A stretch of 64,000 nt of DNA, taken from NCBI GenBank assembly GCA_030550395.1, contig JAUQPL010000008.1, positions 1 through 64,000 on the forward strand, written 5' to 3'. Under the pieces are notes generated by a model. That model saw only the letters and a program-made list of their open reading frames with translations, was not told the DNA's origin and made no database searches. A program made the translations under genes and the position numbers. The stretch is from Bacteroidota bacterium (GTDB taxonomy: Bacteria; Bacteroidota; Ignavibacteria; Kapaibacteriales; HRBIN21). Shown one piece after another: positions 1 through 64,000 of this stretch (its first letter is position 1; each line of letters begins with the position of its first letter).

Positions 1-44
1 ATGACCTTGGTGCGGTAAAACTATTCCCCAGCGGCAACAGTGGT

Positions 45-81
45 GGGGCAGTGCTTGAACGGCACTGCCCCATTTTCTTTT
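45..81 (+). terminator. Intrinsic terminator of the upstream gene
   Basis: A perfect 10-bp stem (GGGGCAGTGC / GCACTGCCCC, bases 45-54 and 62-71) with a 7-nt loop is followed by ATTTTCTTTT. It would end a + strand transcript entering from the left. That upstream gene may stop at base 18 (frame 1) or, less likely, at base 83 (frame 3), where the reading frame runs through the hairpin. Too little of it is present to name. Confidence 0.85.
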
Positions 82-103
82 AGATGCTGAAAGGAGGTTC
101 CCT

Positions 104-140
104 CACTCTTTCAACAGCTTTCACTCTTTCAACAGCTTTC
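104..140. repeat. Two-copy 18-bp tandem repeat
   Basis: The unit CACTCTTTCAACAGCTTT occurs twice head to tail (104-121 and 122-139), followed by another C. It lies between the terminator and the TonB receptor gene, about 60 bases upstream of the likely promoter. It may be a regulatory repeat or simple slippage; nothing in the window decides this. Confidence 0.8.
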
Positions 141-200
141 CCAGATACTTCTCCCCTGCACCGTCCTAAAGTCAGAGCACCAAATTTGAGCCCTCGTGTG

Positions 201-208
201 TAATTTTG
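201..208 (+). promoter_or_regulatory. Bacteroidota-type -7 box (TAATTTTG) of the TonB receptor gene
   Basis: TAATTTTG is a perfect match to the Bacteroidota -7 consensus TAnnTTTG and sits 42 bases upstream of the ATG at 251. No convincing -33 TTG lies at the usual distance. The same octamer recurs before several other genes in the window, which supports the call. Confidence 0.5.
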
Positions 209-250
209 TGATGCTAATTTGGACTAAGTTTAATCAATCAAGCCCTTGGG

Positions 251-2407
251 ATGTGCCGGGTAGGATACTTCGGGGTTGGGGTAGGGTTCTTTACTGGGGT
301 GGCAGTGTTTGGACAGTTAGACACTGGGCGGACGTATCAAGTCCCAGAAATTCAAGTGGTGAAGCGGCAGAACCGGGAGAGTTTCAGTGGGAGCTACGTC
401 TGGATAGCGCCGCAGCGATATGAGCAGCTCCACGCGACGAGCATAGAGGAGGTTTTGCGGACGGTACCTGGGGTGTTTGTTCGGCTAGAGGATGGGTTAG
501 GGTTGCGCGTAAATATTGGGATTCGTGGGCTACCACCGTCACGGAGTGAGAAAGTCCTGCTGTTGGAAGATGGAATCCCGATAGCGCCGGCACCGTATGG
601 GTATCCGGAGTTGTATTACCATCCGCCTTTGGATCGGATCCAGGGTGTAGAGGTAGTGAAGGGAGGGGCACAGGTACTATATGGACCGCAGACGATCGGT
701 GGAGTCATCAACTACGTGACGGCAATTCCTTCACGTGAGCGGCGGTGGCGGGTGCGGGCGTCCGTGGGGACGCGTCGGTATGGGAGTATTTACGGTCTCT
801 ATAGCGCTTTGGCTCCGGAAGGATCGGGTGTTCTCCTGGAGGGGCTGTACAAGCAGGGTCAGCTCAACCGAGAGAACACAGGTGTTCGGATTGGCGATAT
901 TGTCCTGAAGACATGGGTCCGCCCTGCCGCAGCGCATCGGTTATTGTTCAAGGTAAACGTCTACGATGAAGTATGTCAGGCGACGTATGCGGGATTGACA
1001 CAGGCGCAGTTTGAGGAGAATCCCTACCAGAATCCGTTCCCCCACGACACATTCTTCGTTGAGCGTTATGCAGGGCAGGTTCGGTGGGAATGGGAGCTGC
1101 CGCAAGGGGGTGTATCTGTGACGGGTTATGGTACCTATCTGCAGCGGGATTGGTGGCGGCAGGGGAGTCTGGTGCGGCGGCGGACGGCCGACGGGCGAGA
1201 TACCCTGGTTTCTGCCGATAATAGTGCCGATCCGGGGAACGAGCCGGGGGTGCGAGCGATTCCTGATCCGGGGCGGGCGGATGGGAGATTGCGCCGGTAC
1301 TGGTTCGCTGGCGTGGAGGGACGGTGGCAGCAGAGTATCCAGACCGGAGAGGTTTTCCACCGACTCACTGTAGGGGCTCGGGTCCACGGGGAGCGACAGC
1401 ACCGATATCAGATTCGGGCGACTTCCGCTATCGGGCGTACGGGGGCGATCGTAGAAGACAATTGGCGATGGGGACGGGCTCTTGGGGCGTATGTTCAGGA
1501 GCAGCTTTTCTGGCGGCGATGGGTGCTGACGGCAGGGATACGAATGGAGCTCATCCACTATCGGCGTTTGAATGTCCTGGGACAGAATGGTCTTGGTGCC
1601 GCTGGGCAGAGCCAATTCTGGACATTGATTCCGGCGATAGGACTTGTGCTTATTCCTGCAGAGACATGGAGAGTCTTTGCGGGGCTTCATGCCGGTTTTG
1701 CTCCACCACGGGTGGAAGATGTCATTGACAACAGTGGAGGTGTCACGGAGTTGGAACCCGAGCGGAGTTGGAATTGGGAGCTGGGAGTTCGGGTGCAGCC
1801 CATATCGGGGCTCAATGTCGAGATTGTTGGCTTCTGGCTGGACTATCGCAACCAGATTATCACCGCAACCCTTGCGGGCGGTATAACCAGCGCATTGACC
1901 AATGCAGGGCGGACGTCACACCAAGGGATAGAGGTCATGGTAGAAGCGGATGCACAGCAGCTTTTCGGTGGTCCCGATGTGCGATTGTTCGGCAGCGCAA
2001 CGTGGTTACCGGTGGCACGGTATGAGGGGAATCGGTACAGCATCCTGGAGCCGACGGTGCGCATTACGGGACACCGGCTTCCCTATGCTCCGGAGTATCA
2101 GCTCTCGGCAACGCTGCAGTGGAAGCCCTGGAGCTTTCTCCTTCTGCAGGGGGTGCTCACTTCCGTTGGAGCACAGTTTGGGGATGATTTGAACACGGTA
2201 GAAGGAACTCCCAATGGGCGCCAGGGTCGTTTGTCCCCGTTTACGGTGGTGGACGGCACTGTGGAGTGGCAGCTCCCTTCTTGGGGAGTGAATTTCGTCT
2301 TGTCGGCGAAGAATCTCCTCAACCGTGTGTATATCGCTGATCGGAGTCGGGGTCTCCTGCCCGGGATGCCGCGCATGGTGCAGGTGGGCATAGAGTGGCA
2401 GCGCTGA
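251..2407 (+). CDS. TonB-dependent outer-membrane receptor, FecA-like
   Basis: A 718-residue outer-membrane receptor that would import a ferric chelate or similar ligand using TonB energy. The N-terminus (residues 1 to about 22) is a signal peptide, followed by a TonB-box-like stretch (TYQVPEIQVV). The plug domain (about 50-165) carries the FecA-family signature IGIRGLPPSRSEKVLLLEDG and the following PxAPAPYGYPELYY, then VEVVKGGAQVLYGPQTIGG. The rest is a 22-strand-type barrel with the terminal aromatic strand ending GIEWQR. The STN signalling domain of true FecA is absent, so there is no sign of sigma/anti-sigma coupling. The ATG at 251 lacks a Shine-Dalgarno, as is usual in Bacteroidota. 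A HmuY-like lipoprotein 3.6 kb downstream may point to iron or haem, but the substrate cannot be told from sequence. Confidence 0.93.
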   Translation: MCRVGYFGVGVGFFTGVAVFGQLDTGRTYQVPEIQVVKRQNRESFSGSYVWIAPQRYEQLHATSIEEVLRTVPGVFVRLEDGLGLRVNIGIRGLPPSRSEKVLLLEDGIPIAPAPYGYPELYYHPPLDRIQGVEVVKGGAQVLYGPQTIGGVINYVTAIPSRERRWRVRASVGTRRYGSIYGLYSALAPEGSGVLLEGLYKQGQLNRENTGVRIGDIVLKTWVRPAAAHRLLFKVNVYDEVCQATYAGLTQAQFEENPYQNPFPHDTFFVERYAGQVRWEWELPQGGVSVTGYGTYLQRDWWRQGSLVRRRTADGRDTLVSADNSADPGNEPGVRAIPDPGRADGRLRRYWFAGVEGRWQQSIQTGEVFHRLTVGARVHGERQHRYQIRATSAIGRTGAIVEDNWRWGRALGAYVQEQLFWRRWVLTAGIRMELIHYRRLNVLGQNGLGAAGQSQFWTLIPAIGLVLIPAETWRVFAGLHAGFAPPRVEDVIDNSGGVTELEPERSWNWELGVRVQPISGLNVEIVGFWLDYRNQIITATLAGGITSALTNAGRTSHQGIEVMVEADAQQLFGGPDVRLFGSATWLPVARYEGNRYSILEPTVRITGHRLPYAPEYQLSATLQWKPWSFLLLQGVLTSVGAQFGDDLNTVEGTPNGRQGRLSPFTVVDGTVEWQLPSWGVNFVLSAKNLLNRVYIADRSRGLLPGMPRMVQVGIEWQR

Positions 2408-2424
2408 GGAGGTAAGGGGGTTCT

Positions 2425-2432
2425 TAATTTTG
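2425..2432 (+). promoter_or_regulatory. -7 box TAATTTTG upstream of the methylase operon
   Basis: A perfect TAnnTTTG match 26 bases before the GTG start at 2459, in the 51-base gap after the TonB receptor gene. It would start the methylase-nuclease transcript with a leader of about 20 nt. Confidence 0.5.
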
Positions 2433-2458
2433 CGTCGCTTCGGTGAAAAGGCTAGAAG

Positions 2459-3307
2459 GTGAGCGTGTCTGGGATTAGCGAAGCGGTGGTAGAGCAGGGG
2501 CTTTTCCCGGAGGAACTCCAGGGCAGAGTGAGGGGACTTCCGCCTCTCCTCAAATGGGCTGGTGGGAAGCGCTGGCTTGTGCCCGTTTTGGCGCCGCTGT
2601 GGCGTTCACATGCCCACCGACGCTGGGTGGACCCATTCTGTGGAGGCCTGGCGCTTCCCCTGGCGCTCGGCCCTGAGCGGGCACTGCTCAACGACATTAA
2701 CCCGCATCTTATCAACTTTTACCGCCAGGTACAGCAGGGGCTCCGCCTCAGCTTGCCTATGGCCCCTGAGCGGGGACTTTATGAGGCCTATCGGAAGCGC
2801 TTCAATGAGCTGATTCGCGAGGGCAAGACATGGACTCAAGAGGCGGCGCAGCTTTTCTACTACCTGAACCGGACTGGCTACAACGGGCTGTGTCGCTTCA
2901 ACCGAAAGGGGGAATACAATGTGCCCTTTGGGCGTTACAAAAAGGTAGAGTATGCGCGCGATTTCCAGCCCTACCAGCTCCTCATGCGGGAGTGGGAGTT
3001 TTGTTGTGGCGATTTTGAAGAGGTGAGGTTAGAAAGCGATGACTTTCTCTACGCCGACCCGCCCTACGATGTAGAGTTTCGGCAGTACACTGCTGAAGGC
3101 TTCTCTTGGGAAGACCAACTCAGGCTGGCTGAATGGCTCTACCGACACCGAGGGCCCGTCGTTGTTTCGGGACAGGCAACGGAGCGCATTGTTCAGCTAT
3201 ACGAAAGGTTGGGGTTTCGCTTGCGCTTTGTCCGGGGACCTCGCCTGATAAACTGCACGGGTGATAGGACACCGGCGGTTGAAATGATAGCCGTACGCAA
3301 TCTGTAG
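2459..3307 (+). CDS. dam: DNA adenine-N6 methyltransferase, Dam/D12 class
   Basis: A 282-residue enzyme, close to the length of E. coli Dam, predicted to transfer a methyl group from SAM to N6 of adenine in a short palindromic site. Motif I is LLKWAGGKRWLVP (about residues 30-42), followed by DPFCGGLALPLAL, LNDINPHLINFYRQV and the catalytic motif IV DPPY in FLYADPPYDVEF (about residue 200). The start is a GTG right after AGAAG, since no ATG lies upstream in frame. Three bases separate it from the nuclease gene at 3311, so the two are almost certainly co-transcribed and probably form a small type II restriction-modification pair. The recognition site is unknown; GATC is common for this class, and GATC is frequent in this window. 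Confidence 0.93.
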   Translation: MSVSGISEAVVEQGLFPEELQGRVRGLPPLLKWAGGKRWLVPVLAPLWRSHAHRRWVDPFCGGLALPLALGPERALLNDINPHLINFYRQVQQGLRLSLPMAPERGLYEAYRKRFNELIREGKTWTQEAAQLFYYLNRTGYNGLCRFNRKGEYNVPFGRYKKVEYARDFQPYQLLMREWEFCCGDFEEVRLESDDFLYADPPYDVEFRQYTAEGFSWEDQLRLAEWLYRHRGPVVVSGQATERIVQLYERLGFRLRFVRGPRLINCTGDRTPAVEMIAVRNL

Positions 3308-3310
3308 GCC

Positions 3311-3730
3311 ATGGCAGCGTGCAATACCACTACAGGCAAGGTGCTGGAAGAGATGATTGAGCCGGTACTGCGAAGAGCCGGATACCACTACGTCGCTCAG
3401 TATCCCGTTGGCCAAAGGCCCGATGGAAAGCCATATCGGGCAGATTTGGTGATTCTTGAGCCGCGTAGGATTGTGATTTCCCTCAAGTGGCAGCAGGTGG
3501 GTGGAACAGCGGAGGAGAAGGTGCCTTTTGAACTCATGACTCTTGCATACCTGGTCCACCAAGGGAAATGCGAGAAAGCCTATCTAGTTCTGGGGGGAAC
3601 AGGGTGGAGTCCTCGGTTAAGAGAGTTCTACTTGAGGGGTGGTGTGCGGCAATTTTTTGTTCTGCCGAGTGAGGTGGAATTGGTATCGCTGGAAGACTTC
3701 GTTGCCCAGGTTAATAAAGGTGGGTTGTAG
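3311..3730 (+). CDS. Small PD-(D/E)XK-type nuclease, likely restriction partner
   Basis: A 139-residue protein with the layout of a compact PD-(D/E)XK nuclease: an N-terminal helix (GKVLEEMIEPVLRRAGY), then YRADLVILEPRRIVISLKWQ, giving the catalytic D and an SxK in place of (D/E)xK, followed by QVGGTAEEKVPFE and a helix. A KWQQ-x-GTAEEKVPFE block of this kind occurs, as I recall, in a family of small restriction-like endonucleases. Three bases after the methylase stop and two bases before the next start, it belongs to a tight operon. Restriction activity is inferred from the pairing with a Dam-class methylase; the Ser at the usual acidic position is a point to check. Confidence 0.7.
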   Translation: MAACNTTTGKVLEEMIEPVLRRAGYHYVAQYPVGQRPDGKPYRADLVILEPRRIVISLKWQQVGGTAEEKVPFELMTLAYLVHQGKCEKAYLVLGGTGWSPRLREFYLRGGVRQFFVLPSEVELVSLEDFVAQVNKGGL

Positions 3731-3732
3731 GC

Positions 3733-4368
3733 ATGGCAAGCGGGACACTGTTCCGGAAGCCTTTGGAGCGATGCGCTATCTCAGGTAGGGGAGTAGGTGG
3801 GCTCATTGTAGGCATAGCCATGGTGGTTGGGGAGGGGATAGGGCAGGAGAGGGCAAGGGGAAAGGAGCTGGAATTATCGGAGTTACTTCGTCATCCGGCG
3901 CGGGTTACAGCGGAGATTATCACGAAGACGGGGTGTTCCCTGGGGCGATATGAGGCGCTGCCAGTCTGGAGAGTAATAGCCCCGTTTGTAGACGGGATAC
4001 CGAGGACAACCCAGCAGACAATGGTGTTGGTTTTCACGGCTGCCGATGGTTCGCAGACGGTGTTGAGCATGGCGGAGGTAATGCCACCGGTTCCTTTGCC
4101 GCCTCTTCTCCTTTTGCGTCGTGTCGAAGGGGGGATTGGAGATACCGTGCGCGTGCCTGTCCGAGGGGGAAGGGTTGACATATCCCTTGTTGAGCAAGCG
4201 GTGGCGCCAGCGGTGCGTCTTCGGTATCGGTTGCAGGCGGTGCTCCCGAGGGAGCCAGAGTTTCGCTTCCCAGTGCTAGTGGTGGGTGCGGATGTGGAGC
4301 CTTTGCGGTGGCTTCCCAGTGTCGTACGTGTGGACATAGTAGAACCTTTTCAGGGACAGGCCCGATGA
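3733..4368 (+). CDS. Predicted exported protein, weakly sulfite-oxidase-fold-like
   Basis: A 211-residue protein with a hydrophobic N-terminal segment (about residues 22-37, GVGGLIVGIAMVVGEGIGQ), suggesting export. The middle (VWRVIAPFVDG ... VLVFTAADGSQTVLSMAEV) and the end (EPLRWLPSVVRVDIVEPF) resemble the strand pattern of the molybdopterin-binding domain of sulfite-oxidase-like proteins, but I see no cofactor-ligating cysteine in the expected context, so a non-cofactor relative is more likely. It starts two bases after the nuclease and overlaps the next gene by ATGA. The function is unknown and the fold remark is a weak inference. Confidence 0.6.
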   Translation: MASGTLFRKPLERCAISGRGVGGLIVGIAMVVGEGIGQERARGKELELSELLRHPARVTAEIITKTGCSLGRYEALPVWRVIAPFVDGIPRTTQQTMVLVFTAADGSQTVLSMAEVMPPVPLPPLLLLRRVEGGIGDTVRVPVRGGRVDISLVEQAVAPAVRLRYRLQAVLPREPEFRFPVLVVGADVEPLRWLPSVVRVDIVEPFQGQAR

Positions 4369-4715
4369 AGGTGCCGTTGTGGAAAATCGCCCATGCCCGC
4401 AGTGGCGATAAAGGCGATGCCGTTAACTGTGGTGTGATTGCCTATCGTGCCGAGTGGTATCCTGTGTTACGGGACTATCTGACGGCTGAGCGGGTGAAGG
4501 AGTACTTCACCGGAATCTGCTTCGGCCCGGTAGAGCGATATGAGCTGCCGAACCTGTGGGCATTGAATTTCGTGCTGCACAACACCTTAGGAGGTGGGGG
4601 AACAGTGTCGCTCAAGTTGGACTCCCAGGGCAAGACGATTGCTTCGGCAATGCTGATGCTGGAGTTGGACATCCCTGATGAGCTTGTCCATCGGTTGGGA
4701 ATCCCCACAGAATGA
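4365..4715 (+). CDS. AtuA-like ferredoxin-fold domain protein (stand-alone)
   Basis: A 116-residue protein matching the C-terminal domain of AtuA (acyclic terpene utilisation) and related DUF1446 proteins. The signature IAHARSGDKGDAVNCGVIAY opens it, RYELPNLWALNFVL and LGGGGTVSLKLDSQGK follow, and it ends in a hydrophobic strand. Here the domain stands alone. The ATG at 4365 is chosen over an upstream in-frame ATG at 4308 because it gives the conserved N-terminus and an ATGA overlap with the preceding stop. It in turn overlaps the methyltransferase start by ATGA. The substrate is unknown; the domain often accompanies acyl-CoA metabolism, but no such genes are adjacent. Confidence 0.8.
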   Translation: MKVPLWKIAHARSGDKGDAVNCGVIAYRAEWYPVLRDYLTAERVKEYFTGICFGPVERYELPNLWALNFVLHNTLGGGGTVSLKLDSQGKTIASAMLMLELDIPDELVHRLGIPTE

Positions 4716-5425
4716 AGGCGGAGCTATTGGCTCGGTCGCCGCAGGCGATTCGGCGGATGTTTGCGGAATTGGCGCCATATTACGACTGCTCCAACACGCT
4801 CTTGAGTTTTGGGGTTCACCATTGGTGGCGCTGGAAAGCCGTGCATCTTTCAGGGGTACGGGAGGGGATGTCTGTACTGGATTGTGCCACGGGGACTGGG
4901 GACTTTGCCCTGGCGTTTTGGCGGCGCGTGGGTCCGAGTGGACGAGTGGTGGGTGTGGATTTCTGTGAGGCAATGTTGGAGCGTGCTCGGCAGAAGGCGC
5001 AGCGCCGAGGAGTGCCGATCCAATTGATACGTGCGGATTGTCTTGCGCTGCCCTTTGCGGAAGCAACCTTTGACGTAAGTGGTATTGCCTTCGGAATTCG
5101 GAATGTCCAAGACTGCGGAGCGTGCCTACGCGAGATGGCGCGCGTAGTGCGACCCGGCGGAAGGGTAGTCGTCCTTGAGTTGGGACAGCCAAAGGGAGTG
5201 CTGCGGAGTGTCTATGCGCTCTATAGCCGGTATTGGATTCCCCTGTTCGGTGAGCTATTTGCCCAGAACCGAAGAGCGTATGAGTATTTACATGCCTCCT
5301 CGGCAAGTTTCCCATCGGGACAGGAGTTTGTAGATATGCTGCAGCAGCTTGGGGTGTTTCGGGAGGTGCGAATGTACCCGTTCACGGGGGGTATCGCGTG
5401 GTGTTATGTGGCAACGGTGGTCTGA
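4712..5425 (+). CDS. menG: Demethylmenaquinone methyltransferase
   Basis: A 237-residue class I SAM methyltransferase of the UbiE/MenG family that makes the last C-methylation of menaquinone. It shows MFAELAPYYDCSNTLLSFGV near the N-terminus, the SAM-binding loop VLDCATGTGDFAL (about residues 56-68), FGIRNVQDCGACLREM and RVVRPGGRVVVLELGQPKG, all typical of the family. The menaquinone assignment rather than ubiquinone rests on the likely Bacteroidota host. It is translationally coupled to the AtuA-like gene by ATGA and followed closely by pyrE. Confidence 0.93.
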   Translation: MKAELLARSPQAIRRMFAELAPYYDCSNTLLSFGVHHWWRWKAVHLSGVREGMSVLDCATGTGDFALAFWRRVGPSGRVVGVDFCEAMLERARQKAQRRGVPIQLIRADCLALPFAEATFDVSGIAFGIRNVQDCGACLREMARVVRPGGRVVVLELGQPKGVLRSVYALYSRYWIPLFGELFAQNRRAYEYLHASSASFPSGQEFVDMLQQLGVFREVRMYPFTGGIAWCYVATVV

Positions 5426-5429
5426 GGAG

Positions 5430-5981
5430 ATGGGGCGGGAGGAACTGGCGCGGGAGATTGTCAAGGTTGCATACCGAAGGGGACAGTTTCAGCTCCGCTC
5501 AGGACAGTGGAGTCAGGAGTATGTGGACAAGTACCAGTTTGAGGCACGTCCGCAGCTATTGCGGGCTCTCGGAGAGCTTATTGCTGCACAGCTTCCAGCG
5601 GAGACGGAGGTTATTGCCGGTGTGGAGCTAGGAGGGATACCTTTGGCGGTAGCCGTCAGCCTTGCCAGCGGGATTCCATGCGCGTTTGTGCGCAAGCAGG
5701 CGAAGGAGTACGGGACGCAGCGCCGTAGCGAGGGATATCCTGTGGCGGGACGGAAAGTTGTCCTTGTGGAGGATGTGGTGACCACTGGTGGACAGCTGCT
5801 CGCTGGAATTGAAGCTCTGCGGGCGGAAGGTGCCCAAGTGTTACTGTCTATCTGCATCGTGGATCGCCAGCAAGGGGCAGCGGAACGGCTTCAGTCTCTG
5901 GGAGTCCCCTTCCGGGCACTCTTTACACTGGCGGAACTAAAGGTGTTAGCGGACCGTTCTTCTGAGGCAGATGTGGTATAG
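5430..5981 (+). CDS. pyrE: Orotate phosphoribosyltransferase
   Basis: About 183 residues, converting orotate and PRPP to OMP in pyrimidine synthesis. FQLRSGQWSQEYVDKYQFE marks the orotate/PRPP pocket, FVRKQAKEYGTQRRSEG the flexible catalytic loop, and VVLVEDVVTTGGQLL the PRPP-binding motif. I chose the ATG at 5430 (MGREELAREIVKVAYRRG) because it matches the usual PyrE start and follows the menG stop by four bases; an in-frame ATG at 5406 would overlap menG by 20 bases. GAGGAG touches the chosen ATG directly, too close to act as a normal ribosome-binding site. Confidence 0.92.
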   Translation: MGREELAREIVKVAYRRGQFQLRSGQWSQEYVDKYQFEARPQLLRALGELIAAQLPAETEVIAGVELGGIPLAVAVSLASGIPCAFVRKQAKEYGTQRRSEGYPVAGRKVVLVEDVVTTGGQLLAGIEALRAEGAQVLLSICIVDRQQGAAERLQSLGVPFRALFTLAELKVLADRSSEADVV

Positions 5982-6012
5982 GTGCTTGTTGAACCGCGTT
6001 CGGGAGGGACCC

Positions 6013-6627
6013 ATGAGGCATGCTGCAGTAATCGCTCTTGGAGTTCTGTGGTTGCTCGGGTGCGCGAAGGAAGAGACACCGACGCAGCCGAGCCGAGACT
6101 CTACAACGGTGCAAGAGCGTACAATCCGCAACCTCTGGGTAGACACAGCCCAGGGATATGCCCTATTGGACTTTGAAAGTGGGGATACTGTCTCGGCATC
6201 CCTTCGGCAGACAGAGCAGTGGGATCTGATGCTTCCGGCGCTCACGCCGGCAACGCGAGCGCTGAATATCTTCCTCAACTCTGGAACAGTTAACTCGGTG
6301 GGGAAGACGCTAGGTGTTGTGGTCAATGTTCCGTACGACCAACTGGAGCAGGCTCCGCCCGATGATCAACTCCGGCGGGATGATACCAGTGCTGCCAACC
6401 GGGTGATTTCGCCCTCGCTCACGGGGGATGGACTCTTTGTGTACAACTTCCAGACGCATACGCTCACCCCATTGCCGAAGACGCTCGTGCTCAAAACGCG
6501 CTCGGGCAAGTACGTCAAAGTCCAGTTCGTAAGCCTGTACAAGGACGCTCCTGCGCAGCCTAATCCATTTGACTTGGGCTATTGGACGATCCGGTATACG
6601 GTAAGCAGCGTTCGCTCGTTTCGGTAG
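6013..6627 (+). CDS. HmuY-like haem-binding lipoprotein
   Basis: A 204-residue lipoprotein. The signal peptide ends in the lipobox LLGC (Cys about residue 18), followed by a Thr/Ser/Pro linker. The body has the HmuY pattern: GYALLDFESGDTV, TEQWDLMLPAL, IFLNSG, and late in the chain TPLPKTLVLKTRSGKYVKVQ then FVSLYKD. HmuY proteins of Bacteroidota take haem from host or environmental haemoproteins and pass it to a TonB receptor. The usual HmuR receptor is not adjacent; a FecA-like receptor lies 3.6 kb upstream. The start at 6013 is chosen for the signal peptide. Confidence 0.8.
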   Translation: MRHAAVIALGVLWLLGCAKEETPTQPSRDSTTVQERTIRNLWVDTAQGYALLDFESGDTVSASLRQTEQWDLMLPALTPATRALNIFLNSGTVNSVGKTLGVVVNVPYDQLEQAPPDDQLRRDDTSAANRVISPSLTGDGLFVYNFQTHTLTPLPKTLVLKTRSGKYVKVQFVSLYKDAPAQPNPFDLGYWTIRYTVSSVRSFR

Positions 6628-6703
6628 AAGGCTACCGTAGAGGAGGGCGCAGGAGTTTTATGCTGGTGGCCGCGCTCCACCGAGTCTATGGGGGGTAGCG
6701 TCT

Positions 6704-6744
6704 TGCTTTGCCTCTTGTGACAGCCAAGGCTTAGAGGCGTAGCA
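6704..6744. other. Imperfect hairpin between convergent genes
   Basis: TGCTttGCCTCT (6704-6715) can pair with AGAGGCgtAGCA (6733-6744), with a nested AGCC/GGCT inside the loop. It lies between the ends of the HmuY-like gene and the ABC exporter gene and may act as a weak two-way terminator, but neither side has a U-tract. Confidence 0.35.
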
Positions 6745-6749
6745 GAAAG

Positions 6750-8498
6750 TTACAACTGCTCCAGCTCCGCTTGGAGGCTCTGGTAGCGGTAGAGGCGGGC
6801 ATAGAATCCTTGACGCTGCAAGAGTTCCGTATGGGTTCCCTCTTCAACCACAACACCATCGCTGAGCACCACGATGTGATTGGCGAGGGAGAGGCTAGAG
6901 ATGCGGTGAGCGATGAGGAGAACGGTGTGTTTGGGGACAAGAGCCCGGATCTGTTCCTGAATGGCGGTCTCCGTAGCACTGTCAACCGAGGAGAGGGCGT
7001 CGTCCAGGACGAGGACAGGGCTGTTGAGGAGCAGCGCACGGGCGATTGCCAACCGTTGGCGCTGTCCACCGGAGAGCGTGACACCGCGTTCGCCCACAAG
7101 GGTAGCGTAGCCGTTCGGCAATCGTTCTACGTCTGGATGGAGGGCTGCCCAGCGGCTGGCACGGAGGACGTCGTCGTGGCTGGCGTTAGGAGCCCCAAAG
7201 CGGATGTTATCGGCAATGCTCAAGGAGAAGGCGAAGGGGTCTTGGGGCACAACCGCAATAGCGGCGCGCAAAGTTTCCAGGGGATACTCTCGAATATCCC
7301 GTCCATCCAGGAGGATACAGCCGTCGGTGACATCATATAGCCGGGTCAGCAATGCCACCAACGTGCTTTTCCCGCTCCCGATTGGACCAGTAATACCAAC
7401 AATGCTGCCGGCGGGGATATAGAGATGGACGCCTCGCAGAGTCCATGGACGGTTTTCTGCATATCGAAACCAGACATTGCGGAATTCAATCGTTCCTCGG
7501 ATCTGGGTGAGGCGGATGGATAGGCGTCCGGTATCCGGTACATCGGGGGCTTGCTCCATGAGGTGGCGAAACCGCTGGGTGGAAGCCGCTGCTCGTTGCA
7601 CGATGTTGGTGATCCAACCCAGAGCAGCGAAGGGCCAGATGAGCTCATTGGTGTAGAGAAAAAATTGCGTAAGCTGTCCTGCGCTGAGAGTCCCTTGCAT
7701 CAGGCGGAAGCCTCCGTAGCCCAAGACAATGAGCTGCACCACGCCGACCAGTAGCATCATTGCTGGTGAAGAGAGCGCCTGGAGGCGTCCCAGGTGAAGG
7801 TTGCGCCGCATGTATTCCCGGCTCAGCTCTTGGAAGCGTTGCTTTTCGGCCTCTTCGGCCCCGTAGGCGCGCACGACTCGGATGGCGGAATAACTTTCCT
7901 GGGCGTGTCGGGTCAGTTCGCCGAAGTGTTCTTGCACCGTTGTGAAAACAGCGTGGACGCGCCGGCCAATGACGTAGGTGATGACTCCGGCAAAGGGGAG
8001 CGGCAGCAGAGCCAGGACGGTCATAGGAAGGTCCAGCGTGAGCATGAACAGGAGAGAGAAGAGAAGAGCCATGGCGGTGTTGAGTCCGTACATGATTGCA
8101 GGACCCAGGAATTCCCGAATGGAGGGGATGTCATTCGTTGCGTACGCCATAAGCTCTCCGATGGGGTGGGTATGGAAAAAGCGTGCTGAGTGGCGTTCAA
8201 GGGTGCGCATGAAGTCGTTGCGTAGTTCATACTCCAAGATTCGGGAGACGACGATGATAGTCTGGCGCATCAGGAAGGTTAGGAGTGCACCCAGCAGAGT
8301 CAATCCCAAGATGGTTCCTAGATTGAGCAGGAGACCTTCCGTCGGGAGAGTTCCTGCAATGATGCGGTCGACCGTCTGCCCCACAATCCGCGGAGTGATG
8401 GCCCAGGAGAGATTTGCTCCCACCACACAGAGTGCGCCCAGAAGCAGTCGGAGCCAATATCGGCGGAGGTATGGCGATAGCCAGAGAAGCTCACGCAT
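6750..8498 (-). CDS. ABC half-exporter with asymmetric (MdlA/YheI-like) ATPase
   Basis: A 582-residue fused permease-ATPase with six membrane spans in the first ~320 residues, then the ATPase: Walker A GPIGSGKST, Q-loop VVPQDPFAFS, signature LSGGQRQRLAIARAL, and Walker B VLVLDDALSSVD. The residue after the Walker B Asp is Asp instead of the catalytic Glu, as in the non-catalytic half of heterodimeric exporters such as MdlA, BmrC and TM287. No partner half-transporter is adjacent. The ATG at 8498 gives a family-like N-terminus (MRELLWLSPYLRRYW); an in-frame start at 8576 adds residues without homology. Substrate probably lipids or drugs; unproven. Confidence 0.9.
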   Translation of the reverse strand: MRELLWLSPYLRRYWLRLLLGALCVVGANLSWAITPRIVGQTVDRIIAGTLPTEGLLLNLGTILGLTLLGALLTFLMRQTIIVVSRILEYELRNDFMRTLERHSARFFHTHPIGELMAYATNDIPSIREFLGPAIMYGLNTAMALLFSLLFMLTLDLPMTVLALLPLPFAGVITYVIGRRVHAVFTTVQEHFGELTRHAQESYSAIRVVRAYGAEEAEKQRFQELSREYMRRNLHLGRLQALSSPAMMLLVGVVQLIVLGYGGFRLMQGTLSAGQLTQFFLYTNELIWPFAALGWITNIVQRAAASTQRFRHLMEQAPDVPDTGRLSIRLTQIRGTIEFRNVWFRYAENRPWTLRGVHLYIPAGSIVGITGPIGSGKSTLVALLTRLYDVTDGCILLDGRDIREYPLETLRAAIAVVPQDPFAFSLSIADNIRFGAPNASHDDVLRASRWAALHPDVERLPNGYATLVGERGVTLSGGQRQRLAIARALLLNSPVLVLDDALSSVDSATETAIQEQIRALVPKHTVLLIAHRISSLSLANHIVVLSDGVVVEEGTHTELLQRQGFYARLYRYQSLQAELEQL

Positions 8499-8685
8499 TG
8501 TATCGGCTCTGTTACCTGGAAGTCCGGTATACGAACACAAGGCCACTGTAGTGCGGCAGGGAGAGATACAAGTCATCTACAGGTATGAGCCTCACGCTTC
8601 GTGATGGCAAATCTCATTTGTCAGGGTATGGGCAGGAAATTTGTTCTCAGCATGTTGAGTGCTTCGGAGAGCGAAATGACAGGGG

Positions 8686-8889
8686 GTGCAGGAACCACAG
8701 GCGGGGAATGGATTCCCTTCGGTGCCCCTTTTCCGGCTCTTCTTGGATGATGTCATGTTGCTGCTCTTTGCTGGAGTGGCCATTTATGCAGTCTCCTATC
8801 TCGTCTGGGGCATCATGGGGATCAGTTCCGTGCCACCGTTTCCGGAGGAGCCCAAACAGCAAATTCAACAGGGAGTTGGTCGATCATGA
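8686..8889 (+). pseudogene. Small single-TM ORF, likely relic of an oxidase accessory subunit
   Basis: A 67-residue frame from a GTG, with one convincing membrane segment (VMLLLFAGVAIYAVSYLVWG); an internal ATG at 8755 would give just the hydrophobic part. Its stop overlaps an ATG at 8886 by ATGA, exactly where the broken subunit II relic starts. In ba3-type oxidase loci a small single-span subunit precedes subunit II, so this may be what is left of that gene. Another frame (8653-8751) encodes a short Gly/Thr-rich peptide that could be its displaced N-terminus. Function and intactness are uncertain. Confidence 0.4.
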
Positions 8890-9339
8890 GATTTGCTACC
8901 ACCGGCTGAGGGATGGTACGAGGCACGTGTTGCTTGGGATGAACGGGGGTGGGTGACAGTGGCGACTATTGTCTGCTTGTGTCTATTTTTTGGATGATCG
9001 GCTGGCACGTTTACGGGCAGCAGAATTCTTCCAGCATTTCCTATCGGATTGCGCCCGGTGAATACATGCAGCTCCACTTGGCGTGGGTGGAGCGGTAATA
9101 AGATTGGTGAGGAAAATGGAGTTCCCGTCGTTGCCCCTCCGCCAGGTAGCGACATCCTGATGCTTGCCCAAATGTGGCGCTGAGCCCCTGTGCTGGTGCT
9201 GCAGAAAGGACAGGGATGCGCGGTCTATCTGACATCAGTGGACTTGTTGCACGGTTTTTCGCTGCAACTGGTAAGCATGAACTTCATGGTGCATCCGGGG
9301 TGCAGTTCTACTATGGAGTACCGCTCTCCTGCTTCGTAA
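8886..9339 (+). pseudogene. Decayed cytochrome c oxidase subunit II (ba3-like)
   Basis: Pieces of a subunit II protein appear in changing frames. Frame at 8890 gives PPAEGWYEARVAWDERGW and a membrane span to a stop near 8990. Frame at 8994 gives GWHVYGQQNSSSISYRIAPG and LHLAWVER up to double stops near 9096. Frame at 9103 gives IGEENGVPVVAPPPGSDI, LAQMWR, a stop at 9181, then APVLVLQKG, VYLTSVDLLHGFSLQ and NMNF-like MNFMVHPG. GSD-AQMW-P-VL and the SVD-HGFSLQ block (holding the first CuA histidine) are typical of ba3-type subunit II. Two frame changes and an in-frame stop break it, and the C-terminal CuA Cys-x3-Cys/His/Met block is absent. The organism keeps a complete aa3 operon at 41.7-46 kb. 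Confidence 0.75.
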
Positions 9340-9684
9340 TGGCGGTGATCTTCCTTACCCGGAGTGGTCGGGAATTAGGGTGGGCGATTGTGCCGCACGA
9401 AGCTGTTGAGGTGGAATGGTCATATAGCGCTCTCCTGCAGGGTAGTCCATTGGAGGATTTGCTCCGATGAGGGAACTGAAGGAGCAGATGCGGCAGCCTC
9501 ATGAACGATATGGCTTGCCGCAGAGGTACGAGGTTGTGTGTTCGGTAGTAGTAGGGAAAAGTCTGCTGCGGGTGGTCTACTTGAGTTCGCAAGGGGTGAT
9601 GCCTGCGGGGAGAGCTTTCTGCAGTAAAATGCTATCGGGCGATTCTGCGTCTTCTGCCGGCGGTGAAGGGAAAGATTCGAGCAA
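9310..9684 (+). other. Unassigned stretch with two short overlapping frames
   Basis: After homology to oxidase subunit II ends near 9300, two frames remain: one ending at 9470 (containing SGRELGWAIVPHEAVEVEWS) and one from the ATG at 9467 to 9703. They share an ATGA overlap, which could be a remnant of genuine coupled genes. Neither resembles a family I recognise, and the second frame turns into low-complexity Ser/Gly residues before running into doxX. I read this as decay or a deletion scar rather than live genes. Confidence 0.4.
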
Positions 9685-10101
9685 ATGTGGCGCTGGGTTG
9701 TAAAGCCAATTGCGCTAGAGAGTGCCATAGGGTTGATGCGGGTGTGGCTGGGGGCAATGATGCTGTGGCATGGGATTCCGAAGTTGGGCCACATGGACTC
9801 CTTCCAGCATCGGGTTGGGGAGCTGGGCTTTCCTGTGCCGGAGTTCTTCGCTTGGGCAGCAGCGCTTTCGGAGGTAGTCGGAGGTGCATGTCTTATCCTG
9901 GGGCTTGCAACGCGACTGGTCTTACCTTTCATTGTCGTGACGATGGCAACGGCTGTTTTCGTTGCCCATGCTGCGGACCCGTTTTCTCGGAAGGAATTGG
10001 CGGCAACTTATGGAATCATAGCGCTTGTGCTGTGGTTTCTTGGTCCGGGGCGATGGGGTTTAGATGGTTGGATTGCCGCACGTCATAGCAGGGAGCGGTA
10101 A
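9685..10101 (+). CDS. DoxX family membrane protein
   Basis: A 138-residue protein with about four membrane segments. The DoxX signature is visible: IGLMRVWLGAMMLWHGIPKL near the N-terminus, FFAWAAALSEVVGGACLILG in the second span and ATRLVLPFIVVTMATAVFV in the third. DoxX proteins are small inner-membrane proteins of unclear role, sometimes tied to thiol redox balance. It is one base from rpiB (stop 10101, start 10103), and bshB1 follows, so a link to bacillithiol or redox balance is possible but not shown. Confidence 0.85.
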   Translation: MWRWVVKPIALESAIGLMRVWLGAMMLWHGIPKLGHMDSFQHRVGELGFPVPEFFAWAAALSEVVGGACLILGLATRLVLPFIVVTMATAVFVAHAADPFSRKELAATYGIIALVLWFLGPGRWGLDGWIAARHSRER

Positions 10102-10102
10102 G

Positions 10103-10543
10103 ATGCAGATCGCATTGGCATCGGACCATGCAGGTTTTGCTTACAAGGAGCGTCTGCGGCAGTTGCTGCAGGAGGCGGGGCATCAGGTGCAGGATCACGG
10201 GGCGTATTCGGAGGAATCCAGCGACTATCCCGACTTTGCTGTTTCAGCCGCTCAAGCTGTTGCCCGTGGTGAGGCGGACTACGGTATCCTTATCTGTGGC
10301 ACAGGGATTGGGGTTAGCATCGTGGCCAATAAGATTGCTGGGGTGCGGGCCGCCAATTGTTGCACGGAGGAGATGGCTCGCTTGAGTCGGCAGCATAATG
10401 ACGCGAATGTCCTAACTGTTGGGGCCCGGTTGCTTCCGTTTGAGCAGGTGTGGAGGATTGTGGAAGTCTTCCTCACTACTCCGTTTGAGGGCGGGCGTCA
10501 TGCCCGGCGTGTGGAGAAGATTCACCGTTTGACGGGGCGGTGA
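10103..10543 (+). CDS. rpiB: Ribose-5-phosphate isomerase B
   Basis: A 146-residue RpiB/LacAB-family enzyme interconverting ribose-5-phosphate and ribulose-5-phosphate. ALASDHAGFAYKERL supplies the phosphate/substrate loop (Asp-His at residues 8-9), ICGTGIGVSIVANKI contains the catalytic Cys, and SRQHNDANVLTVGARL has the conserved His and Asn. The start at 10103 removes a 13-residue extension of the longer frame and gives the canonical MQIALASDH N-terminus. It is followed by bshB1 after 3 bases. Confidence 0.95.
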   Translation: MQIALASDHAGFAYKERLRQLLQEAGHQVQDHGAYSEESSDYPDFAVSAAQAVARGEADYGILICGTGIGVSIVANKIAGVRAANCCTEEMARLSRQHNDANVLTVGARLLPFEQVWRIVEVFLTTPFEGGRHARRVEKIHRLTGR

Positions 10544-10546
10544 CCG

Positions 10547-11290
10547 ATGGAACGTGTGGATGTCCTTGCCATCGGTGCCCATCCCGATGACGTGGAGATG
10601 TCGTGTGGGGGTACGCTCATCAAGCTTGCACGGGCAGGTTGGCGAGTGGGAATTGTCGATTGCACTCGGGGGGAGTTGGGGAGCCGTGGGACGGTGGAGA
10701 TCCGAGAACAAGAAGCGGCGAAGGCAGCGGCACTATTGGGTGCCGTGGTACGGGAGAATTTAGGACTGCCCGATGGGAATGTGACCGTCACGTTGGATGC
10801 TGTTACGGCGCTGGTGCGATTGTTCCGATTTTACCGTCCGCAGATTGTGCTTTTCCCACCCCCGTTTGAGCGCCATCCCGACCACGAACAGGTGCACCGC
10901 CTGGTGCGAGCTGCCTATTTCCATAGTGGACTGGCAAAGCTTGTCACCGTTGGTCCTGATGGGCAGCCGCAGTCACCCTACCGTCCACGACAGCTTTTTT
11001 GCTACATGCAGGCCTACGAGTTTCAGCCCAGCTTCTATGTGGACATCAGCGATGTCTATGAGGACAAGGTGCGGGCGGTGCAAGCTCATGCCTCTCAAGT
11101 TTACGTTCCTGGGATTTCGCCGGAGGACGAGCCGGAGACGGTGTTATCACGTCCGGAGTTCTGGGAGCTGTTGGAGGTGCGAGCACGGTATTTCGGAATC
11201 CGGATTGGTGTGCGGTATGCGGAGGCGTTTCTTGCGTTGACTCCGTTGGGGATTCCAACCTTGGCGATTTGGTTGCAGCCGGATCCGTAG
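10547..11290 (+). CDS. bshB1: N-acetylglucosaminyl-malate deacetylase (bacillithiol synthesis)
   Basis: A 247-residue LmbE-family zinc deacetylase. The zinc motif AHPDDVEMSCGGTLIKLA lies at about residues 11-28, the catalytic region at TRGELGSRGTVEIREQEA, and the second zinc ligand at ERHPDHEQVH (about residue 108). These match BshB1, the second step of bacillithiol synthesis, which removes the acetyl group from GlcNAc-malate. bshA and bshC are not in the window. It ends 11 bases from the stop of the convergent DUF547 gene. Confidence 0.9.
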   Translation: MERVDVLAIGAHPDDVEMSCGGTLIKLARAGWRVGIVDCTRGELGSRGTVEIREQEAAKAAALLGAVVRENLGLPDGNVTVTLDAVTALVRLFRFYRPQIVLFPPPFERHPDHEQVHRLVRAAYFHSGLAKLVTVGPDGQPQSPYRPRQLFCYMQAYEFQPSFYVDISDVYEDKVRAVQAHASQVYVPGISPEDEPETVLSRPEFWELLEVRARYFGIRIGVRYAEAFLALTPLGIPTLAIWLQPDP

Positions 11291-11301
11291 TCTAGTTGGT
11301 G

Positions 11302-12099
11302 TTATCTACGGCGTTTCTTCTGCTCCGTTGCGGTCTGGAGGGGCTTAATGTGGAGGATGTTTCTGGCGGTAAAGCGAGTCACGGTGTGTGGGTTGAAGGG
11401 GAGGAAATCGATCCGAATTTCCCGACGTCGGGCGGCGATGTAGGCAGCAACGGTGGGTTCGACGTAGTTGGCAATCGTGTGCAGGAGGGTGTGCCCGCTG
11501 CGTTCAAAGTCAGCCCGATACCAGGCGAAGAAGGGGGAGAGCCAGAGCGTATTGGTCTGGACTTCCAAGAGGCAAGCATCAGGCGAGCGGAGGAAGGCGC
11601 GAGCATTATCTCGAAGTTGCCGTCGGAGGTTCGCACTCGTGAAAGCGCGTCGGGCAAGCGGAGGGAAGCTAGGGGTTAATCCCGCAGCCCCGAAGTGGAG
11701 GAGTGGTTCGCCGAATTGGCGAAGGCGCTGTCGGAGGCTCAAAAGGGTATGCTCTTCGCCGGCAATGCAGAAAGTATCGGCAGCAATGAGGGAATCCAAA
11801 TTGGTGATAAGGCGCAGCCCCGGACGCCGTGCCAATAGAGCCACAACACAGGCATTGTGGGCGTTGAGCCAGAAAGCCATCTGCGCCTCCTGTGTCCAGC
11901 GCTCGGGTTCTGCCAGGGCAAGCTGGTGCAGGTACTGTGAGAGACGCTCGTCTGCAGATAGGCCAACCACGTTGACTTGCCCTGCCCAGACATACTGCTG
12001 CAGGAGGCTATCCCAGACAGCGTGGATAAGCTCTTGTTGCCCCAGCAGGGAAGTGGTAGCAGCAGTCCATAGAACCCCAATCGTGGGGAGAGAGCGCAT
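11302..12099 (-). CDS. DUF547 domain protein, exported
   Basis: A 265-residue protein with a short signal peptide (MRSLPTIGVLWTAATTSLLG). It has the DUF547 core: AQMAFWLNAHNACVVALL, then AGEEHTLLSLRQRL, LHFGAAGLTPSFPPLA and LWLSPFFAWYRADF, plus a basic C-terminus (EQKKRRR). The Asn-His and Cys residues have led to suggestions of a papain-like fold for this family, but its activity is unknown. The ATG at 12099 is preferred to a GTG at 12111. It lies 36 bases downstream of lipA on the same strand and may share its transcript. Confidence 0.82.
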   Translation of the reverse strand: MRSLPTIGVLWTAATTSLLGQQELIHAVWDSLLQQYVWAGQVNVVGLSADERLSQYLHQLALAEPERWTQEAQMAFWLNAHNACVVALLARRPGLRLITNLDSLIAADTFCIAGEEHTLLSLRQRLRQFGEPLLHFGAAGLTPSFPPLARRAFTSANLRRQLRDNARAFLRSPDACLLEVQTNTLWLSPFFAWYRADFERSGHTLLHTIANYVEPTVAAYIAARRREIRIDFLPFNPHTVTRFTARNILHIKPLQTATEQKKRRR

Positions 12100-12135
12100 G
12101 GGATATCCCACGTTGTCGTACCGGACCTTCAGCGA

Positions 12136-13044
12136 TTAGTGGGGGGCGACGTGGCGCTCGGCGTGGTAGGAACTGCGTACTAGTGGACCTGATTCCACGT
12201 GTTCAAAGCCCAATTCCAGTCCAATGCGACGGAGCATAGCAAATTCTTCAGGCGTCACGTAGCGCTCAACGGGTAGATGATTGGGGGTCGGCTGGAGGTA
12301 CTGTCCAAGCGTGAGAATGTCAACTCCTACACGGCGGAGGTCATGCATGACGGCAACGACCTCCTCTGTCGTTTCGCCCAAGCCGAGCATAAGTCCTGTC
12401 TTCGTCCGCATTCCTTGGCGCTTTGCTTCTTCCAGCACGCTCAATGTCCAATGGTACTTCCCTTGGGGGCGAACGCGCCGGTAGAGGCGAGGGACCGTTT
12501 CCGTGTTATGTCCCAAGATATCCGGGCGAGCATCAATGACATACTGCAAGGCCTCTTTCTTGCCCTTGAAGTCTGGGATGAGGACCTCTACCGTAACACC
12601 GAGGCAGAGGCGGCGGATTTCCTCAATTGTTCGGGCAAACCAGGAGGCGCCACCATCGGGCAGCTCGTCTCGGTTGACGGAGGTGATGACGGCATGGCGG
12701 ATACCCATCTGGCGGACTGCTTCAGCAACGCGGCGTGGTTCATCCGGATCCACAGGCAGAGGACGTCCTGTCTTGACGGCACAGAAGCCACACGAGCGCG
12801 TGCACGTGTCGCCCAAGATTAAGAAGGTAGCCGTTCCGGCACCCCAGCACTCAGCGATATTAGGGCAGCGGGCTTCCTCGCAGACCGTGTGGAGAGATTT
12901 TGCCCGCATCATTTGTTTGAGGCGTACGTAGTTCTCTCCACCCGGAGCCCGGACTTTCAGCCATGATGGACGACGTCCTGGAGTGGCGGCATCAGCGGAG
13001 AGAACCGGTAGCGAAATTTCTACTGGGGCTGCTGTCTGCTCCAT
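12136..13044 (-). CDS. lipA: Lipoyl synthase
   Basis: A 302-residue radical-SAM enzyme that inserts two sulfur atoms into octanoyl-lipoyl domains. Both iron-sulfur clusters are marked: [12 protein letters not shown] (about residues 55-66) binds the auxiliary cluster and CTRSCGFC (about 81-88) the radical-SAM cluster. [37 protein letters not shown] and the conserved C-terminal [10 protein letters not shown] are also present. It sits 22 bases downstream of the rpoD stop. lipB is not in the window. Confidence 0.97.
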
Positions 13045-13066
13045 TGGCTGTCCTACCTCTGGAGAC

Positions 13067-13933
13067 TTATTCGCCCAGATAGATACGGAGCTCCTGGACC
13101 TGCCGCATATGCTTGAGGCGGCGGAGCGCCTTTTCCCGGATTTGCCGAACGCGTTCCCGCGTCAGGTTGAACTTTTCCCCGATCTCTTCCATTGTCAGCT
13201 GCGGATAGCCATCCAGCCCAAAGGAATAGCGCAGAATCTCGGCCTCGCGCTTGGGTAAGCGGTTCAGAAGCGAACGGATCTCCTGCCGGAGGGATTCCTG
13301 CATGACAGGGGTGTCAGGCGGTGGCTCGTTCTCGCTGGGGAGAACGTCCAGCAGGCGGCTGTCCTCTCCCTGGATAAAGGGAGCGTCTACGGAGAGGTGG
13401 CGTCCGGCAAGGCGCAGAGTTTCGGAAATCTCCTCCGGGTTCATGTCTAGCTCCCGAGCTAATTCTGCCGGGGTGGGTTCGCGTTCAAACTGTCGTTCCA
13501 ACTCGCTGTACTTCCGGCTGATCTTGTTCAGCGCCCCAACTCGGTTGAGTGGGAGGCGGATCAGACGCGCTTGCTCTGCCAAGGCTTGCAGGATGGACTG
13601 GCGGATCCACCAGACGGCATAGGAGATGAACTTGAAGCCACGGGTTTCATCAAAGCGACGTGCCGCTTTGATGAGCCCTAAGTTCCCTTCGTTGATGAGA
13701 TCACCTAGTGAAAGCCCCTGGTTCTGGTATTGCTTAGCTACGCTGACGACAAACCGCAGGTTTGCTTTCACCAGTCTCTCCAAAGCTTTTTCTCCCTCTG
13801 GACCGCCTTTCTTAATCTGCCGCGCCAGTTCAATTTCTTCCTCTGGCGTCAGCAGCTCGTATTTGCCGATTTCCTGTAGGTAGCGGTCTAGTGAGGGACT
13901 CTCACGGTTGGTATACTGTCGCGTAATACGCAT
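13067..13933 (-). CDS. rpoD: Primary sigma factor RpoD, short Bacteroidota form
   Basis: A 288-residue sigma factor, the short length typical of RpoD in Bacteroidota, without the region 1.1 or non-conserved insert of E. coli sigma-70. Region 1.2 is [20 protein letters not shown], region 2 includes [20 protein letters not shown] and [19 protein letters not shown], and region 4 ends with [20 protein letters not shown]. The divergent region 2.4 of this group fits the TAnnTTTG promoter boxes seen across the window. The start at 13933 ([15 protein letters not shown]) is the usual N-terminus for this group. Confidence 0.95.
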
Positions 13934-14006
13934 GGGCACACGTGCGCTGGTGGGACACTTCCATCGTGAGCACAGGCACAAGACGGACGCTCCGAGGAGC
14001 TATTGT

Positions 14007-14051
14007 GAAAAAGAAAAGGGGCGCTCTGCGAAGCTGTGTGCAGAGCGCCCC
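14007..14051 (-). terminator. Strong intrinsic terminator of the redox cluster
   Basis: A perfect 12-bp stem (GGGGCGCTCTGC / GCAGAGCGCCCC, 14018-14029 and 14040-14051) with a 10-nt loop. Read on the reverse strand it is followed by TTTTCTTTTTC. It ends the transcript of the five-gene cluster 19212-14070 and insulates rpoD from it. Confidence 0.92.
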
Positions 14052-14069
14052 AGTGGCAGTGGCTCATCT

Positions 14070-16562
14070 TTAGCGTTGGAGAAGCAGCGGGAAGGTGTAG
14101 CAGCGGCTTCCAACGTGGAGTCGCAACCAATATAGCCCTGTAGCACATGGGCTACCAGTCTGCGCTCGAGTGTCCCAGAGCAGTCTCCCTGTTGGGGTTC
14201 CACTTACCGGGAGATGGCCTATCACTCTCCCGTCCGTTGCTACAATCACTGCACTTTTGAGTTGGTAGCCCGTGGGGAGTTCATAGGTTATCACACATGC
14301 TTCCGTTACTGGCATAGGTGTGATGTGGACCCGGATGGGCATCTCCGCTGCTTCTCGGATGCCGACGGGTTGTTTGCCAACCCCACGGAGAAGCACTGTG
14401 AGTGTGTCCCGCTGAAATTGTCCTCTATAGGCGATTCGCAGAGGCTGTTCGTAGAGCCTCTCCTCGTGAGGAGCAAAGCGAATCTTCAGTTCAACAGATT
14501 GTCCCGAATCCAGTCGGATAGGAGTCGGTGGTGGGGCCACCAACTCAAACGCCATGTCGATGGAGATGCCAAGATCGAGCTCCTCCACATGAACGGTCAG
14601 TGGTCCTGGATTCTTTAAGACAAGTGTCTGCTCAGCAGACTGGCCGAGGGTGACGGTGTCAAAGTCTACAACATCCGTGCTTGTCACCAGCTGTGGTAGG
14701 GTACCCTGACCGCTCAGGAGCAAGCTGGGTGGGGAGGCGACGTTTGCGGTAAAGCGAATCTCTGCCCGTCGTTCGCCAACGGCGGTGGGAACGAAGGCAA
14801 GGCTGAGACTGCGCTCCTGACCCGGTGCCAATGTAAAGCTTCCACCTCCACTCACAAGCCGGAAGTCGCCAGCGTGTTCGCCGGCAAGTTGAACACTGCT
14901 GACCCGGAGGGTGTCATCACCGGCATTGTAGACGATACCCTGCAGCGTCAAGGCCGTGCTGTCGCCCAATTCGACGACACCGAAATCAACGCTGGACTGC
15001 CGGAGTGCCAGAATAGGCTGTCCTGGCTGTGTTACTGTAAGCCGGGCTGGGTTGCTTATTGTCTGCCCGCAACTGTTCCAGACAAGGCAGTCGTAGAGAC
15101 CGGCATCGGCGGGCTGCACCGAGGCGATAGTATAGGTCGGTTGTGTCGCTCCGGCAATAGCGACCCCATTTTTCCGCCACTGATACTGCAGCTCTATCCC
15201 ACGAGCTTGCACGGTGAAGGTAACGGGCTGTCCTACGCGAACGCTCTGGGACTGTGGATGCTGTGTGATAGTAGGCGGTTCCACTACGGTCAGCTGAGCA
15301 GACGCACTCTGTGCCGGGGGTTCGCAATCTCCGGTGACGACAACATCGTAACTACCAGAGTCCGTAGGCTGTACTGAAGCAATGACATAGGTTGCGCTTG
15401 TTGCCCCTGGGATGTCAACCCCATTTTTCCGCCATTGGTAGCGGAGGTTTGTTCCGGTGGCACTTACGCGAAAGGTGGCTTGCTGTCCCACACAGACTGT
15501 CAGAGACTGCGGTTGCTGCGTAATGCGGGGACGCTCCTTAACGGTGAGCCGGACCGTATCGCTGGCGACCGAGCCGCAGGCATTGCTGACCACAACATCG
15601 TAGATGCCGGCAGCGCTCGGAGTAGCAATAAACTGGTACGTTGCCGATGTTGCGCCGGGGATATTCTGCCCGTTGAGGCGCCACTGATAACTCAAGCCCG
15701 CACCCTGAGCACCGACGCTGAAGGAAACCTGACTACCTTCGCAGACCGTCTGCGGTTGCGGTTGCTGGGTGATGTTCGGGGGACCACTGATGGAAAAGTT
15801 CGCGTCGCTCACATCAAAAAGTTGCGCATCTGCAGCATCGCTGATACGGATACGGTACTGGGAGCCAGCTGGTTGGTTTGCTGGAATGGACCAGCTCCAA
15901 TTTCCTGCCGAAGCAGGGACATTGGTTGCTAAGGTGGTCCATGTCTGGCCGCCGTTGGAGGACAGCTCAATAATGACGTAATCTACACCAACACTGTTCC
16001 AGCGAATGCTCTTTGTGCTCCCCGCGCACCACGTCTCTCCGCCATTGGGTTCCAAAACCGTAATGCCAGCAACCGTTATAGTCACAGGAGTAAGGAAGTT
16101 CCACGCATCCCCACCAGTATTCCCGTTTCCATTGACTGCATTACCGACGGCACGCAGGGTGTAGTTACCTGGCATATTCGGGGCAGTCCAGCTAAAGGCG
16201 AAAGAGGCCTGCCCATTGTTCATGGTCTTAGGTTGGGAATGGGTGAGCTCACCGCTAGAGAGCTGGAGTCCAGAGCCGGAAGCCGGAGCAAGCGAACCAG
16301 CGTTTTGCCCCGACTGATTGTGCACGGCAATATTAATCCCGGCTGCTTGTTGTGAATTATGGGCGACGATAACAGTCAAATTCAACGTCTGTCCTGGGCG
16401 AGTACGGAAGCTTCCGCTACTACTCTGGGCTGTCAATGTCGTTGCTGAATTTGCAGAGCCATGGCAGGTACAACCGCTTATCGTTAACCCAGTAGCTCCC
16501 GAGGAATAGCCCAGGGCAGGAGCGAGTGGAATAGCGAAAGCGAACAAGTACAACGCCACCAT
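14070..16562 (-). CDS. Large Ig-repeat secreted protein with choice-of-anchor V head and T9SS tail
   Basis: An 830-residue exported protein. After a signal peptide (about 1-18) comes a head of choice-of-anchor-V type, with ISGCTCHGSAN (a CxCH motif) and PGNYTLRAVGNAVNGNG. Next is a VLEPNGGETWCAGSTKSIRW module, then three Ig-like repeats (about 262-512) each with YQWR and Y-D-VV elements, two ASPM/HYDIN-like modules (about 518-735), and a C-terminal ATGLYWLRLHVGS-FPLLLQR tail resembling a type IX sorting domain. It is probably secreted through the outer membrane and anchored. It is the last gene of the redox cluster, 27 bases after the Rieske gene, with a strong terminator behind it. Whether the CxCH motif binds haem is open. 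Confidence 0.82.
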   Translation of the reverse strand: MVALYLFAFAIPLAPALGYSSGATGLTISGCTCHGSANSATTLTAQSSSGSFRTRPGQTLNLTVIVAHNSQQAAGINIAVHNQSGQNAGSLAPASGSGLQLSSGELTHSQPKTMNNGQASFAFSWTAPNMPGNYTLRAVGNAVNGNGNTGGDAWNFLTPVTITVAGITVLEPNGGETWCAGSTKSIRWNSVGVDYVIIELSSNGGQTWTTLATNVPASAGNWSWSIPANQPAGSQYRIRISDAADAQLFDVSDANFSISGPPNITQQPQPQTVCEGSQVSFSVGAQGAGLSYQWRLNGQNIPGATSATYQFIATPSAAGIYDVVVSNACGSVASDTVRLTVKERPRITQQPQSLTVCVGQQATFRVSATGTNLRYQWRKNGVDIPGATSATYVIASVQPTDSGSYDVVVTGDCEPPAQSASAQLTVVEPPTITQHPQSQSVRVGQPVTFTVQARGIELQYQWRKNGVAIAGATQPTYTIASVQPADAGLYDCLVWNSCGQTISNPARLTVTQPGQPILALRQSSVDFGVVELGDSTALTLQGIVYNAGDDTLRVSSVQLAGEHAGDFRLVSGGGSFTLAPGQERSLSLAFVPTAVGERRAEIRFTANVASPPSLLLSGQGTLPQLVTSTDVVDFDTVTLGQSAEQTLVLKNPGPLTVHVEELDLGISIDMAFELVAPPPTPIRLDSGQSVELKIRFAPHEERLYEQPLRIAYRGQFQRDTLTVLLRGVGKQPVGIREAAEMPIRVHITPMPVTEACVITYELPTGYQLKSAVIVATDGRVIGHLPVSGTPTGRLLWDTRAQTGSPCATGLYWLRLHVGSRCYTFPLLLQR

Positions 16563-16589
16563 TGGAACACCCTCGGCATTGTTGGATTT

Positions 16590-17057
16590 TCAAAAAGTAA
16601 TGCGGAGCACATTCCGACTGGGGTCATATTCACTGGAAAAGCGCCGCAAGGGGTTCCGAGCCGGTCCCTGCAGTACATTCCCGGAGTCCGCAGCAAAGCG
16701 GGCACCATGACATCTGCATGGGATTACTCCCCCCTCAGGAAGGTCCACAGTACATCCTTCGTGAGTGCAGACTGCCGACAGAACGATGAACTGAGTCTCG
16801 CTGAGCCGAATGATGAGTACAGGTTTACCACTGTTGTGGTTGCCGAAAGTGCGCTTGACAGCGCCCCCAACCTGCTGCAGCTCAGGGACTGTCGAAATAT
16901 CTAATTCCACCGTCCCTCCGGGTTCTGTTGGCTGCTTGGTCTCGGAAGCACAGCCTTGTAGCCAGTTCAGCACCAGGGGGAGACAGATGCCAGCACCCAG
17001 CAGACTTGCTGCCTTGAAGAGAAATTCCCGTCGTTCACAGGAAGGGCGTTTCTCCAT
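16590..17057 (-). CDS. Rieske 2Fe-2S protein, Tat-exported lipoprotein
   Basis: A 155-residue iron-sulfur protein. The N-terminus has a twin-arginine signal (RREFLFKAASLL) running into a lipobox-like WLQGC, so it is likely exported folded and lipidated. The Rieske ligands are in CTHEGC and CRCHGARF, followed by GPARNPLRRF. No cytochrome b or bc1 gene is adjacent, so it probably acts as a free electron carrier within the cluster rather than as part of a bc complex. The ATG at 17057 is chosen over 17108 because it places the RR motif near the N-terminus. Confidence 0.9.
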   Translation of the reverse strand: MEKRPSCERREFLFKAASLLGAGICLPLVLNWLQGCASETKQPTEPGGTVELDISTVPELQQVGGAVKRTFGNHNSGKPVLIIRLSETQFIVLSAVCTHEGCTVDLPEGGVIPCRCHGARFAADSGNVLQGPARNPLRRFSSEYDPSRNVLRITF

Positions 17058-17077
17058 TGCTTCCTTCAGTGTCAGTT

Positions 17078-17737
17078 CTACATTGCAGAGCCATAAAGCG
17101 TTACCCACACGCGGATGTTTTCTCCCACGCGGCTTCCAATGACTCCTTGACGCCCGCGGATGTTAAAGTCGCGCAGCGAAAGTGTGAACTCGCTCTGGAC
17201 CATCACAAGATCCCCTGGGGCGCGCTTGCGGGTTTCGGCGTTTTCCAGAACGTACGTCAGCGTGATGGGGAGCTCCATTGGCTTTTGAACCCCGTGCAAT
17301 GAGAAGAGCCCAACAGCTTTGGCAGTCAAGACGGCGCGCCCTCGGCTCTGTTCGGTAATGCGAACATCGGTGAGCTTTTGAATGTCAAAGCTGATGGTGG
17401 GGTAGCGTTCGGCGTCTAGCCAGTCAGGGCTCCGCAGATGCTCGTCTCGTCGAGCAATCCCTGTTCGCATGCTTGCCACAGTGACTCGGATCTGCCCTTG
17501 TGTTGCCTCCAAGTTCTGCGGATCAAGGGTAAAGCTGCCTGAGACTTCATCTGCCGTTCCTTCAAACTCTTCCAACGGCGCACTACTGTGGAAACGGCAG
17601 AGGTTTTGTCCAACGCTGTTGGTCAATGTCACCGTCTTCTTCCCGCTGACAGGTAGCGGTAGTTGAGTTGCTCCCAGAGCAACTGTGACGTTAACGAGAC
17701 TGACAAGCACAAGCTGCCCGATGCGTTGGACAGACAT
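17078..17737 (-). CDS. YceI-family periplasmic lipid-binding protein
   Basis: A 219-residue protein with a signal peptide and the YceI lipocalin-like barrel: TDEVSGSFTLDPQNLEA-like strands, SMRTGIARRDEHLRSPDWLD, RYPTISFDIQKLT, and the closing FTLSLRDFNIRG and IRVWVTLYG. YceI proteins bind isoprenoid or other apolar ligands, such as quinone-like molecules. A much longer open frame (to 18286) runs through the next gene on the same strand and is not used. It lies 20 bases before the Rieske gene, which makes a quinone-linked role attractive but unproven. Confidence 0.88.
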   Translation of the reverse strand: MSVQRIGQLVLVSLVNVTVALGATQLPLPVSGKKTVTLTNSVGQNLCRFHSSAPLEEFEGTADEVSGSFTLDPQNLEATQGQIRVTVASMRTGIARRDEHLRSPDWLDAERYPTISFDIQKLTDVRITEQSRGRAVLTAKAVGLFSLHGVQKPMELPITLTYVLENAETRKRAPGDLVMVQSEFTLSLRDFNIRGRQGVIGSRVGENIRVWVTLYGSAM

Positions 17738-17763
17738 GACAGCATCCCCTTGGTTTGTAGGAC

Positions 17764-18030
17764 TCACGCTTTTCTCCGGCGGATCCACCGTCCTAGGAGC
17801 CAAACACCAAGACCGACGGCTGCCACAGGTCCGGCAATATCCAACCCTAACCGGAAGCTGGGCTTCCATTCCACACGCTCCCGGCTGGTACCGAAGATAG
17901 GGTCGTGTTCTCGGTAGACGACCATCTGTTTGTCCTTTGTGAAGACGTGCCCGCCGTGAGCAAGCCAGAGGGCGAGCACGACGAGAGCAATAAACAATCC
18001 CAACCACCGCACAAGTTCCCAGCCACGCAT
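17764..18030 (-). CDS. Small two-span membrane protein of unknown function
   Basis: An 88-residue protein with two membrane segments (LGLFIALVVLALWLAHGG and DIAGPVAAVGLGVWLLGRW) and a charged middle region of about 30 residues (YREHDPIFGTSRERVEWKP) that would face the periplasm. It ends in a basic RRRKA tail. It lies 15 bases after the cytochrome-barrel gene and 26 bases before the YceI gene, so it is part of the cluster. I do not recognise the family. Confidence 0.75.
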   Translation of the reverse strand: MRGWELVRWLGLFIALVVLALWLAHGGHVFTKDKQMVVYREHDPIFGTSRERVEWKPSFRLGLDIAGPVAAVGLGVWLLGRWIRRRKA

Positions 18031-18045
18031 AGGGGCATTTCGTGT

Positions 18046-19212
18046 TCAGTAGAACATGTGTAGCTGTATAGCGAACCGACCACTGCGGTAGGATTCGGTA
18101 TCGGCCCAGCGATACTCCGGACGAAGCTCCACGAACGGAAGTACGAAGAGCTGAGCTCCTACAACCAACTGTGTCGTATACGGTACAGGGTGGAAAGAGG
18201 GTTTGGTTACAACGCCGTGTTCTATACGGACGTAGGGCATCACAGCATTCCGAAGCCACAGACATACTTCGGTGGTTATTGTCCATCGGTGTAAAAAGTC
18301 CGTGTGAAGGGTGCTATACTCCGCCCACACGGATAAGTGGTCTATCCAACCAAATCCGCCGAAGAAATTCCAGAGGGCAAAGTCTGAATTCCCGAACTGT
18401 GAGGCGCCTATGGAGAGCTTCCAATAGCGGGTACCGGGGAAAAGCCATAGATGGCCGTTCCAGACTGGGCGTGAGGATGCTGTAATTGGTCGGAATTCCC
18501 CTGTTTCAGTAGAGAGGCGAACTTCGGACAACTCTCCGGCTCGGAAGGCACCGGCGCAGAGACTTAGCCAGGAGACAGAGCCCCAATAGAGCAGCGTTCC
18601 CCATTGAGCGAAGTCAGGTGCCAGGAGGTAAGTTTCCTGTGGAGAGTCAAAGCGAGCACCGGGCATGCGGCGGACCAGCATAGTGTGGTCGTCATAGCGC
18701 ATCCCGACAGCTGGTTGGAGGAAGCCTATCTGTATGCTGGGGAGTGCTTTTGCCGGGTGGAAGTCAAGCCATGCACTCCAGCGCTGCTGTCCAGGGAAGA
18801 GGATCCGTCCAGGATTGAATGTCAGTGCTGCTGAGAGAGCCTTCAACGGTTGGAGACCGATATGAAGAGCGGCTTGCATGGGGAAGAGACGCCAATGTGG
18901 ATTGTAGGCTGGATTGTGTGATTGGAAGCCCTGGACCCGGAGGTCCGTCCCTACTACGAGGAGCCCGTTCCATAGGGTGTTCTCCTGTTGCTGCCACCAC
19001 CGCTCTATGCTCCCAAGTCCTAGGTGTCGCCACTGGAGAAGTCCCACATCGTGCATTGAGTACCATCCCAGCTCGCTCCGGAGCCCACCACCTCCAGGGC
19101 TGAAATGGCATGCATGACACCGATTACCCGTCAACAGGGAAAACGAAGGAACTGCCCTTGCAACAGAGGCAGCGGACAATCCAATGAGAGCGGCGGTCGT
19201 AAGCCAAGCCAT
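18046..19212 (-). CDS. Outer-membrane beta-barrel with N-terminal c-type haem motif
   Basis: A 388-residue protein. The signal peptide (about 1-20) is followed at once by VPSFSLLTGNRCHACHFSPG, which contains a CxxCH c-haem site (residues about 32-36), then GGGGLRSELGWY. The rest alternates short hydrophobic/aromatic strands (WNGLLVVGTDLRVQGF, LHIGLQPLKALSAALTF, FVELRPEYRW) and ends in FAIQLHMFY with a terminal aromatic, as in outer-membrane barrels. A barrel with a haem at its periplasmic mouth could pass electrons or place a cytochrome at the outer membrane. It is the first gene of the cluster, 74 bases after cnoX. Confidence 0.8.
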   Translation of the reverse strand: MAWLTTAALIGLSAASVARAVPSFSLLTGNRCHACHFSPGGGGLRSELGWYSMHDVGLLQWRHLGLGSIERWWQQQENTLWNGLLVVGTDLRVQGFQSHNPAYNPHWRLFPMQAALHIGLQPLKALSAALTFNPGRILFPGQQRWSAWLDFHPAKALPSIQIGFLQPAVGMRYDDHTMLVRRMPGARFDSPQETYLLAPDFAQWGTLLYWGSVSWLSLCAGAFRAGELSEVRLSTETGEFRPITASSRPVWNGHLWLFPGTRYWKLSIGASQFGNSDFALWNFFGGFGWIDHLSVWAEYSTLHTDFLHRWTITTEVCLWLRNAVMPYVRIEHGVVTKPSFHPVPYTTQLVVGAQLFVLPFVELRPEYRWADTESYRSGRFAIQLHMFY

Positions 19213-19286
19213 TGAGAACCTCGCTTGGAGGGAATGACAACTGTCTGCTCCGAGGAGTTTCCGTAGACGATCGGGAATGGTGCTGA

Positions 19287-20102
19287 TCAGATGTAGAGGG
19301 CACTGCTGAACTCCCGACGGCGCCGGAGTGTGATGGGATGGTCTTCTCCGAGGAACTTAAAGATGGCAATGCACAATCGTCGGGCAGCGTCGTCGTGATA
19401 GTAGCGGTTTTGGCGGATGACTTCAATGAAACGTTCTAGGGCGGTGTCGAACTCCCCCCGTTGGGCGGCTTGAACGCCTTCCCAGAAGAGTGGGCGTATG
19501 GGATCCTCAGGCAACTCTTCTTCCGACTGCAGTTGGAGAATAGGTGCTAGCGTGCGAATTGCTTCAGCCAGTTCTTCGTAAGGAGAGCCTGCCTCAATGG
19601 GTGCCACAAGTTCGGCAGCACGCTTCGGTTCGGCAAGAAGTAAAAGCTGGGCCAGGAGGATACGCGCCTGCGCATTATCGGGCTCCATCTGGAGGACTTG
19701 CTCCAGGAGCTCTTGGGCTTGGGATACCCGCTGTTGCTGGAGGAGCTCCTGGGCCTGACGGAGCAAGTGGCGGTGAGGACTGGGGAGCACTTGCTGGAGC
19801 CAGCGTTCAATAACGTATTCGGGAAGTGCTCCCACGAATTCGTCTACAACTTGTCCGTCTACGAAGAGCTTGACGTTCGGGATGCTCCGGACTCCGTATT
19901 GGTACGCTAACTCGGGATGCTCTTCGGTATTGACTTTGGCTAATATCCAGCGTCCGTTCGCCTTCTGTGCCAGGCGTTCTAAGACAGGGGAAAGCATCCG
20001 GCACGGGGCGCACCATTCTGCCCAGAAGTCTACCAGAACCGGCACCGCATAGCTCCGCTCAATGACCTCGTGCTGGAAATCGTGAACCTCATAGGAACTC
20101 AT
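19287..20102 (-). CDS. cnoX: Thioredoxin-TPR chaperedoxin, CnoX/YbbN-like
   Basis: A 271-residue protein with an N-terminal thioredoxin domain (VLVDFWAEWCAPCRMLSPVL, active site WCAPC intact, and SIPNVKLFVDG with the cis-proline region) and a C-terminal TPR-like region (about 125-271) built of LLQQQRVSQAQELLEQVL-type helices. This matches CnoX/YbbN, a holdase that protects proteins from oxidation and hands them to GroEL. E. coli YbbN has SxxC; here both Cys are present, so it can be redox-active. The ATG at 20102 gives a normal N-terminus. It follows dnaA by 37 bases. Confidence 0.88.
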   Translation of the reverse strand: MSSYEVHDFQHEVIERSYAVPVLVDFWAEWCAPCRMLSPVLERLAQKANGRWILAKVNTEEHPELAYQYGVRSIPNVKLFVDGQVVDEFVGALPEYVIERWLQQVLPSPHRHLLRQAQELLQQQRVSQAQELLEQVLQMEPDNAQARILLAQLLLLAEPKRAAELVAPIEAGSPYEELAEAIRTLAPILQLQSEEELPEDPIRPLFWEGVQAAQRGEFDTALERFIEVIRQNRYYHDDAARRLCIAIFKFLGEDHPITLRRRREFSSALYI

Positions 20103-20139
20103 TGCAGCCTTTAAGGAACGTGGGACATCCAGCGGAGAG

Positions 20140-21636
20140 TTATAGACGAGAAAAGCCACCAAGCTTTTGCTCAATTGCGGTCAGTGCCTGGCGAATAGGA
20201 GCAGAGGTTGTAAGCTCTTGTTGAATGCTTTCGCAAGCGTGTAAGACGGTCGTATGATCACGCCCACCGAAGATACCCCCGATGGTTTTCAGCGGGAGGT
20301 GAAGGTGTTTGCGCAGAAGGTACATAGCGATGTGGCGAGCTTGGGTTGCTTCGCGCTTGCGACTTTTTCCAGTAAGAACCGATACGTCCAAGCCGTAGTA
20401 GTTGGCGACAGTTTGCAGGATGTGAGGGGCTGTGAGAGCATGCGGGCTAGATGGTGTGGAGGAGGCCGCTGTTTCGTGCCGTCGCCCAAGACTGACGAGA
20501 GCCTCCTGGGCTAGTTCAATAGTGATTTCGCAGCGGTCAATTGTTGCCTTTGCCAGGAGGTGAATCAGACATCCTTCCAATTCGCGGATGCTACTACTGA
20601 CGTGTTGTGCAATATAATGGAGGACTTCCTCGGGGAGCTCTAGTCCTTCGTCGGCGCTTTTGCGGCGCAGAATTTCCAAACGTAGCTCGTATTCCGGTGG
20701 CTGGATTTCGGCAACCAATCCCCACTGGAAGCGGGAAACTAGTCGTTCGTCCAACTCCGTAAGTTCGCCTGGTGGCTTATCGCTGGTAAAAACCAGTTGC
20801 TTGCCCGCTTGGTGGAGGGTGTTGAAGATGTGGAAGAAGTGTTGTTGAGTTTTTTCCTTGCCTGAGAGGAACTGAACGTCGTCGACGATGAGCACGTCGG
20901 CGTTGGTATAGAACGTGGTGAATTCGTGGGCACGATTGTACTGGAGGGCGGTGATATAACCGGTGGTGAAGTACTCACTGCTCACGTAGATGAGCCGCAA
21001 AGGAAGACGGCGCCGGAGGAGGTAGTTGTGGATGGCTTGCACAAGATGGGTCTTCCCTAAGCCAATTCCACCGTAGATGAGCAGTGGATTGAAGCGGGTT
21101 TGCCCAGGCTGTTCAGCTACTGCTGTGGCTGCTGTGTAGGCTAGACGATTGCTTACCCCGCAGATAAAGCGCTCAAAGGTATAGCGGGGGTTGACAGGGG
21201 AGATGGGAATGTGGGGCGAGAGATTCTGCAGCGGCAGTGATTGTTGGATCGGCGGCGTACGGAGCGCGGGAAGGCGTACTGTGCGCTGGTGCACATCTTC
21301 GCCTTGCTCAAGCATAACGCTGTACTCCAGTCGGGCTTTTGCTCCGAAAACTTGCACGAGTGCACGCTGGAGCAGCCCGTAGTAGTGTTCCTCCAGCCAT
21401 TCGCAGAAGAATTGGCTGGGGACTTGGACAGTGAGGGTGTTGTTTTCCCACCGCAGGAAGCGTAGAGGCTCAAACCATGTCTTGAAAGCTTGCGGCGGGA
21501 CATTGTCCCGGATTAGTTGGATAAAACGTTGCCACAATTCTTCCGGTGTGGCACCTTTGTCTGTGGACTTACTCTTCTGCCGAGCCGAACTTAACCACTC
21601 TGGGAAGAGCTCCAAAGAACGATGTGACTTTGGCAA
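20140..21636 (-). CDS. dnaA: Chromosomal replication initiator DnaA
   Basis: A 498-residue initiator. Domain I (ELWQRFIQLIRDNVPPQAFK, about 33-120) is followed by a linker, the AAA+ domain with Walker A YGGIGLGKTHL and Walker B VLIVDDVQFL, sensor region SDKPPGELTELDERLVSRF, and domain IV with the DNA-binding signature REATQARHIAMYLLRK and GGRDHTTVLHACESI. The only in-frame upstream start is a TTG at 21636; no ATG or GTG lies between it and domain I, so a TTG start is likely. cnoX follows on the same strand and tatC diverges 220 bases away. Confidence 0.96.
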   Translation of the reverse strand: MPKSHRSLELFPEWLSSARQKSKSTDKGATPEELWQRFIQLIRDNVPPQAFKTWFEPLRFLRWENNTLTVQVPSQFFCEWLEEHYYGLLQRALVQVFGAKARLEYSVMLEQGEDVHQRTVRLPALRTPPIQQSLPLQNLSPHIPISPVNPRYTFERFICGVSNRLAYTAATAVAEQPGQTRFNPLLIYGGIGLGKTHLVQAIHNYLLRRRLPLRLIYVSSEYFTTGYITALQYNRAHEFTTFYTNADVLIVDDVQFLSGKEKTQQHFFHIFNTLHQAGKQLVFTSDKPPGELTELDERLVSRFQWGLVAEIQPPEYELRLEILRRKSADEGLELPEEVLHYIAQHVSSSIRELEGCLIHLLAKATIDRCEITIELAQEALVSLGRRHETAASSTPSSPHALTAPHILQTVANYYGLDVSVLTGKSRKREATQARHIAMYLLRKHLHLPLKTIGGIFGGRDHTTVLHACESIQQELTTSAPIRQALTAIEQKLGGFSRL

Positions 21637-21856
21637 TGGTAACCCTCTGCCATTTGTGAGACTTCGCCGCTTGCGCTGGAGGTAGGCTCAAAGGACGCTG
21701 CAAAAATGCATAACGGGCAGGACATATGGCCTCGCCTTGGGGGGGTGTATCCTGCGATGTTGTTCCACGTACATCATCGGTTGAAAGCATGTAAGGGGTC
21801 GGTTCGGAGTTAGGGGAAGTGGCGAATTTTGTAGCCGTACAAGCTTTCCGTGTGGA
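21637..21856. promoter_or_regulatory. Divergent dnaA-tatC intergenic region
   Basis: This 220-base gap would carry both divergent promoters. GAATTTTG (21824-21831), one base off TAnnTTTG, lies 25 bases before the tatC ATG. On the dnaA side CATTTTTG (reverse strand, near 21701-21708) is also one base off. I see only weak DnaA-box-like strings (TGTTCCACG near 21761, ATTCCACAC on the reverse strand near 21853) and no AT-rich stretch, so an origin here is not supported. Confidence 0.35.
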
Positions 21857-22627
21857 ATGGAGGAACAGCAAGGGGAACCGGTGGCAACGGGTGTGCCGGA
21901 GGAAGCCGAGTCGGCTGCGGAGATGAGTTTTTGGGACCATCTCGGCGAGCTGCGACAACGGCTCCTGTGGGGATTGGCGGGAGTACTCGGGGGATGTCTC
22001 ATCGCTGCTGTGAGGGTGAAATGGTTGGTGGAGGAGGTGCTCTTGTATCCGGCACGTCAGGCGGGGCTTGCGCTGCAGAATCTGCGCCCTTTCGGCATGG
22101 TGATGCTCTACATCAAGGTCATTCTCGTCTCCGGAGTGGTCTTGGGAATGCCCGTGCTATTGTATCAGCTTTGGCGCTTCGTTGCGCCAGGGCTCTATGC
22201 CCATGAGCGACGGTGGGTACGGTGGATGACTCTATGGACGTCCTTGTGCTTCGTGCTGGGGGGCGCATTTGCATACGGGGTACTTTTGCCCTCGATGCTG
22301 CGCTTTGCGGCGCAGTTTTCCTCGGAGCAAATCCGTACTGTGGTGGATGTGACGGAGTACTACGGATTTGTGACCACGACGGTGCTGGTTATGGGGCTGG
22401 TCTTTGAGTTGCCTGTGGTATTGGCACTCCTTGCCTGGATAGGGGTGGCAAGCTCGGCATTCCTGCGCCGATACCGACGGCATGCGATTGTGCTTATCCT
22501 CATCGTGGCGGCTCTGTTGACTCCAACGCCGGACCCGGTCAATCAGCTTATCTTTGCTTTCCCGCTGTGGGTGCTCTATGAGGTGAGCGTGGTGATCGTA
22601 AGACTTATTGAACGACGGCGATCGTGA
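21857..22627 (+). CDS. tatC: Sec-independent translocase TatC
   Basis: A 256-residue inner-membrane protein, the receptor of the twin-arginine translocase. It shows the TatC N-terminus SFWDHLGELRQRLLWGLAGV, PFGMVMLYIKVILVSGVVLG, LYQLWRFVAPGLYAHERRW with the conserved FxxPGL-like loop, FELPVVLALLAWIGV and LTPTPDPVNQLIFAFPLWVL. Six spans are expected. tatA is not nearby. The Tat-type Rieske protein at 16.6-17.1 kb is a plausible client. The stop overlaps the next GTG start by GTGA. Confidence 0.95.
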   Translation: MEEQQGEPVATGVPEEAESAAEMSFWDHLGELRQRLLWGLAGVLGGCLIAAVRVKWLVEEVLLYPARQAGLALQNLRPFGMVMLYIKVILVSGVVLGMPVLLYQLWRFVAPGLYAHERRWVRWMTLWTSLCFVLGGAFAYGVLLPSMLRFAAQFSSEQIRTVVDVTEYYGFVTTTVLVMGLVFELPVVLALLAWIGVASSAFLRRYRRHAIVLILIVAALLTPTPDPVNQLIFAFPLWVLYEVSVVIVRLIERRRS

Positions 22628-23607
22628 ATCTTGTAGCGCTGGACATGCTCGTTGAGCCGGTGGCGCCGCATTTAAGGGCGTTTGAGCGCTATGTGCGCCG
22701 TATTGTACGGGCCCCTGCTCCGCTTCTCAATTTGGTGCTCTGGTATCTCTTTCGCCGAAAGGGGAAGCGAGTGCGTCCAGCTTTAGTCTTTCTCAGTGCT
22801 GCTGCCTGTCGGGAGGTTTCAGACCGAGCGTTTGTGGGAGCTGCGTTGGTAGAGTTACTACATACGGCAACGTTGGTTCACGATGACGTTGTCGACAAAG
22901 CGCCGGAGCGACGGGGTAGACCCTCGGTCAATGCCCTCTGGGGGAATGCGGTTGCTGTCTTGGTGGGGGATTACTTACTGGCACGGGGACTGTTGTTAGC
23001 CGTGGAGCAGAGCGAATACGAATTCTTGCGCATTACGGCCCATGCGGTGCGCCAGATGAGCGCGGCGGAGCTCCGCCATATCCAGCTCAACCGCAAGTTG
23101 ACATTGGATGAAGAGGTGTACTTGGAGATCGTGCGCGGGAAGACAGCGGCGTTATTTGCAGCCTGCTGTGAGATCGGGGCCGTCAGTGCCTGTGCTGATG
23201 GAGAACTTCGGGAACGGCTCCGTGCGTATGGAGAAAGTGTCGGGATCGCTTTCCAGCTTCGGGATGATGCGCTGGATTACATCGGACAGCAAGGGTTGTT
23301 GGGGAAACCAGCGTGGCACGATATTGCGGAGCAGAAGGTGACGCTTCCTCTTTTGATTGCGTTGCGGCAGATGTCGCCTACAGAGCGGGGGGATTTCCTC
23401 CGTCAATGGAAGAAAGCCGCCAAATCCCGGAAGGGAGTATCTATGCTAGCGCAGCAGATTGTGCGTTCTGGTGCGGTGGAATACACTCTGGAGCGAGCTC
23501 GTCTGTATGCCCAGCAGGCGCAGGAGTATCTGCACGCATTACCACCCTCGCAAGCTCGCAAGGCTCTAGAGGAGTTTGCCGATTTTGCCGTTGAACGGCT
23601 GTGGTAA
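22624..23607 (+). CDS. Polyprenyl (all-trans) diphosphate synthase
   Basis: A 327-residue trans-isoprenyl diphosphate synthase. The first aspartate-rich motif is LVHDDVVDKAPERRGRPSVN (DDxxD at about residue 90), GKTAALFAACCEIGA lies in the middle, and the second aspartate motif is FQLRDDALDY (about 217). The family extends farnesyl or geranylgeranyl diphosphate; in a menaquinone organism an octa- or heptaprenyl product for the quinone tail is likely. Residue choice for chain length cannot be judged by eye. It starts with GTG coupled to tatC and ends in a TAATG overlap with the TPR gene. Confidence 0.92.
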   Translation: MNLVALDMLVEPVAPHLRAFERYVRRIVRAPAPLLNLVLWYLFRRKGKRVRPALVFLSAAACREVSDRAFVGAALVELLHTATLVHDDVVDKAPERRGRPSVNALWGNAVAVLVGDYLLARGLLLAVEQSEYEFLRITAHAVRQMSAAELRHIQLNRKLTLDEEVYLEIVRGKTAALFAACCEIGAVSACADGELRERLRAYGESVGIAFQLRDDALDYIGQQGLLGKPAWHDIAEQKVTLPLLIALRQMSPTERGDFLRQWKKAAKSRKGVSMLAQQIVRSGAVEYTLERARLYAQQAQEYLHALPPSQARKALEEFADFAVERLW

Positions 23608-24422
23608 TGGAGCTGTACCAACGGGTGTGGACAATTCGGCACGAGATCAGCAGCGGGCGTGCTGAGACAGTCCAACCGATGGCAGAGGAATTGGTCCGTT
23701 TGTACCCGGAGTATCCGACCGCCCACGGGTTGCTGGCAGAAGTGTACGCTGAGCTACAGCGGTGGGAGGAGGCAGTAGAGGTACTGCAGGAGGCATGCCG
23801 CCGCTTCCCGCGCCACCGCGGGTTGCAGGAGCTTCTACAGCGCATTGAACAGAAGCGTTGTTTGCTCAACAGGGAAACGCCCTCTTCTCCAGAACTGTCT
23901 GGACAACTGCTTTCGGAGCGGGAAGTCCGGCGGGAACGGGATGTTCCTTTGCGCCTTGTGGAAGGAGCGGGAGAAGCAACTGTCCGCTTGCGGAGTTCGC
24001 TGGTTCGCCTCATCCCTGGTTTAGAGTTCGCGCCTCTCCGTTCGGAGCTCTCAGTAATGCCCGTATGGGGGAATTTACCTCCGCCGCCACCGTTTCCTGC
24101 AACGGTGGAATTGGCTCTGCAGGAAGCGGAGCGTTCAGAGCCTACAGGGATTGATCTTTCGCCGCTGGAGGAGTTAGCGCGGCGCCTGGAGAGTGCGCGA
24201 ATCCCTGTGCCTGATGAGCAGCTTTCGTCAGTGGAGGAAGAGCCTCCACCTTCCCCATTGGTTGCAACGGAGACGATGGCACGTATCTACGAGCAACAAG
24301 GTGCTTATGAGTTAGCGCTGCGTGTCTACGAGCAGCTTGCTGAGCGTTATCCGGAGAAGCGAGAGCAGTACGAGCAAGCGCAGGCGCGTCTACGGGCAAA
24401 GCTTCACCATGGGGATTCTTGA
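23607..24422 (+). CDS. TPR-repeat protein of unknown function
   Basis: A 271-residue soluble protein with TPR helices at each end (PMAEELVRLYPEYPTAHGLL, AEVYAELQRWEEAVEVLQEA near the N-terminus; TMARIYEQQGAYELALRVYE, QLAERYPEKREQYEQAQARL near the C-terminus) joined by a Pro/Glu-rich middle of about 120 residues. No signal peptide. The ATG at 23607 overlaps the preceding stop (TAATG) and is preferred to a GTG at 23601. The end overlaps the LptF/G start by 14 bases, so it is co-translated with that gene; a scaffold or assembly role is a guess. Confidence 0.82.
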   Translation: MELYQRVWTIRHEISSGRAETVQPMAEELVRLYPEYPTAHGLLAEVYAELQRWEEAVEVLQEACRRFPRHRGLQELLQRIEQKRCLLNRETPSSPELSGQLLSEREVRRERDVPLRLVEGAGEATVRLRSSLVRLIPGLEFAPLRSELSVMPVWGNLPPPPPFPATVELALQEAERSEPTGIDLSPLEELARRLESARIPVPDEQLSSVEEEPPPSPLVATETMARIYEQQGAYELALRVYEQLAERYPEKREQYEQAQARLRAKLHHGDS

Positions 24423-25719
24423 CCGTTACATTCTTCGGCTCCACCTGCTGCCCTTCCTGTTCGGCACCTCGGTTGTCACGTTCCTGTTCCTCATGCAGTT
24501 CCTCATGCGCTATGGCGAACAGCTCCTGGGTAAGGGGTTGGAGTTGTGGGTTATCCTTCAGCTCATTGGGTTGAATGCGCCGTGGATGTTGATGCTGGCT
24601 GTTCCCATGGGAGCTTTATTTGCTACTGTCTACACCTTTGGCTCCCTGGCGGCTGAGCACGAAGTGACAATCTTCAAAGCGAGCGGAATGAGCGCATGGC
24701 AGATGATGCGCGCAGTTCTCCTGACAGCTCTTCTGCTCAGTGGAGGGCTGGTTTGGTTTAGCGACCGAGTGCTGCCGGAGGCGAATCACCAAGCCAAGGT
24801 TATGCTTGCCGACATCCAACGTAAGCGTCCTACCTTGCTTTTGGAACCAGGGCGCTTCAGCCAGCAGCTGGAAGGATACACCGTACTGGTGCGCTCTCGT
24901 GATAGCAGTGGTCGCCTCTTATTGGGGGTGAGCCTTTACGATATGACTCGTCCGGGATGGCTGAGTGTCATTTCTGCCGATACAGCTCGGCTGCGGTTGA
25001 GTACGAGCTTGACGGAGTTTATTCTGGAGCTTACTTCCGGTGAGCTCCATCAGCTTCCACGTCGGGGGCAGGGGGAGGAGCGGTGGATTCAGTTCCGCCG
25101 CCTTTGGTTGCGTATCCCTGCTCAGAACTATGCTTTCGTGCGCTCGGATGCGCGTCTTTTTGCTCGGGGAGAGCGTGAGATGTCCATTGCGCAGCTGAAG
25201 GCGGTGGCCGAAGAAGCCCGCCAGCAGCGGCAGCGTCTGGAAGAGCAGATGGAGCGTATCATGGCACCGCATTGGCGGGAGCTCTTTGCACCGGACCCGA
25301 TGGAAAGGGGCAAGGAGCTGACGGGGCGAATTCGGCAGCGCCTATTGGCTCTGCGGAGTGCGTTGGAAGGGGTATCGGCAGAATATGCTGGGGCTGCTCA
25401 ACGGGAGCGACAGCATTGGGTAGAGATCCACAAAAAGTACGCTATCGCCGCTGCTTGTTTCCTACTCGTGCTGGCGGGTGCTCCTCTGGGGATTATGACT
25501 CGGGGAGGCAACTTTGGAACCAGTGCTTTGCTAAGCTTGGGGTTCTACATCTTCTACTGGGCGGCTCTCATCAGTGGGGAAAAGCTTGCCGACCGGGGCT
25601 ATTTGAGCCCTGCTGTGGGCATGTGGTGGGGCAATGGGGTTGTCTTCGGAATTGCATTGTTGAGCTTTCTGCGTCTGCAGACGGGGACATGGGCGTTATG
25701 GCAGCGATGGAGACGGTGA
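24409..25719 (+). CDS. LPS export permease LptF/LptG family
   Basis: A 436-residue permease of the LptBFGC complex that lifts lipopolysaccharide from the inner membrane. The typical N-terminus DRYILRLHLLPFLFGTSVVT, the FATVYTFGSLAAEHEVTIFK coupling helix, DRVLPEANHQAKVMLADI, a periplasmic jellyroll of about 170 residues and the final three spans (KYAIAAACFLLVLAGAPLGI; GFYIFYWAALISGEKLADRG) are all present. Whether it is LptF or LptG cannot be settled by eye. It starts inside the TPR gene end (14-base overlap) and overlaps the zinc-ribbon gene. Confidence 0.92.
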   Translation: MGILDRYILRLHLLPFLFGTSVVTFLFLMQFLMRYGEQLLGKGLELWVILQLIGLNAPWMLMLAVPMGALFATVYTFGSLAAEHEVTIFKASGMSAWQMMRAVLLTALLLSGGLVWFSDRVLPEANHQAKVMLADIQRKRPTLLLEPGRFSQQLEGYTVLVRSRDSSGRLLLGVSLYDMTRPGWLSVISADTARLRLSTSLTEFILELTSGELHQLPRRGQGEERWIQFRRLWLRIPAQNYAFVRSDARLFARGEREMSIAQLKAVAEEARQQRQRLEEQMERIMAPHWRELFAPDPMERGKELTGRIRQRLLALRSALEGVSAEYAGAAQRERQHWVEIHKKYAIAAACFLLVLAGAPLGIMTRGGNFGTSALLSLGFYIFYWAALISGEKLADRGYLSPAVGMWWGNGVVFGIALLSFLRLQTGTWALWQRWRR

Positions 25720-26000
25720 GCTGTCCATATTGCGGAGCGGAATTAGAGGAGCTCCCAACGCAGTGTCCTCTCTGTGGGCGTTGCATACCCTTAGAGCCGT
25801 GGGAGGTGGTGCGGGAAGTCTCCACGGAGTGGGAGGCAGAACTTCTGTGCGGGGTGCTGCGAAGCCATGGCATCCCCGCTCAAATACTGTCCCAGCGAGA
25901 TTCAACACGGATGTTCACCGTTGGGGCTCTGGCGGTAGTCAAACTTTTCGTGCCAGCTGTATATCGGGAGCCCGCTCATCGCCTGTTGAAGGAGCTGTGA
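25698..26000 (+). CDS. Zinc-ribbon plus DUF2007-like small protein
   Basis: A 100-residue protein. The first 25 residues hold a zinc ribbon with two CxxC pairs (CPYCGAE and CPLCGRC). The rest (STEWEAELLCGVLRSHGIPA, then VGALAVVKLFVPAVYREPAH) resembles DUF2007, a putative signal-transducing ferredoxin-like domain. Three in-frame ATGs (25689, 25698, 25707) are possible; I chose the middle one. It overlaps the permease stop by about 20 bases. Role unknown. Confidence 0.75.
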   Translation: MAAMETVSCPYCGAELEELPTQCPLCGRCIPLEPWEVVREVSTEWEAELLCGVLRSHGIPAQILSQRDSTRMFTVGALAVVKLFVPAVYREPAHRLLKEL

Positions 26001-26028
26001 ACAAGGGTGGAGACTGGTGTAAACGGGC

Positions 26029-26036
26029 TAAATTTC
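26029..26036 (+). promoter_or_regulatory. Near-consensus -7 box (TAAATTTC)
   Basis: One mismatch to TAnnTTTG, 28 bases before the ATG of the nucleotidyltransferase fusion gene. The distance matches the other candidate boxes in the window (25-42 bases), which is the main reason to list it. Confidence 0.35.
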
Positions 26037-26064
26037 TGTCGGTTCCAAGGACGGACGGAAGGCG

Positions 26065-28554
26065 ATGCGGCAAGCGGTGATTATGGCTGGAGGATTTGGG
26101 ACTCGGCTCCGCCCATTGACGGCGCGCCGTCCCAAACCGATGGTCCCAGTTCTGGGGCGTCCAATTATGGAGCACGTCCTGCACTTGCTCTTCCGACATG
26201 GGGTGCGGGAGTGCATTTGTCTGCTGTATCATCAAGGCGATCAAATTCGGAGCTACTTCGGCGATGGGAGTGCCTGGGGATTGCACATTCGGTACGTCCA
26301 AGCAGAGGCAGATTACGGCACAGCAGGCAGTGTTCGGAATGCTGCTGATTTGCTTCGTCCGGAGCCCTTCGTGGTGATCAGTGCCGATGTGCTAACGAAT
26401 CTGGATTTAGGGGCGGCGTTCGCTCTACACCGAGAGCGCCGTGCAATGGCAACCTTATTGCTTACCCGTGTTCCCAACCCGCTGCCGTATGGAATTGTGC
26501 TAACGGATGCGACTGGGCGCATTGTGCGCTTTCTGGAAAAGCCTAGCTGGGGAGAGCTCTTCTCCGATACGGTCAACACGGGTATCTACCTTCTGGACCC
26601 CAGCGTGCTGGAGCTTATTCCGTACAAGCAGGAGATGGACTTCGGCAAGGAGCTCTTTCCGCAGATGCTCCACCGGGGGCTTCCTCTCTATGGCCACATC
26701 AGCGAGGGATACTGGCGGGATATAGGAACGGTGCGGGAGTATCAGGAAGTGCATCATGACTGGACTGCGGGTGCTCTTGCCCTGGAGTTGCCAGGTATGC
26801 GACAGGAGGCGGGGTGGTGGTATGGGGAGGGGGTGCAAATTGAGCCTACGGCCACAATACGTGGCCGTGTGCTCATCGGCGATCGGAGTAGGGTTGGACC
26901 GCATGCGGAGGTAGTGGATAGCGTTGTCGGAAGCGATTGTATCATTGGGGCTGGGGCTCGGATTATCGGGAGTGTGCTCTGGGATCGGGTTACTGTGGGA
27001 GCAGGGGCGGTAATTTCAGGGGCTGTCATTGCCAGCGGTACAACGATTGGAGAGCGCAGTAGCGTTGAGGAGGGGGCTATCATCGCTGAGGAATGTCGGA
27101 TTGGTGCCGATGTGCTCATCTCCGCTGGGGTCAAGCTCTGGCCCGGGAAAGTCGTGGAAGACGGGGCTACGGTAACTTATAGCTTGGTCCAGGAGGAACG
27201 CTGGGCGCATGGGCTGTTTTTGAACGCCAAAGTTGCAGGTCTTTCTAATACGGAGATTGTGCCGGAATTTGCTGCTCGATTTGGGGTTGCTCTGGGCAAT
27301 GCCTTTGGAGCGGGAACTTCGGTGGCGATTAGTCGTGATGTTGCGCAAACTTCCCGCATGATCGCCCGAGCGCTTATGGCAGGGCTTATGTCGGCGGGAG
27401 TCAACGTGGTAGACCTCCAAGTGGCTTCGGTACCCCAGATGCGGCAAGAGCTGCGCACTTTACGATACGCCGGGGGAGTGCATGTGCGGCGGTCTCCGCG
27501 CTTATCTGAGCAGACGGAGATTGTGGTCTTCAACGCTGAGGGGCGTGATATCTCGTCGTCCTTTGCGAAGACAGTGGAGCGCATCTTCTACAGCGAGGAT
27601 TTCCGTCGGGCTGCACCCCAGCAGGTAGGAAATCTCTCTTTTGCCGAGCGATCAGCGGAGGGATACATTCGGCAGTTTCTGCAGGCGCTCCAGCAAGAGG
27701 TAATCCGTCAGCGTTCGTTCCGGCTCATTGTTGACTATTCGTGTGGTTTGGCCGCTACTCTCTTCCCGCAGATTCTAGGCATTCTGGGGTGCCAGGCGTT
27801 TGCAGTCAACAACTATGTTGACACCTCTGGTCGGACGCCGCCGATGGATGATGCTGTCATCGCTGATGCACTGCGGGCTTTCGGATGCGAGCTGGGACTG
27901 CGCATTGACTTTGGTGCTGAGCGTATTGCCGTGATGGACCGTTCCGGTCTGTGGTATGGCTCTCCACGATTGTTGACCCTTATGCTCAAGCTCTTTTTGG
28001 AGACTCACCGTTCGGAGGAGCCTTACACGGTGGCGGTGCCGGTGGCTGCCAGCGCGGAAGTAGAGCAGGTTGCGGCGGAATATGGCGTGACAGTACTCCG
28101 TGTCCGCAATTCCCATTCGGCGTTGATGGAAGCTACCCGCAATCCAGCTGTTCGCTTCGTCGGTGGGACCCGGGGGGATTTCATCTTCCCGGAGTATCTC
28201 TTTGCGGCCGATGGCATGTTTTCGGCGGCGAAATTGCTGGAAATGATCGCCCTGACGGGCTGGGAGCTGAGCGAACTGGATGCCCGGCTTCCACGGCGTT
28301 ACCAGTCCGAGCGCTTGGTGCCGTGCCCGTGGGAGCGCAAGGGGAGTGTGTTGCGCCGTGCGATGGAGGATTCCACCGCTGAGGATCGGCTCCTCATTGA
28401 CGGGGTCAAGCTCTTCCGGGGTGATAGCTCTGTGCTCATCTTCCCTGACCGACAATCGGCTGCTATGGTGCTAATTGCCGAAGGGGCAACGGCGGAGCAG
28501 GCAGAGCAGCTGGCAGAGGAGTATACGGAACGGATTCGGCAATGGCAACAGTGA
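26065..28554 (+). CDS. Mannose-1-phosphate guanylyltransferase / degenerate phosphomannomutase fusion
   Basis: An 829-residue two-enzyme fusion. The N-terminal nucleotidyltransferase (1-240) has the signature MAGGFGTRLRPLTARRPKPM and ISADVLTNLD. A left-handed beta-helix (about 250-370) follows, with hexapeptide repeats such as IGAGARIIGSVLWDRVTVGA. The C-terminal half (about 375-829) has the fold pattern of phosphohexomutases but the active-site loop, normally TASHNP, reads GGVHVRRSPRLSE, and the metal loop, normally GxDGDxDR, reads RIDFGAERIAV. The mutase half is therefore probably inactive or regulatory. GDP-mannose or another sugar nucleotide is the likely product. Similar fusions are known in cyanobacteria and other phyla. 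Confidence 0.88.
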   Translation: MRQAVIMAGGFGTRLRPLTARRPKPMVPVLGRPIMEHVLHLLFRHGVRECICLLYHQGDQIRSYFGDGSAWGLHIRYVQAEADYGTAGSVRNAADLLRPEPFVVISADVLTNLDLGAAFALHRERRAMATLLLTRVPNPLPYGIVLTDATGRIVRFLEKPSWGELFSDTVNTGIYLLDPSVLELIPYKQEMDFGKELFPQMLHRGLPLYGHISEGYWRDIGTVREYQEVHHDWTAGALALELPGMRQEAGWWYGEGVQIEPTATIRGRVLIGDRSRVGPHAEVVDSVVGSDCIIGAGARIIGSVLWDRVTVGAGAVISGAVIASGTTIGERSSVEEGAIIAEECRIGADVLISAGVKLWPGKVVEDGATVTYSLVQEERWAHGLFLNAKVAGLSNTEIVPEFAARFGVALGNAFGAGTSVAISRDVAQTSRMIARALMAGLMSAGVNVVDLQVASVPQMRQELRTLRYAGGVHVRRSPRLSEQTEIVVFNAEGRDISSSFAKTVERIFYSEDFRRAAPQQVGNLSFAERSAEGYIRQFLQALQQEVIRQRSFRLIVDYSCGLAATLFPQILGILGCQAFAVNNYVDTSGRTPPMDDAVIADALRAFGCELGLRIDFGAERIAVMDRSGLWYGSPRLLTLMLKLFLETHRSEEPYTVAVPVAASAEVEQVAAEYGVTVLRVRNSHSALMEATRNPAVRFVGGTRGDFIFPEYLFAADGMFSAAKLLEMIALTGWELSELDARLPRRYQSERLVPCPWERKGSVLRRAMEDSTAEDRLLIDGVKLFRGDSSVLIFPDRQSAAMVLIAEGATAEQAEQLAEEYTERIRQWQQ

Positions 28555-28605
28555 TGCCACTTAGCCGTCTATGGCGCCGGAACTGCGAACGGAAAGCCGG
28601 CTGGT

Positions 28606-29079
28606 ATGCGCCTTGCGGCATTGCTGCACAGGGAAACGATCCTGCTCCGCTTGCATGCTCGCTCCAAAGAGGAGGTGCTGGAGCGCCTTATTGCGACGCT
28701 CCCAGCAACGGGGCTGGTGCGGAATGTAGAGGAGGTTCACCGTGCGATCTTCGAGCGCGAGCAGCGCATGACAACGTGTGTCGGTGGAGGAGTTGCTTTG
28801 CCGCATAGTAAAACACATGCTGTCGTCGCTCCTGTCGCAGCTCTGGCGACGCTGGAACCTCCCATGCTCATGGATGCCCCTGACCACCGCCCGGTGGAGA
28901 TTGTATTCCTATTGGTCGGGTGCCAGGACAACATTGGGGCTCATCTGCGACTGTTGAGTCGGATTTCGCGCCTTCTGACTAATGCCAGCTTTCGGATGCA
29001 CCTCCTACAGGCACAGAATCCGCAGCAGGTATTAGAGCTGTTTGAGCAAGCCGAAGAGCTGCACCAAGCCGATCTATGA
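28606..29079 (+). CDS. PTS EIIA (PtsN/fructose type) domain protein
   Basis: A 157-residue EIIA domain. The phosphorylatable His lies in VGGGVALPHSKTHAV (about residue 66), within the family pattern GxGxAxPH. The rest (PVEIVFLLVGCQDNIGAHLR, LLSRISRLLTNASFRMHLLQ) follows the PtsN/FruA EIIA helix layout. No EI, HPr or EIIBC genes are near, so a regulatory PtsN-like role is more likely than sugar transport. It overlaps hisS by ATGA, which suggests co-expression with translation genes. Confidence 0.87.
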   Translation: MRLAALLHRETILLRLHARSKEEVLERLIATLPATGLVRNVEEVHRAIFEREQRMTTCVGGGVALPHSKTHAVVAPVAALATLEPPMLMDAPDHRPVEIVFLLVGCQDNIGAHLRLLSRISRLLTNASFRMHLLQAQNPQQVLELFEQAEELHQADL

Positions 29080-30326
29080 GCGACCTGCAAGCAGTGCGGG
29101 GGATGCATGATATCCTGCCTGAGGAGCTGCCACGGTGGCGGCGCCTAGAGGAGGTGTTCCGCACGATTTCAGCACGCTTCGGCTATGAAGAAATCCGGAC
29201 CCCACTGGTGGAATACGCCCATCTGTATGTGCGGAGCGTTGGTCCAGACACCGATATCGTGCACAAGGAGATGTATCTGTTTACGGACCGTGGAGGAGAA
29301 CAGATCGCACTGCGTCCGGAGTTTACGGCTGGAGTTGTCCGTGCGCTGCTACAGCATGGGCTTCTCCACCGCCGATCTCTGTGGCGGTTGTGGTACTACG
29401 GTCCGGCCTTCCGCTATGAACGACCTCAAAAGGGGCGCTACCGGCAATTCCATCAGTATGGAGCCGAATGCTTTGGCTCACCATATCCCGAAAGCGATGT
29501 GGAGATCATTCAGCTGGCGGTGGCAATTCTGAAGGAACTGGGCATCACCACGTACGAACTCCAGCTTAACACCTTAGGAACACCGGTGGAGCGGCGCCGC
29601 TACCAGCAGGAATTGGTTGCCTTTTTCCGGGAAGTGCGCTCACAGCTTTCTGCCGAGAGCCAGCAACGCTTGGAGCGGAATCCACTACGGATCCTGGACT
29701 CTAAACATCCAGCCGATCAGCCCTTTATTGAACGAGCACCGCAGATATGGGACTCCTTGGGGAGGGAAAGCCGCGAGCACTTCCAGTACGTGTACACCTC
29801 TCTTCGCGCTGTCGGTATCCCTGTGCAAGTCAATCCACGGTTGGTGCGCGGTTTAGATTACTACACGCACACGGTCTTTGAGTTCATCAGCCCGCAGTTA
29901 GGAGCGCAGAATGCTTTCGGCGGAGGCGGGCGCTACGATGGTTTAGTAGAAAGCTTTGGAGGTCCTCCCGTTCCAGCGGTTGGGTTTGCCTTTGGGGTTG
30001 AGCGTCTGCTGCTGTTGCTGCCAGAGCAACCCGGCCAGCCAGTGGCGCAGCTCTATGTTGCTTCTGCGGGAGCTCCCGAGGCAGCATATCAGGTCGCCAT
30101 GCATCTACGGGCGGCAGGATACCGGGCTGTCTGTGATCTGCAGCGGCGCTCGTTAAAGGCACAACTTCGGGAAGCCGATCGGCTCGGCATCCCCGTGGCT
30201 GTTATCGTAGGCGAGGCAGAGTGGCAACGGGGTAACGTGCTTTTGCGCCTGCTTTCCAACGGTGTTCAATGGGAGTGTCCATTCCAGGACCTGCTTCCTC
30301 ATGTGCGCCAGGCCCTTGTTCACTGA
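29076..30326 (+). CDS. hisS: Histidyl-tRNA synthetase
   Basis: A 416-residue class II synthetase charging tRNA-His. Motif 1 surrounds FGYEEIRTPLVEYAHLYVR, motif 2 is FRYERPQKGRYRQFHQYG, and the histidine-specific LVRGLDYYTHTVFEF and FGGGGRYDGL are both present, then motif 3 in PAVGFAFGVERLLLL. The C-terminal anticodon-binding domain (about 325-416) ends the chain. Length is normal. Coupled to the EIIA gene by ATGA and overlapped by the next start. Confidence 0.97.
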   Translation: MSDLQAVRGMHDILPEELPRWRRLEEVFRTISARFGYEEIRTPLVEYAHLYVRSVGPDTDIVHKEMYLFTDRGGEQIALRPEFTAGVVRALLQHGLLHRRSLWRLWYYGPAFRYERPQKGRYRQFHQYGAECFGSPYPESDVEIIQLAVAILKELGITTYELQLNTLGTPVERRRYQQELVAFFREVRSQLSAESQQRLERNPLRILDSKHPADQPFIERAPQIWDSLGRESREHFQYVYTSLRAVGIPVQVNPRLVRGLDYYTHTVFEFISPQLGAQNAFGGGGRYDGLVESFGGPPVPAVGFAFGVERLLLLLPEQPGQPVAQLYVASAGAPEAAYQVAMHLRAAGYRAVCDLQRRSLKAQLREADRLGIPVAVIVGEAEWQRGNVLLRLLSNGVQWECPFQDLLPHVRQALVH

Positions 30327-30708
30327 GCCCCCACCATACCGGCTCATAGTGAGCTGCACAGGCACGGTCAGCCAGGGAATTTGCCTCCGGCTCCGATTAG
30401 AGACTCGTGTGCCCCTCCAATTTGCCTATGGTCTCCGCACGCTTTCCCGCATGGTTTCCGTGAGGGCCACGCCGCGGGTGTACATTGCGATCGAAGGGCT
30501 CTATCTCCTGCAGCCTGGTACCCCGGGTAACGCTCCAGCGACAGCTGTCTATGAAGGACGTTTGCCCATAGGGATGGACCGCTGTTGGTGCGTGTTAACG
30601 GCCGGTCGGCAGCGACAGAGTCTGCTTTTCCACTTTACCCCACCCCAGGTTCAGCTCTTCCGGTACTGCCTCATTGGCGCTCCAATTGTTGAGCTCTTCC
30701 TGCCATGA
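30301..30708 (+). CDS. Orphan protein between hisS and a histidine kinase
   Basis: A 135-residue protein I do not recognise. It has no signal peptide or clear membrane span; the C-terminal half (LLFHFTPPQVQLFRYCLIGA) is beta-rich and hydrophobic. The evidence that it is real is its placing: its start overlaps the end of hisS by 26 bases and its stop overlaps the kinase start by ATGA, the tight packing used by the neighbouring genes. The ATG at 30301 is preferred to one at 30262 deeper in hisS. It may work with the kinase. Confidence 0.6.
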   Translation: MCARPLFTEPPPYRLIVSCTGTVSQGICLRLRLETRVPLQFAYGLRTLSRMVSVRATPRVYIAIEGLYLLQPGTPGNAPATAVYEGRLPIGMDRCWCVLTAGRQRQSLLFHFTPPQVQLFRYCLIGAPIVELFLP

Positions 30709-31961
30709 GATGGCGTACTTGGCGACGGTGGCATGTCTATGCATTGGTGGGGACATTCGGAGCTATCATTGTCCTGCTGAGCTTTGTTGCCACTGGCGTT
30801 GTTGTCCGTGAGATCATACAGCGAGAGCGCCAGAGCGTCCGTTTCTATGCGGAAATGCTCCGCATCTTTGCGGATCCTAATCGGGAGACTGATCCTTTTC
30901 TCTTCGTGCTGCTGGATTACATTGTTCCGACCATTTCTTTCCCCGTTGTGGTGACCGATCCGCAGGATGAGCCGCTCTACCCGTATATCCAGAATACGCT
31001 CAACGTGGGCCTGGATAGCTCGTGGTCTGCCGACGTTCAGCGCCGATATCTGAAGGGCTGGGTGGAGAAGATGCGACAAGAGTTTCCCCCCGTCTCGGTG
31101 GTGGATCTGCGGGGGGTGGAGCTGGCGCGGATTTACTACTCTACCTCGGAGTTAGTGCGGTGGATTCGGTGGATTCCCTATGTCCAGGCGGCTTTGGTAT
31201 CGGCGCTGTTATTGGTGGGGTGGTGGTCTGTTGGATTGCTGCGTCGGGCCGAAGAGAGCCGCCTGTGGGTAGCAATGGCAAAGGAAGCTGCTCACCAGTT
31301 AGGGACGCCTCTGTCAAGTGTCTTGGGCTGGTTGGAACTGCTACGGCAGCACCCGGCTGGTGTGGAGTCGCAAGAGATTCTGCAGGAGCTTGAGCAAGAC
31401 GTAGAACGTCTCCAAGGCGTTGCCGTTCGTTTTTCCCATATCGGAGCACGTCCGCAGTTAGCTGTGGAGCCAATCGCTCCGATTGTGGATGAGGTCGTGG
31501 GCTATCTCCGACGACGCCTTCCGCAGAGTAAGCGGATCAGTATTGAGCAGAGCTTAGACCAAAGTGTCAGAGCCACAGTCAACCGAGAACTACTGGCATG
31601 GGCGATAGAGAATATCCTGAAGAATGCCGTAGAGGCAATCGAGCAGCCACCCGGACGGATTCAACTCCGCTTGACAACTAGCGGAGACGTCGCTCGGTTG
31701 GAAATTCGCGATAGTGGACGGGGAATCCCGCTCGGGATGCAACGCCGCATCTTTGAGCCCGGATTTACGACGAAGCGTCGGGGGTGGGGCTTGGGGCTAA
31801 GCCTTGCTCGGCGTATTGTTGAGCAATATCACGGAGGACGTCTCTACCTGAAGGAAAGTTCACCGACGACAGGGACAACCTTTGTGATAGAACTACCCTT
31901 GGCAACAGAAAAGGAGAACCCCCGCCCTGATGGCGAGGGCTCTCCTGCACTCTCTTCTTGA
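30705..31961 (+). CDS. Membrane sensor histidine kinase
   Basis: A 418-residue kinase with two membrane spans (VYALVGTFGAIIVLLSFVAT near the N-terminus and VQAALVSALLLVGWWSVGLL at about 160-180) enclosing a periplasmic sensor of about 120 residues. The H-box is AKEAAHQLGTPLSSVLGWLE, followed by the N-box NILKNAVEAI, G1 DSGRGIP, F-box FEPGFTTK and G2 GWGLGLSLARRI. The HQLGTP variant of the H-box is common in Bacteroidota. No response regulator is adjacent, so its partner lies elsewhere. The last ~20 codons overlap a hairpin that may end the facing gene. Confidence 0.92.
   Translation: MRWRTWRRWHVYALVGTFGAIIVLLSFVATGVVVREIIQRERQSVRFYAEMLRIFADPNRETDPFLFVLLDYIVPTISFPVVVTDPQDEPLYPYIQNTLNVGLDSSWSADVQRRYLKGWVEKMRQEFPPVSVVDLRGVELARIYYSTSELVRWIRWIPYVQAALVSALLLVGWWSVGLLRRAEESRLWVAMAKEAAHQLGTPLSSVLGWLELLRQHPAGVESQEILQELEQDVERLQGVAVRFSHIGARPQLAVEPIAPIVDEVVGYLRRRLPQSKRISIEQSLDQSVRATVNRELLAWAIENILKNAVEAIEQPPGRIQLRLTTSGDVARLEIRDSGRGIPLGMQRRIFEPGFTTKRRGWGLGLSLARRIVEQYHGGRLYLKESSPTTGTTFVIELPLATEKENPRPDGEGSPALSS
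31908..31946 (-). terminator. Possible intrinsic terminator of the His/Asp-tail lipoprotein gene
   Basis: Read on the reverse strand, AGGAGAgCCCtCGCC pairs with GGCGgGGGtTCTCCT around a short loop, followed by TTTTCTGTT. The hairpin lies inside the 3' end of the facing kinase gene, about 80 bases past the lipoprotein stop. The stem has mismatches and the T-run is short. Confidence 0.5.
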
Positions 31962-32025
31962 ATGTCTCTATGCCCGCCGTGCAGCAATGGGTTTTGCTTA
32001 TGGGTTGGGTGTTGCAGGTAGTTTT

Positions 32026-32733
32026 CTATGGGCGCCGTTTATGCCGGTCGCCGTGATGGTCCTTGCCAGAATCGCCATGATGGTCGCCGTCACGATCATC
32101 ATCGTGGCTTCCCACCGGGCAGCAGTTTGTCCCACCCGAGCACCAGCATTGCCAGATCTGCTGCTGTTGGGGGGTTAGGACTTGGGAGATGCATTCGCAG
32201 AAACTGAGCTTCAGCCGCGCCAATTCCTCAGCTGCCCATTGTCGAACAGGGTTGTTGAGGAGCTGCTCTCGGAGCCATTGCTTGATTTCCCCAAGGCGCT
32301 GCCGCGCCGTTTCCCGATCCAGGAGCCCTTGGCGCAGGGAGTCAATGACGGCTCTCCGCATCTCCCGTGCTTGCTGTTTGTACTGCTGCTCCGATGCTCG
32401 GAGGGAATCCAAGACGGCACGGATACTATCGGCATAGCTCTTTAAGCATGCAAAGGCTGCAATGCGCTGGGCGGAGTCCAGTTGGAGGCAACGCCAGATG
32501 TAAATTGGAGCGCGCCGTTTGTCACCGTCTGGGGGATGAAGAGCAAAGTCCTCCGTCAGTGTTCCTCCGGTAACGATGCTGGCAACGGCATCAGGTTGGG
32601 GGATTTCCGGTACGAGTGTTTGGTCGGGAGCTGTTACTTGGTCGGTGCGTTGACAAGCGCTCAATCCTGCAAGCCATGTCGCCACAGCCAGAACCGCCAA
32701 AAGACCCATGAGCTTCTGCGTGAGACGTTCCAT
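32026..32733 (-). CDS. Lipoprotein with His/Asp-rich metal-binding tail
   Basis: A 235-residue lipoprotein; the signal peptide ends in the lipobox LSAC (about residue 27). The middle is helical (SLRASEQQYKQQAREMRRAV, ETARQRLGEIKQWLREQLL) with a C-terminal LTPQQQQIWQCW like the LTxxQ motif of Spy/CpxP-type periplasmic proteins, and several Cys (CLQ, CLK, CECIS, CWCSGG, CC). The last 26 residues are almost all Asp, His, Gly, Arg and Lys (HDDDRDGDHHGDSGKDHHGD), a probable divalent-metal site. Metal storage or sensing in the periplasm is inferred. It faces the histidine kinase gene. Confidence 0.8.
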   Translation of the reverse strand: MERLTQKLMGLLAVLAVATWLAGLSACQRTDQVTAPDQTLVPEIPQPDAVASIVTGGTLTEDFALHPPDGDKRRAPIYIWRCLQLDSAQRIAAFACLKSYADSIRAVLDSLRASEQQYKQQAREMRRAVIDSLRQGLLDRETARQRLGEIKQWLREQLLNNPVRQWAAEELARLKLSFCECISQVLTPQQQQIWQCWCSGGTNCCPVGSHDDDRDGDHHGDSGKDHHGDRHKRRP

Positions 32734-32864
32734 TGAGATCGCTCTAAATTGTGGAACTAACCCATCGTGCTTCTGCGGCTATCCAGATAGCCGTGATTTC
32801 CACCGTCAGTAACACATGAGAAGGTTCCGGCGTTACACATCAGTAAGGGCAGAGCTGGACGATG

Positions 32865-32872
32865 TAAGTTTG
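32865..32872 (+). promoter_or_regulatory. -7 box TAAGTTTG immediately before an ATG (leaderless start)
   Basis: A perfect TAnnTTTG match whose last base is seven bases before the ATG at 32880. Transcription starting at the usual distance would give an mRNA with almost no leader. The intergenic region back to 32734 shows no other clear signal. Confidence 0.5.
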
Positions 32873-32879
32873 TACTGCT

Positions 32880-34058
32880 ATGAGCATTTCAGTACTCCGT
32901 GAAGCGTGGGAGCGCTGTCGGGCGTATATGGAAGGGGTGGGTTATCGGGGGTACGACCCATACGACGCTCTCTTGTCGCCGATATGGCAGATACCGATTT
33001 TGCGCTCGTGCCGTCCGATGCGTCGGTTAGGGCAGCAACTGGTATTACGCTGTCCACTCAATGTGCGTCCGCTTCTTCGGATCCCGCGCGGGAGGAATCC
33101 TGTCACGGTTGGATTAGCGCTGGAAGGATATGTTATTGCATGCGTTGCTTTTCCTGAACGCCGTGCTCTGTGGGAGGAGCGGGTATGGTGGTGCCTTGCA
33201 GAACTTCAGCGCCTCCGCAGTCCCGGATGGGAAGCCGCATGGGGATATGATTTTCCCTGGGAAGCCCGTCGGATGTCTTTGCCGTCCTTTGCTCCCACGG
33301 TTGTAGCCACGGGCATGATTGCAAATGCCCTGTTTACCGCTGCCACGGTATTGGGAAATAAGCAGGCGCATGCACTCTGCCTCTGTGCTGCCGAGGAAGT
33401 GCTGGGACGCTTTCCCCGCAGTTACGAGGATGAACATGCCTTGTGCTGGGCATATTCTACCAAGGATGCCCAGCAGGTGCTCAACGCAACCCTCTTTGGA
33501 GCCCGGCTCTGTGCTCAAGCATATGTGCTCAGCGGAGAAGAGCGCTTCCTGCAAGCAGCTCGCCGCAGTGTTCGGTTTGCCCTTTTGCACCAGCGCGAGG
33601 ATGGGGCATTTCCCTATGCCGTTGGGGAGGATCCACGCCGATGGGTGGACCATATCCACAGCGGCTATGTATTGGAGTGCCTCCATGCATATTGCTCCTA
33701 CACAGGTGACAGGGTTGCGGAGGAATCCTTACGTCGTGGTTGGCAGTACTACCGACAGCACCTCTTTACTCCAACAGGGCTCCCTCGCTGGAGCCAGCGG
33801 CGGACGTATCCCATTGATGCGACGGCATGTGCCCAGGCAATCCGGACTCTCTGCCGGTTCGGTGATCGGGTAGCAGCCGAGCAAGTGGCGCTGTGGGCAG
33901 TCCGTCAGCTCCAGCGTTTGGATGGGGCGTTTGCCTATCGGCGATATCGTTTCTGGACACAGCGCACGGTTTTCATGCGGTGGTCTGTAGCTTGGATGTT
34001 TGTAGCGCTTGCGGAGTTCCTTCGTGACCCAGCAGCCGAAGATGCGCGTGTGGGTTGA
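32880..34058 (+). CDS. Alpha-toroid (prenyltransferase/glycosidase-like) protein
   Basis: A 392-residue soluble protein with repeated alpha-helical pairs of an (alpha/alpha)-toroid: WGYDFPWEARRMSLPSFAPT, TGMIANALFTAATVLGNKQA, AQAYVLSGEERFLQAARRSV, LLHQREDGAFPYAVGE, HIHSGYVLECLHAYCSYTGD and PIDATACAQAIRTLC. The same fold serves terpene cyclases, prenyltransferases and glycoside lyases or hydrolases. I see no QW or DCTAE motif of squalene cyclases, so a carbohydrate role is more likely, helped by the overlapping DUF354 gene. The exact activity is unknown. Confidence 0.75.
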   Translation: MSISVLREAWERCRAYMEGVGYRGYDPYDALLSPIWQIPILRSCRPMRRLGQQLVLRCPLNVRPLLRIPRGRNPVTVGLALEGYVIACVAFPERRALWEERVWWCLAELQRLRSPGWEAAWGYDFPWEARRMSLPSFAPTVVATGMIANALFTAATVLGNKQAHALCLCAAEEVLGRFPRSYEDEHALCWAYSTKDAQQVLNATLFGARLCAQAYVLSGEERFLQAARRSVRFALLHQREDGAFPYAVGEDPRRWVDHIHSGYVLECLHAYCSYTGDRVAEESLRRGWQYYRQHLFTPTGLPRWSQRRTYPIDATACAQAIRTLCRFGDRVAAEQVALWAVRQLQRLDGAFAYRRYRFWTQRTVFMRWSVAWMFVALAEFLRDPAAEDARVG

Positions 34059-35085
34059 CATGGACAATTCCCCGCATGTCCCCTTCTTTGCTCCTATCCT
34101 GCGGGAGTTGCAGCGGCGTAGGCATCAACTGATACTGACTGCCCGACCCTACGCGCAGACGCTGGAGTTAACACGGATGTTCGGCATTCAGGTCCATAGC
34201 GTGGGGAGCTATGGTGGGAAGCAGCCATTCAGCAAACTCTGGACCTTGATTCGGCGAGCTCAGCAGTTATGGAAGATGGTCCGTCCACTGCGACCGGACG
34301 TTGCTGTAAGCCATGGTTCACGAGCGCAGGTGGTAGCAGCAGCGACTTTGGGAATTCCTGCCGTTGTTTGCCTGGATTATGAGTGGACGGAGCGCTGGAT
34401 TTTTCGCTGGGGTGCCCGTCGCGTGCTAGTCCCCGAGGTCGCTGTGGCAGCAGCTCTCAAGGCAGGTTTTGCCCAGTCTCAGGTGCGAGGGTATCCGGGG
34501 TTGAAAGAGGAGGTGTATTTACCGGATTTCATCCCAGAGCCGGACTTTCGGGCTCAACTAGGTATTGCGGAGGATGTGTGCCTTATGGTGTTGCGTCCAC
34601 CGAGCCTGACGGCAAACTACCGGACGGTGCGGACCCAGCGCCTCTTTGAGGCTGTTCTCTACCGGCTCCGGCAGGAACCCTCTGTCGTGGCCCTCCTCCT
34701 TCCACGAAGTCGGCAGGATCGAGAGTGGGTCATGGGGATCTGTCGGGCTCAGAATATCGCCAACATTCGCATCGTGGATCGCGTGTTACCAGGGCTGCAA
34801 CTGCTCTATTGGGCAGACGTGGTCATCTCTGGAGGGGGAACGATGAATCGGGAAGCAGCTCTGTTGGGTACGCCGACCTATTCTGTTTTTGCCGGGCCGA
34901 TAGGAGCTGTTGACCACTGGCTACTCCAGACAGGGAGGCTTCGGTTGCTCCGGAGCGTAGAGGATGTGGCACAGCTGCGGTGTCAACGCTTCCCGCGGAC
35001 ACCCTCCTGGCGCTACCCCGATAAGGGATTGGCTGCCGTTATAGCTGATTTCATAGAGGATTGTAGCAGTGCCCGCTCTTGCTGA
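34042..35085 (+). CDS. DUF354 family GT-B-like protein
   Basis: A 347-residue protein of the DUF354 family. The hallmark N-terminus VWVDMDNSPHVPFFAPILRE begins it, then SHGSRAQVVAAATLGIPAVV, VCLDYEWTERW and, in the C-terminal half, WADVVISGGGTMNREAALLG followed by TPTYSVFAGPIGAVDHWL. The fold resembles GT-B glycosyltransferases or UDP-GlcNAc epimerases. The ATG at 34042 overlaps the toroid gene by 17 bases, so the two are coupled and likely act on the same glycan. Its last 73 bases overlap the convergent GT2 gene. Confidence 0.85.
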   Translation: MRVWVDMDNSPHVPFFAPILRELQRRRHQLILTARPYAQTLELTRMFGIQVHSVGSYGGKQPFSKLWTLIRRAQQLWKMVRPLRPDVAVSHGSRAQVVAAATLGIPAVVCLDYEWTERWIFRWGARRVLVPEVAVAAALKAGFAQSQVRGYPGLKEEVYLPDFIPEPDFRAQLGIAEDVCLMVLRPPSLTANYRTVRTQRLFEAVLYRLRQEPSVVALLLPRSRQDREWVMGICRAQNIANIRIVDRVLPGLQLLYWADVVISGGGTMNREAALLGTPTYSVFAGPIGAVDHWLLQTGRLRLLRSVEDVAQLRCQRFPRTPSWRYPDKGLAAVIADFIEDCSSARSC

Positions 35086-37271
35086 AGGACATGACGGGGG
35101 ATAACGATGGAGACAGCAGCATCGGACGGAAAGGCTATCGTCGTGTCGGGAAGTTGCTCCAAATAGTCAATCACCTCTGCTGCTTCCGTCAGGCGCCCCA
35201 GAAGCCGTAAGGCTTGTGCTTTGAGCAGGAGGGCATAGGTGTGATGGGGGGCTTTATGGAGGGCGTATTCCGTCCAGGCTAAGGCTTCGGCAAGTCGTTC
35301 AGAGCGCAGACATAGCTGAGCTAATACAATGGCTGTGGAAATGGCGATGCCGTTGGAAAGTGTACCAATCTGCAAAGCGAAGCGCAGTGCTTCCTCTGCT
35401 TCCTGCAAGATACCCATACGCGCTAATGTCTGTCCCAATTGGAACCAGGCATAGGCATTAAGGGGTTCTTCCTGGACGTGTTGGAGCAAGAGTTGGTAGT
35501 TGCGATAGACCTTTTGTCGCAGGACTTCCAAGGGCTGGTCGTAGCCAGTATGGAGAATACGCAAGGGCGAGCCAACGATCTGCTTTCCCAAGGCGAGCAG
35601 AGATGGGCTGATTTGCTCATGGACCCGTCCCTGGAATTGGATGGTGGGATAGCCGTAATTGCGAAAGATACGGGGGTACACTCCGCGGTGGATTTCGTGC
35701 TGCCCATCCTCGCGACGATGGGGACTTTCAATCGTGCAGATAACACCACCTACATCTTCAGGGAGGTCCTGCAGGAAGTCCCGTACAATAGCGAGAGATT
35801 CTGGATGGAGCTGTTCATCGGCGTCGAGGTACAGAATCCATTCACCACTACAGTGGCGAAGTGCTTCGTTGCGGGCGGCGGAGAAGTCCCCTTTCCAGGG
35901 GAAGGAGTAGACACATGCGCCGTAGCGGCGAGCAATATCGGGGGTGGCATCTTCAGAACCGGTGTCTACGATGACGATTTCGTCGACGATAGGTCGCACG
36001 GATTCTAAGCACATTGGGAGTCGTTCGGCTTCGTTCCGCACGATCATGCTGAGCGATAGCAATGGTCGGGAGCGGATGCTTGCCCGATATCGCCGTTGTC
36101 GGTGTTTGACCAGTTCGGCAAGCAGGTCGGGGGCAATTGGGCGGTGTCGGAGCTGACGGATGAGGGAATCGGCTTCCTGGAAGCGTCCCCGGGTGATGAG
36201 AAGATGGGCAAGTGCCAGAGTGCAGCGGTCGTGGGTCGGCTCTTCTTCCCTTCCTCGACGTAGGAGCTCTTCTGCTTTGTCCCACAGACCCAGCATGATG
36301 TAGCACCGTCCTAAGCGGAAGGCGAATTCAGCCGGGGAGAGTCGGAGGATTCCAAGTATAGCCTCTGACGGTGTCTGCCGGCTGTATGCTTTTTGAAGAC
36401 GCTCATACATGATGGCGGCATAATGCCACTCAGAGCGCTGAGCATATGCTTCGCCAGCAATGCTGAGCGCCATCGTTTGGTAAGGGTATGCTTGGAGGAC
36501 TTTCAGCGCGTACTGGAGTGCTTCCGTGGGGCGCTGGTCCGCTAGCGCTGTCTGTGCTTTCCAGTAGTAGATATGGAAGCGGAGGGGAGACTCTGGCGGG
36601 CACACCCGGAGGGCTTCATCCAATGCTTGGGTGGCTTCCGTTGCCTGTCCTATGACGAGCGCTGACCGAGCATACTGGAGCCATAGGTATGCGTTGGTTG
36701 GTTCCTCTTCCAGTGCCTGTTTTAAGAGGCGGAGGTTCCGCTCGTGCTTGCTCTGCAGAATGTGCTTGCCCTGGGCATATCCCTGGTGCCAGAGAGCGAT
36801 GTCGGAGAGGGCGATTTGGTACCCAGCTTCGGCGACGGTGACCTGTTCATGGATCCGTCCCCGGAAACGGATGCGTTCATGGCGGCGGAAGAGGCGGAGC
36901 ACGAAGGTGGAAAAGAGACCTGGTGAGTCTGCCGGAGAATGGCAATACACTAAAAAGCCCCCTACCTCTGGAGGTGCGGCGGCTAGAGTTTGTCGGAGTA
37001 TCTCTGGGTTCTGCAGTCGTTCATCCGCATCAATGCTGAGGATCCACTCGCCTTTAGCGTACTCTAAAGCGTAGTTACGGGCAGCGGCAAAGTTGTCCTC
37101 CCACGGAAATGTCAGGACTTGGCAGCCCATGCGCCGAGCAAGTTCCGCGGTATTATCACGGGAACCGGTGTCAACGACGATGATTTCGTCGGCGACGTCA
37201 CGGACGGAGTGGAGACACTCGGGGAGAAAGCGCTCTTCGTCCCGCACAATCAAACAGACGCTCAAGCGCAT
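35013..37271 (-). CDS. Duplicated GT2 glycosyltransferase-TPR protein
   Basis: A 752-residue protein made of two similar halves. Half one begins LSVCLIVRDEERFLPECLHS and VVDTGSRDNTAELARRMGC, with FAAARNYALEYAKGEWILSI and DADE as the GT-A metal site. Half two (from about residue 405) begins LSLSMIVRNEAERLPMCLES, IVDTGSEDATPDIARRYGA, FSAARNEALRHCSGEWILYL and DADE. Each is followed by TPR-like helices (PTNAYLWLQYARSALVIGQA; PLNAYAWFQLGQTLARMGIL). Both halves keep the DxD-type site, so both may be active; the target glycan is unknown. The 3' end overlaps the convergent DUF354 gene by 73 bases, and a folded RNA-like element lies in its 5' region. Confidence 0.9.
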   Translation of the reverse strand: MRLSVCLIVRDEERFLPECLHSVRDVADEIIVVDTGSRDNTAELARRMGCQVLTFPWEDNFAAARNYALEYAKGEWILSIDADERLQNPEILRQTLAAAPPEVGGFLVYCHSPADSPGLFSTFVLRLFRRHERIRFRGRIHEQVTVAEAGYQIALSDIALWHQGYAQGKHILQSKHERNLRLLKQALEEEPTNAYLWLQYARSALVIGQATEATQALDEALRVCPPESPLRFHIYYWKAQTALADQRPTEALQYALKVLQAYPYQTMALSIAGEAYAQRSEWHYAAIMYERLQKAYSRQTPSEAILGILRLSPAEFAFRLGRCYIMLGLWDKAEELLRRGREEEPTHDRCTLALAHLLITRGRFQEADSLIRQLRHRPIAPDLLAELVKHRQRRYRASIRSRPLLSLSMIVRNEAERLPMCLESVRPIVDEIVIVDTGSEDATPDIARRYGACVYSFPWKGDFSAARNEALRHCSGEWILYLDADEQLHPESLAIVRDFLQDLPEDVGGVICTIESPHRREDGQHEIHRGVYPRIFRNYGYPTIQFQGRVHEQISPSLLALGKQIVGSPLRILHTGYDQPLEVLRQKVYRNYQLLLQHVQEEPLNAYAWFQLGQTLARMGILQEAEEALRFALQIGTLSNGIAISTAIVLAQLCLRSERLAEALAWTEYALHKAPHHTYALLLKAQALRLLGRLTEAAEVIDYLEQLPDTTIAFPSDAAVSIVIPRHVLQQERALLQSSMKSAITAANPLSG

Positions 37272-37569
37272 TGCTGTCGCTGTCTTTTTGGCACGGTGTC
37301 AATTATCGGCATGCAGTGCCAGAACTCAAGTTCGCAAGCAGAAGAGTCCGCCGTGGCTTTTCGTAACCACGGCAGGCCTCTGCCCACTTGCCGCTCGTGG
37401 CTTCGCAAGGTGGAGGCATCCCGTGGTAACGATAAACTCTTGGTTCCCGTCTCTATGCCCTGCGAGGGGAGGAAAAGAAGCTCAGTTGCTGCTTTGCCGC
37501 GCGGTTAATCTGAGAGCAACCGGTGTCCGGCACAACTTGTTCATCCTGTCTTTTGCTGTAGACTGCAGC
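37272..37569 (-). other. Intergenic region with a compound hairpin (37350-37431)
   Basis: This 298-base gap has no gene. It holds a compound fold: CGTAACCACGG (37362-37372) pairs with CCGTGGTAACG (37421-37431, 10 of 11), enclosing GCCTC/GAGGC (37376-37380 and 37413-37417) and CCACTTGC/GCAAGGTGG (37384-37391 and 37405-37413). A competing 7-bp hairpin, GCCGTGG/CCACGGC (37350-37356 and 37367-37373), uses the same arm. It lies in the 5' leader of the GT2-TPR gene on the reverse strand, 79 bases from its start at the near end. I do not recognise it as a known riboswitch. Confidence 0.6.
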
Positions 37570-38220
37570 CTATGGGGATGTGTGGCAGGGGTAGTGACTT
37601 ATTGCAGCGAAGAGCTGTTCTGCAACAACAATGCCCTGCCAGCGGAGGCGTAGTCCGGCGAAGTTCAGGGCTTGGGCAACCCAGGTATTACATGTCTGTA
37701 ATCCCCAGTAGGTTCCCTGAGCTTTGTAGAACCGTATCCATCCTCCGGCGTGGGCACTGGTCAGGATAGCGCTGCCCGTGCTGTCCCGGAAAATGGTATG
37801 GGAGAGAAATGTGCAGAGCCGCTCCGCAGTGACGCTATCTATGCAGAGGGGGCGAATCCAGCTATTGTGCCCGTAATAACGCTGAAGATCAGAGGGAACA
37901 GCAGCAATGCGGAGAACGCTTTCGTTTCGACGCAGGATTGCCTTGAGCGCTAAACGCAGATGAAAGCCCGGTGTCTGATAGAAGTCTGCCTCTCCCCAGC
38001 CGAAGTCAACCCACGGGGTAGAGGGCAATTGGGCAACCTCGGGGATACATCGTTGGGCAAGTTCCGAGGGAAGAATAAGCCCTGTGTGCCATCGCTCACG
38101 GACCAGATAGATCACAAGCTGCCCGGATTTTCGGGGATAGGACGAGACGGAAGGGGCAAATGCGGAGTAAAAAGGAAAAAAGGCTACGATAAGTGCCCCG
38201 ACAAGCAATGGGCAAGACAT
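37570..38220 (-). CDS. DUF2459 family exported protein
   Basis: A 216-residue protein with an N-terminal signal or membrane segment (LLVGALIVAFFPFYSAFAPS). DUF2459 hallmarks: YLVRERWHTGLILPSELAQR, PWVDFGWGEADFYQTPG, VLRIAAVPSDLQRYYG, and a C-terminal GTYWGLQTCNTWVAQALNFA-GLRLRW. The conserved His (HTG), Asp (WGEADFY) and Cys (TCNTW) could make a papain-like NlpC-type triad, but no activity is known. The ATG at 38220 is preferred to a TTG at 38226. It is 21 bases downstream of secG and probably shares its transcript. Confidence 0.8.
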   Translation of the reverse strand: MSCPLLVGALIVAFFPFYSAFAPSVSSYPRKSGQLVIYLVRERWHTGLILPSELAQRCIPEVAQLPSTPWVDFGWGEADFYQTPGFHLRLALKAILRRNESVLRIAAVPSDLQRYYGHNSWIRPLCIDSVTAERLCTFLSHTIFRDSTGSAILTSAHAGGWIRFYKAQGTYWGLQTCNTWVAQALNFAGLRLRWQGIVVAEQLFAAISHYPCHTSP

Positions 38221-38241
38221 GGACAATAAAAAGACATCCGC

Positions 38242-38586
38242 TTACGGTGTGTTCGGAGTCTGTGAGGGTGGCGTTGGAATTGGGGGCGATGGGAGGGATT
38301 GTGGGGATGGGACAGGAGCGCCGACCGTAACCGGTTCCCGTGTTTCCTGTGCTGTTCCAAGGAAGAATTTGTTCGCAATAATGGACAGGATGAACAGAGC
38401 GGTGCCTAAGCCAATGGTGAGCTTTGTCAAGAAATCCATCGTACGCCGCATTCCGAACAGACTCCCGAACTGTCCCCCTATTCCACCGAAGCTAGAGCTC
38501 AGCTCGCCCCGTCCAGGCTGGATAAGAACTGCCAATATGAGCATGATGGAGATCAAAACCATCAAAAGCACGGTCACAGTAAACAT
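38242..38586 (-). CDS. secG: Preprotein translocase subunit SecG
   Basis: A 114-residue SecG: an N-terminal membrane span (VTVLLMVLISIMLILAVLIQ), the conserved PGRGELSSSFGG and FGMRRTMDFLTKLTIGLG loop, a second span (ALFILSIIANKFF), and a Pro-rich tail (about 80-114), which is common in Bacteroidota. The ATG at 38586 removes a 26-residue upstream extension. A TATTTTTG box and a GTGCA inverted repeat lie 20-41 bases upstream. Confidence 0.92.
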   Translation of the reverse strand: MFTVTVLLMVLISIMLILAVLIQPGRGELSSSFGGIGGQFGSLFGMRRTMDFLTKLTIGLGTALFILSIIANKFFLGTAQETREPVTVGAPVPSPQSLPSPPIPTPPSQTPNTP

Positions 38587-38605
38587 GGAGACACTTCCAC
38601 TTTGC

Positions 38606-38627
38606 GTGCAACTAGTGCACAAAAATA
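38606..38627 (-). promoter_or_regulatory. secG promoter box with overlapping GTGCA inverted repeat
   Basis: On the reverse strand TATTTTTG (38627-38620) matches TAnnTTTG and runs directly into GTGCACTAGTTGCAC, an inverted repeat GTGCA-N5-TGCAC (38620-38606). The secG ATG is 33 bases from the box. A similar box plus repeat precedes the coxB gene at 41555-41578, which suggests a shared regulator. Confidence 0.5.
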
Positions 38628-38666
38628 CCGAAAGATGCTGGAAGATGCTGGCCGATAGAGCCAAGT

Positions 38667-38858
38667 TTACCGGCGCAGTTCCCGCGTGCGTAGCTGATAA
38701 ATACCCCAGGCAATGGCGAAAAGCAGGAAGGTTTGGGCTAACTCATGCCATGTTGGATTCGTTAACCAAAAATGTGTGTGAAGGATCCGTCCCAATGCTG
38801 CAAGGAGAATACATATCAGTGCAGCGGCGAGGGCTCCAAGCGTAGGGATATCCTTCAT
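38667..38858 (-). CDS. Small two-span membrane protein of unknown function
   Basis: A 63-residue protein from the ATG at 38858 with two membrane helices (LGALAAALICILLAALGRIL and LAQTFLLFAIAWGIYQLR) and a basic C-terminus (RTRELRR). It is 80 bases upstream of secG, with the secG promoter between them. An in-frame start at 38954 would add residues without hydrophobic pattern. I do not recognise the family. Confidence 0.6.
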   Translation of the reverse strand: MKDIPTLGALAAALICILLAALGRILHTHFWLTNPTWHELAQTFLLFAIAWGIYQLRTRELRR

Positions 38859-38996
38859 GGGAACTCTTTGAGGGTATGAGACAAGTTTTGCACCGCAAAA
38901 TACACAGATGATGAGGATGTGGGAGTCCTTGAGATACACTGCTGCGAAATTCATAGACGTCCTCAGCCACAGACGAAGCGTTCTGCTGATGGCAAT

Positions 38997-40232
38997 ATGG
39001 TGTGGTGGGAGCTTGTTCGTGGGGCTGCAGATAGCCTGCGGGCATATCGGTTACGGTCTACCTTGGTTATGCTCAGCATCGCTATCGGTGTCTTCGCTAT
39101 TATGATGGCGGGGACAGTGGTGAACTCTCTGAACTTTACCGTATTCCGGGAATTGGAGAGGATGGGGGAAAACTCATTTCTAATTACTCGGTTTCCGGCA
39201 ATCGTACTCGGTGGTAAGCAGTGGCGTCATTATGCCAAGCGTTCTCCAATCACCTACGAACAAGGGCTTCAGCTCAAGCGCGCACTGTCTCCACGGACAC
39301 CCTTTGTGTGCATTTATGGGATTTCCCCTTTCAGCAGGCAGGTGTGGTGGAAGAATCGCTCCACAGATCCAGACGTGACTATTGGAGGAGCAGACGAGAT
39401 GTTCTTCCACGTCTTCCAATTTGAGCTGGCAGAAGGACGACCTTTCGTAGGGCAGGACTTGTTGCTGAGACGTCCAGTTGTTATTCTCGGAGCGGATGTA
39501 GCTGCTGAGCTCTTTGGAACAGCATCTCCGATAGGGCAGCAGGTGCGGATCCGAAATCGTCCGTTTGAGGTTATTGGCGTCTTTAAGCCGCGTGGGACTC
39601 TCCTGGGGCAAAGTCGGGATAACTTCGTGATTGTTCCAATCACATACTGGGTTCAGTATTTCGCCACAGATCAAGACAATTTGCTCCTTGGTGTTCAGGC
39701 TCGGAATCGAGAAGTGTTCTTTGAAACAGTTGATGAGGCCGTAGGGGCGTTCCGTCGGATTCGGGCTTTAAAGCCATGGCAGCCGAACGACTTTGAGATA
39801 GAGACCAACGAGAGTCTGCGGACCCAATTCCTTGGGCTGACCCAATACGTGGGGTTGTTTGGGTTTGGTACCGGTGTGATAGCTCTCATGGCTGCTGGAG
39901 TAGGTATTATGAACATCATGCTGGTTTCTGTCCGGGAGCGGACGCGGGAGATTGGGCTTCGGAAGGCGGTAGGAGCTCGGCGAAGCTGGATTCTTCTGCA
40001 GTTTCTGACAGAAGCCGTTGCGTTGAGTGGTATCGGAGGGCTTTTCGGAGTTGTACTTGGTATCCTTGCCGGTTGGGGCTTGGGGGGCTTGATAGGGACC
40101 CACTTTGCAATTCCGTGGGGATGGAGCGGGCTTAGTTTGGGAGTCTGTATAGGAATGGGGCTCCTGTGGGGGACATATCCAGCATGGAAAGCCGCTACGC
40201 TCCGTCCCGTTGACGCTCTTCGGTATGAGTAA
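38997..40232 (+). CDS. MacB-type ABC transporter permease
   Basis: A 411-residue permease. The N-terminal span (LRSTLVMLSIAIGVFAIMMA), a periplasmic MacB-PCD-like domain (about 60-270, with DLLLRRPVVILGADVAAELF and GQQVRIRNRPFEVIGVFKPR), and the C-terminal FtsX domain with three spans (MAAGVGIMNIMLVSVRERTR, EIGLRKAVGARRSWILLQFL) match the family. No ATPase or membrane-fusion gene is adjacent, so its LolD/MacB partner is elsewhere. The ATG at 38997 is used; the stop overlaps the next start by 8 bases. Confidence 0.9.
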   Translation: MVWWELVRGAADSLRAYRLRSTLVMLSIAIGVFAIMMAGTVVNSLNFTVFRELERMGENSFLITRFPAIVLGGKQWRHYAKRSPITYEQGLQLKRALSPRTPFVCIYGISPFSRQVWWKNRSTDPDVTIGGADEMFFHVFQFELAEGRPFVGQDLLLRRPVVILGADVAAELFGTASPIGQQVRIRNRPFEVIGVFKPRGTLLGQSRDNFVIVPITYWVQYFATDQDNLLLGVQARNREVFFETVDEAVGAFRRIRALKPWQPNDFEIETNESLRTQFLGLTQYVGLFGFGTGVIALMAAGVGIMNIMLVSVRERTREIGLRKAVGARRSWILLQFLTEAVALSGIGGLFGVVLGILAGWGLGGLIGTHFAIPWGWSGLSLGVCIGMGLLWGTYPAWKAATLRPVDALRYE

Positions 40233-41544
40233 TCGGATGCTATGTAAGAAAGCGCTCCGACGGGCACGCTGGGCATGGTACATGTATGACTGGGCGAATT
40301 CTGCCTTCCCGACAACGGTCCTGACGGTTTTTCTCGGACCGTACTTGACACAGGTGGCATATCAGGCGGCAGGGGAGGCAGGAACTCTCATCGTGGGAGG
40401 CCTGTCTATCACGCCCGATGCTTTCTATCCCTTTGCTGTTTCGGTGTCGGTGTTGTTGCAGATAGTGCTTCTGCCGCTTGTCGGTGCCCTTGCTGATTCT
40501 CGGGGTTGGAAGAAGCTTCTCATGCTTCTTTTTGCCTATACCGGGGCTCTGGCAACAGTAGGGCTCTACTGGGTTGAGGGAGATCGGTACTGGCTGGGGG
40601 GGGTTCTGTTCGTTATTGCCAATCTCTGCTTTGGGGCTTCCGTAGTCATGTACAACGCTTTCCTACCCGACCTGGCGGCTCCGCACGAGCGCGATGCTCT
40701 CTCCGCTCGTGGCTGGGCGATTGGGTATCTGGGGGGAGGAATTTTGTTGGGGTTGAATTTACTCTTCCTTAGCGCCGCTCAGCAGTGGGGGATTCCACCA
40801 GCGCAAGCGGTGCGCCTTTGTCTGGCATCGGCGGGAGTATGGTGGGGAGTGTTTACTCTAATTCCTGCTTTCGGGATTCCAGCTTCGCTCGGGCGGGAGG
40901 GTAGAAAAACAGCTCTGTCAAGCGCTGGGCATTGGTGGAACCAGCTATGGCAGACTCTCCGCTTGCTGCAAGCGCCGGCCCTTCTCTTCTTGGTAGCCTA
41001 CTTTTTCTACAACGACGGGGTGCAGACCGTGATTGCTCTCTCTGGGCAATTCGCCAGTCGGGAGTTGCGTCTGCCTATTGAAGTTATCACAAGTACGCTG
41101 CTTCTGGTTCAGTTCGTCGCTTTCGGTGGGGCGTTGCTTTTCGGATGGCTGGCACAGCGTTGGGGGACAGTGCCAGCTCTTTTATCGGGTTTGCTAGTCT
41201 GGATTGGGGTCTTACTCTACAGTGGTCTGGGACTCCATACGGAGGAAGAGTTTCGCCTTGTTGCCATCGCTATTGGTGTCGTTTTAGGAGGGACTCAGGC
41301 GTTGAGCCGGTCATTGTTTTCGCAGTACATCCCGGAAGGGCGCTCGGCGGAGTACTTTAGCTTCTATGAGCTTACCGAACGAGGCAGTAGCTGGCTGGGA
41401 CCGTTGCTTTTTGCGACTGTGTTACAGTGGACGGGTAATTATCGGTGGGCCATCGGGGGGATTACCTGCCTGTTCATTGCCGGTGGTTTTCTCCTCTTGT
41501 GTCTCTATCTTCGGGAGCGGAAAATCTGCCCGCCAAGGATTTAG
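40225..41544 (+). CDS. UMF1-type MFS transporter
   Basis: A 439-residue carrier with about 12 spans. The UMF1/Atg22-like signature RARWAWYMYDWANSAFPTTV opens it, and FVIANLCFGASVVMYNAFLP, WAIGYLGGGILLGLNLLFL, YFFYNDGVQTVIALSGQFAS and GTQALSRSLFSQYIPEGRSA-EYFSFYE follow. The family is often annotated as a permease of small solutes or amino acids; substrate unknown. It is coupled to the MacB-type permease by an 8-base overlap. Confidence 0.9.
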   Translation: MSNRMLCKKALRRARWAWYMYDWANSAFPTTVLTVFLGPYLTQVAYQAAGEAGTLIVGGLSITPDAFYPFAVSVSVLLQIVLLPLVGALADSRGWKKLLMLLFAYTGALATVGLYWVEGDRYWLGGVLFVIANLCFGASVVMYNAFLPDLAAPHERDALSARGWAIGYLGGGILLGLNLLFLSAAQQWGIPPAQAVRLCLASAGVWWGVFTLIPAFGIPASLGREGRKTALSSAGHWWNQLWQTLRLLQAPALLFLVAYFFYNDGVQTVIALSGQFASRELRLPIEVITSTLLLVQFVAFGGALLFGWLAQRWGTVPALLSGLLVWIGVLLYSGLGLHTEEEFRLVAIAIGVVLGGTQALSRSLFSQYIPEGRSAEYFSFYELTERGSSWLGPLLFATVLQWTGNYRWAIGGITCLFIAGGFLLLCLYLRERKICPPRI

Positions 41545-41554
41545 TTCGGATTCC

Positions 41555-41640
41555 TAAATTTGTGCACACTTAGTGCACTGATGCGTGTCAGCCCAATGAG
41601 TGAGCCTCATCATGGCGTTGGAGTGCAGCTTTTATTTTTG
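41555..41640 (+). promoter_or_regulatory. coxB promoter region with GTGCAC repeats
   Basis: TAAATTTG (41555-41562) matches TAnnTTTG and runs into GTGCACACTTAGTGCAC (41562-41578), two GTGCAC palindromes five bases apart. A second match, TATTTTTG (41633-41640), lies 25 bases before the coxB ATG. Two start sites are therefore possible, the upstream one apparently under an operator that resembles the one at secG. Confidence 0.5.
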
Positions 41641-41665
41641 CAGTGTTGTCAGCTGAGGGAGGAAG

Positions 41666-42493
41666 ATGGAGAGAAGCGGCATTCACGGTATACTCTTTGC
41701 TCTTGCAGTGGTGGTGTTGGTGCTCGTTGGGGTGATAACAATCGGAGATCGCTGGTGGTGGCTTCCACCATTAGCATCGGTTCATGGCGGGCAGATTGAC
41801 AATCTGTTCACAATTACGCTGGCGATTACGGGGAGTGTCTTTGTGCTGGTCCACCTCTTGTTGGCATACTTTGTCTGGCGTTATCGCGAGCGCTCGGCGG
41901 AGCAGCGGGCGTACTTTTACCTGGAGAACCGTCCGCTGGAGGTTACTTACACGCTGATACCGGCTCTTGTACTAACGGGGCTCATTACCGCTGGCACGAG
42001 GGCATGGTTTGAGATTCAAGGTCCGCCTCCGCAGAATGCCTTGCCGATTCGGGTCATTGGGGAGCAGTTTGCATGGCGTTTCCAGTACCCTGGTGCAGAT
42101 GGGCAGTTAGGGCGTTTCCATCCGCGCTTTGTCAGCGAGAGCAATCCCTTCGGTATAGACCCTGACGACCCGGCGGGGCGTGATGACATTGTTGCAACGG
42201 AACTGCATGTACCGTTGAATAGGCCAGTGGTAGCGTACATCGATTCTAAGGATGTCCTACACAGTTTCTTTGTCCCAGCGTTGCGGGTCAAGCAAGATGC
42301 GGTCCCAGGGATGACGACACGCTTCTGGTTCGTTGCCTCCCAGGTAGGGATGTACGATATTCCGTGCGCAGAGCTCTGCGGGCAGGGGCACTACATCATG
42401 CGGGGGCAAATGGTTGTAGAATCTGACGCGGCATTTGAGTCGTGGCTTGCTCAGCAGCCGACGATTGCGACAATGCTTGGTCTGTCCCAGTAG
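41666..42493 (+). CDS. coxB: Cytochrome c oxidase subunit II (aa3-type)
   Basis: A 275-residue subunit with two membrane spans (ILFALAVVVLVLVGVITI; FTITLAITGSVFVLVHLLLA) and the CuA domain. The CuA ligands are complete: DVLHSFFVPALRVKQDAVPG (first His) and CAELCGQGHYIMRGQM (two Cys, His, Met). IRVIGEQFAWRFQYPG marks the aromatic patch for electron entry. It lacks a fused cytochrome c domain, so a separate donor is needed. It begins the five-gene oxidase operon. Confidence 0.95.
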   Translation: MERSGIHGILFALAVVVLVLVGVITIGDRWWWLPPLASVHGGQIDNLFTITLAITGSVFVLVHLLLAYFVWRYRERSAEQRAYFYLENRPLEVTYTLIPALVLTGLITAGTRAWFEIQGPPPQNALPIRVIGEQFAWRFQYPGADGQLGRFHPRFVSESNPFGIDPDDPAGRDDIVATELHVPLNRPVVAYIDSKDVLHSFFVPALRVKQDAVPGMTTRFWFVASQVGMYDIPCAELCGQGHYIMRGQMVVESDAAFESWLAQQPTIATMLGLSQ

Positions 42494-42511
42494 GACGAAG
42501 AGGAATTTGCA

Positions 42512-44374
42512 ATGGCAACGGAGCATGCGGTAGAAAGTGTGGTTGTCCACCACGAGCCGCAGAGTTTTTGGCGGCGGTATATCTTCAGCATGGACCATAA
42601 GGTCATCGCCATCCAGTATATGATCACTGCTGGGCTCATGGGGCTTATTGGTTTGGTGATGTCCTGGCTCATGCGAATTCCCTTAGCATGGCCGGGGGAG
42701 TCGGTCCCGATTGTGGCAAAGATTTTCCCTGGGCTCTTTGAAGGGGGTGTTCTCCGTCCTGATGCCTACTTGGCGATGATGACCATGCATGGGACGCTGA
42801 TGGTGTTTTTCTTCCTGACGGCAATTCTATTGGGGGGCTTTGGGAATTTGCTTATCCCTCTTCAGTGTGGGGCACGGGATATGGCATTTCCATTTGTGAA
42901 CATGCTGAGCTACTGGGTATTTCTTCTCTCGTGCCTGATTATGCTGGCATCCTTGTTTGTTACAGGGGGTGCAGCAGCAGCGGGGTGGACAGCCTATCCG
43001 CCGCTCAGCGCGTTGGAAAAGGCGGTTCCAGGATCCGGGCTGGGGCAAACGTTGTGGTTGGTTGCTATGGCAGTGTTCATCGCCTCATCGGTCATGGGAG
43101 GCTTGAACTATATTACCACAGTACTCAATCTCCGCACGCAGGGGATGTCTATGATGCGCCTGCCCTTGACAGTGTGGGCACTGTTTGTTGCGGCAATTTT
43201 AGGTCTGTTGGCCTTTCCAGCGCTTTTTGCTGGGGCGGTGTTGCTGTTGTTGGATCGGCATTTGGGGACCAGCTTCTATTTAAGCCATGTTGTGGTTGGA
43301 GGGGAGCATATCGTCCGGGAGGGAGGAAATCCCTTGCTATGGCAGCATCTGTTCTGGTTTCTCGGGCATCCGGAGGTCTACATCCTAATTCTGCCGGCAA
43401 TGGGTATTGCCTCGGAGATAATCTCTAACAATGCCCGAAAGCCCATTTTCGGCTACCGGGTCATGGTATACTCCATTATCGCTATTGGTTTCTTAAGCTT
43501 CATCGTCTGGGGGCACCACATGTTCGTTAGTGGGATGAACATATGGCTCAGTGCCGCTTTCACGCTGACCACGCTCATTATTGCTGTTCCTTCGGCGGTG
43601 AAGACGTTCAATTGGTTGGGGACGCTCTGGCGTGGGAAGCTCCGTTTCACGACGGCGATGCTGTTTGCTATTGGCTTTGTCTCAACCTTCGTCACTGGTG
43701 GGCTTACAGGGATTTTCTTGGGAAACCCGACAATTGATATCCAGCTACACGATACCTACTTCGTGGTGGCACATTTCCACATCGTTATGGCGACCAGCTC
43801 GGTATTTGGAATCTTTGCCGGCGTGTATCACTGGTTCCCGAAGCTATTTGGTCGTATGATGGATGAGCGATTAGGGAAACTGCATTTCTGGCTTACGTTT
43901 CTGGGAATGTATGCCATCTTCTTCCCGATGCATTACTTGGGCTTCATGGGGGTACCGCGGCGCTATTACGGTTTTGGTCTCCTGCAGTACCTTGCTCCCA
44001 ACACGCAGGATATTCAGCTTTTCATCAGTGTGGCAGCTTTCATCACGGGGGCGGCTCAGTTCCTCTTCTTGGTCAATCTCATCCGGAGCATCTGGTGGGG
44101 GCGGCGGGCAGAAGCGAATCCCTGGCAAGGCAATACTCTGGAATGGCAAGCGCCATCGCCTCCACCTCATGGGAATTGGGGAGAGAAGCTGCCGGTGGTA
44201 TATCGCTGGGCATACGACTATAGCGTTGCCGGTGCCTCGCAAGACTTCATACCGCAGACCGTTCCTATAGAGCAGGAGCCTACGGGAGAACCGGGCCGTC
44301 ATGTGCCGTTGCCGACAGTTGCGGCTACTCTTTCTGGTGATGGAAATGGGAAACCGCTTCAGAACGGGGGATAA
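42512..44374 (+). CDS. coxA: Cytochrome c oxidase subunit I (A1 type)
   Basis: A 620-residue, 12-span subunit with haems a and a3 and CuB. MTMHGTLMVFFFLTAILLGG has the low-spin haem His, WFLGHPEVYILILPAMGIAS carries the CuB His, the D-channel Glu and the cross-linked Tyr, VWGHHMFVSGMN the CuB His pair, VPSAVKTFNWLGTLWRGK the K-channel Lys, and YFVVAHFHIVM the haem a3 and a His ligands. The GHPEVY-xxxxP form makes it A1 type. A hydrophilic C-terminal tail of about 70 residues is added. The start follows coxB by 18 bases. Confidence 0.97.
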   Translation: MATEHAVESVVVHHEPQSFWRRYIFSMDHKVIAIQYMITAGLMGLIGLVMSWLMRIPLAWPGESVPIVAKIFPGLFEGGVLRPDAYLAMMTMHGTLMVFFFLTAILLGGFGNLLIPLQCGARDMAFPFVNMLSYWVFLLSCLIMLASLFVTGGAAAAGWTAYPPLSALEKAVPGSGLGQTLWLVAMAVFIASSVMGGLNYITTVLNLRTQGMSMMRLPLTVWALFVAAILGLLAFPALFAGAVLLLLDRHLGTSFYLSHVVVGGEHIVREGGNPLLWQHLFWFLGHPEVYILILPAMGIASEIISNNARKPIFGYRVMVYSIIAIGFLSFIVWGHHMFVSGMNIWLSAAFTLTTLIIAVPSAVKTFNWLGTLWRGKLRFTTAMLFAIGFVSTFVTGGLTGIFLGNPTIDIQLHDTYFVVAHFHIVMATSSVFGIFAGVYHWFPKLFGRMMDERLGKLHFWLTFLGMYAIFFPMHYLGFMGVPRRYYGFGLLQYLAPNTQDIQLFISVAAFITGAAQFLFLVNLIRSIWWGRRAEANPWQGNTLEWQAPSPPPHGNWGEKLPVVYRWAYDYSVAGASQDFIPQTVPIEQEPTGEPGRHVPLPTVAATLSGDGNGKPLQNGG

Positions 44375-44377
44375 CAG

Positions 44378-44995
44378 ATGAGGCCGACGGTCTTACTGCC
44401 GCAGCGGATTAGTGGCATAAGCGGGGGTAGAGGTGGCGGGGGTGATGGAGCGCCGCTTGGCGGTCCGCTGATGCCGACGGCGCAACTCTTTGTTTGGCTC
44501 CTCATTGGAGGGCTGACGATGTTTTTCGCTGCCCTCTGTAGCGCAGCGATTGTGCGTATTGGCATTGACGGACGGACATTCCTCCTGCCGCCAATCATTT
44601 GGGTAAATACGGGAATTCTCGTCCTCAGTAGCGTGCTGCTGGGGTGGGCACAGTGGAGAGTTCTCAAGGGTCGGGAAGTTGAACCGAAAGGGCTGCGGGC
44701 CCTTGGTGCTGCAACAGCTCTCGGGGTGCTTTTCATGGGAGGGCAGGCAGTAGCGTGGTATCAGTTAGCGCAACAAGGGGTTTTTCTGTCTAGCTCTCCT
44801 GCAGCGGGTTTCTTCTATGTGCTGACAGCAGCCCACGGGGTGCATGTAGTTGGGGGACTTATAGCGCTTGCGGTACTATGGAGCGTCCGGCGCCGTGGGA
44901 TGACCTTCCGTCGTCGGCTCGGACCCGTGGCTACGTATTGGCATTTCCTAACCTTTGTCTGGCTTGCCTTGGTGATAGTCCTTCAGACACGATAA
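44378..44995 (+). CDS. coxC: Cytochrome c oxidase subunit III, first copy
   Basis: A 205-residue heme-copper oxidase subunit III with five spans and a Gly-rich N-terminus (GGRGGGGDGAPLGG). The spans include LFVWLLIGGLTMFFAALCSA and FFYVLTAAHGVHVVGGLIAL; the last, ATYWHFLTFVWLALVIVLQT, is the usual C-terminal helix. It lies 3 bases after coxA and 28 bases before a second subunit III gene. Confidence 0.93.
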   Translation: MRPTVLLPQRISGISGGRGGGGDGAPLGGPLMPTAQLFVWLLIGGLTMFFAALCSAAIVRIGIDGRTFLLPPIIWVNTGILVLSSVLLGWAQWRVLKGREVEPKGLRALGAATALGVLFMGGQAVAWYQLAQQGVFLSSSPAAGFFYVLTAAHGVHVVGGLIALAVLWSVRRRGMTFRRRLGPVATYWHFLTFVWLALVIVLQTR

Positions 44996-45023
44996 TGTCA
45001 GAGAAGTTGCAGTAGGAGTACCG

Positions 45024-45686
45024 ATGGTGGCAGAAGTAACAGTGCAACAAGTGGAGCAAAAACCGTCCTGGGGTGGGGGAATCTCCCCTTTTGGGGTAAG
45101 CTGGCAGAAGTTGATGATGTGGATTTTTATCCTGTCGGATGCCTTTATTTTTGGTAGCTTCCTCATTAGCTACGCCACAAGCCGGGCTAGCGTAGGTAAG
45201 TGGGTGGATACGGGAAAAGTTTTTGCCCTTCACATTGCGGGGTCGGAAATCCCGTTGCTATTGATTGCCATCATGACTTTCATCTTAGTCAGCAGTAGTG
45301 GGACAATGGCTTTGGCGGTTGCGAACGCGTACGAGCGTCGGAAGAAGGAAACCGTTCGCTACCTTTTCCTTACGATGCTCTTGGGGCTGACTTTTGTGGG
45401 GTGTCAAGCATATGAGTGGACACATCTAATCGTGGACTACGGTGTCCGTCCCTGGTGGAATCCCTTCGGTCCACCGCAGTTTGGAGCGTACTTCTTTACC
45501 CTGACGGGGTTCCATGGGATGCATGTTCTCAGTGGGGTCATTTATCTGGGCATTATTGCCCGGCAGGTTGCCAAAGGAGTCTATGACCGTCGCGGTTCGT
45601 ATGCGAACGTAGAGATTGCTGGGCTATATTGGCACTTTGTTGACCTGATTTGGGTGTTTATCTTCACGATGTTCTACTTGTTCTGA
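45024..45686 (+). CDS. Cytochrome c oxidase subunit III, second copy
   Basis: A 220-residue protein of the same family as its neighbour but clearly different in sequence. It shows GVSWQKLMMWIFILSDAFIF, SEIPLLLIAIMTFILVSSSG, FFTLTGFHGMHVLSGVIYLG and GLYWHFVDLIWVFIFTMFYL. The YWHFVD-W end is the classical subunit III form. Side-by-side subunit III genes occur in some Bacteroidota oxidase operons; one may be structural and the other needed for assembly or proton uptake. Confidence 0.93.
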   Translation: MVAEVTVQQVEQKPSWGGGISPFGVSWQKLMMWIFILSDAFIFGSFLISYATSRASVGKWVDTGKVFALHIAGSEIPLLLIAIMTFILVSSSGTMALAVANAYERRKKETVRYLFLTMLLGLTFVGCQAYEWTHLIVDYGVRPWWNPFGPPQFGAYFFTLTGFHGMHVLSGVIYLGIIARQVAKGVYDRRGSYANVEIAGLYWHFVDLIWVFIFTMFYLF

Positions 45687-45695
45687 GGTGGCGTG

Positions 45696-46019
45696 ATGGC
45701 AGACGTTGCTCGACCACAGGGTGAGCAAGTTGGTGCTGTTCATGCTCCAATCCGGACTTATTTGACTGTCTGGGGGTGGTTGTTTGTGCTCAGTGCTATT
45801 GCGTACTTTGTGGATATTATTCACCTGACAGGCTGGCTCAAGGTGGTTCTGCTGACCGTTTTGGCGCTGATGAAGGCGGGGCTTATTATGGCCTTCTTCA
45901 TGCACTTGCGCTTTGAGCGTCTTACATTGGTGTATGCAATCGTGGCTCCTCTCATTCTGCTGGTGGCAATGTTGGTGGGATTGGTGCCAGATGGAGTTGC
46001 GGTCTTCGTTCGGCGGTAG
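45696..46019 (+). CDS. coxD: Cytochrome c oxidase subunit IV (prokaryotic)
   Basis: A 107-residue subunit with three spans: RTYLTVWGWLFVLSAIAYFV, LKVVLLTVLALMKAGLIMAF followed by FMHLRFE, and VYAIVAPLILLVAMLVGLVP. The KAGLIMAFFMHLRFE block is the prokaryotic subunit IV hallmark. I use the ATG at 45696; an adjacent GTG at 45693 is possible. It overlaps the small CxxC gene by 29 bases. Confidence 0.9.
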   Translation: MADVARPQGEQVGAVHAPIRTYLTVWGWLFVLSAIAYFVDIIHLTGWLKVVLLTVLALMKAGLIMAFFMHLRFERLTLVYAIVAPLILLVAMLVGLVPDGVAVFVRR

Positions 46020-46299
46020 ATTTGGAGTATACCTTCTGGCTGGGTTTGTATTGGGCAGCGTTCCAGCAGGGGCTCAGTGCGCGTTGTGTCGCTCTGCAGT
46101 GGAGACAGGGAACCCGCTCTTTGCGGAGGCCCTGCGCTCGGGAATTCTCCTGCTCTTGGTCATGCCATACCTTTTGGGGCTTGGTTTGGCAATAGTGCTC
46201 TGGCGTGCATGCCGACGTCGGCAAGTGGTGGCTGTGGAGGTGGGTCGGTGGAATGCCCCGGGGCAATCAATCAATGGGGCTCCCAGCTGTCAAGGTTAA
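45991..46299 (+). CDS. Small membrane protein with CxxC near the oxidase operon
   Basis: A 102-residue protein from the ATG at 45991: a signal peptide (FGVYLLAGFVLGSVPAGAQ), a short exposed segment CALCRSAVETGNPLFAEALR, and one span (SGILLLLVMPYLLGLGLAIV) with a basic cytoplasmic tail. The AQC-x2-C-x-VE pattern followed by a PYLL span occurs in small Bacteroidota proteins next to oxidase genes. A role in oxidase assembly or copper handling is likely but unproven. Confidence 0.75.
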   Translation: MELRSSFGGRFGVYLLAGFVLGSVPAGAQCALCRSAVETGNPLFAEALRSGILLLLVMPYLLGLGLAIVLWRACRRRQVVAVEVGRWNAPGQSINGAPSCQG

Positions 46300-46416
46300 G
46301 GGAAGGAGCTGATTGGCGCAGCGTAGGGAATTGTGTGGCTGTCAAGGAGGGAGTGGGGGAGTTTTTCGTGTCCGTTGAGGTGAGGGCGTGGGAGTGTGGA
46401 GGTGGATAGGGAGTGC

Positions 46417-46424
46417 TAATTTTG
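46417..46424 (+). promoter_or_regulatory. -7 box TAATTTTG of the rpmH operon
   Basis: A perfect TAnnTTTG match 37 bases before the rpmH ATG, in the 161-base gap after the oxidase operon. The rest of that gap shows no gene I accept. Confidence 0.5.
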
Positions 46425-46460
46425 CATTGCCTGTCTCACCATGGGTGAGTATTGCCGAGC

Positions 46461-46616
46461 ATGCGCTTGACTTATCAACCGAGTCGGGTGAAACGTTTAC
46501 GTACGCATGGGTTTCGGGCGCGGATGAAAACAAAGGGAGGACGGAAGGTGTTAGCGCGTCGTCGGGCAAAGGGACGGCATAAGCTGACGGTGAGCGATGA
46601 GCGGAAGAAGTGGTGA
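46461..46616 (+). CDS. rpmH: 50S ribosomal protein L34
   Basis: A 51-residue, very basic ribosomal protein, too short for most ORF lists. It opens [20 protein letters not shown] and continues [20 protein letters not shown], both family hallmarks (family pattern KRTYQPSxxKRxRxHGFRxRM). The 3' end overlaps the rnpA start by GTGA. rpmH-rnpA-yidD-yidC is the classical order. Confidence 0.97.
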
Positions 46617-46990
46617 AGCTCCGTCCACTCAAGCGTCGTAAGGAGATCCAGCACTTGTGGGAGCAGGGGCAACGTTTGACCAGTGCGATGATGACTGTGG
46701 TGGTATTGTATCGGGAGGGAGAAAACAAGGGGGATGTGGGCTATGTGGTTAGCGTTCCAAGGCGGAGGGTACGGCAGGCGGTTGAGCGAAATCGGTTGCG
46801 GCGCTTGATGCGGGCGGCTCTTTGCACAGCAGTCAAACAGATGCAGAGTACCGAAGGGGATATCCCTTTCAGGGCTGTCGGGCTGGTGTGGCGGGGTAGC
46901 GAGGAGAAGCCGGTCAAGCGGTTACGACTGTGGGATATTCTACCGCAAGTTCGGGAGCTTCTGCGACGGGCATGGGAAGGATGTCTGTGA
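46613..46990 (+). CDS. rnpA: Ribonuclease P protein component
   Basis: A 125-residue basic protein that helps the RNase P RNA cleave tRNA leaders. [16 protein letters not shown] opens the fold, and the RNR region reads [24 protein letters not shown], with the conserved ERNRxRR helix intact. The GTG at 46613 gives a GTGA overlap with rpmH; an adjacent GTG at 46610 is equally possible. The end overlaps yidD by 10 bases. The RNA partner rnpB was not seen in the window. Confidence 0.95.
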
Positions 46991-47199
46991 TATACCGACT
47001 CATTGCTGGTCTTCTGCAGCTCTATCACCAGTGGATTTCTCCGTGGATGCCGAAGGCTTGTCGTTTCTATCCGAGTTGCTCGCAGTATGCGGCCGAGGCC
47101 ATTGTACGCTACGGTCTTCGCCGTGGGGTGTGGTTAGCGTTGCGCCGTCTTGCGCGGTGCCATCCTTGGCATCCGGGTGGGGTTGATCCCGTTCCATAG
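46981..47199 (+). CDS. yidD: Membrane protein insertion efficiency factor YidD
   Basis: A 72-residue protein that aids YidC-dependent insertion. [20 protein letters not shown], then [16 protein letters not shown] and [19 protein letters not shown] match the family, including the three conserved Cys. The ATG at 46981 lies in the end of rnpA, and yidC follows after 12 bases. Confidence 0.95.
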
Positions 47200-47211
47200 C
47201 GGAGGAAGGGG

Positions 47212-49029
47212 ATGGACAGGCGTACCCTGCTCGGGATTATACTCATTGCCCTTTTAACGACGCTGTGGGCTCTTTATACGTCCATCTACTATGCTCCGCG
47301 AGTCCCACTGGATACTGTGCGTCCGCAGCTGAAGGGGGCAGTCCCTGAGGAAACCGTGAAAAGGGAAGCTCCTCCGACAATTCCCGAGCGCTGGATAGAG
47401 GTGGAGACTGATCTGCTGCGGATACGACTGAGCTCGTACGGCGGCACTCTAACACACTGGGAACTGCGTCGCTACAAAGACTGGCAGGGGAAACCTGTGC
47501 AGCTTATTCCCATCGGGGAACGCGAGCTATGGATTGCCTACTACGACGCGCAGGGGAGGCGAGTTGATACACGACGGTTACCTTTCATTCCCTCCGTTGC
47601 CAGCGATACAGTCTATCGCGTCAGCGGGAACGATTCCCTGGTCATCCGATTCCGCTATGCCTTGGACTCAGTGCACTCTATTGAGCGCTGGTATGTCTTC
47701 CATGGTGGGCGCTATGACGTTGGAGTGGGGATTGACTTCGTCACAGGGGACGGAGGTGGAGTGCATCAGCGTTATGAGCTCATATGGACTGGGGGGCTCA
47801 AGTATCAAGAGTACAACAGTGTGGATGAGTCACATAGCGCCTCGGTGCAGATTTCCTTAGCAGGCGATCTTGAGACCCTGGATGCCAAAGAGTTCGACCA
47901 GGCTGTTGAGACTCAGGCAACAGGTCGCATTGACTGGGTAGGGCTGAAGATAAAGTATTTCGCTGTTGCAATTCTGCCGCTACCGCGTCCGGCAGAATTC
48001 ACCGTCCTTGCTCGTGGACAGAGCTTCCATGCTCCCAATGGCGGAGTTGTGAAACGATATGATGTGACGCTGCGGCCCCTTTCCCGTCGAGGCGGAGAGC
48101 CCCATGTATTTCAAGTCTACGGTGGACCGTTAGATTATGACCTTGTCAAGCCGTATGAACTGACGGCTATGGTGGAGTTTGGGCTGCGCTGGCTGGTGCG
48201 CCCAATAGGGGAATACTTTATGCTCCCGCTCCTCAAAGGGATCCATTGGCTCGTTCCCAACTACGGCATTGCAATTATTGTATTCGCCGTGTTGATGAAA
48301 CTCCTCCTGCATCCGCTTATCCTTCCTCAGCTCCGATCGGCGCAGCGCATGCAGCTCTTAGCCCCAGAGCTACAGAAGATTCGCGAAAAGTACAAAGACG
48401 ACCTTCAAGCACAACAGCGGGAACTATTCCGGCTCTACCAGGAGTACGGTATCAATCCCATGAGTGGCTGTCTTCCGTTGTTGCTGCAATTGCCGATTCT
48501 GTATGCACTCTGGGCAGTGCTCAATTACTCCATTGAACTGCGGCAGACCCCGTTTATGCTCTGGATTGTGGACCTTTCTGTGCCGGATCGGCTCGTCACG
48601 CTTCCGTTCCGAATTCCGCTTTTTGGATTCAACTACATTTCGGGCTTGGCGCTCCTGATGGGGGTAGCTGTCTTTCTGCAACAGCGGCTTAGCGTGACGG
48701 ATCCCCGCCAGCGGTGGATGGTCTATGTCTTTCCCCTTCTGCTCACCTTGCTTTTTTCGGCCTTCCCGGCAGGGTTGAATTTGTACTACTTCACTTTCAA
48801 CGTGCTGAGCATTGGGCATCAACTGTATTTGACCCGTTTCCGCAAGAAGAAGCTGACGCTGGAGGACTTAAAGCGGCAGCCGAAGCGGGAAGGATGGCTC
48901 ATGCGGCGGCTGCGCGAAGCTCAGGCTCTGGCTGAGGAACAAGCAGAGCGTCTGCCGCCCAGTTTAGCCCGACGGCTTAAAATTGAACAACCGAAGCCGG
49001 CAAAGCAACAGAAAAAGAAGCGGCGGTGA
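47212..49029 (+). CDS. yidC: Membrane protein insertase YidC
   Basis: A 605-residue insertase. It has an N-terminal span (LLGIILIALLTTLWALYTSI), a large periplasmic beta-sandwich (about 60-310, SSYGGTLTHWELRRYKDWQG to the YDVTLRPLSRRGGEP strand) and the five-span core: VPNYGIAIIVFAVLMKLLLH, the cytoplasmic hairpin LRSAQRMQLLAPELQKIREK, MSGCLPLLLQLPILYALWAV, and LLTLLFSAFPAGLNLYYF. The C-terminal tail of about 70 residues is Lys/Arg-rich (KKLTLEDLKRQPKR; KQQKKKRR), which usually helps ribosome binding. It ends 2 bases from the stop of the facing PLP enzyme gene. Confidence 0.96.
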   Translation: MDRRTLLGIILIALLTTLWALYTSIYYAPRVPLDTVRPQLKGAVPEETVKREAPPTIPERWIEVETDLLRIRLSSYGGTLTHWELRRYKDWQGKPVQLIPIGERELWIAYYDAQGRRVDTRRLPFIPSVASDTVYRVSGNDSLVIRFRYALDSVHSIERWYVFHGGRYDVGVGIDFVTGDGGGVHQRYELIWTGGLKYQEYNSVDESHSASVQISLAGDLETLDAKEFDQAVETQATGRIDWVGLKIKYFAVAILPLPRPAEFTVLARGQSFHAPNGGVVKRYDVTLRPLSRRGGEPHVFQVYGGPLDYDLVKPYELTAMVEFGLRWLVRPIGEYFMLPLLKGIHWLVPNYGIAIIVFAVLMKLLLHPLILPQLRSAQRMQLLAPELQKIREKYKDDLQAQQRELFRLYQEYGINPMSGCLPLLLQLPILYALWAVLNYSIELRQTPFMLWIVDLSVPDRLVTLPFRIPLFGFNYISGLALLMGVAVFLQQRLSVTDPRQRWMVYVFPLLLTLLFSAFPAGLNLYYFTFNVLSIGHQLYLTRFRKKKLTLEDLKRQPKREGWLMRRLREAQALAEEQAERLPPSLARRLKIEQPKPAKQQKKKRR

Positions 49030-49031
49030 AA

Positions 49032-50180
49032 TCACACAGAGTTCAGCGCCTGGGTAATATCCTCCAGCAGGTCTTCCGTGTCTTCAATCCCGCAGGAGAG
49101 CCGAATCAGTCCCTCAGTGATACCAACGCTGCGGCGGCGCTCAGGGGATAGGGAAGCATGGGTCATGGTAGCTGGATGGGAGACCAGAGACTCTACTCCC
49201 CCCAGGGATTCCGCCAAAGTGAAGAGACGGAGATGGCGGAGAAATTCAAGTGCTCGTTCAGCAGAGCCCAGATCCAAGGAGAGCATACCCGTGAAGTTGC
49301 GCATTTGGCGCCGTGCCAGCTCATGCTGCGGATGGGTCGGTAGCCCAGGGTAATAAACCGCCTGGACAGCAGGGTGGACAGCACAGAGTTCGGCAACTGC
49401 TCGGGCATTGCGCTCGTGCTGCTGCATGCGTAGGGCTAAGGTCTTTACTGAGCGGAGGCAAAGCCAGCATTCAAAGGGACTTGGAATAGCCCCGGCGGCG
49501 TTCTGGAAGAAGCGGAGTCGTTCGGCAAGTTCTGGGTGTCGGGTTACGACGACACCGCCGACGACATCGGAGTGCCCAGCCAGGTACTTCGTTGTAGAAT
49601 GGACGACCAGGTCGGCTCCCAAAGTCAGGGGTTGCTGGGCATAGGGGGTAGCGAAGGTGTTGTCCACCACGAGCCAAGCATTGTGTCGATGGGCGATATC
49701 GGCCATGGCAGCAATGTCCGCTAAGTGGAGAAGGGGGTTGGTAGGGCTTTCGATGTAGAGTAGGCGCGTCTCGGGGCGGAAGGCGTGTTTGACCGCTTCG
49801 GGCTCACGGGCGTCGACGTACGTAGCACTGATTCCAAAGGTTGACCAGACTCGGTCAAAGAGGCGGACGGTGCCGCCATAGAGATCTGCTGACGCCACGA
49901 TGTGGTCCCCGGGGCGAAGGAGGCGGACAACGGCATCGATGGCTGCCATTCCACTGGCGAAGGCAATGGCGTAGGAGCCCTCCTCTAATGCGGCGATGTT
50001 CTGCTCCCATGCCTGCCGGGTTGGATTGTTGGTTCGTGAATACTCAAAGCCGCGATGCTTTCCCGGTGCGTCTTGGGCATAAGTGGAGCTGAGGTGAATC
50101 GGTGGGATAACAGCGCCCGTTGTGGGGTCGGGTTCCTGTCCTACGTGAATTGCACGGGTGGCAAAGCCTCGGTAGTTCAT
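49032..50180 (-). CDS. Trans-sulfuration PLP enzyme (cystathionine gamma-synthase/lyase type)
   Basis: A 382-residue Cys/Met-metabolism PLP enzyme. FATRAIHVGQEPDPTTGAVI opens it, YSRTNNPTRQAWEQNIAALE and FASGMAAIDAVVRLLRPGDH follow, the PLP lysine is in VVHSTTKYLAGHSDVVGGVV, and ESLGGVESLVSHPATMTHAS and IRLSCGIEDTEDLLEDI close it. The sequence does not tell synthase (MetB) from gamma-lyase by eye. The ATG at 50180 overlaps the PorV-like stop and is preferred to an 82-residue upstream extension. It is the last gene of a long reverse-strand transcript. Confidence 0.92.
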   Translation of the reverse strand: MNYRGFATRAIHVGQEPDPTTGAVIPPIHLSSTYAQDAPGKHRGFEYSRTNNPTRQAWEQNIAALEEGSYAIAFASGMAAIDAVVRLLRPGDHIVASADLYGGTVRLFDRVWSTFGISATYVDAREPEAVKHAFRPETRLLYIESPTNPLLHLADIAAMADIAHRHNAWLVVDNTFATPYAQQPLTLGADLVVHSTTKYLAGHSDVVGGVVVTRHPELAERLRFFQNAAGAIPSPFECWLCLRSVKTLALRMQQHERNARAVAELCAVHPAVQAVYYPGLPTHPQHELARRQMRNFTGMLSLDLGSAERALEFLRHLRLFTLAESLGGVESLVSHPATMTHASLSPERRRSVGITEGLIRLSCGIEDTEDLLEDITQALNSV

Positions 50181-51235
50181 TGGGTTAACTGTACTGTAAG
50201 ACCCACCGTGTGGGCTAGCCGAGAAGGGCTGGTGTACTCGTGTGTCAGAGCGTAGTCCATCTGGAGTCCGATGGGAAGAGCCCCGATCATGGGCAGTTGG
50301 ACGGAAATGCCACCGCCGATACGGTCTATGGGGAACCAACGAGCGCGGCCGAGTTCGTCTCCGAAAATGATCGCTCCGCCGCGGAGGGCGAAGCCGGGCA
50401 AGGGAATAACTTCGGCCGCTGCGCAAAGGCTGGGCCGACGCGTTGTCTGTCCGTAGCGCAGTTCCAATGCCAGAAGGAGATAGCGTTCAGAAGGAAGCCG
50501 CACCACGTATTCCTCCCCCGTTATCGGAGATCGGCGGCGGGAGATACGGGGGGCAAAGTGAACCTCGGTTGCCACACCAGCGGAGATAGCCAGCGGAAGA
50601 GGAGCTCGGTGATTTTCCCACTGGAGGAAAGCTCCAAGATTGCGAGCAGTGACGCCGAAGGAAAAGAGGTCGGCTACGTGGAACAGTGCTCCAATATCGG
50701 CAGCAGCTCCACTGGCCGATATACCGGCTCCAACAAGCCCGCTCCAAAGGTATTTCCCTGTGACTCCAACGCTGAGGAAGTTCCACCGGAAGCTACCGCT
50801 CAGGCTAATAGCAAGGTCATGTGGGGTATGCTCTCCGAGGGGTTCACCATTGAGATCTCGGGCAATGAAGCTGCCTGCCGAGAAACTCTGGACACCAGCA
50901 CCGATGCCGAATCCATTGCCTATTGCTTGAGCGTAGGCAAAACTGGTGTAGGTTCGTCCCAATCCCAGGAGCGAAATGGAAAGCCCAAAGGCAGGTTTAG
51001 GCATGAACCATGCGCTGATGGAGGGGTTTGCAAACAGCCCCATTGGCTCGTTTGCAACAGCGGTGTAGGAGCCGACCAATCCGAGTGAGCGAGCACCGAC
51101 GGGGCGCTGAAGGTATCCGGCTGCTGTGCCTTCACTGAGTGCTTGTGCCAGGAGCGACGGCGATCCCAGCACAAGGAGGAAAGTGCATCCAAGCTTAACG
51201 GGAGAGGACAAACTTCTGTGCCAGCCGGAAGCCAT
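50177..51235 (-). CDS. PorV/PorQ-like (UPF0164) outer-membrane barrel
   Basis: A 352-residue protein with a signal peptide (VKLGCTFLLVLGSPSLLAQ) and the family N-terminus GTAAGYLQRPVGARSLGLVG, SYTAVANEPMG-LFANPSISAW, typical of PorV/PorQ-type barrels that help type IX secretion. Many short amphipathic strands follow (FGIGAGVQSFSAGSF; FGVTARNLGAFLQW; GGISVQLPMIGALPIGLQM-DYA). Whether it is PorV, PorQ or a related barrel is unclear. It lies directly after a gene encoding a mini T9SS-tail protein, consistent with a shared pathway. The ATG at 51235 is chosen for the signal peptide. Confidence 0.8.
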   Translation of the reverse strand: MASGWHRSLSSPVKLGCTFLLVLGSPSLLAQALSEGTAAGYLQRPVGARSLGLVGSYTAVANEPMGLFANPSISAWFMPKPAFGLSISLLGLGRTYTSFAYAQAIGNGFGIGAGVQSFSAGSFIARDLNGEPLGEHTPHDLAISLSGSFRWNFLSVGVTGKYLWSGLVGAGISASGAAADIGALFHVADLFSFGVTARNLGAFLQWENHRAPLPLAISAGVATEVHFAPRISRRRSPITGEEYVVRLPSERYLLLALELRYGQTTRRPSLCAAAEVIPLPGFALRGGAIIFGDELGRARWFPIDRIGGGISVQLPMIGALPIGLQMDYALTHEYTSPSRLAHTVGLTVQLTQ

Positions 51236-51617
51236 CACCCTGGACGATGCAGATGTAAATACCGTTCGGTAAGTTGACGGTGGGGATACCGTATTCACGA
51301 ACCCCCGCCGTAGCTTTTCCTTGGTAGACCGTTGCGACGCGCTTGCCCAGAAGGTTATACACACCGATGTCAAGCCGGCGTTGGTCAGCAGCGAGTTCAA
51401 CGACAACGACATGCTCGCCGTTTGTCTCCCGGATTGAGTGAATCCGGTTCTCCCGGGGAAGCGAGTCTGCCACCGCCTGCCGCTCCAATTGGGTGACTAA
51501 GAGGGGATGGGTCCGAGCCATTCCTATTTCTGGAGATGGGAGGCAGCGCGCAGAGGGCGGATGTACTATCCCTATCGCCACCGTGATGAGAACAAGGGTA
51601 GTCACTGTTGGCCTCAT
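51195..51617 (-). CDS. Mini secreted protein consisting mainly of a T9SS sorting domain
   Basis: A 140-residue protein. A signal peptide (VTTLVLITVAIGIVHPPSA) and a short linker lead into a C-terminal beta domain: VVVVELAADQRRLDIGVYNL, LGKRVATVYQGKATAGVREY, LPNGIYICIVQGDGFRLAQK and FVLSR. The pattern xDIxVYNLLGxxVxxL-x-G-x-Y-G-x-L-NGIY is that of type A T9SS sorting domains, here without a cargo domain. It overlaps both neighbours (41 bases into the barrel gene, ATGA with the gene before). It may be a cell-surface anchor peptide or a cofactor of the barrel. Confidence 0.78.
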   Translation of the reverse strand: MRPTVTTLVLITVAIGIVHPPSARCLPSPEIGMARTHPLLVTQLERQAVADSLPRENRIHSIRETNGEHVVVVELAADQRRLDIGVYNLLGKRVATVYQGKATAGVREYGIPTVNLPNGIYICIVQGDGFRLAQKFVLSR

Positions 51618-53083
51618 TCTACCGCTACCGAGTGAGACTCACCGCCATCGGCAGAGACGAATGATTGGGATTCTTGTGTGCGGAAGCGGAAAAAGAGGGT
51701 CTCAGGAGATGCAGCCTGGAGGCGGTAGTGGAGTTCCAACCCTTCGGGGGGAATCCGCAGATGACGGGCGAGGCGGAGACGAGCTTCCGGCGTCTCGGGC
51801 AGTGTTGCCGGCGTATAGTTCCTCAGCTGCTGGCGAAGGTATTCGGAGCGGTGCCGGAGACGTTCGCGCCACAGCTGTGCTACTTCTGGTGCGGGAGCTA
51901 TCGGTACGGCTCTTTCAGGTGGGGTATCGACGGGAAAGGGCGGGGCAGATACCTCTGGCTGTCCTCCTTGAGCTGCTGGGTCTATCCTTTCCCTTTGTTG
52001 TTCTGTCCCTCCGTTATCGGGGGCGGGGGAATGCTGTTGGGCTCCTAATTCATCGGCAGACCGATAGTGGCGGAGTGCTGCCTGGACATACGAAGGGAAT
52101 GGAGCAGAGCTACGGGAGGAGGAGCGCTTCCGCAAAGCCGTCAGGAGAAAGCGCAGCGCAAAGCCCACAGAGACGGCAGCAATCCCCGTAAATACAATGG
52201 GGGACCACAGCAGAATCCAACCAGGCGTACCGCTGGCTGATGGAGGAGTCGGAACGGAGTTGCTTCCCGAAGTTGTTGCCGACAGGGGGTGGGTAATGTG
52301 AGACCCACTGTCCGGCTTTGGGGGAGGATGAGGGGAGTCCTGTAGTGGAAAGTGAAGCATAGCTTCCGTCAGGGCTGCTAAGCTATCGGCAGCCAACGAG
52401 GGAGGGGGTGGGAGAGAACGTTCGGTGAGATTGCGGAAATGCGTAGATGCTTGGAGTTGCAGTTCCGTTCTGCCTGCCAGCTCTGCAAGGTAAGCCATAA
52501 CGCCGTAAACCTCCGGCAGTGTGCTCTGTCGCCATGCTTGTCGCAGCCATGCAAGAGCGGTCACTGCCCTGCCGGAGGAAAGGGCACGGGTAGCAAGCAG
52601 GGCTGCTGCATCAGCCGAACCCCGATGAGCCGCTTCCGTCAGCAAGCTTTCGGCAACAGTCTCGGAGCCCAACTCCAGTGCCAGCAAGGCGCTGTGGTAG
52701 AGTTCGTCTCCGGGTGAAAGCTTTTCCCACCGAAGGGGGGTTATCAGCAGGCATCGGCTATATGGGAGCCAAACAGCGCTATAGCCACAAGGGGATGCCA
52801 CGGTGATGTAGACCTTCACTCCATTTCTGCTCCGCTGGGGATAAACTTCCCGGATAGGTCCTTGGCTCCACGAGCGGGGGCGGAGTTCCGCGGATGGTTC
52901 TGCCCCTGGCAGCGTTACGATAATGCGCTGCTTGTCCGGTGAAAGCTCCGATCCCCATCCTATGGGCAACTCTGAGCAGAAGAGGGCAACGCGCCCCTGG
53001 TGGTCTACGGTGATACGCTCCACTATCGTTGCAGCAAGTCCAAGGGGGAGGAATCCGAAGAGAGCGATGTATCTTAAGCGCAT
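51614..53083 (-). CDS. Exported protein with one central membrane span, function unknown
   Basis: A 489-residue protein. A signal peptide (RYIALFGFLPLGLAATIVER) is followed by an AMIN-like beta domain (about 25-120), a helical, TPR-like part (ELYHSALLALELGSETVAES, LLTEAAHRGSADAAALLATR; about 125-225), a Pro/Ser-rich linker, a membrane span (WILLWSPIVFTGIAAVSVGF at about 290), and a Pro/Gln-rich cytoplasmic part. The layout recalls bacterial envelope hubs that join a periplasmic sensor to the cytosol, but I do not recognise the family. It overlaps the histidine kinase gene before it by 10 bases. Confidence 0.7.
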   Translation of the reverse strand: MRLRYIALFGFLPLGLAATIVERITVDHQGRVALFCSELPIGWGSELSPDKQRIIVTLPGAEPSAELRPRSWSQGPIREVYPQRSRNGVKVYITVASPCGYSAVWLPYSRCLLITPLRWEKLSPGDELYHSALLALELGSETVAESLLTEAAHRGSADAAALLATRALSSGRAVTALAWLRQAWRQSTLPEVYGVMAYLAELAGRTELQLQASTHFRNLTERSLPPPPSLAADSLAALTEAMLHFPLQDSPHPPPKPDSGSHITHPLSATTSGSNSVPTPPSASGTPGWILLWSPIVFTGIAAVSVGFALRFLLTALRKRSSSRSSAPFPSYVQAALRHYRSADELGAQQHSPAPDNGGTEQQRERIDPAAQGGQPEVSAPPFPVDTPPERAVPIAPAPEVAQLWRERLRHRSEYLRQQLRNYTPATLPETPEARLRLARHLRIPPEGLELHYRLQAASPETLFFRFRTQESQSFVSADGGESHSVAVE

Positions 53084-54387
53084 TGAGGGGCACTCTGTTG
53101 TAGGACATCCAGCCGTAAGGGGAAGCGGAGCACAACCGTTGTGCCGGCACCAGGCTGTGAGTGGAGGGTGATAGTTCCACCGTGACGTTCAACAATTTCC
53201 TGGCACAAACTCAATCCCAGACCAGAGCCATGGGGCTTGGTAGTGAAGAAAGGCTCAAAGACTTGTTGGACGAGTTCAGTGGGAATGCCGATGCCGGAAT
53301 CCCGACAGGAGACTATCAAAGTGTCTCCTTCGGCAAACAGTCGGATATGGAGCAGTCCGCCCTCAGGCATAGCGTCGCAAGCGTTCAGGAACAGGTTTAA
53401 GAACACCTGTTCCAGTTGTCCTGCGTGACCCAGGATGCGTGTGGTGGGTGCTTCTTGCTCCAGGTGAACACGGATGCGATCCCGCCGAAATTGAGGCTGA
53501 AGTAGTTGTAATGCGTGCTCAACGATGGTGGCAACCTCAATGGGGGAGAATTCTGTCGGGGCATCGGGGCGTCGGAGCAGTTGTCGGAGCTCGTGCAGAA
53601 GGTGGTGTAGGCGGAGGAGTTCATGGCGCAGGCGTCGAGCATGTTCCTGCATGTTCCCTTTGCCGGCTTCAATGAGTTCGGCGTACGATAGCAAAGCCTG
53701 CAGGGGGTTGCCAAGCTCGTGGACAATAAGGCTGCTGATTTTCCCAAGCGTTGCCAAGGATTCCGCCTGTTGCAGCTCGCGCTGGAGTTGCTGGAGTTGA
53801 AAGTGCAGCATCTCTGCCGTGCGGGAGCTTTCCATGTTGTCTAGTAGGACTCCCACCAAGGTGCCGACATAATGGAGCTGTTCCTGTAGGGAAGCCAGGG
53901 GAAGGGTTGTAGGGACATCCAGAGCAACAATTGCGCCGAATCGTTCGCCTGAGTGCCCCAAGGGAACTGCCAGCAGGGAACGTTCCGATGCCGTCCAGAA
54001 AAGGTCGGGCAAGAGAGCGGGATTACCGTAGGCTGTGAGCCAGTCAATGATGCCATCCTCTACCAGTGCACGGGCGTGTGCTGTGTGCTCCGGTGGGTGA
54101 ACCTGGAGGGAACCGATCGGGGAGATACGGAAGACATAGGCGCTGGAGGCGCAAGCCCACCGTTGGAGAAGGGAGCATGCTTGTTGCAGAAGGGCTTCAG
54201 GAGTGGAGGCTTCCAGGAGTTGACGGATTTCCGTCCGCTCCTGGCTCTGAGGGGCGGCGATTTGCTGGGTGAGTTGCTGACGGAGATGTTCCACTTCCCG
54301 CTGCAGCAGTTCACAGCGTACCTCAAGTAGGCGCATATATTGCTGTTCCCGCTGTCGGAGCTCCTCCCAGGAAAGCTCAGAGGGCAT
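53074..54387 (-). CDS. Cytosolic GAF-domain histidine kinase
   Basis: A 437-residue kinase without membrane spans. Coiled coil (about 1-50), GAF-like domain (about 55-190, LLAVPLGHSGERFGAIVALD), helices, then H-box GKISSLIVHELGNPLQALLS, N-box NLFLNACDAMPEGG, G1 DSGIGIP, F FEPFFTTK and G2 GSGLGLSLCQEIVERHGG. All ATP-binding boxes are intact. It sits in the operon after the HDOD gene and before the TM protein; its response regulator is not in the window. A link to motility or secretion is inferred from the operon only. Confidence 0.9.
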   Translation of the reverse strand: MPSELSWEELRQREQQYMRLLEVRCELLQREVEHLRQQLTQQIAAPQSQERTEIRQLLEASTPEALLQQACSLLQRWACASSAYVFRISPIGSLQVHPPEHTAHARALVEDGIIDWLTAYGNPALLPDLFWTASERSLLAVPLGHSGERFGAIVALDVPTTLPLASLQEQLHYVGTLVGVLLDNMESSRTAEMLHFQLQQLQRELQQAESLATLGKISSLIVHELGNPLQALLSYAELIEAGKGNMQEHARRLRHELLRLHHLLHELRQLLRRPDAPTEFSPIEVATIVEHALQLLQPQFRRDRIRVHLEQEAPTTRILGHAGQLEQVFLNLFLNACDAMPEGGLLHIRLFAEGDTLIVSCRDSGIGIPTELVQQVFEPFFTTKPHGSGLGLSLCQEIVERHGGTITLHSQPGAGTTVVLRFPLRLDVLQQSAPQCA

Positions 54388-54401
54388 GGTTTCAGGACTT
54401 C

Positions 54402-55322
54402 TTAGTGCAGGACTTCAGCCAACAGGCGATACTCCTGTTCTATTCCCTCCCGCAATTCGGGGGTGGGTTCGCCAGTTTGGTCAATCAGACGGTGTGCCAA
54501 GTATGTTTCCCAGAGCGGCTCTGGGAGGTAGAGGGGTGACTGGAGTCCGTCTTCTCCAGACCAACGGCGGAGACCCGCCCAGTGAGCCAGATATTCTGCC
54601 GTAGCTGTCAGAGCGGTTAATGGTTGCTGCACTGTGTCTAAAGGTGCGGGAAGGCGGTGAGCGGACAGATCGGGTAAGAGCGGAGGGTCAGGCGTGTGGT
54701 GATAGGCGAGAGCGGCCACGAGGACCGGGGGCAAATTCCATTTTTCAGCCAGCCATGCACCGACGTCAGCGTGGGTAGCTCTCAAAAACAGGCGCTCTGC
54801 TTCCACACGAGAGCAGCCGGTGTGCTGCTGGTGGCGGACGATGGCGGTAAATTCTCCGGGAAGATAGGTGGCAAGGAGTGAAATTCCCAAATCGTGGAGC
54901 AGCCCTGCTGTGAAAGCTTCACCAGCAAGGCGATAGCCAATATGGCGAGCCAAGAAGCGAGCTGCTGTCGCGCAATAGAGGCAATATCGCCAGAAGAGTT
55001 CCCGTTCCCACTCGGCGCCGCGCTTGACGGTGACCAACTCGTACAGAGCAACGGCAACCAAGATTTGGCGTACCGCATCATTACCCAGTAAGGAAATGGC
55101 AAGCCGGACTGTGGTGATACGCCGAGGGAAGCCATAGACAGGAGAGTTTGCCACACGGAGGAGCCGAGCTGTTAAGGCTTGGTCTCGCTCTATGAGGTAG
55201 GCAACCTGTGCCGCGCTAACCTCTGCGTTGCCCAGAAGGCGAAGGCTTTCTGCCACGAGGGGCGGTATGGTCGGCAACTGTTCAATATGTCCGAGACGCT
55301 GGGCGAGAGCGGTATCAAGCAT
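54402..55322 (-). CDS. HDOD domain protein
   Basis: A 306-residue HDOD protein. IEQLPTIPPLVAESLRLLGN and LIERDQALTARLLRVANSPV form the N-terminal HDOD helices, ITTVRLAISLLGNDAVRQIL and FTAGLLHDLGISLLATYL the HD-like core; the LHDLG pair is present, though HDOD domains are usually non-catalytic. Such proteins relay signals in motility and stress pathways. It overlaps the FliA-type gene by 8 bases and precedes the GAF kinase by 14 bases, so all are one transcript. Confidence 0.88.
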   Translation of the reverse strand: MLDTALAQRLGHIEQLPTIPPLVAESLRLLGNAEVSAAQVAYLIERDQALTARLLRVANSPVYGFPRRITTVRLAISLLGNDAVRQILVAVALYELVTVKRGAEWERELFWRYCLYCATAARFLARHIGYRLAGEAFTAGLLHDLGISLLATYLPGEFTAIVRHQQHTGCSRVEAERLFLRATHADVGAWLAEKWNLPPVLVAALAYHHTPDPPLLPDLSAHRLPAPLDTVQQPLTALTATAEYLAHWAGLRRWSGEDGLQSPLYLPEPLWETYLAHRLIDQTGEPTPELREGIEQEYRLLAEVLH

Positions 55323-56124
55323 GGTGGTGGGTGCGCAGATATGTGCGCAATGCCTCCAGAACTTTGGCGTGTATTTGGCAAACCCGGCTTTCTGTCAACT
55401 GCAGCAGCTCTCCGATTTCGCGGAAGGTCAATCCTTCGTAGTAGTAGAGCACGATGACCAAGCGTTTCCGTTCGGGAAGTCGTTCTAAGTAGGCTGTGAT
55501 GGCATCTAACAGTTGCTGGCGGGAAAGATTTTCCGCGGGGTCAGGGGCATGAATATCGGGCACTGCCTCCAATGGGTCGATGGCCTCATCCTCCTCCCCC
55601 GTCGTTGCCACTGGATTGGGTTCGGAGAAGGAAAGGGAAGCCTGAGCAGCCTGGACGGCATGGAGGTAAGAGCGGTATACTTCTGGTGTTACACCCAGCC
55701 GCTGGCAGATTGCTTCGGCAGAGGCTTCGTCGCCCAATTCTTGGCGGAGTTCATCGGCGGCTCGGTGATAGGTATGGACCTTACGGCGAGCGGTTCGGCT
55801 GAGCCAGTCAAGTCGGCGAAGTTCGTCCAGAATGGCGCCACGAATGCGGGTCAGTGCGTACGTCTCAAACTTCGTACCGCGGCTGGGGTCGAAGCGTTCA
55901 ATTGCTTCATTGAGCCCCAAGACGCCGACGTGCTCCAAGTCCTCTTGGCTCAGGAGACTCTGTTTGGGTAGTTGGAGGGAGTGGATGACGTAATGGACCA
56001 GCCAGAGATAGTGTAGGATAAGACGTTGGCGGTCGTTATCGGCACGCTGCTCCCAGTAGCGCTGCCATACTTGTTGCAGCTCTTCAGGACTGAGTTGGTG
56101 TCTGTGACGGCTTTTCATGGACAT
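55315..56124 (-). CDS. fliA: Sigma-28 (FliA/WhiG) family sigma factor
   Basis: A 269-residue sigma factor of the FliA/WhiG type. Region 2: RLILHYLWLVHYVIHSLQLP, DLEHVGVLGLNEAIERFDPS, RGTKFETYALTRIRGAILDE-LRRLDW; region 3: LGDEASAEAICQRLGVTPEV; region 4: LPERKRLVIVLYYYEGLTFR and EIGELLQLTESRVCQIHAKV. RGTKFETYA-RIRGAI-DELR is a clear FliA signature. Two near ATGs (56124, 56118) are possible starts. It stands in an flhF-flhG-fliA order as in flagellated bacteria, yet no flagellar structural gene lies in the window. Confidence 0.9.
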   Translation of the reverse strand: MSMKSRHRHQLSPEELQQVWQRYWEQRADNDRQRLILHYLWLVHYVIHSLQLPKQSLLSQEDLEHVGVLGLNEAIERFDPSRGTKFETYALTRIRGAILDELRRLDWLSRTARRKVHTYHRAADELRQELGDEASAEAICQRLGVTPEVYRSYLHAVQAAQASLSFSEPNPVATTGEEDEAIDPLEAVPDIHAPDPAENLSRQQLLDAITAYLERLPERKRLVIVLYYYEGLTFREIGELLQLTESRVCQIHAKVLEALRTYLRTHHHA

Positions 56125-56362
56125 TCCGTCCTGGGGTATCGTCGGATATCGGTAGCTGTGAGTTCTTTCCAAGGCGGAAGAGAACCAAAAACAGCGTTGC
56201 CAGCACGGCAACTGCTACAAAGACTATGAATGCCCTCAGTAACACTGCCTCGATAGACAGTTCGGGTTGCAGAGCAAAAATAACTATTGCAACACAACCG
56301 GCAAGGAAGCCGAGCTGAAGCACAAAACGGGCGGCATTACCGAGAGAGGAGCGCGCTGTCAT
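56084..56362 (-). CDS. Small two-span membrane protein between flhG and fliA
   Basis: A 92-residue protein from the ATG at 56362. Two membrane segments (FVLQLGFLAGCVAIVIFALQ; AFIVFVAVAVLATLFLVLFR) are followed by a polar tail (GKNSQLPISDDTPGRNVHEK). It overlaps the end of flhG by 26 bases and the start of fliA by 41, so it is embedded in the operon. Small unnamed membrane proteins also occur at this place in other flagellar operons. Function unknown. Confidence 0.72.
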   Translation of the reverse strand: MTARSSLGNAARFVLQLGFLAGCVAIVIFALQPELSIEAVLLRAFIVFVAVAVLATLFLVLFRLGKNSQLPISDDTPGRNVHEKPSQTPTQS

Positions 56363-57134
56363 GTTCTTCCTGCCTGAAGGTGCTGAGTTGTTGCAAGAGC
56401 TTACGATAGAGGAGCGCTGCAGGAAGGTCTGGGAAGAGTTCCACCAGAGGACGTTGATGTAAGAGAGCTTTCCGGTGCCACGGTTCATAGGGAATAGCCC
56501 CCAGCAGCGGCAGGCGTTTTCCAACGAAGCGCTCTAATACTGTGTTGAGTTTCCGCACAATGGTCTGAGCTTCTGCTTCATCTACGACGCCGACAACTAA
56601 GAGGGCGGAAGAATATCTGTCCCTCCCCTCTGTTTCTGAGAGTAGGGCTTTCAGCAGACCGTAGGTGTCAAGGATAGACCCAATATCATCCCCCGTGACA
56701 ACGCAACACAGAGCTGCCATGCGGCAGGCCACGGCTATCAATTCAGACCATCCCGGCGGGAGATTGAGCAGTACAAGCTCTGGCTGGAGGCGATTCAGGA
56801 GGGTGGAGAGGAGTGTGGGGAAGGCTGCTGCCAATTGTCTTTCAGCTTCCTTCCCAAGGGCTCGCTCTGGTACCAGCCATGTAGTTGGGCAGATGCGGAT
56901 GGGGACGTCCTCAATGCGAGCCGACCCAAGGTAAGCATCCGAAGCTGTTGCGATGGGATTTAGCCCGTAATGGAGATGGAGACTGGGAGCTTCAGGATGG
57001 AGGTCCCAAATAAGACAGGATAAACCGCGCTCCTGAGCTGCAGCAGCAAGGTTGACAATAACGGTAGCTTTTCCAACACCGGCACGTCCACTACAGAAAG
57101 CAATGACGAGGGAGCGGCTTTGCCGGGTTTTCAT
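56337..57134 (-). CDS. flhG: FlhG/MinD-like P-loop protein with altered Walker A
   Basis: A 265-residue MinD/ParA-type protein. The start at 57134 gives RSLVIAFCSGRAGVGKATVI, in which the deviant Walker A KGGVGKT reads GRAGVGKAT, so the signature Lys is Arg and the Thr/Ser after the P-loop Lys is Ala. WDLHPEAPSLHLHYGL stands where DADLGLANVD normally is. LNLPPGWSELIAVACRMAAL and VVTGDDIGSILDTYGLLKAL match the switch II and core helices. It probably binds nucleotide weakly, if at all. The neighbour FlhF is also altered. In flagellated bacteria FlhG limits the number and site of flagella. Confidence 0.8.
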   Translation of the reverse strand: MKTRQSRSLVIAFCSGRAGVGKATVIVNLAAAAQERGLSCLIWDLHPEAPSLHLHYGLNPIATASDAYLGSARIEDVPIRICPTTWLVPERALGKEAERQLAAAFPTLLSTLLNRLQPELVLLNLPPGWSELIAVACRMAALCCVVTGDDIGSILDTYGLLKALLSETEGRDRYSSALLVVGVVDEAEAQTIVRKLNTVLERFVGKRLPLLGAIPYEPWHRKALLHQRPLVELFPDLPAALLYRKLLQQLSTFRQEEHDSALLSR

Positions 57135-58204
57135 GTTTCTTCTACTACTCCAATCCGACACGCAAACGTTTCAACACGGGCTGGCTCTATATCCTCAGGG
57201 ATCCGCGGACCAGCACACAGACACACTACGGGAATGTCGCTTTGTTCCAGTGCCTGAATTACCGGAGCAACCGTTGGTGTAAGATCCAGCTTTGTAATGA
57301 TGATACCGCTTACTCCAAGTTCGTGCCATATTTGGAGAAGGCGTCGGAGGACCGCAAGGGAGTCAGTAGCGCTAAGGATACCGAAGAAAGCCTCAGGGTG
57401 GATCAGCTCGCTATAGTGACGCCATCGACGATATGTCTCTTTACGGAAGGGATTCCCCCCAGGTAGCTCGATGGCAGCCACCATTGGAGAGGAGGGCAAG
57501 GTTGCAAGGTGCTGCCGGAGCTCATGAGGAGTGTAGGCTTCGGTCAGCGGAATGTCGGCAATGGAGGAGAAGAGTTGTAGGTGCTCCAGTGCTCCCAGTC
57601 TAGATACTTCGGCACTGATGAGGTGGCAGGGTAGGTGGTGCAACAGTTTGTAGAAGAGGAGGAGCTTCAGCAGTGTGGTAGTCTTGCCCGAGCCGGGCAA
57701 ACCAACAACCAAGAGTCGGAGAGGCTGAGCAGCGGGAGAAGGGAGCTCCGCTGTGCGGATATGCGCTGTCAAATGGTGGCGGGCGTGGAGGAGGAGTTCT
57801 TTCCACGATGGGACAGAGGACGTTGGTGGTAGGCGACGCAGAAGGAACTCCTCCGTGAAGCCTTCGGTGCGGAGGGTTGTATACAGCTGTTGCCAAAGTG
57901 GGTCGGCACCAGTGTTGAAGCGAATCAGCGCCTCTATGGCGGAAAGTTGCTGCCGAAGTGTGATAAGTTCCCGCTGGAGCTGGACGAATGAGAGCGTGTC
58001 AGTCGGGGAGGCTGCATTCGGTGATGTCCCCGATGGGGAGGGAGATGCTTCAGGATCGGGGATGGCGAGAACTTCTACAAGCTCAACACCGGTGTCTGTG
58101 CGGAAGGTCCTGGTATCCACAATGACGGCATTGTCCCCTAACTCCCGCCGCATAGAACGGAGTGCCTCGTGGATAGTTGAAGCCCTGTAGGTACGGACCC
58201 GCAT
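57131..58204 (-). CDS. flhF: FlhF-like SRP-type GTPase with worn motifs
   Basis: A 357-residue FlhF-like protein. N-terminal MRVRTYRASTIHEALRSMRR and ELGDNAVIVDTRTF are typical of FlhF, then a helical N domain and the NG domain: P-loop VVGLPGSGKTTTLLKLLLFY, ISAEVSRLGALEHLQLFSSI in place of DTYRIGAVEQL, AIELPGGNPFRKE in place of the G3 DTAGRSQRD, and G4 IITKLD. G1 and G4 are fine but G2/G3 have lost key Asp residues, so GTP hydrolysis may be reduced. FlhF places the flagellum in polar flagellates. It is the first gene of the long reverse-strand operon. Confidence 0.82.
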   Translation of the reverse strand: MRVRTYRASTIHEALRSMRRELGDNAVIVDTRTFRTDTGVELVEVLAIPDPEASPSPSGTSPNAASPTDTLSFVQLQRELITLRQQLSAIEALIRFNTGADPLWQQLYTTLRTEGFTEEFLLRRLPPTSSVPSWKELLLHARHHLTAHIRTAELPSPAAQPLRLLVVGLPGSGKTTTLLKLLLFYKLLHHLPCHLISAEVSRLGALEHLQLFSSIADIPLTEAYTPHELRQHLATLPSSPMVAAIELPGGNPFRKETYRRWRHYSELIHPEAFFGILSATDSLAVLRRLLQIWHELGVSGIIITKLDLTPTVAPVIQALEQSDIPVVCLCAGPRIPEDIEPARVETFACRIGVVEET

Positions 58205-58277
58205 GGTGGACCCTCATGGCTGAGCTCAGCAATGGAGCTTGAAAAAAGCATGCCATTCCCGTTCTGCTTCCTTGGCC

Positions 58278-59450
58278 TTAGAGGACCTGGAAGATGAAGA
58301 ACTTCAGGTATTGTGTCTCCGGCATGTTCAGCAAAATGGGGTGGTCGGAAGGTTGTGTCCCCCGGTAGAGAAGTCGGAGGCGACGCTTGAGGCGGGTGGC
58401 TTCGGCAAAGATGACTTCCAAGAAGACAGCTTCAAAGACATGGTGAGAGCAGCTGCTGGTGACCAGATAGCCTCCAGGTGGTAGAAGGAGGAGTGCCAGG
58501 CGGTTAATCTCGCCGTACCCGCGCTTTGCTGCTGGGACATGGCGTCGGCTCTTCGCGAAGGCAGGAGGATCGAGAATGACCATGTCCCACTGTTTTCCCT
58601 CAGCGACTTGTTCTCCGAGAAAAGTAAAGACATCAGCCTCTACGAATTGGACTGCCTGGAGCTGATTTAGTTCAGCGTTGCGTCGGGCGGCTTCCAAAGC
58701 GCTTGCGGAGCTATCAACACCGACAACTTCCCGGGCTCCATGCAGAGCAGCATGGAGAGCAAATCCTCCGTGGTATGTAAAGCAGTCCAGCACCCGAAGA
58801 CCGGATGCCATCCGCCCAACCACTGCCCGGTGATAGCGTTGGTCCAAATACGCGCCCGTTTTCTGCCCTTCCATCAAGCGCAGCTCTACCCGAAGCCCGA
58901 ATTCCTCCAGTACGAAGCGCTCTGGAACCTGGCCGTAGAGAATACCCTGACGCTGTGGGAGCTGCTCCAGTTGGCGGAGGTGGGAGTGGTTCTTTTCCAC
59001 GATTCCTTCTATTTCCGGCAGGACATGGCGCAAGGCTTCCACGATAATGGGGAGTCGCTGATCCATACCCGTGGAAAGGGTTTGCACGGCACAGTAGTTA
59101 CCGTACCGATCAATAACCAACCCCGGCAATAGGTCCGACTCCCCGTGTACGAGTCGGTACATGGACTCGCCCTTGCAGATGCGTTCGCGCAACTGGAGTG
59201 CGTGGCGAAGTCGCTCGGCAAAGAAAGGGACGTCTAAGTCGGTAACTTCATCCGTACCGAGAAGGCGGACGCAGATAAGGCTGTGTGGGTTGTACAGCCC
59301 AACTCCGAAGCTTTCTCCTTCGGCCGATACCACACGTACGAGACTTCCTGGTGGGAGACGGGGTATGGATTGGAGCTCGTTGCTAAAGACCCACAGGTGC
59401 CCACTCCGGATACGAGTCTCATGCCCTGCGCGCAGATAAAGCTCATGCAT
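58278..59450 (-). CDS. rlmI: 23S rRNA (cytosine-5)-methyltransferase RlmI-like
   Basis: A 390-residue class I methyltransferase. An N-terminal PUA-like domain (LYLRAGHETRIRSGHLWVFS, about 4-75) is followed by a middle domain and the Rossmann fold: LRVLDCFTYHGGFALHAALH, REVVGVDSSASALEAARRNA, VILDPPAFAKSRRHVPAAKR with the catalytic DPPAF, and LVTSSCSHHVFEAVFLEVI with the PSxxC-like Cys. The layout matches RlmI (YccW), which methylates 23S rRNA cytosine 1962. The gene stands alone, 39 bases before the ribbon-helix-helix gene on the same strand. Confidence 0.92.
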   Translation of the reverse strand: MHELYLRAGHETRIRSGHLWVFSNELQSIPRLPPGSLVRVVSAEGESFGVGLYNPHSLICVRLLGTDEVTDLDVPFFAERLRHALQLRERICKGESMYRLVHGESDLLPGLVIDRYGNYCAVQTLSTGMDQRLPIIVEALRHVLPEIEGIVEKNHSHLRQLEQLPQRQGILYGQVPERFVLEEFGLRVELRLMEGQKTGAYLDQRYHRAVVGRMASGLRVLDCFTYHGGFALHAALHGAREVVGVDSSASALEAARRNAELNQLQAVQFVEADVFTFLGEQVAEGKQWDMVILDPPAFAKSRRHVPAAKRGYGEINRLALLLLPPGGYLVTSSCSHHVFEAVFLEVIFAEATRLKRRLRLLYRGTQPSDHPILLNMPETQYLKFFIFQVL

Positions 59451-59489
59451 GGAAGAAGACGGGGCTACAATAACTGGAAGGCCCGCTCC

Positions 59490-59699
59490 TTAGCTCAAGA
59501 GTTCCTGCTTCGTCTGCCCCTGCTGAATCTGCTGCTTAATGAGCATACGAACGTAGGTAGAAGCAGCCATACCCAAACCGTAGGCCAGCTGCTGCAGGGC
59601 GTTATAGTCGCTCTCTTCCAGCGTGATGGACAATAGGCGTTTGGGACCCTGAAAGAGAATCGGCCGCCGTGAACCCTTGGGGCGTCCGCGCTTTGTCAT
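59490..59699 (-). CDS. Ribbon-helix-helix (Arc/MetJ-like) small DNA-binding protein
   Basis: A 69-residue protein. A basic, Gly/Arg-rich N-terminus (MTKRGRPKGSRRPILFQGPK) precedes a ribbon-helix-helix fold: RLLSITLEESDYNALQQLAY, GLGMAASTYVRMLIKQQIQQ. Such proteins bind DNA as dimers and often repress their own or neighbouring genes; no toxin partner is adjacent. The ATG at 59699 is preferred to 59768, which would run into the tRNA gene. Confidence 0.75.
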   Translation of the reverse strand: MTKRGRPKGSRRPILFQGPKRLLSITLEESDYNALQQLAYGLGMAASTYVRMLIKQQIQQGQTKQELLS

Positions 59700-59762
59700 G
59701 GGACAGCTCCCTTCTTCTGTGAGACTGCCAATATCTCCCCTTCCGACTTTCGAGGTACACTG

Positions 59763-59834
59763 AGCCACCGGAGGGATTTGAACCCCCGACCCGCTGATTA
59801 CAAATCAGCCGCTCTACCACTGAGCTACGGTGGC
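59763..59834 (-). tRNA. tRNA-Thr (anticodon TGT)
   Basis: A complete cloverleaf on the reverse strand: acceptor GCCACCG/CGGTGGC, D-arm GCTC-AGTGGTA-GAGC, anticodon stem GCTGA/TCAGC with loop TTTGTAA (anticodon TGT), a 5-nt variable loop, and T-arm GGGGG-TTCAAAT-CCCTC. The discriminator is T and CCA is not encoded. Confidence 0.97.
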
Positions 59835-59853
59835 ATAGCACGTATTGTGTGTA

Positions 59854-59861
59854 CAAAATTA
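59854..59861 (-). promoter_or_regulatory. -7 box TAATTTTG of the tRNA-Thr gene
   Basis: On the reverse strand, TAATTTTG lies 19 bases upstream of the mature tRNA 5' end, the place expected for a promoter of this gene. It is independent support for the TAnnTTTG boxes before protein genes. Confidence 0.6.
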
Positions 59862-59908
59862 TGCAGATTTTTGCCCCTGCCTACCGTGGTTAGGAGGGTG
59901 GAAATAGC

Positions 59909-59916
59909 TAAATTCG
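59909..59916 (+). promoter_or_regulatory. Near-consensus -7 box (TAAATTCG) of pheT
   Basis: One mismatch to TAnnTTTG, 25 bases before the pheT ATG; the spacing matches the other boxes. No other promoter-like string lies in the 107-base gap between the divergent tRNA-Thr and pheT genes. Confidence 0.35.
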
Positions 59917-59941
59917 TTTCTACGGCCAAGGACGGGTAACG

Positions 59942-62344
59942 ATGCGGATTTCGGAGCAGTGGCTGCGGGAGCTCCTGGAATTGCCGTGGACGACAGAGGA
60001 GGTGGCTTCTATCCTGACCAACCTGGGGTTGGAAGTAGAGGCGGTGGAGGACTGGCGGGGAAAGTATCGGGGGATTGTGGTTGGTATCGTCACAGAGGTT
60101 CGGTCTCATCCGCGGCGAGGGGGATTATGGATCTACCGCGTTTCTGTTGGGGATGACAACGTCCAAGTGATTGCTGGGACTTCAGTACCGGCGGGTGAGC
60201 GCGTTGTGGTTGCTCTTCCTGGAGCGGTTCTCCCCCGAGGAGGGAAAGAAGTAGAGCCGCGAAGTATTGACGGAGAGGATTCGCATGCAATGCTTTGTAG
60301 TCGTTGGGAATTGGGGGTGGGGGAGGAGTCTGACCGGGTATGGTTGCTACCGCCGGATGCTCCGATAGGCAAGGCTCTTTCCACCTATCTGCCGTCGGTA
60401 GAGGACGTGGTCTATGAGTTCTCAGTAACGCCAAATCGGGGTGATTGCTTGAGCCATTGGGGGATTACGCGGGAACTGGCGGCATATGGGGCATTGTCAT
60501 TGTCGGTTCCTTCTCCACCGCCACCGGAGGGAGAGCCATCTCCTATAGAGGTGAAGATTATGACACCGGAGGGATGTCCGCTTTACACTTGCTGCGTAGT
60601 TACCAATGTTCCGGCAACGGCTTCACCACTGTGGATGCAAATACGGCTTTGGCGATTGGGGATTCGCCCGCATTCGTTACCGGTGGATGTGATGAACTAT
60701 GTCATGCTGGAACGGGGACAACCATTGCATGCCTTTGACTATGCAACGATTGCTCAGCGTCAACTCTATATCCGATGGGCCCATGAGGGCGAGTATTTCC
60801 AAGGGCTGGACGGGAAGCTCTACCAACTGTGCTCGGAGGACGTAGTCATTGCTGACCCGCAAAGGGTACTGGCTCTGGGAGGTGTGCTCGGGGGGGCAGA
60901 ATCGCAGGTAACGGCGGCGACGAATCAGGTACTCATTGAATCTGCTCTTTTCCATCCAGTACGCATCCGCCGTACGGCTCGGCGGTACATGTTAGAAACG
61001 GAGGCAGCATATCGTTTTCAGCGCGGAGTTGATCCTCAAGGAGTGCTTCCTGCGCTCTACCGAGCGGTCTTGCTACTCCGTCAACTTGGAGGTGCTGTGA
61101 GTATGGCTCCCGTTGTGGTTGGAGAGCTCCCAAGCAACAGTCGGCGGATTCTTGTCCGATATGAGAGGGTCAATCGGGTATTGGGAATTTCACTCCTCCC
61201 CTGGCAGCTCCATACCCTGTTGAGTCGTCTGGGGTTCCAACTGGAAGCACAAAATGAGCAGAGCTGTGTAGTGAAAGTTCCCTCGTTCCGGCACGATGTG
61301 CGGGAAGAGATAGACGTCGTGGAAGAGGTTGCTCGCTTGTATGGGTACGACCGAATTCCGCCGGCGGAGTTTATGGCTTTACCTGTTTCGCCTTCCCCTC
61401 TTCCACGGGAGCTTCTCTCACTCCCAATTCAAGGAACGATCATCACAGCATTGGCAGAGTGGGGATTTCAGCAGGTCTTCACCCCTGTGCTCACAGATCC
61501 TGATACAGCGTCTCAGTGGGAGCTACAGCCCGTCCGGTTGGTCAATGCCCTTGGGGTGGAATACTCGGTATTGCGTCCGTCGCTGGTACCCCCGTTGGTC
61601 CGGGTGCTTTCGACCAATGTTCGTGTCGGAGAGCGGGCAGTTCGCCTGTTTGAGATAGGAAAGGTCTTCCGCCGCCAAGGAGGGGATGGGTCCCAGTTAA
61701 CCGATTATGAGGAACGCCTCGAACTTGGGATTTTGCTGAGTGGTGCCGCGGCTCCATTGCAGTGGGGGATTCCGCAGCGAGAGGTGGATTTCTATGACAT
61801 ACGCGGTGTTGTTGAGCAGCTATGTGAGCGGTTGCGTATTCCAGTCGAAATGCTACCGTGGGTAGAGAAGCGCCCGGAACCGGTGTTACCTACGGCTGTT
61901 CAGCTCTACAGTGGACAGCGTCTTCTCGGTTGGTTGGGGCAATTACGTCCTCGGTGGCTAAAGCAGTGGGAAGTAGAGGGGCCGGTGTTCGTTGCCGTCT
62001 TGGATGTGGCAGCTCTACAGCAGTGCAGTCAGCCGGTATCTCCATATGTGCCCGTACCGGAATATCCAGCAATTCGGCGAGACCTTGCTTTCGTTATAGA
62101 CGAGACGATTCCGGCCGGGGCTCTCATCCAGCTTATCCGTCAGGCTGCTGGGGAGTGGTTAGAGGAAGTTGTGCTGTTCGATGTGTTCCGTTCACCAGCG
62201 TTAGGGGAAGGGAAGAAGAGTGTAGCTTTTGCATTACGGTTCCGTTCGCGAGAACGGACTTTGCGGGACGAGGATATCAACCCGGTGGTAGAGCGGATTA
62301 TAGCGTCGGTGGAGCGTCAGACAGGTGCCTGTTTGCGCATGTAA
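59942..62344 (+). CDS. pheT: Phenylalanyl-tRNA synthetase beta subunit
   Basis: An 800-residue subunit. The N-terminal MRISEQWLRELLELPWTTEE and the tRNA-binding OB-fold (about 40-150, IVVGIVTEVRSHPRRGG), the B3/B4 editing domain with EFSVTPNRGDCLSHWGITRE and VMNYVMLERGQPLHAFDY, the B5 domain (about 400-475), the FRHDVREEIDVVEEVARLYG core and a C-terminal anticodon-binding domain (EYPAIRRDLAFVIDE) are all present. pheS is not adjacent. It ends directly before the coiled-coil gene (stop 62344, ATG 62345). Confidence 0.96.
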   Translation: MRISEQWLRELLELPWTTEEVASILTNLGLEVEAVEDWRGKYRGIVVGIVTEVRSHPRRGGLWIYRVSVGDDNVQVIAGTSVPAGERVVVALPGAVLPRGGKEVEPRSIDGEDSHAMLCSRWELGVGEESDRVWLLPPDAPIGKALSTYLPSVEDVVYEFSVTPNRGDCLSHWGITRELAAYGALSLSVPSPPPPEGEPSPIEVKIMTPEGCPLYTCCVVTNVPATASPLWMQIRLWRLGIRPHSLPVDVMNYVMLERGQPLHAFDYATIAQRQLYIRWAHEGEYFQGLDGKLYQLCSEDVVIADPQRVLALGGVLGGAESQVTAATNQVLIESALFHPVRIRRTARRYMLETEAAYRFQRGVDPQGVLPALYRAVLLLRQLGGAVSMAPVVVGELPSNSRRILVRYERVNRVLGISLLPWQLHTLLSRLGFQLEAQNEQSCVVKVPSFRHDVREEIDVVEEVARLYGYDRIPPAEFMALPVSPSPLPRELLSLPIQGTIITALAEWGFQQVFTPVLTDPDTASQWELQPVRLVNALGVEYSVLRPSLVPPLVRVLSTNVRVGERAVRLFEIGKVFRRQGGDGSQLTDYEERLELGILLSGAAAPLQWGIPQREVDFYDIRGVVEQLCERLRIPVEMLPWVEKRPEPVLPTAVQLYSGQRLLGWLGQLRPRWLKQWEVEGPVFVAVLDVAALQQCSQPVSPYVPVPEYPAIRRDLAFVIDETIPAGALIQLIRQAAGEWLEEVVLFDVFRSPALGEGKKSVAFALRFRSRERTLRDEDINPVVERIIASVERQTGACLRM

Positions 62345-63277
62345 ATGGAGCCGGAAGCAGGGGCGATATCACCACGTCCGGAGCTCCAGGCTCTCTTGTT
62401 GCGCCTATGGGAGCGATTGCATTTGCTCGGAGAGCGGGCTCGGGAGCTGGGAGCGGAAAACCTCCGCCTGCGGGAGGAAGCTCAGCAATGGCGGGATGAG
62501 CTCTCACGGCTTCAGGAACAGGAATCCGCTGCCCATGCCCGTCTCCAGAAGCTGGACGAGGAGGTTCAGAGCTTGCGCCAGCAATTGCATCAGATGGAAG
62601 AATCGCGCGAACATCTCTCCGAGGAGCTTGCCCATTTGCGTTCTACTTATGATGCAACGCTGGAAGAGCTGAAGCGTGTGCAGGAAGAGTTCCAGCTGGC
62701 ACAGCAAGAGTTAGCACGTCGGAACCACGAACTCTACCTTTGCCAGAAGGAGCTTGAGAGGTGTCGGGAACGTTTGGCGGAGGCGCAAGTGCAACGCCCA
62801 GTAGAGGGGTTGCAGACGGAGGAACTCCGGGAGCGTGTGCGCAGCTACGAAGACACCATCACCCAATACGCTGAGCAATGTGCTCAACTTCAGCAGGAAA
62901 ATGCTCTCCTCCGCCAACGGTTGTCGCAGCTGCCTTCTCCGGAGGAGATTGAGCAACTCCGTGCCGAAGTCCTCCGCGAGCGCGAGCGCTTCCAGCAAAG
63001 TCAGCAGGAGCTGCAGCTTTTACAGCGGCACCTCCTCCGGTTACTGGAAGGCTATGGTTTGTCGGTACCAGACCGCTTTGATGAGCTCATCGGTCGCTTG
63101 GAGCAACTGCAACAAACTCTGCAGCAAGGGTTGGAGTCTGTGCGGCAGCTACTGCGCCATCCGCTCTGGTTACCGGAAGAGGTGCAGCGGGAGCTTGTCA
63201 AGCGGATCCGTGATCTGCTTGCTCGTATTGAGCAACTCTTGACCACCGAGGCGGTGCGGGCGGGCGAAAAGCCCTAA
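62345..63277 (+). CDS. Coiled-coil protein between pheT and zapA
   Basis: A 310-residue protein almost entirely coiled coil (LQALLLRLWERLHLLGERAR, LGAENLRLREEAQQWRDELS, HARLQKLDEEVQSLRQQLHQ and so on to about residue 240), ending in a shorter helical region (WLPEEVQRELVKRIRDLLAR). It has no signal peptide. A coiled-coil gene at this place, between pheT and zapA, occurs in other Bacteroidota, as I recall. A link to cell division through ZapA is plausible but unproven. The -7 box of zapA overlaps its stop. Confidence 0.75.
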   Translation: MEPEAGAISPRPELQALLLRLWERLHLLGERARELGAENLRLREEAQQWRDELSRLQEQESAAHARLQKLDEEVQSLRQQLHQMEESREHLSEELAHLRSTYDATLEELKRVQEEFQLAQQELARRNHELYLCQKELERCRERLAEAQVQRPVEGLQTEELRERVRSYEDTITQYAEQCAQLQQENALLRQRLSQLPSPEEIEQLRAEVLRERERFQQSQQELQLLQRHLLRLLEGYGLSVPDRFDELIGRLEQLQQTLQQGLESVRQLLRHPLWLPEEVQRELVKRIRDLLARIEQLLTTEAVRAGEKP

Positions 63278-63282
63278 TTTTG
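63275..63282 (+). promoter_or_regulatory. -7 box TAATTTTG of zapA
   Basis: A perfect TAnnTTTG match 33 bases before the zapA ATG; its first three bases are the TAA stop of the coiled-coil gene. It gives zapA and perhaps the 6S-like RNA their own start. Confidence 0.5.
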
Positions 63283-63314
63283 TCTACGCCGGTAGCCGGA
63301 ACTGGGAGCGGACG

Positions 63315-63632
63315 ATGAGCCGTTTGGTGCGCGTAACGATAGCCGGACGCGAGTACGTCCTCCGAGGGGAGGATGAGGCCAAGCTCTTGCGCTCTGCCCA
63401 TGAAGTCAATGGGCAGTGGCAGCAATTACAGGCCCAAATGCCTGAGCAATCAACCACGACTATGGCAATATTGGTAGCGCTCAATCTTGCCGAGCAGTAT
63501 CACGAGCTCCGCGCTCAGAGTGAGGCCGATCTCCGCCATGTGCGGGAGACAATTGAGCGCATGGTGGAATACGTGGATGCTTGCCTGGCTGCCCCCGGGG
63601 TTTCCGTGCAACGTCCGGGTATCGCTCTTTGA
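63315..63632 (+). CDS. zapA: Cell division protein ZapA
   Basis: A 105-residue ZapA-like protein, which cross-links FtsZ filaments. The N-terminal domain VRVTIAGREYVLRGEDEAKL and the helix LLRSAHEVNGQWQQLQAQMP lead to the central TMAILVALNLAEQYHELRAQ and a coiled-coil tail (VRETIERMVEYVDACL). The 6S-like RNA and rny follow, an order known in Bacteroidota. Confidence 0.9.
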   Translation: MSRLVRVTIAGREYVLRGEDEAKLLRSAHEVNGQWQQLQAQMPEQSTTTMAILVALNLAEQYHELRAQSEADLRHVRETIERMVEYVDACLAAPGVSVQRPGIAL

Positions 63633-63651
63633 CAGCAATGCTGTGCTTGAC

Positions 63652-63882
63652 GCGCCGCATCCGCTCGGGTATCGGCTGTGCCCGGTGAGCGAACGGCAAA
63701 GCGCATGCGAAAAGGGAGATAGGCTCTGCCTGTGGATGGCAGGCCTCACCCACTTTGGGAGTGGGAGCCGTCGTGGGCTCAGAGGAAGCCAGAAATAGGT
63801 AGGCTATCACCCACTGTTCCGAACAAGAGCCAGTTCCGCTCCCGGTTAGGGTTCCGACCGAGACAGGATGCGGCGCTTTTTT
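63652..63882 (+). ncRNA. ssrS: 6S-like regulatory RNA with terminator
   Basis: An 11-bp closing stem GCGCCGCATCC (63652-63662) / GGATGCGGCGC (63866-63876) is followed by TTTTTT. Inside, CTCGG/CCGAG and CGG/CCG, then GAGCGAAC/GTTCCGCTC (one bulge) build a long rod; at the tip, GCCTG/CAGGC and CCCACT/AGTGGG form hairpins. A ~230-nt rod with an interrupted long stem, placed between zapA and rny, is what is expected of 6S RNA, which binds RNA polymerase holding the housekeeping sigma factor. I cannot run a covariance model; other structured RNAs are possible. The exact 5' end is not known. Confidence 0.75.
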
Positions 63883-63918
63883 CTGACGCAGTATGTCTCA
63901 CCGAGATAGCATTCAGTA

Positions 63919-64000
63919 ATGGCAGAGATATGGATTCTCGGAGCGAGCCTGCTGGGAATGATCGCTGGGTTTGCTCTGGCTTATACCCTTGCTTCCCGAA
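63919..64000 (+). CDS. rny: Ribonuclease Y, N-terminal part (cut by window end)
   Basis: The first 27 codons of a gene starting at 63919: AEIWILGASLLGMIAGFALA then YTLASR. A short N-terminal membrane anchor of this kind, right after zapA and the 6S-like RNA, is typical of RNase Y, which starts mRNA decay. The catalytic KH and HD domains lie beyond the window, so the call rests on the anchor and position. Confidence 0.65.
   Translation, partial: MAEIWILGASLLGMIAGFALAYTLASR

Follow-up and report, generated by a model that had tools for sequence, protein, structure and literature searches.

Some proteins unite a c-type haem motif and an outer-membrane barrel in one chain; they are here called fused cytochrome-porins in the wide sense, and most of what is known of them concerns iron oxidases (Cyc2 and Cyc572). 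Cyc2, which is reported to oxidize iron, has a 16-stranded barrel with OprO and OprP as templates and is marked by the motif AXPXFAR[Q/K][T/Y] upstream of CXXCH and by PXL four residues after it (PMC8406198). In Cyc572 of Leptospirillum, an N-terminal CxxCH is fused to a predicted 16-stranded barrel, and the genes of the pathway are reportedly not clustered (PMC10654088). Genome surveys for such proteins use Cyc2 models together with the motif, so that a family without the Cyc2 motif would escape Cyc2-based surveys.

The window, that is, the whole 64,000-nucleotide stretch of bacterial DNA that was analyzed, contains a five-gene cluster which is probably an outer-membrane electron-transfer path, built from a monohaem cytochrome-porin fusion together with a Rieske lipoprotein dedicated to it. 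From sequence comparison and a structural model, the best reading of the barrel is a putative third family of fused cytochrome-porins, one whose partner is a stand-alone Rieske lipoprotein and which is set apart from Cyc572 by description.

The five-gene cluster and its predicted haem barrel

The five genes all lie on the minus strand (14070-19212), and their coordinates, strand and spacers agree with the original prediction of same-strand genes 15-27 bases apart: the gaps are 15, 26, 20 and 27 bases, where the second is counted to the ATG of the YceI gene at 17737 and becomes 23 bases if counted to a GTG ahead of that ATG. The strong terminator expected at the end of the cluster is real. It is an intrinsic hairpin with a T-rich tail (14018..14051, minus strand), with a 12-bp stem (-27.4 kcal/mol, z -5.5) followed by TTTTCTTTTTC; folding found this hairpin, whereas a simple terminator scanner missed it because the 10-nt loop is beyond its limit. 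The DNA from the barrel gene to the YceI gene has no match among plasmids.

The cytochrome-porin candidate (18046..19212, minus strand) is a protein of 388 amino acids that starts with a signal peptide, continues with CHACH at residues 32-36, the sole CxxCH in the chain, and ends with an aromatic residue. The AlphaFold model, built without haem, has a pLDDT of 88.5 and 16 main strands in a porin fold, with Z scores of 25.0 to OprP (2o4v) and 24.8 to OprO (4rjw). The beta-barrel with an N-terminal haem site is therefore confirmed, and motif and model together place the protein among the fused cytochrome-porins in the wide sense, haem attachment being predicted. The protein of this genome matches no family in Pfam or NCBIfam, its relatives match just weak barrel models there, along with chance matches, and the barrel profile finds nothing among PDB sequences up to an E-value of 10. 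Homologs that are ordinary porins devoid of a conserved CxxCH, the case that the original prediction had named against itself, did not turn up: the motif is kept in all 62 non-redundant barrel relatives. M112, D175 and H176 are likewise invariant. The family is widespread in Kapabacteria, Ignavibacteria and Latescibacterota.

The Rieske lipoprotein and the accompanying envelope proteins

The Rieske gene (16590..17057, minus strand) encodes a Tat-exported [2Fe-2S] lipoprotein of 155 amino acids (PF00355, E = 9.6e-11) that contains RR (R9 and R10), the lipobox cysteine C36 and the cluster motifs CTHEGC and CRCHG, with the two cysteine and two histidine ligands (CxH...CxxH) that define the class. 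R9, R10, C36 and the ligands C97, H99, C114 and H117 are invariant in 20 aligned copies, in full accord with the Tat/lipobox Rieske protein of the original prediction. A high potential is usual for Rieske centres of this type; the second cysteine pair is missing in some relatives, so that the redox potential may vary. Cytochrome b (PF00033) was not found in the host genome, which is 99% complete, and the Rieske protein is therefore not a bc1/b6f subunit. The genome encodes alternative complex III (ACIII, with its operon at locus L135) and oxygen reductases, with three COX1 matches. The Rieske/cytochrome b pair of Caldithrix abyssi is a different system, linked to cytochrome b.

A Rieske gene is located on the same strand within 3 kb of the barrel gene at 51 of the 62 non-redundant loci, a count that includes three loci taken in because a Rieske match already adjoined the barrel; when six hand-picked loci are left out, these three among them, the adjacency is 48 of 56, and the chance expectation is ∼0.3% per locus. 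The Rieske gene can be either upstream or downstream of the barrel gene and the flanking genes vary too, so the linkage has been kept through rearrangement. The sequence comparison further indicates that barrel and Rieske protein are lost together within one order of bacteria. In this order, the Rieske match reaches E ≤ 4.4e-32 in all 31 barrel-bearing genomes, whereas the three genomes without the barrel have none, 2.1e-19 and 1.1e-9, respectively (Fisher p 1.7e-4, with the E-value split chosen post hoc and a Rieske model built in part from genomes that are in the count). The genome in which both barrel and Rieske protein are missing still has TM88, the small membrane protein of the cluster, and a cytochrome lipoprotein in place. 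Six barrels, as well as several of the most distant members, have no Rieske gene nearby, so other partners must be possible; the neighbors of the barrel in relatives include other haem proteins, namely lipoproteins resembling PSCyt1 and a multihaem protein that contains an MtrC/MtrF-like domain.

The linkage is looser for the remaining genes. A same-strand TM88 gene at most 3 kb away accompanies 33 of the 62 barrels and such a YceI gene 22, and the V-domain protein, hence the full five-gene set, is near the barrel at only 8 of the 62 loci. Thus, of the expectation that the five genes stay together, the barrel-Rieske linkage across many genera holds, whereas the full set is rare and its modules are often apart; the cluster here is the union of two modules, barrel with Rieske protein and TM88 with YceI and, in part, the V-domain protein.

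TM88 (17764..18030, minus strand) seems to span the membrane with two helices and has a loop in which DxxFG is conserved; it gives only chance matches in Pfam, forms a family of its own and is present in 55 of the 197 genomes of the class. Away from the barrel, TM88 adjoins YceI, and the two are fused in one chain at one locus. The YceI-family protein (17078..17737, minus strand) is secreted and a clear member of PF04264 (97.4 bits against a cut-off of 23.7, E = 1.4e-27), with solved relatives that include E. coli YceI (1y0g), proteins named polyisoprenoid-binding protein, and TT1927b (1wub). Both the 88-residue membrane protein and the YceI-type protein are as originally described, and neither contains a redox motif.

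The last gene (14070..16562, minus strand) encodes a secreted protein of 830 amino acids (NF041895, E = 3e-32; NF012200, E = 6e-22; PF13927) with an N-terminal choice-of-anchor V domain, three Ig repeats and two choice-of-anchor D repeats. The layout of a large Ig-repeat protein with a CxCH head is thereby upheld, but the head belongs to a known domain: the V domain (16068..16508, minus strand) scores 111.7 bits against a cut-off of 42 for NF041895 and contains CTCH. In domain numbering, C13, C15, H16, H90, D134 and W136 are invariant, and the spacing of the two cysteines varies among CxCH, CxxCH and CX4CH, the relatives having mostly CxxCH or CX4CH (for example, CGSCH, CGTCH and CGGVGCH); the one-residue spacing in CTCH is atypical for covalent haem. 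The model of the domain (pLDDT 92.4) compares best with the F-spondin reeler fold (Z 11.8) and cytochrome f (Z 10.1-10.6), and a PDB sequence search with the domain finds nothing convincing. HMMs gave no confirmation of the T9SS-like tail in the original prediction: the C-terminus matches no T9SS tail model in Pfam or NCBIfam. It resembles the tails of relatives, and the genome encodes the T9SS protein SprA.

Candidate electron routes

The barrel haem would be placed either in the lumen or where the barrel opens to the periplasm, and would exchange electrons with something outside, and the Rieske protein would swap electrons with this haem and with periplasmic c-type cytochromes, a candidate partner being a small lipoprotein cytochrome that adjoins the barrel in relatives and is encoded elsewhere in the host genome. 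A single haem alone may not cross the membrane without a close partner. By analogy, inward flow seems somewhat more likely than outward flow, since iron oxidation is the known role of monohaem porins and a high potential of the Rieske centre fits the inward direction: a dissolved donor, for instance Fe(II) or a small molecule in reduced form, would feed the haem, then the Rieske protein, cytochrome c and an oxidase. The anatomy fits a chain that runs from the periplasm to the outer membrane, in line with the original prediction; the flow of electrons along it we infer. Very tentatively, YceI could bind isoprenoids or quinones, with TM88 holding it to the inner membrane, and the V-domain protein could reside on the cell surface. 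A complete trans-envelope wire of novel design, in which the Rieske lipoprotein and the haem-porin would be joined by a surface protein whose V domain is a cytochrome of c type folded like cytochrome f, is quite unlikely; if it existed, a Rieske/cytochrome-f-like pair, normally involved in quinol oxidation, would act on either side of the outer membrane.

How far the path extends beyond the barrel and the Rieske protein bears on its strongest competitor. With a probability only a little short of even, these two would be the sole redox pair, and TM88, YceI and the V-domain protein would form an independent envelope module, for isoprenoid or lipid handling or a surface structure, that shares the operon by regulation. 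This is what the lack of redox motifs in TM88 and YceI, the TM88-YceI fusion and the occurrence of TM88 with YceI, with or without the V-domain protein, apart from the barrel in many genomes (loci L109-L128) suggest, and three genomes carry this module and the barrel-Rieske pair at separate loci; the two modules nevertheless come together repeatedly, at the frequencies given above, and the head of the V domain has an invariant Cys-Cys-His plus a histidine. Export of electrons through the Rieske protein and the haem barrel to extracellular Fe(III), humics or a partner cell is rather unlikely, given the one haem site in the barrel, unlike multihaem export conduits, the three COX1 matches and ACIII, and the usual high potential of such Rieske centres. 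It draws on the MtrC/MtrF-like multihaem cytochromes that adjoin the barrel in some relatives and on the listing of Ignavibacteriaceae among Fe(III)-reducing taxa (PMC6344600).

The barrel fold is also that of solute porins, and no extracellular partner has been identified, which would suit an ordinary diffusion porin with a structural or sensory haem, next to a Rieske protein that serves another periplasmic enzyme, and no electron crossing of the outer membrane. This is very unlikely in view of the invariant CxxCH, the redox partner gene that is kept through rearrangement and lost together with the barrel, and the iron oxidation reported for Cyc2, which has the same architecture (PMC8406198). 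Assignment of the barrel to Cyc2 itself is rejected on the missing motifs and the lack of full-length homology, and a divergent Cyc2 iron oxidase is highly improbable even though the N-terminal AxPxF...TG..C..CH and the 16-stranded OprO/OprP-like barrel are shared. In place of AXPXFAR[Q/K][T/Y], the protein has AVPSFSLLT (family consensus ALPQFSLLT), and PXL is absent after the haem motif, where CHFSPGGGGLRSELGW is found (consensus CHVxxQGGGLRNELGW). The best stretch between the barrel HMM and ten Cyc2-motif proteins scores 7-9 bits, over ∼22 N-terminal residues in the alignments shown, and other members of the class have separate proteins with the Cyc2 motif, at three loci.

The preferred path, a haem barrel with a Rieske lipoprotein free of cytochrome b, is accessible to experiment: how a monohaem porin feeds the periplasm could be tested with two purified proteins, and testable roles follow for Rieske lipoproteins, the TM88-YceI pair and the little-studied choice-of-anchor V domain.

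Comparison with known systems

The architecture of the barrel is not new, being shared with Cyc2 and Cyc572, both fused cytochrome-porins; what holds of the claimed novelty is that no description of the Rieske-linked set, or of a system with exactly these five genes, was found in the literature searched, which is weak evidence because most subscription journals are outside its coverage. As in Cyc2, the candidate is an outer-membrane protein of ∼400 residues (388, against the Cyc2 criterion of at least 365 with one N-terminal CXXCH), with a single N-terminal CxxCH, a short AxPxF...TG signature ahead of it and a 16-stranded OprO/OprP-like barrel; it differs in having GGGxRxxLGW where Cyc2 has PXL and in its linkage to the Rieske lipoprotein, TM88 and YceI. 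Cyc572, compared by description only, shares the CxxCH and the 16-stranded barrel, whereas a partner gene is conserved for the barrel here. MtrAB, MtoAB and PioAB are likewise electron conduits across the outer membrane, but in these a multihaem cytochrome is threaded through a separate, larger porin, whereas here the single haem site belongs to the same chain as the barrel.

The Rieske protein has the fold, the ligands, the disulphide cysteines (in the copy here) and the Tat-type signal in common with the bc1/b6f Rieske proteins and AioB. It differs from both in its lipoprotein anchor, from the former in a host genome in which cytochrome b was not found, and from the small arsenite oxidase subunit AioB in a cluster without the large subunit. 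The YceI protein is clearly of the same family as E. coli YceI and TT1927b but has a two-helix membrane protein as its partner, in one case within the same chain. The V-domain protein resembles other choice-of-anchor V proteins (NF041895), surface or secreted proteins that likewise carry the domain N-terminally, and is distinguished by the CxCH spacing of the copy here and by its linkage to YceI and TM88.

The five-gene cluster and its barrel protein

The five genes of the cluster (14070-19212, minus strand) share one strand, with spacers of 15, 26, 20 and 27 bases, in agreement with the original prediction, and the strong terminator proposed after the last gene is borne out by a 12-bp GC-rich hairpin followed by a T-rich tail (-27.4 kcal/mol, z -5.5). 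A thioredoxin-TPR gene lies 74 bases upstream of the cluster, with dnaA beyond it, and the dnaA-thioredoxin-barrel order is also found in Bacterium HR21 (locus L033) and one other relative (L032).

The barrel protein consists of 388 residues, with a signal peptide extending to about ARA, after which comes VPSFSLLTGNRCHACH. It has no match among the Pfam or NCBIfam models, and 44 aligned relatives show weak barrel matches to these models at most. The AlphaFold model made with the 44 sequences contains 16 main strands (pLDDT 88.5), the nearest solved folds being OprP (Z 25.0) and OprO (Z 24.8), over ~275 residues at 14% identity. Invariant across the alignment are C32, C35, H36, G41, R45, G49, M112, D175 and H176, among which M112 and H176 are, from conservation, candidates for the second haem ligand.

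Gene linkage and the separable TM88-YceI unit

Barrel matches (E<=1e-3) are present in 122 of the 197 genomes of Ignavibacteria and in 31 of the 34 genomes of Kapaibacteriales, and the barrel-bearing contigs include ones named Kapabacteria, Ignavibacteria, Latescibacterota and Gemmatimonadota. A Latescibacterota chromosome carries a complete barrel gene and two partial ones, with Rpn-like transposase-type genes between them (L038:7950-14170, plus strand).

Among 62 barrels less than 90% identical, all of which retain CxxCH, the same-strand neighbours within 3 kb are the Rieske protein (51), TM88 (33), YceI (22) and a V-domain protein (8); when six loci added later by hand are left out, 48/56 have the Rieske gene nearby. 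Whether the Rieske gene precedes or follows the barrel depends on the family, and the outer flanks vary as well, so that the linkage is not explained by one inherited gene order. Three genomes of Kapaibacteriales lack both the barrel and its Rieske protein; in the single-contig genome G037 (L127), both are absent and panB, a cytochrome lipoprotein, TM88 and the downstream gene are still in place.

TM88, YceI and, in some cases, the V-domain protein are a separate unit, because they are found away from the barrel, where YceI is the usual neighbour of TM88, and because TM88 and YceI are naturally fused in a single continuous reading frame (L070:2316-4154, minus strand), which suggests joint action of the two proteins. 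A short V-domain protein adjoins TM88 and YceI in several genomes (L109, L110, L111), and locus L116 combines TM88 with a V-domain protein. In the window and several relatives, this unit is merged with the barrel-Rieske pair.

Redox proteins in and around the cluster

R9, R10, C36 and the four [2Fe-2S] ligands do not vary among 20 aligned Rieske copies; by sequence, the closest PDB entries are Rieske proteins, b6f-type ones among them, and AioB. The disulphide cysteines, both present in this genome's copy, are retained in about three quarters of a larger set (39/53 and 38/53), and therefore, Rieske potentials may differ between species. This genome also encodes a second, different Tat-type Rieske protein (L134:9395-10138, plus strand, contig C14), with a NuoE-like gene before it and, after it, a lipoprotein gene whose product has a choice-of-anchor-D-like repeat.

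The 830-residue protein has a choice-of-anchor V domain at its head (16068-16508). Haem c attachment motifs include CxxCH and CX4CH, CxCH being unusual; in 15 aligned V domains, two cysteines, the adjacent histidine and a second histidine are invariant, with the spacing CxxCH (commonest), CxCH or CX4CH; most relatives of the window's V domain have CxxCH or CX4CH. The model (pLDDT 92.4) is nearest to the F-spondin reeler domain (Z 11.8), followed by several cytochrome f structures (Z 10.1-10.6), with Ig-like folds ranking lower (Z 9.9 and below). The cytochrome f alignments start at the N-terminal residues of the domain, whereas most of those with the listed Ig-like folds do not, and this model-based resemblance is a lead.

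In relatives, the genes adjoining the barrel encode small CxxCH or CX4CH lipoproteins, a lipoprotein of PSCyt1 type that has two haem motifs, and a multihaem protein containing an MtrC/MtrF-like domain; one family has additional multihaem genes nearby. The homologue of the small cytochrome lipoprotein in this genome (CALVGCH) adjoins panB on contig C14. A CX4CH lipoprotein cytochrome adjoins panB at L146:1240-1725 (plus strand), and in several relatives panB and this cytochrome lie directly upstream of the barrel cluster. This genome encodes an alternative complex III operon, ActA to ActE, with five haem motifs in ActA (L135), and has three COX1 matches, one at about 42605-44044 within a window gene for a COX1-type oxygen reductase subunit (42512-44374); no cytochrome b was detected in the genome.

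Proposed electron flow and comparison with Cyc2 and Cyc572

Beyond the architecture, conservation, linkage, joint absence and genome context documented here, the barrel would carry covalent haem, with a predicted location, and would exchange electrons with the Rieske protein. The direction of flow is likewise conjectural: inward flow from a dissolved donor appears slightly more probable than outward flow.

Cyc2 is defined by AXPXFAR[Q/K][T/Y], CXXCH and PXL, with a 16-stranded, OprO/OprP-like porin (PMC8406198). A 16-stranded barrel is likewise part of Cyc572, another fused cytochrome-porin (PMC10654088). Cyc2-motif cytochrome-porins (FARQTG..C..CH, then PxLNAFGR) are present in a family, probably of Chlorobi, elsewhere in the phylum (L099-L105) and in one genus of Ignavibacteria (L106-L108). 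Ten Cyc2-motif proteins found by a degenerate DNA pattern match the barrel profile weakly; the alignments shown span ~22 N-terminal residues. The barrel protein shares its layout and fold with Cyc2 but lacks the Cyc2 motifs; by architecture, it would work like Cyc2, without being classed as such. Given the common layout and fold, the missing motifs and the weak profile matches, it is most aptly viewed as a third fused cytochrome-porin family, in a new genetic setting.
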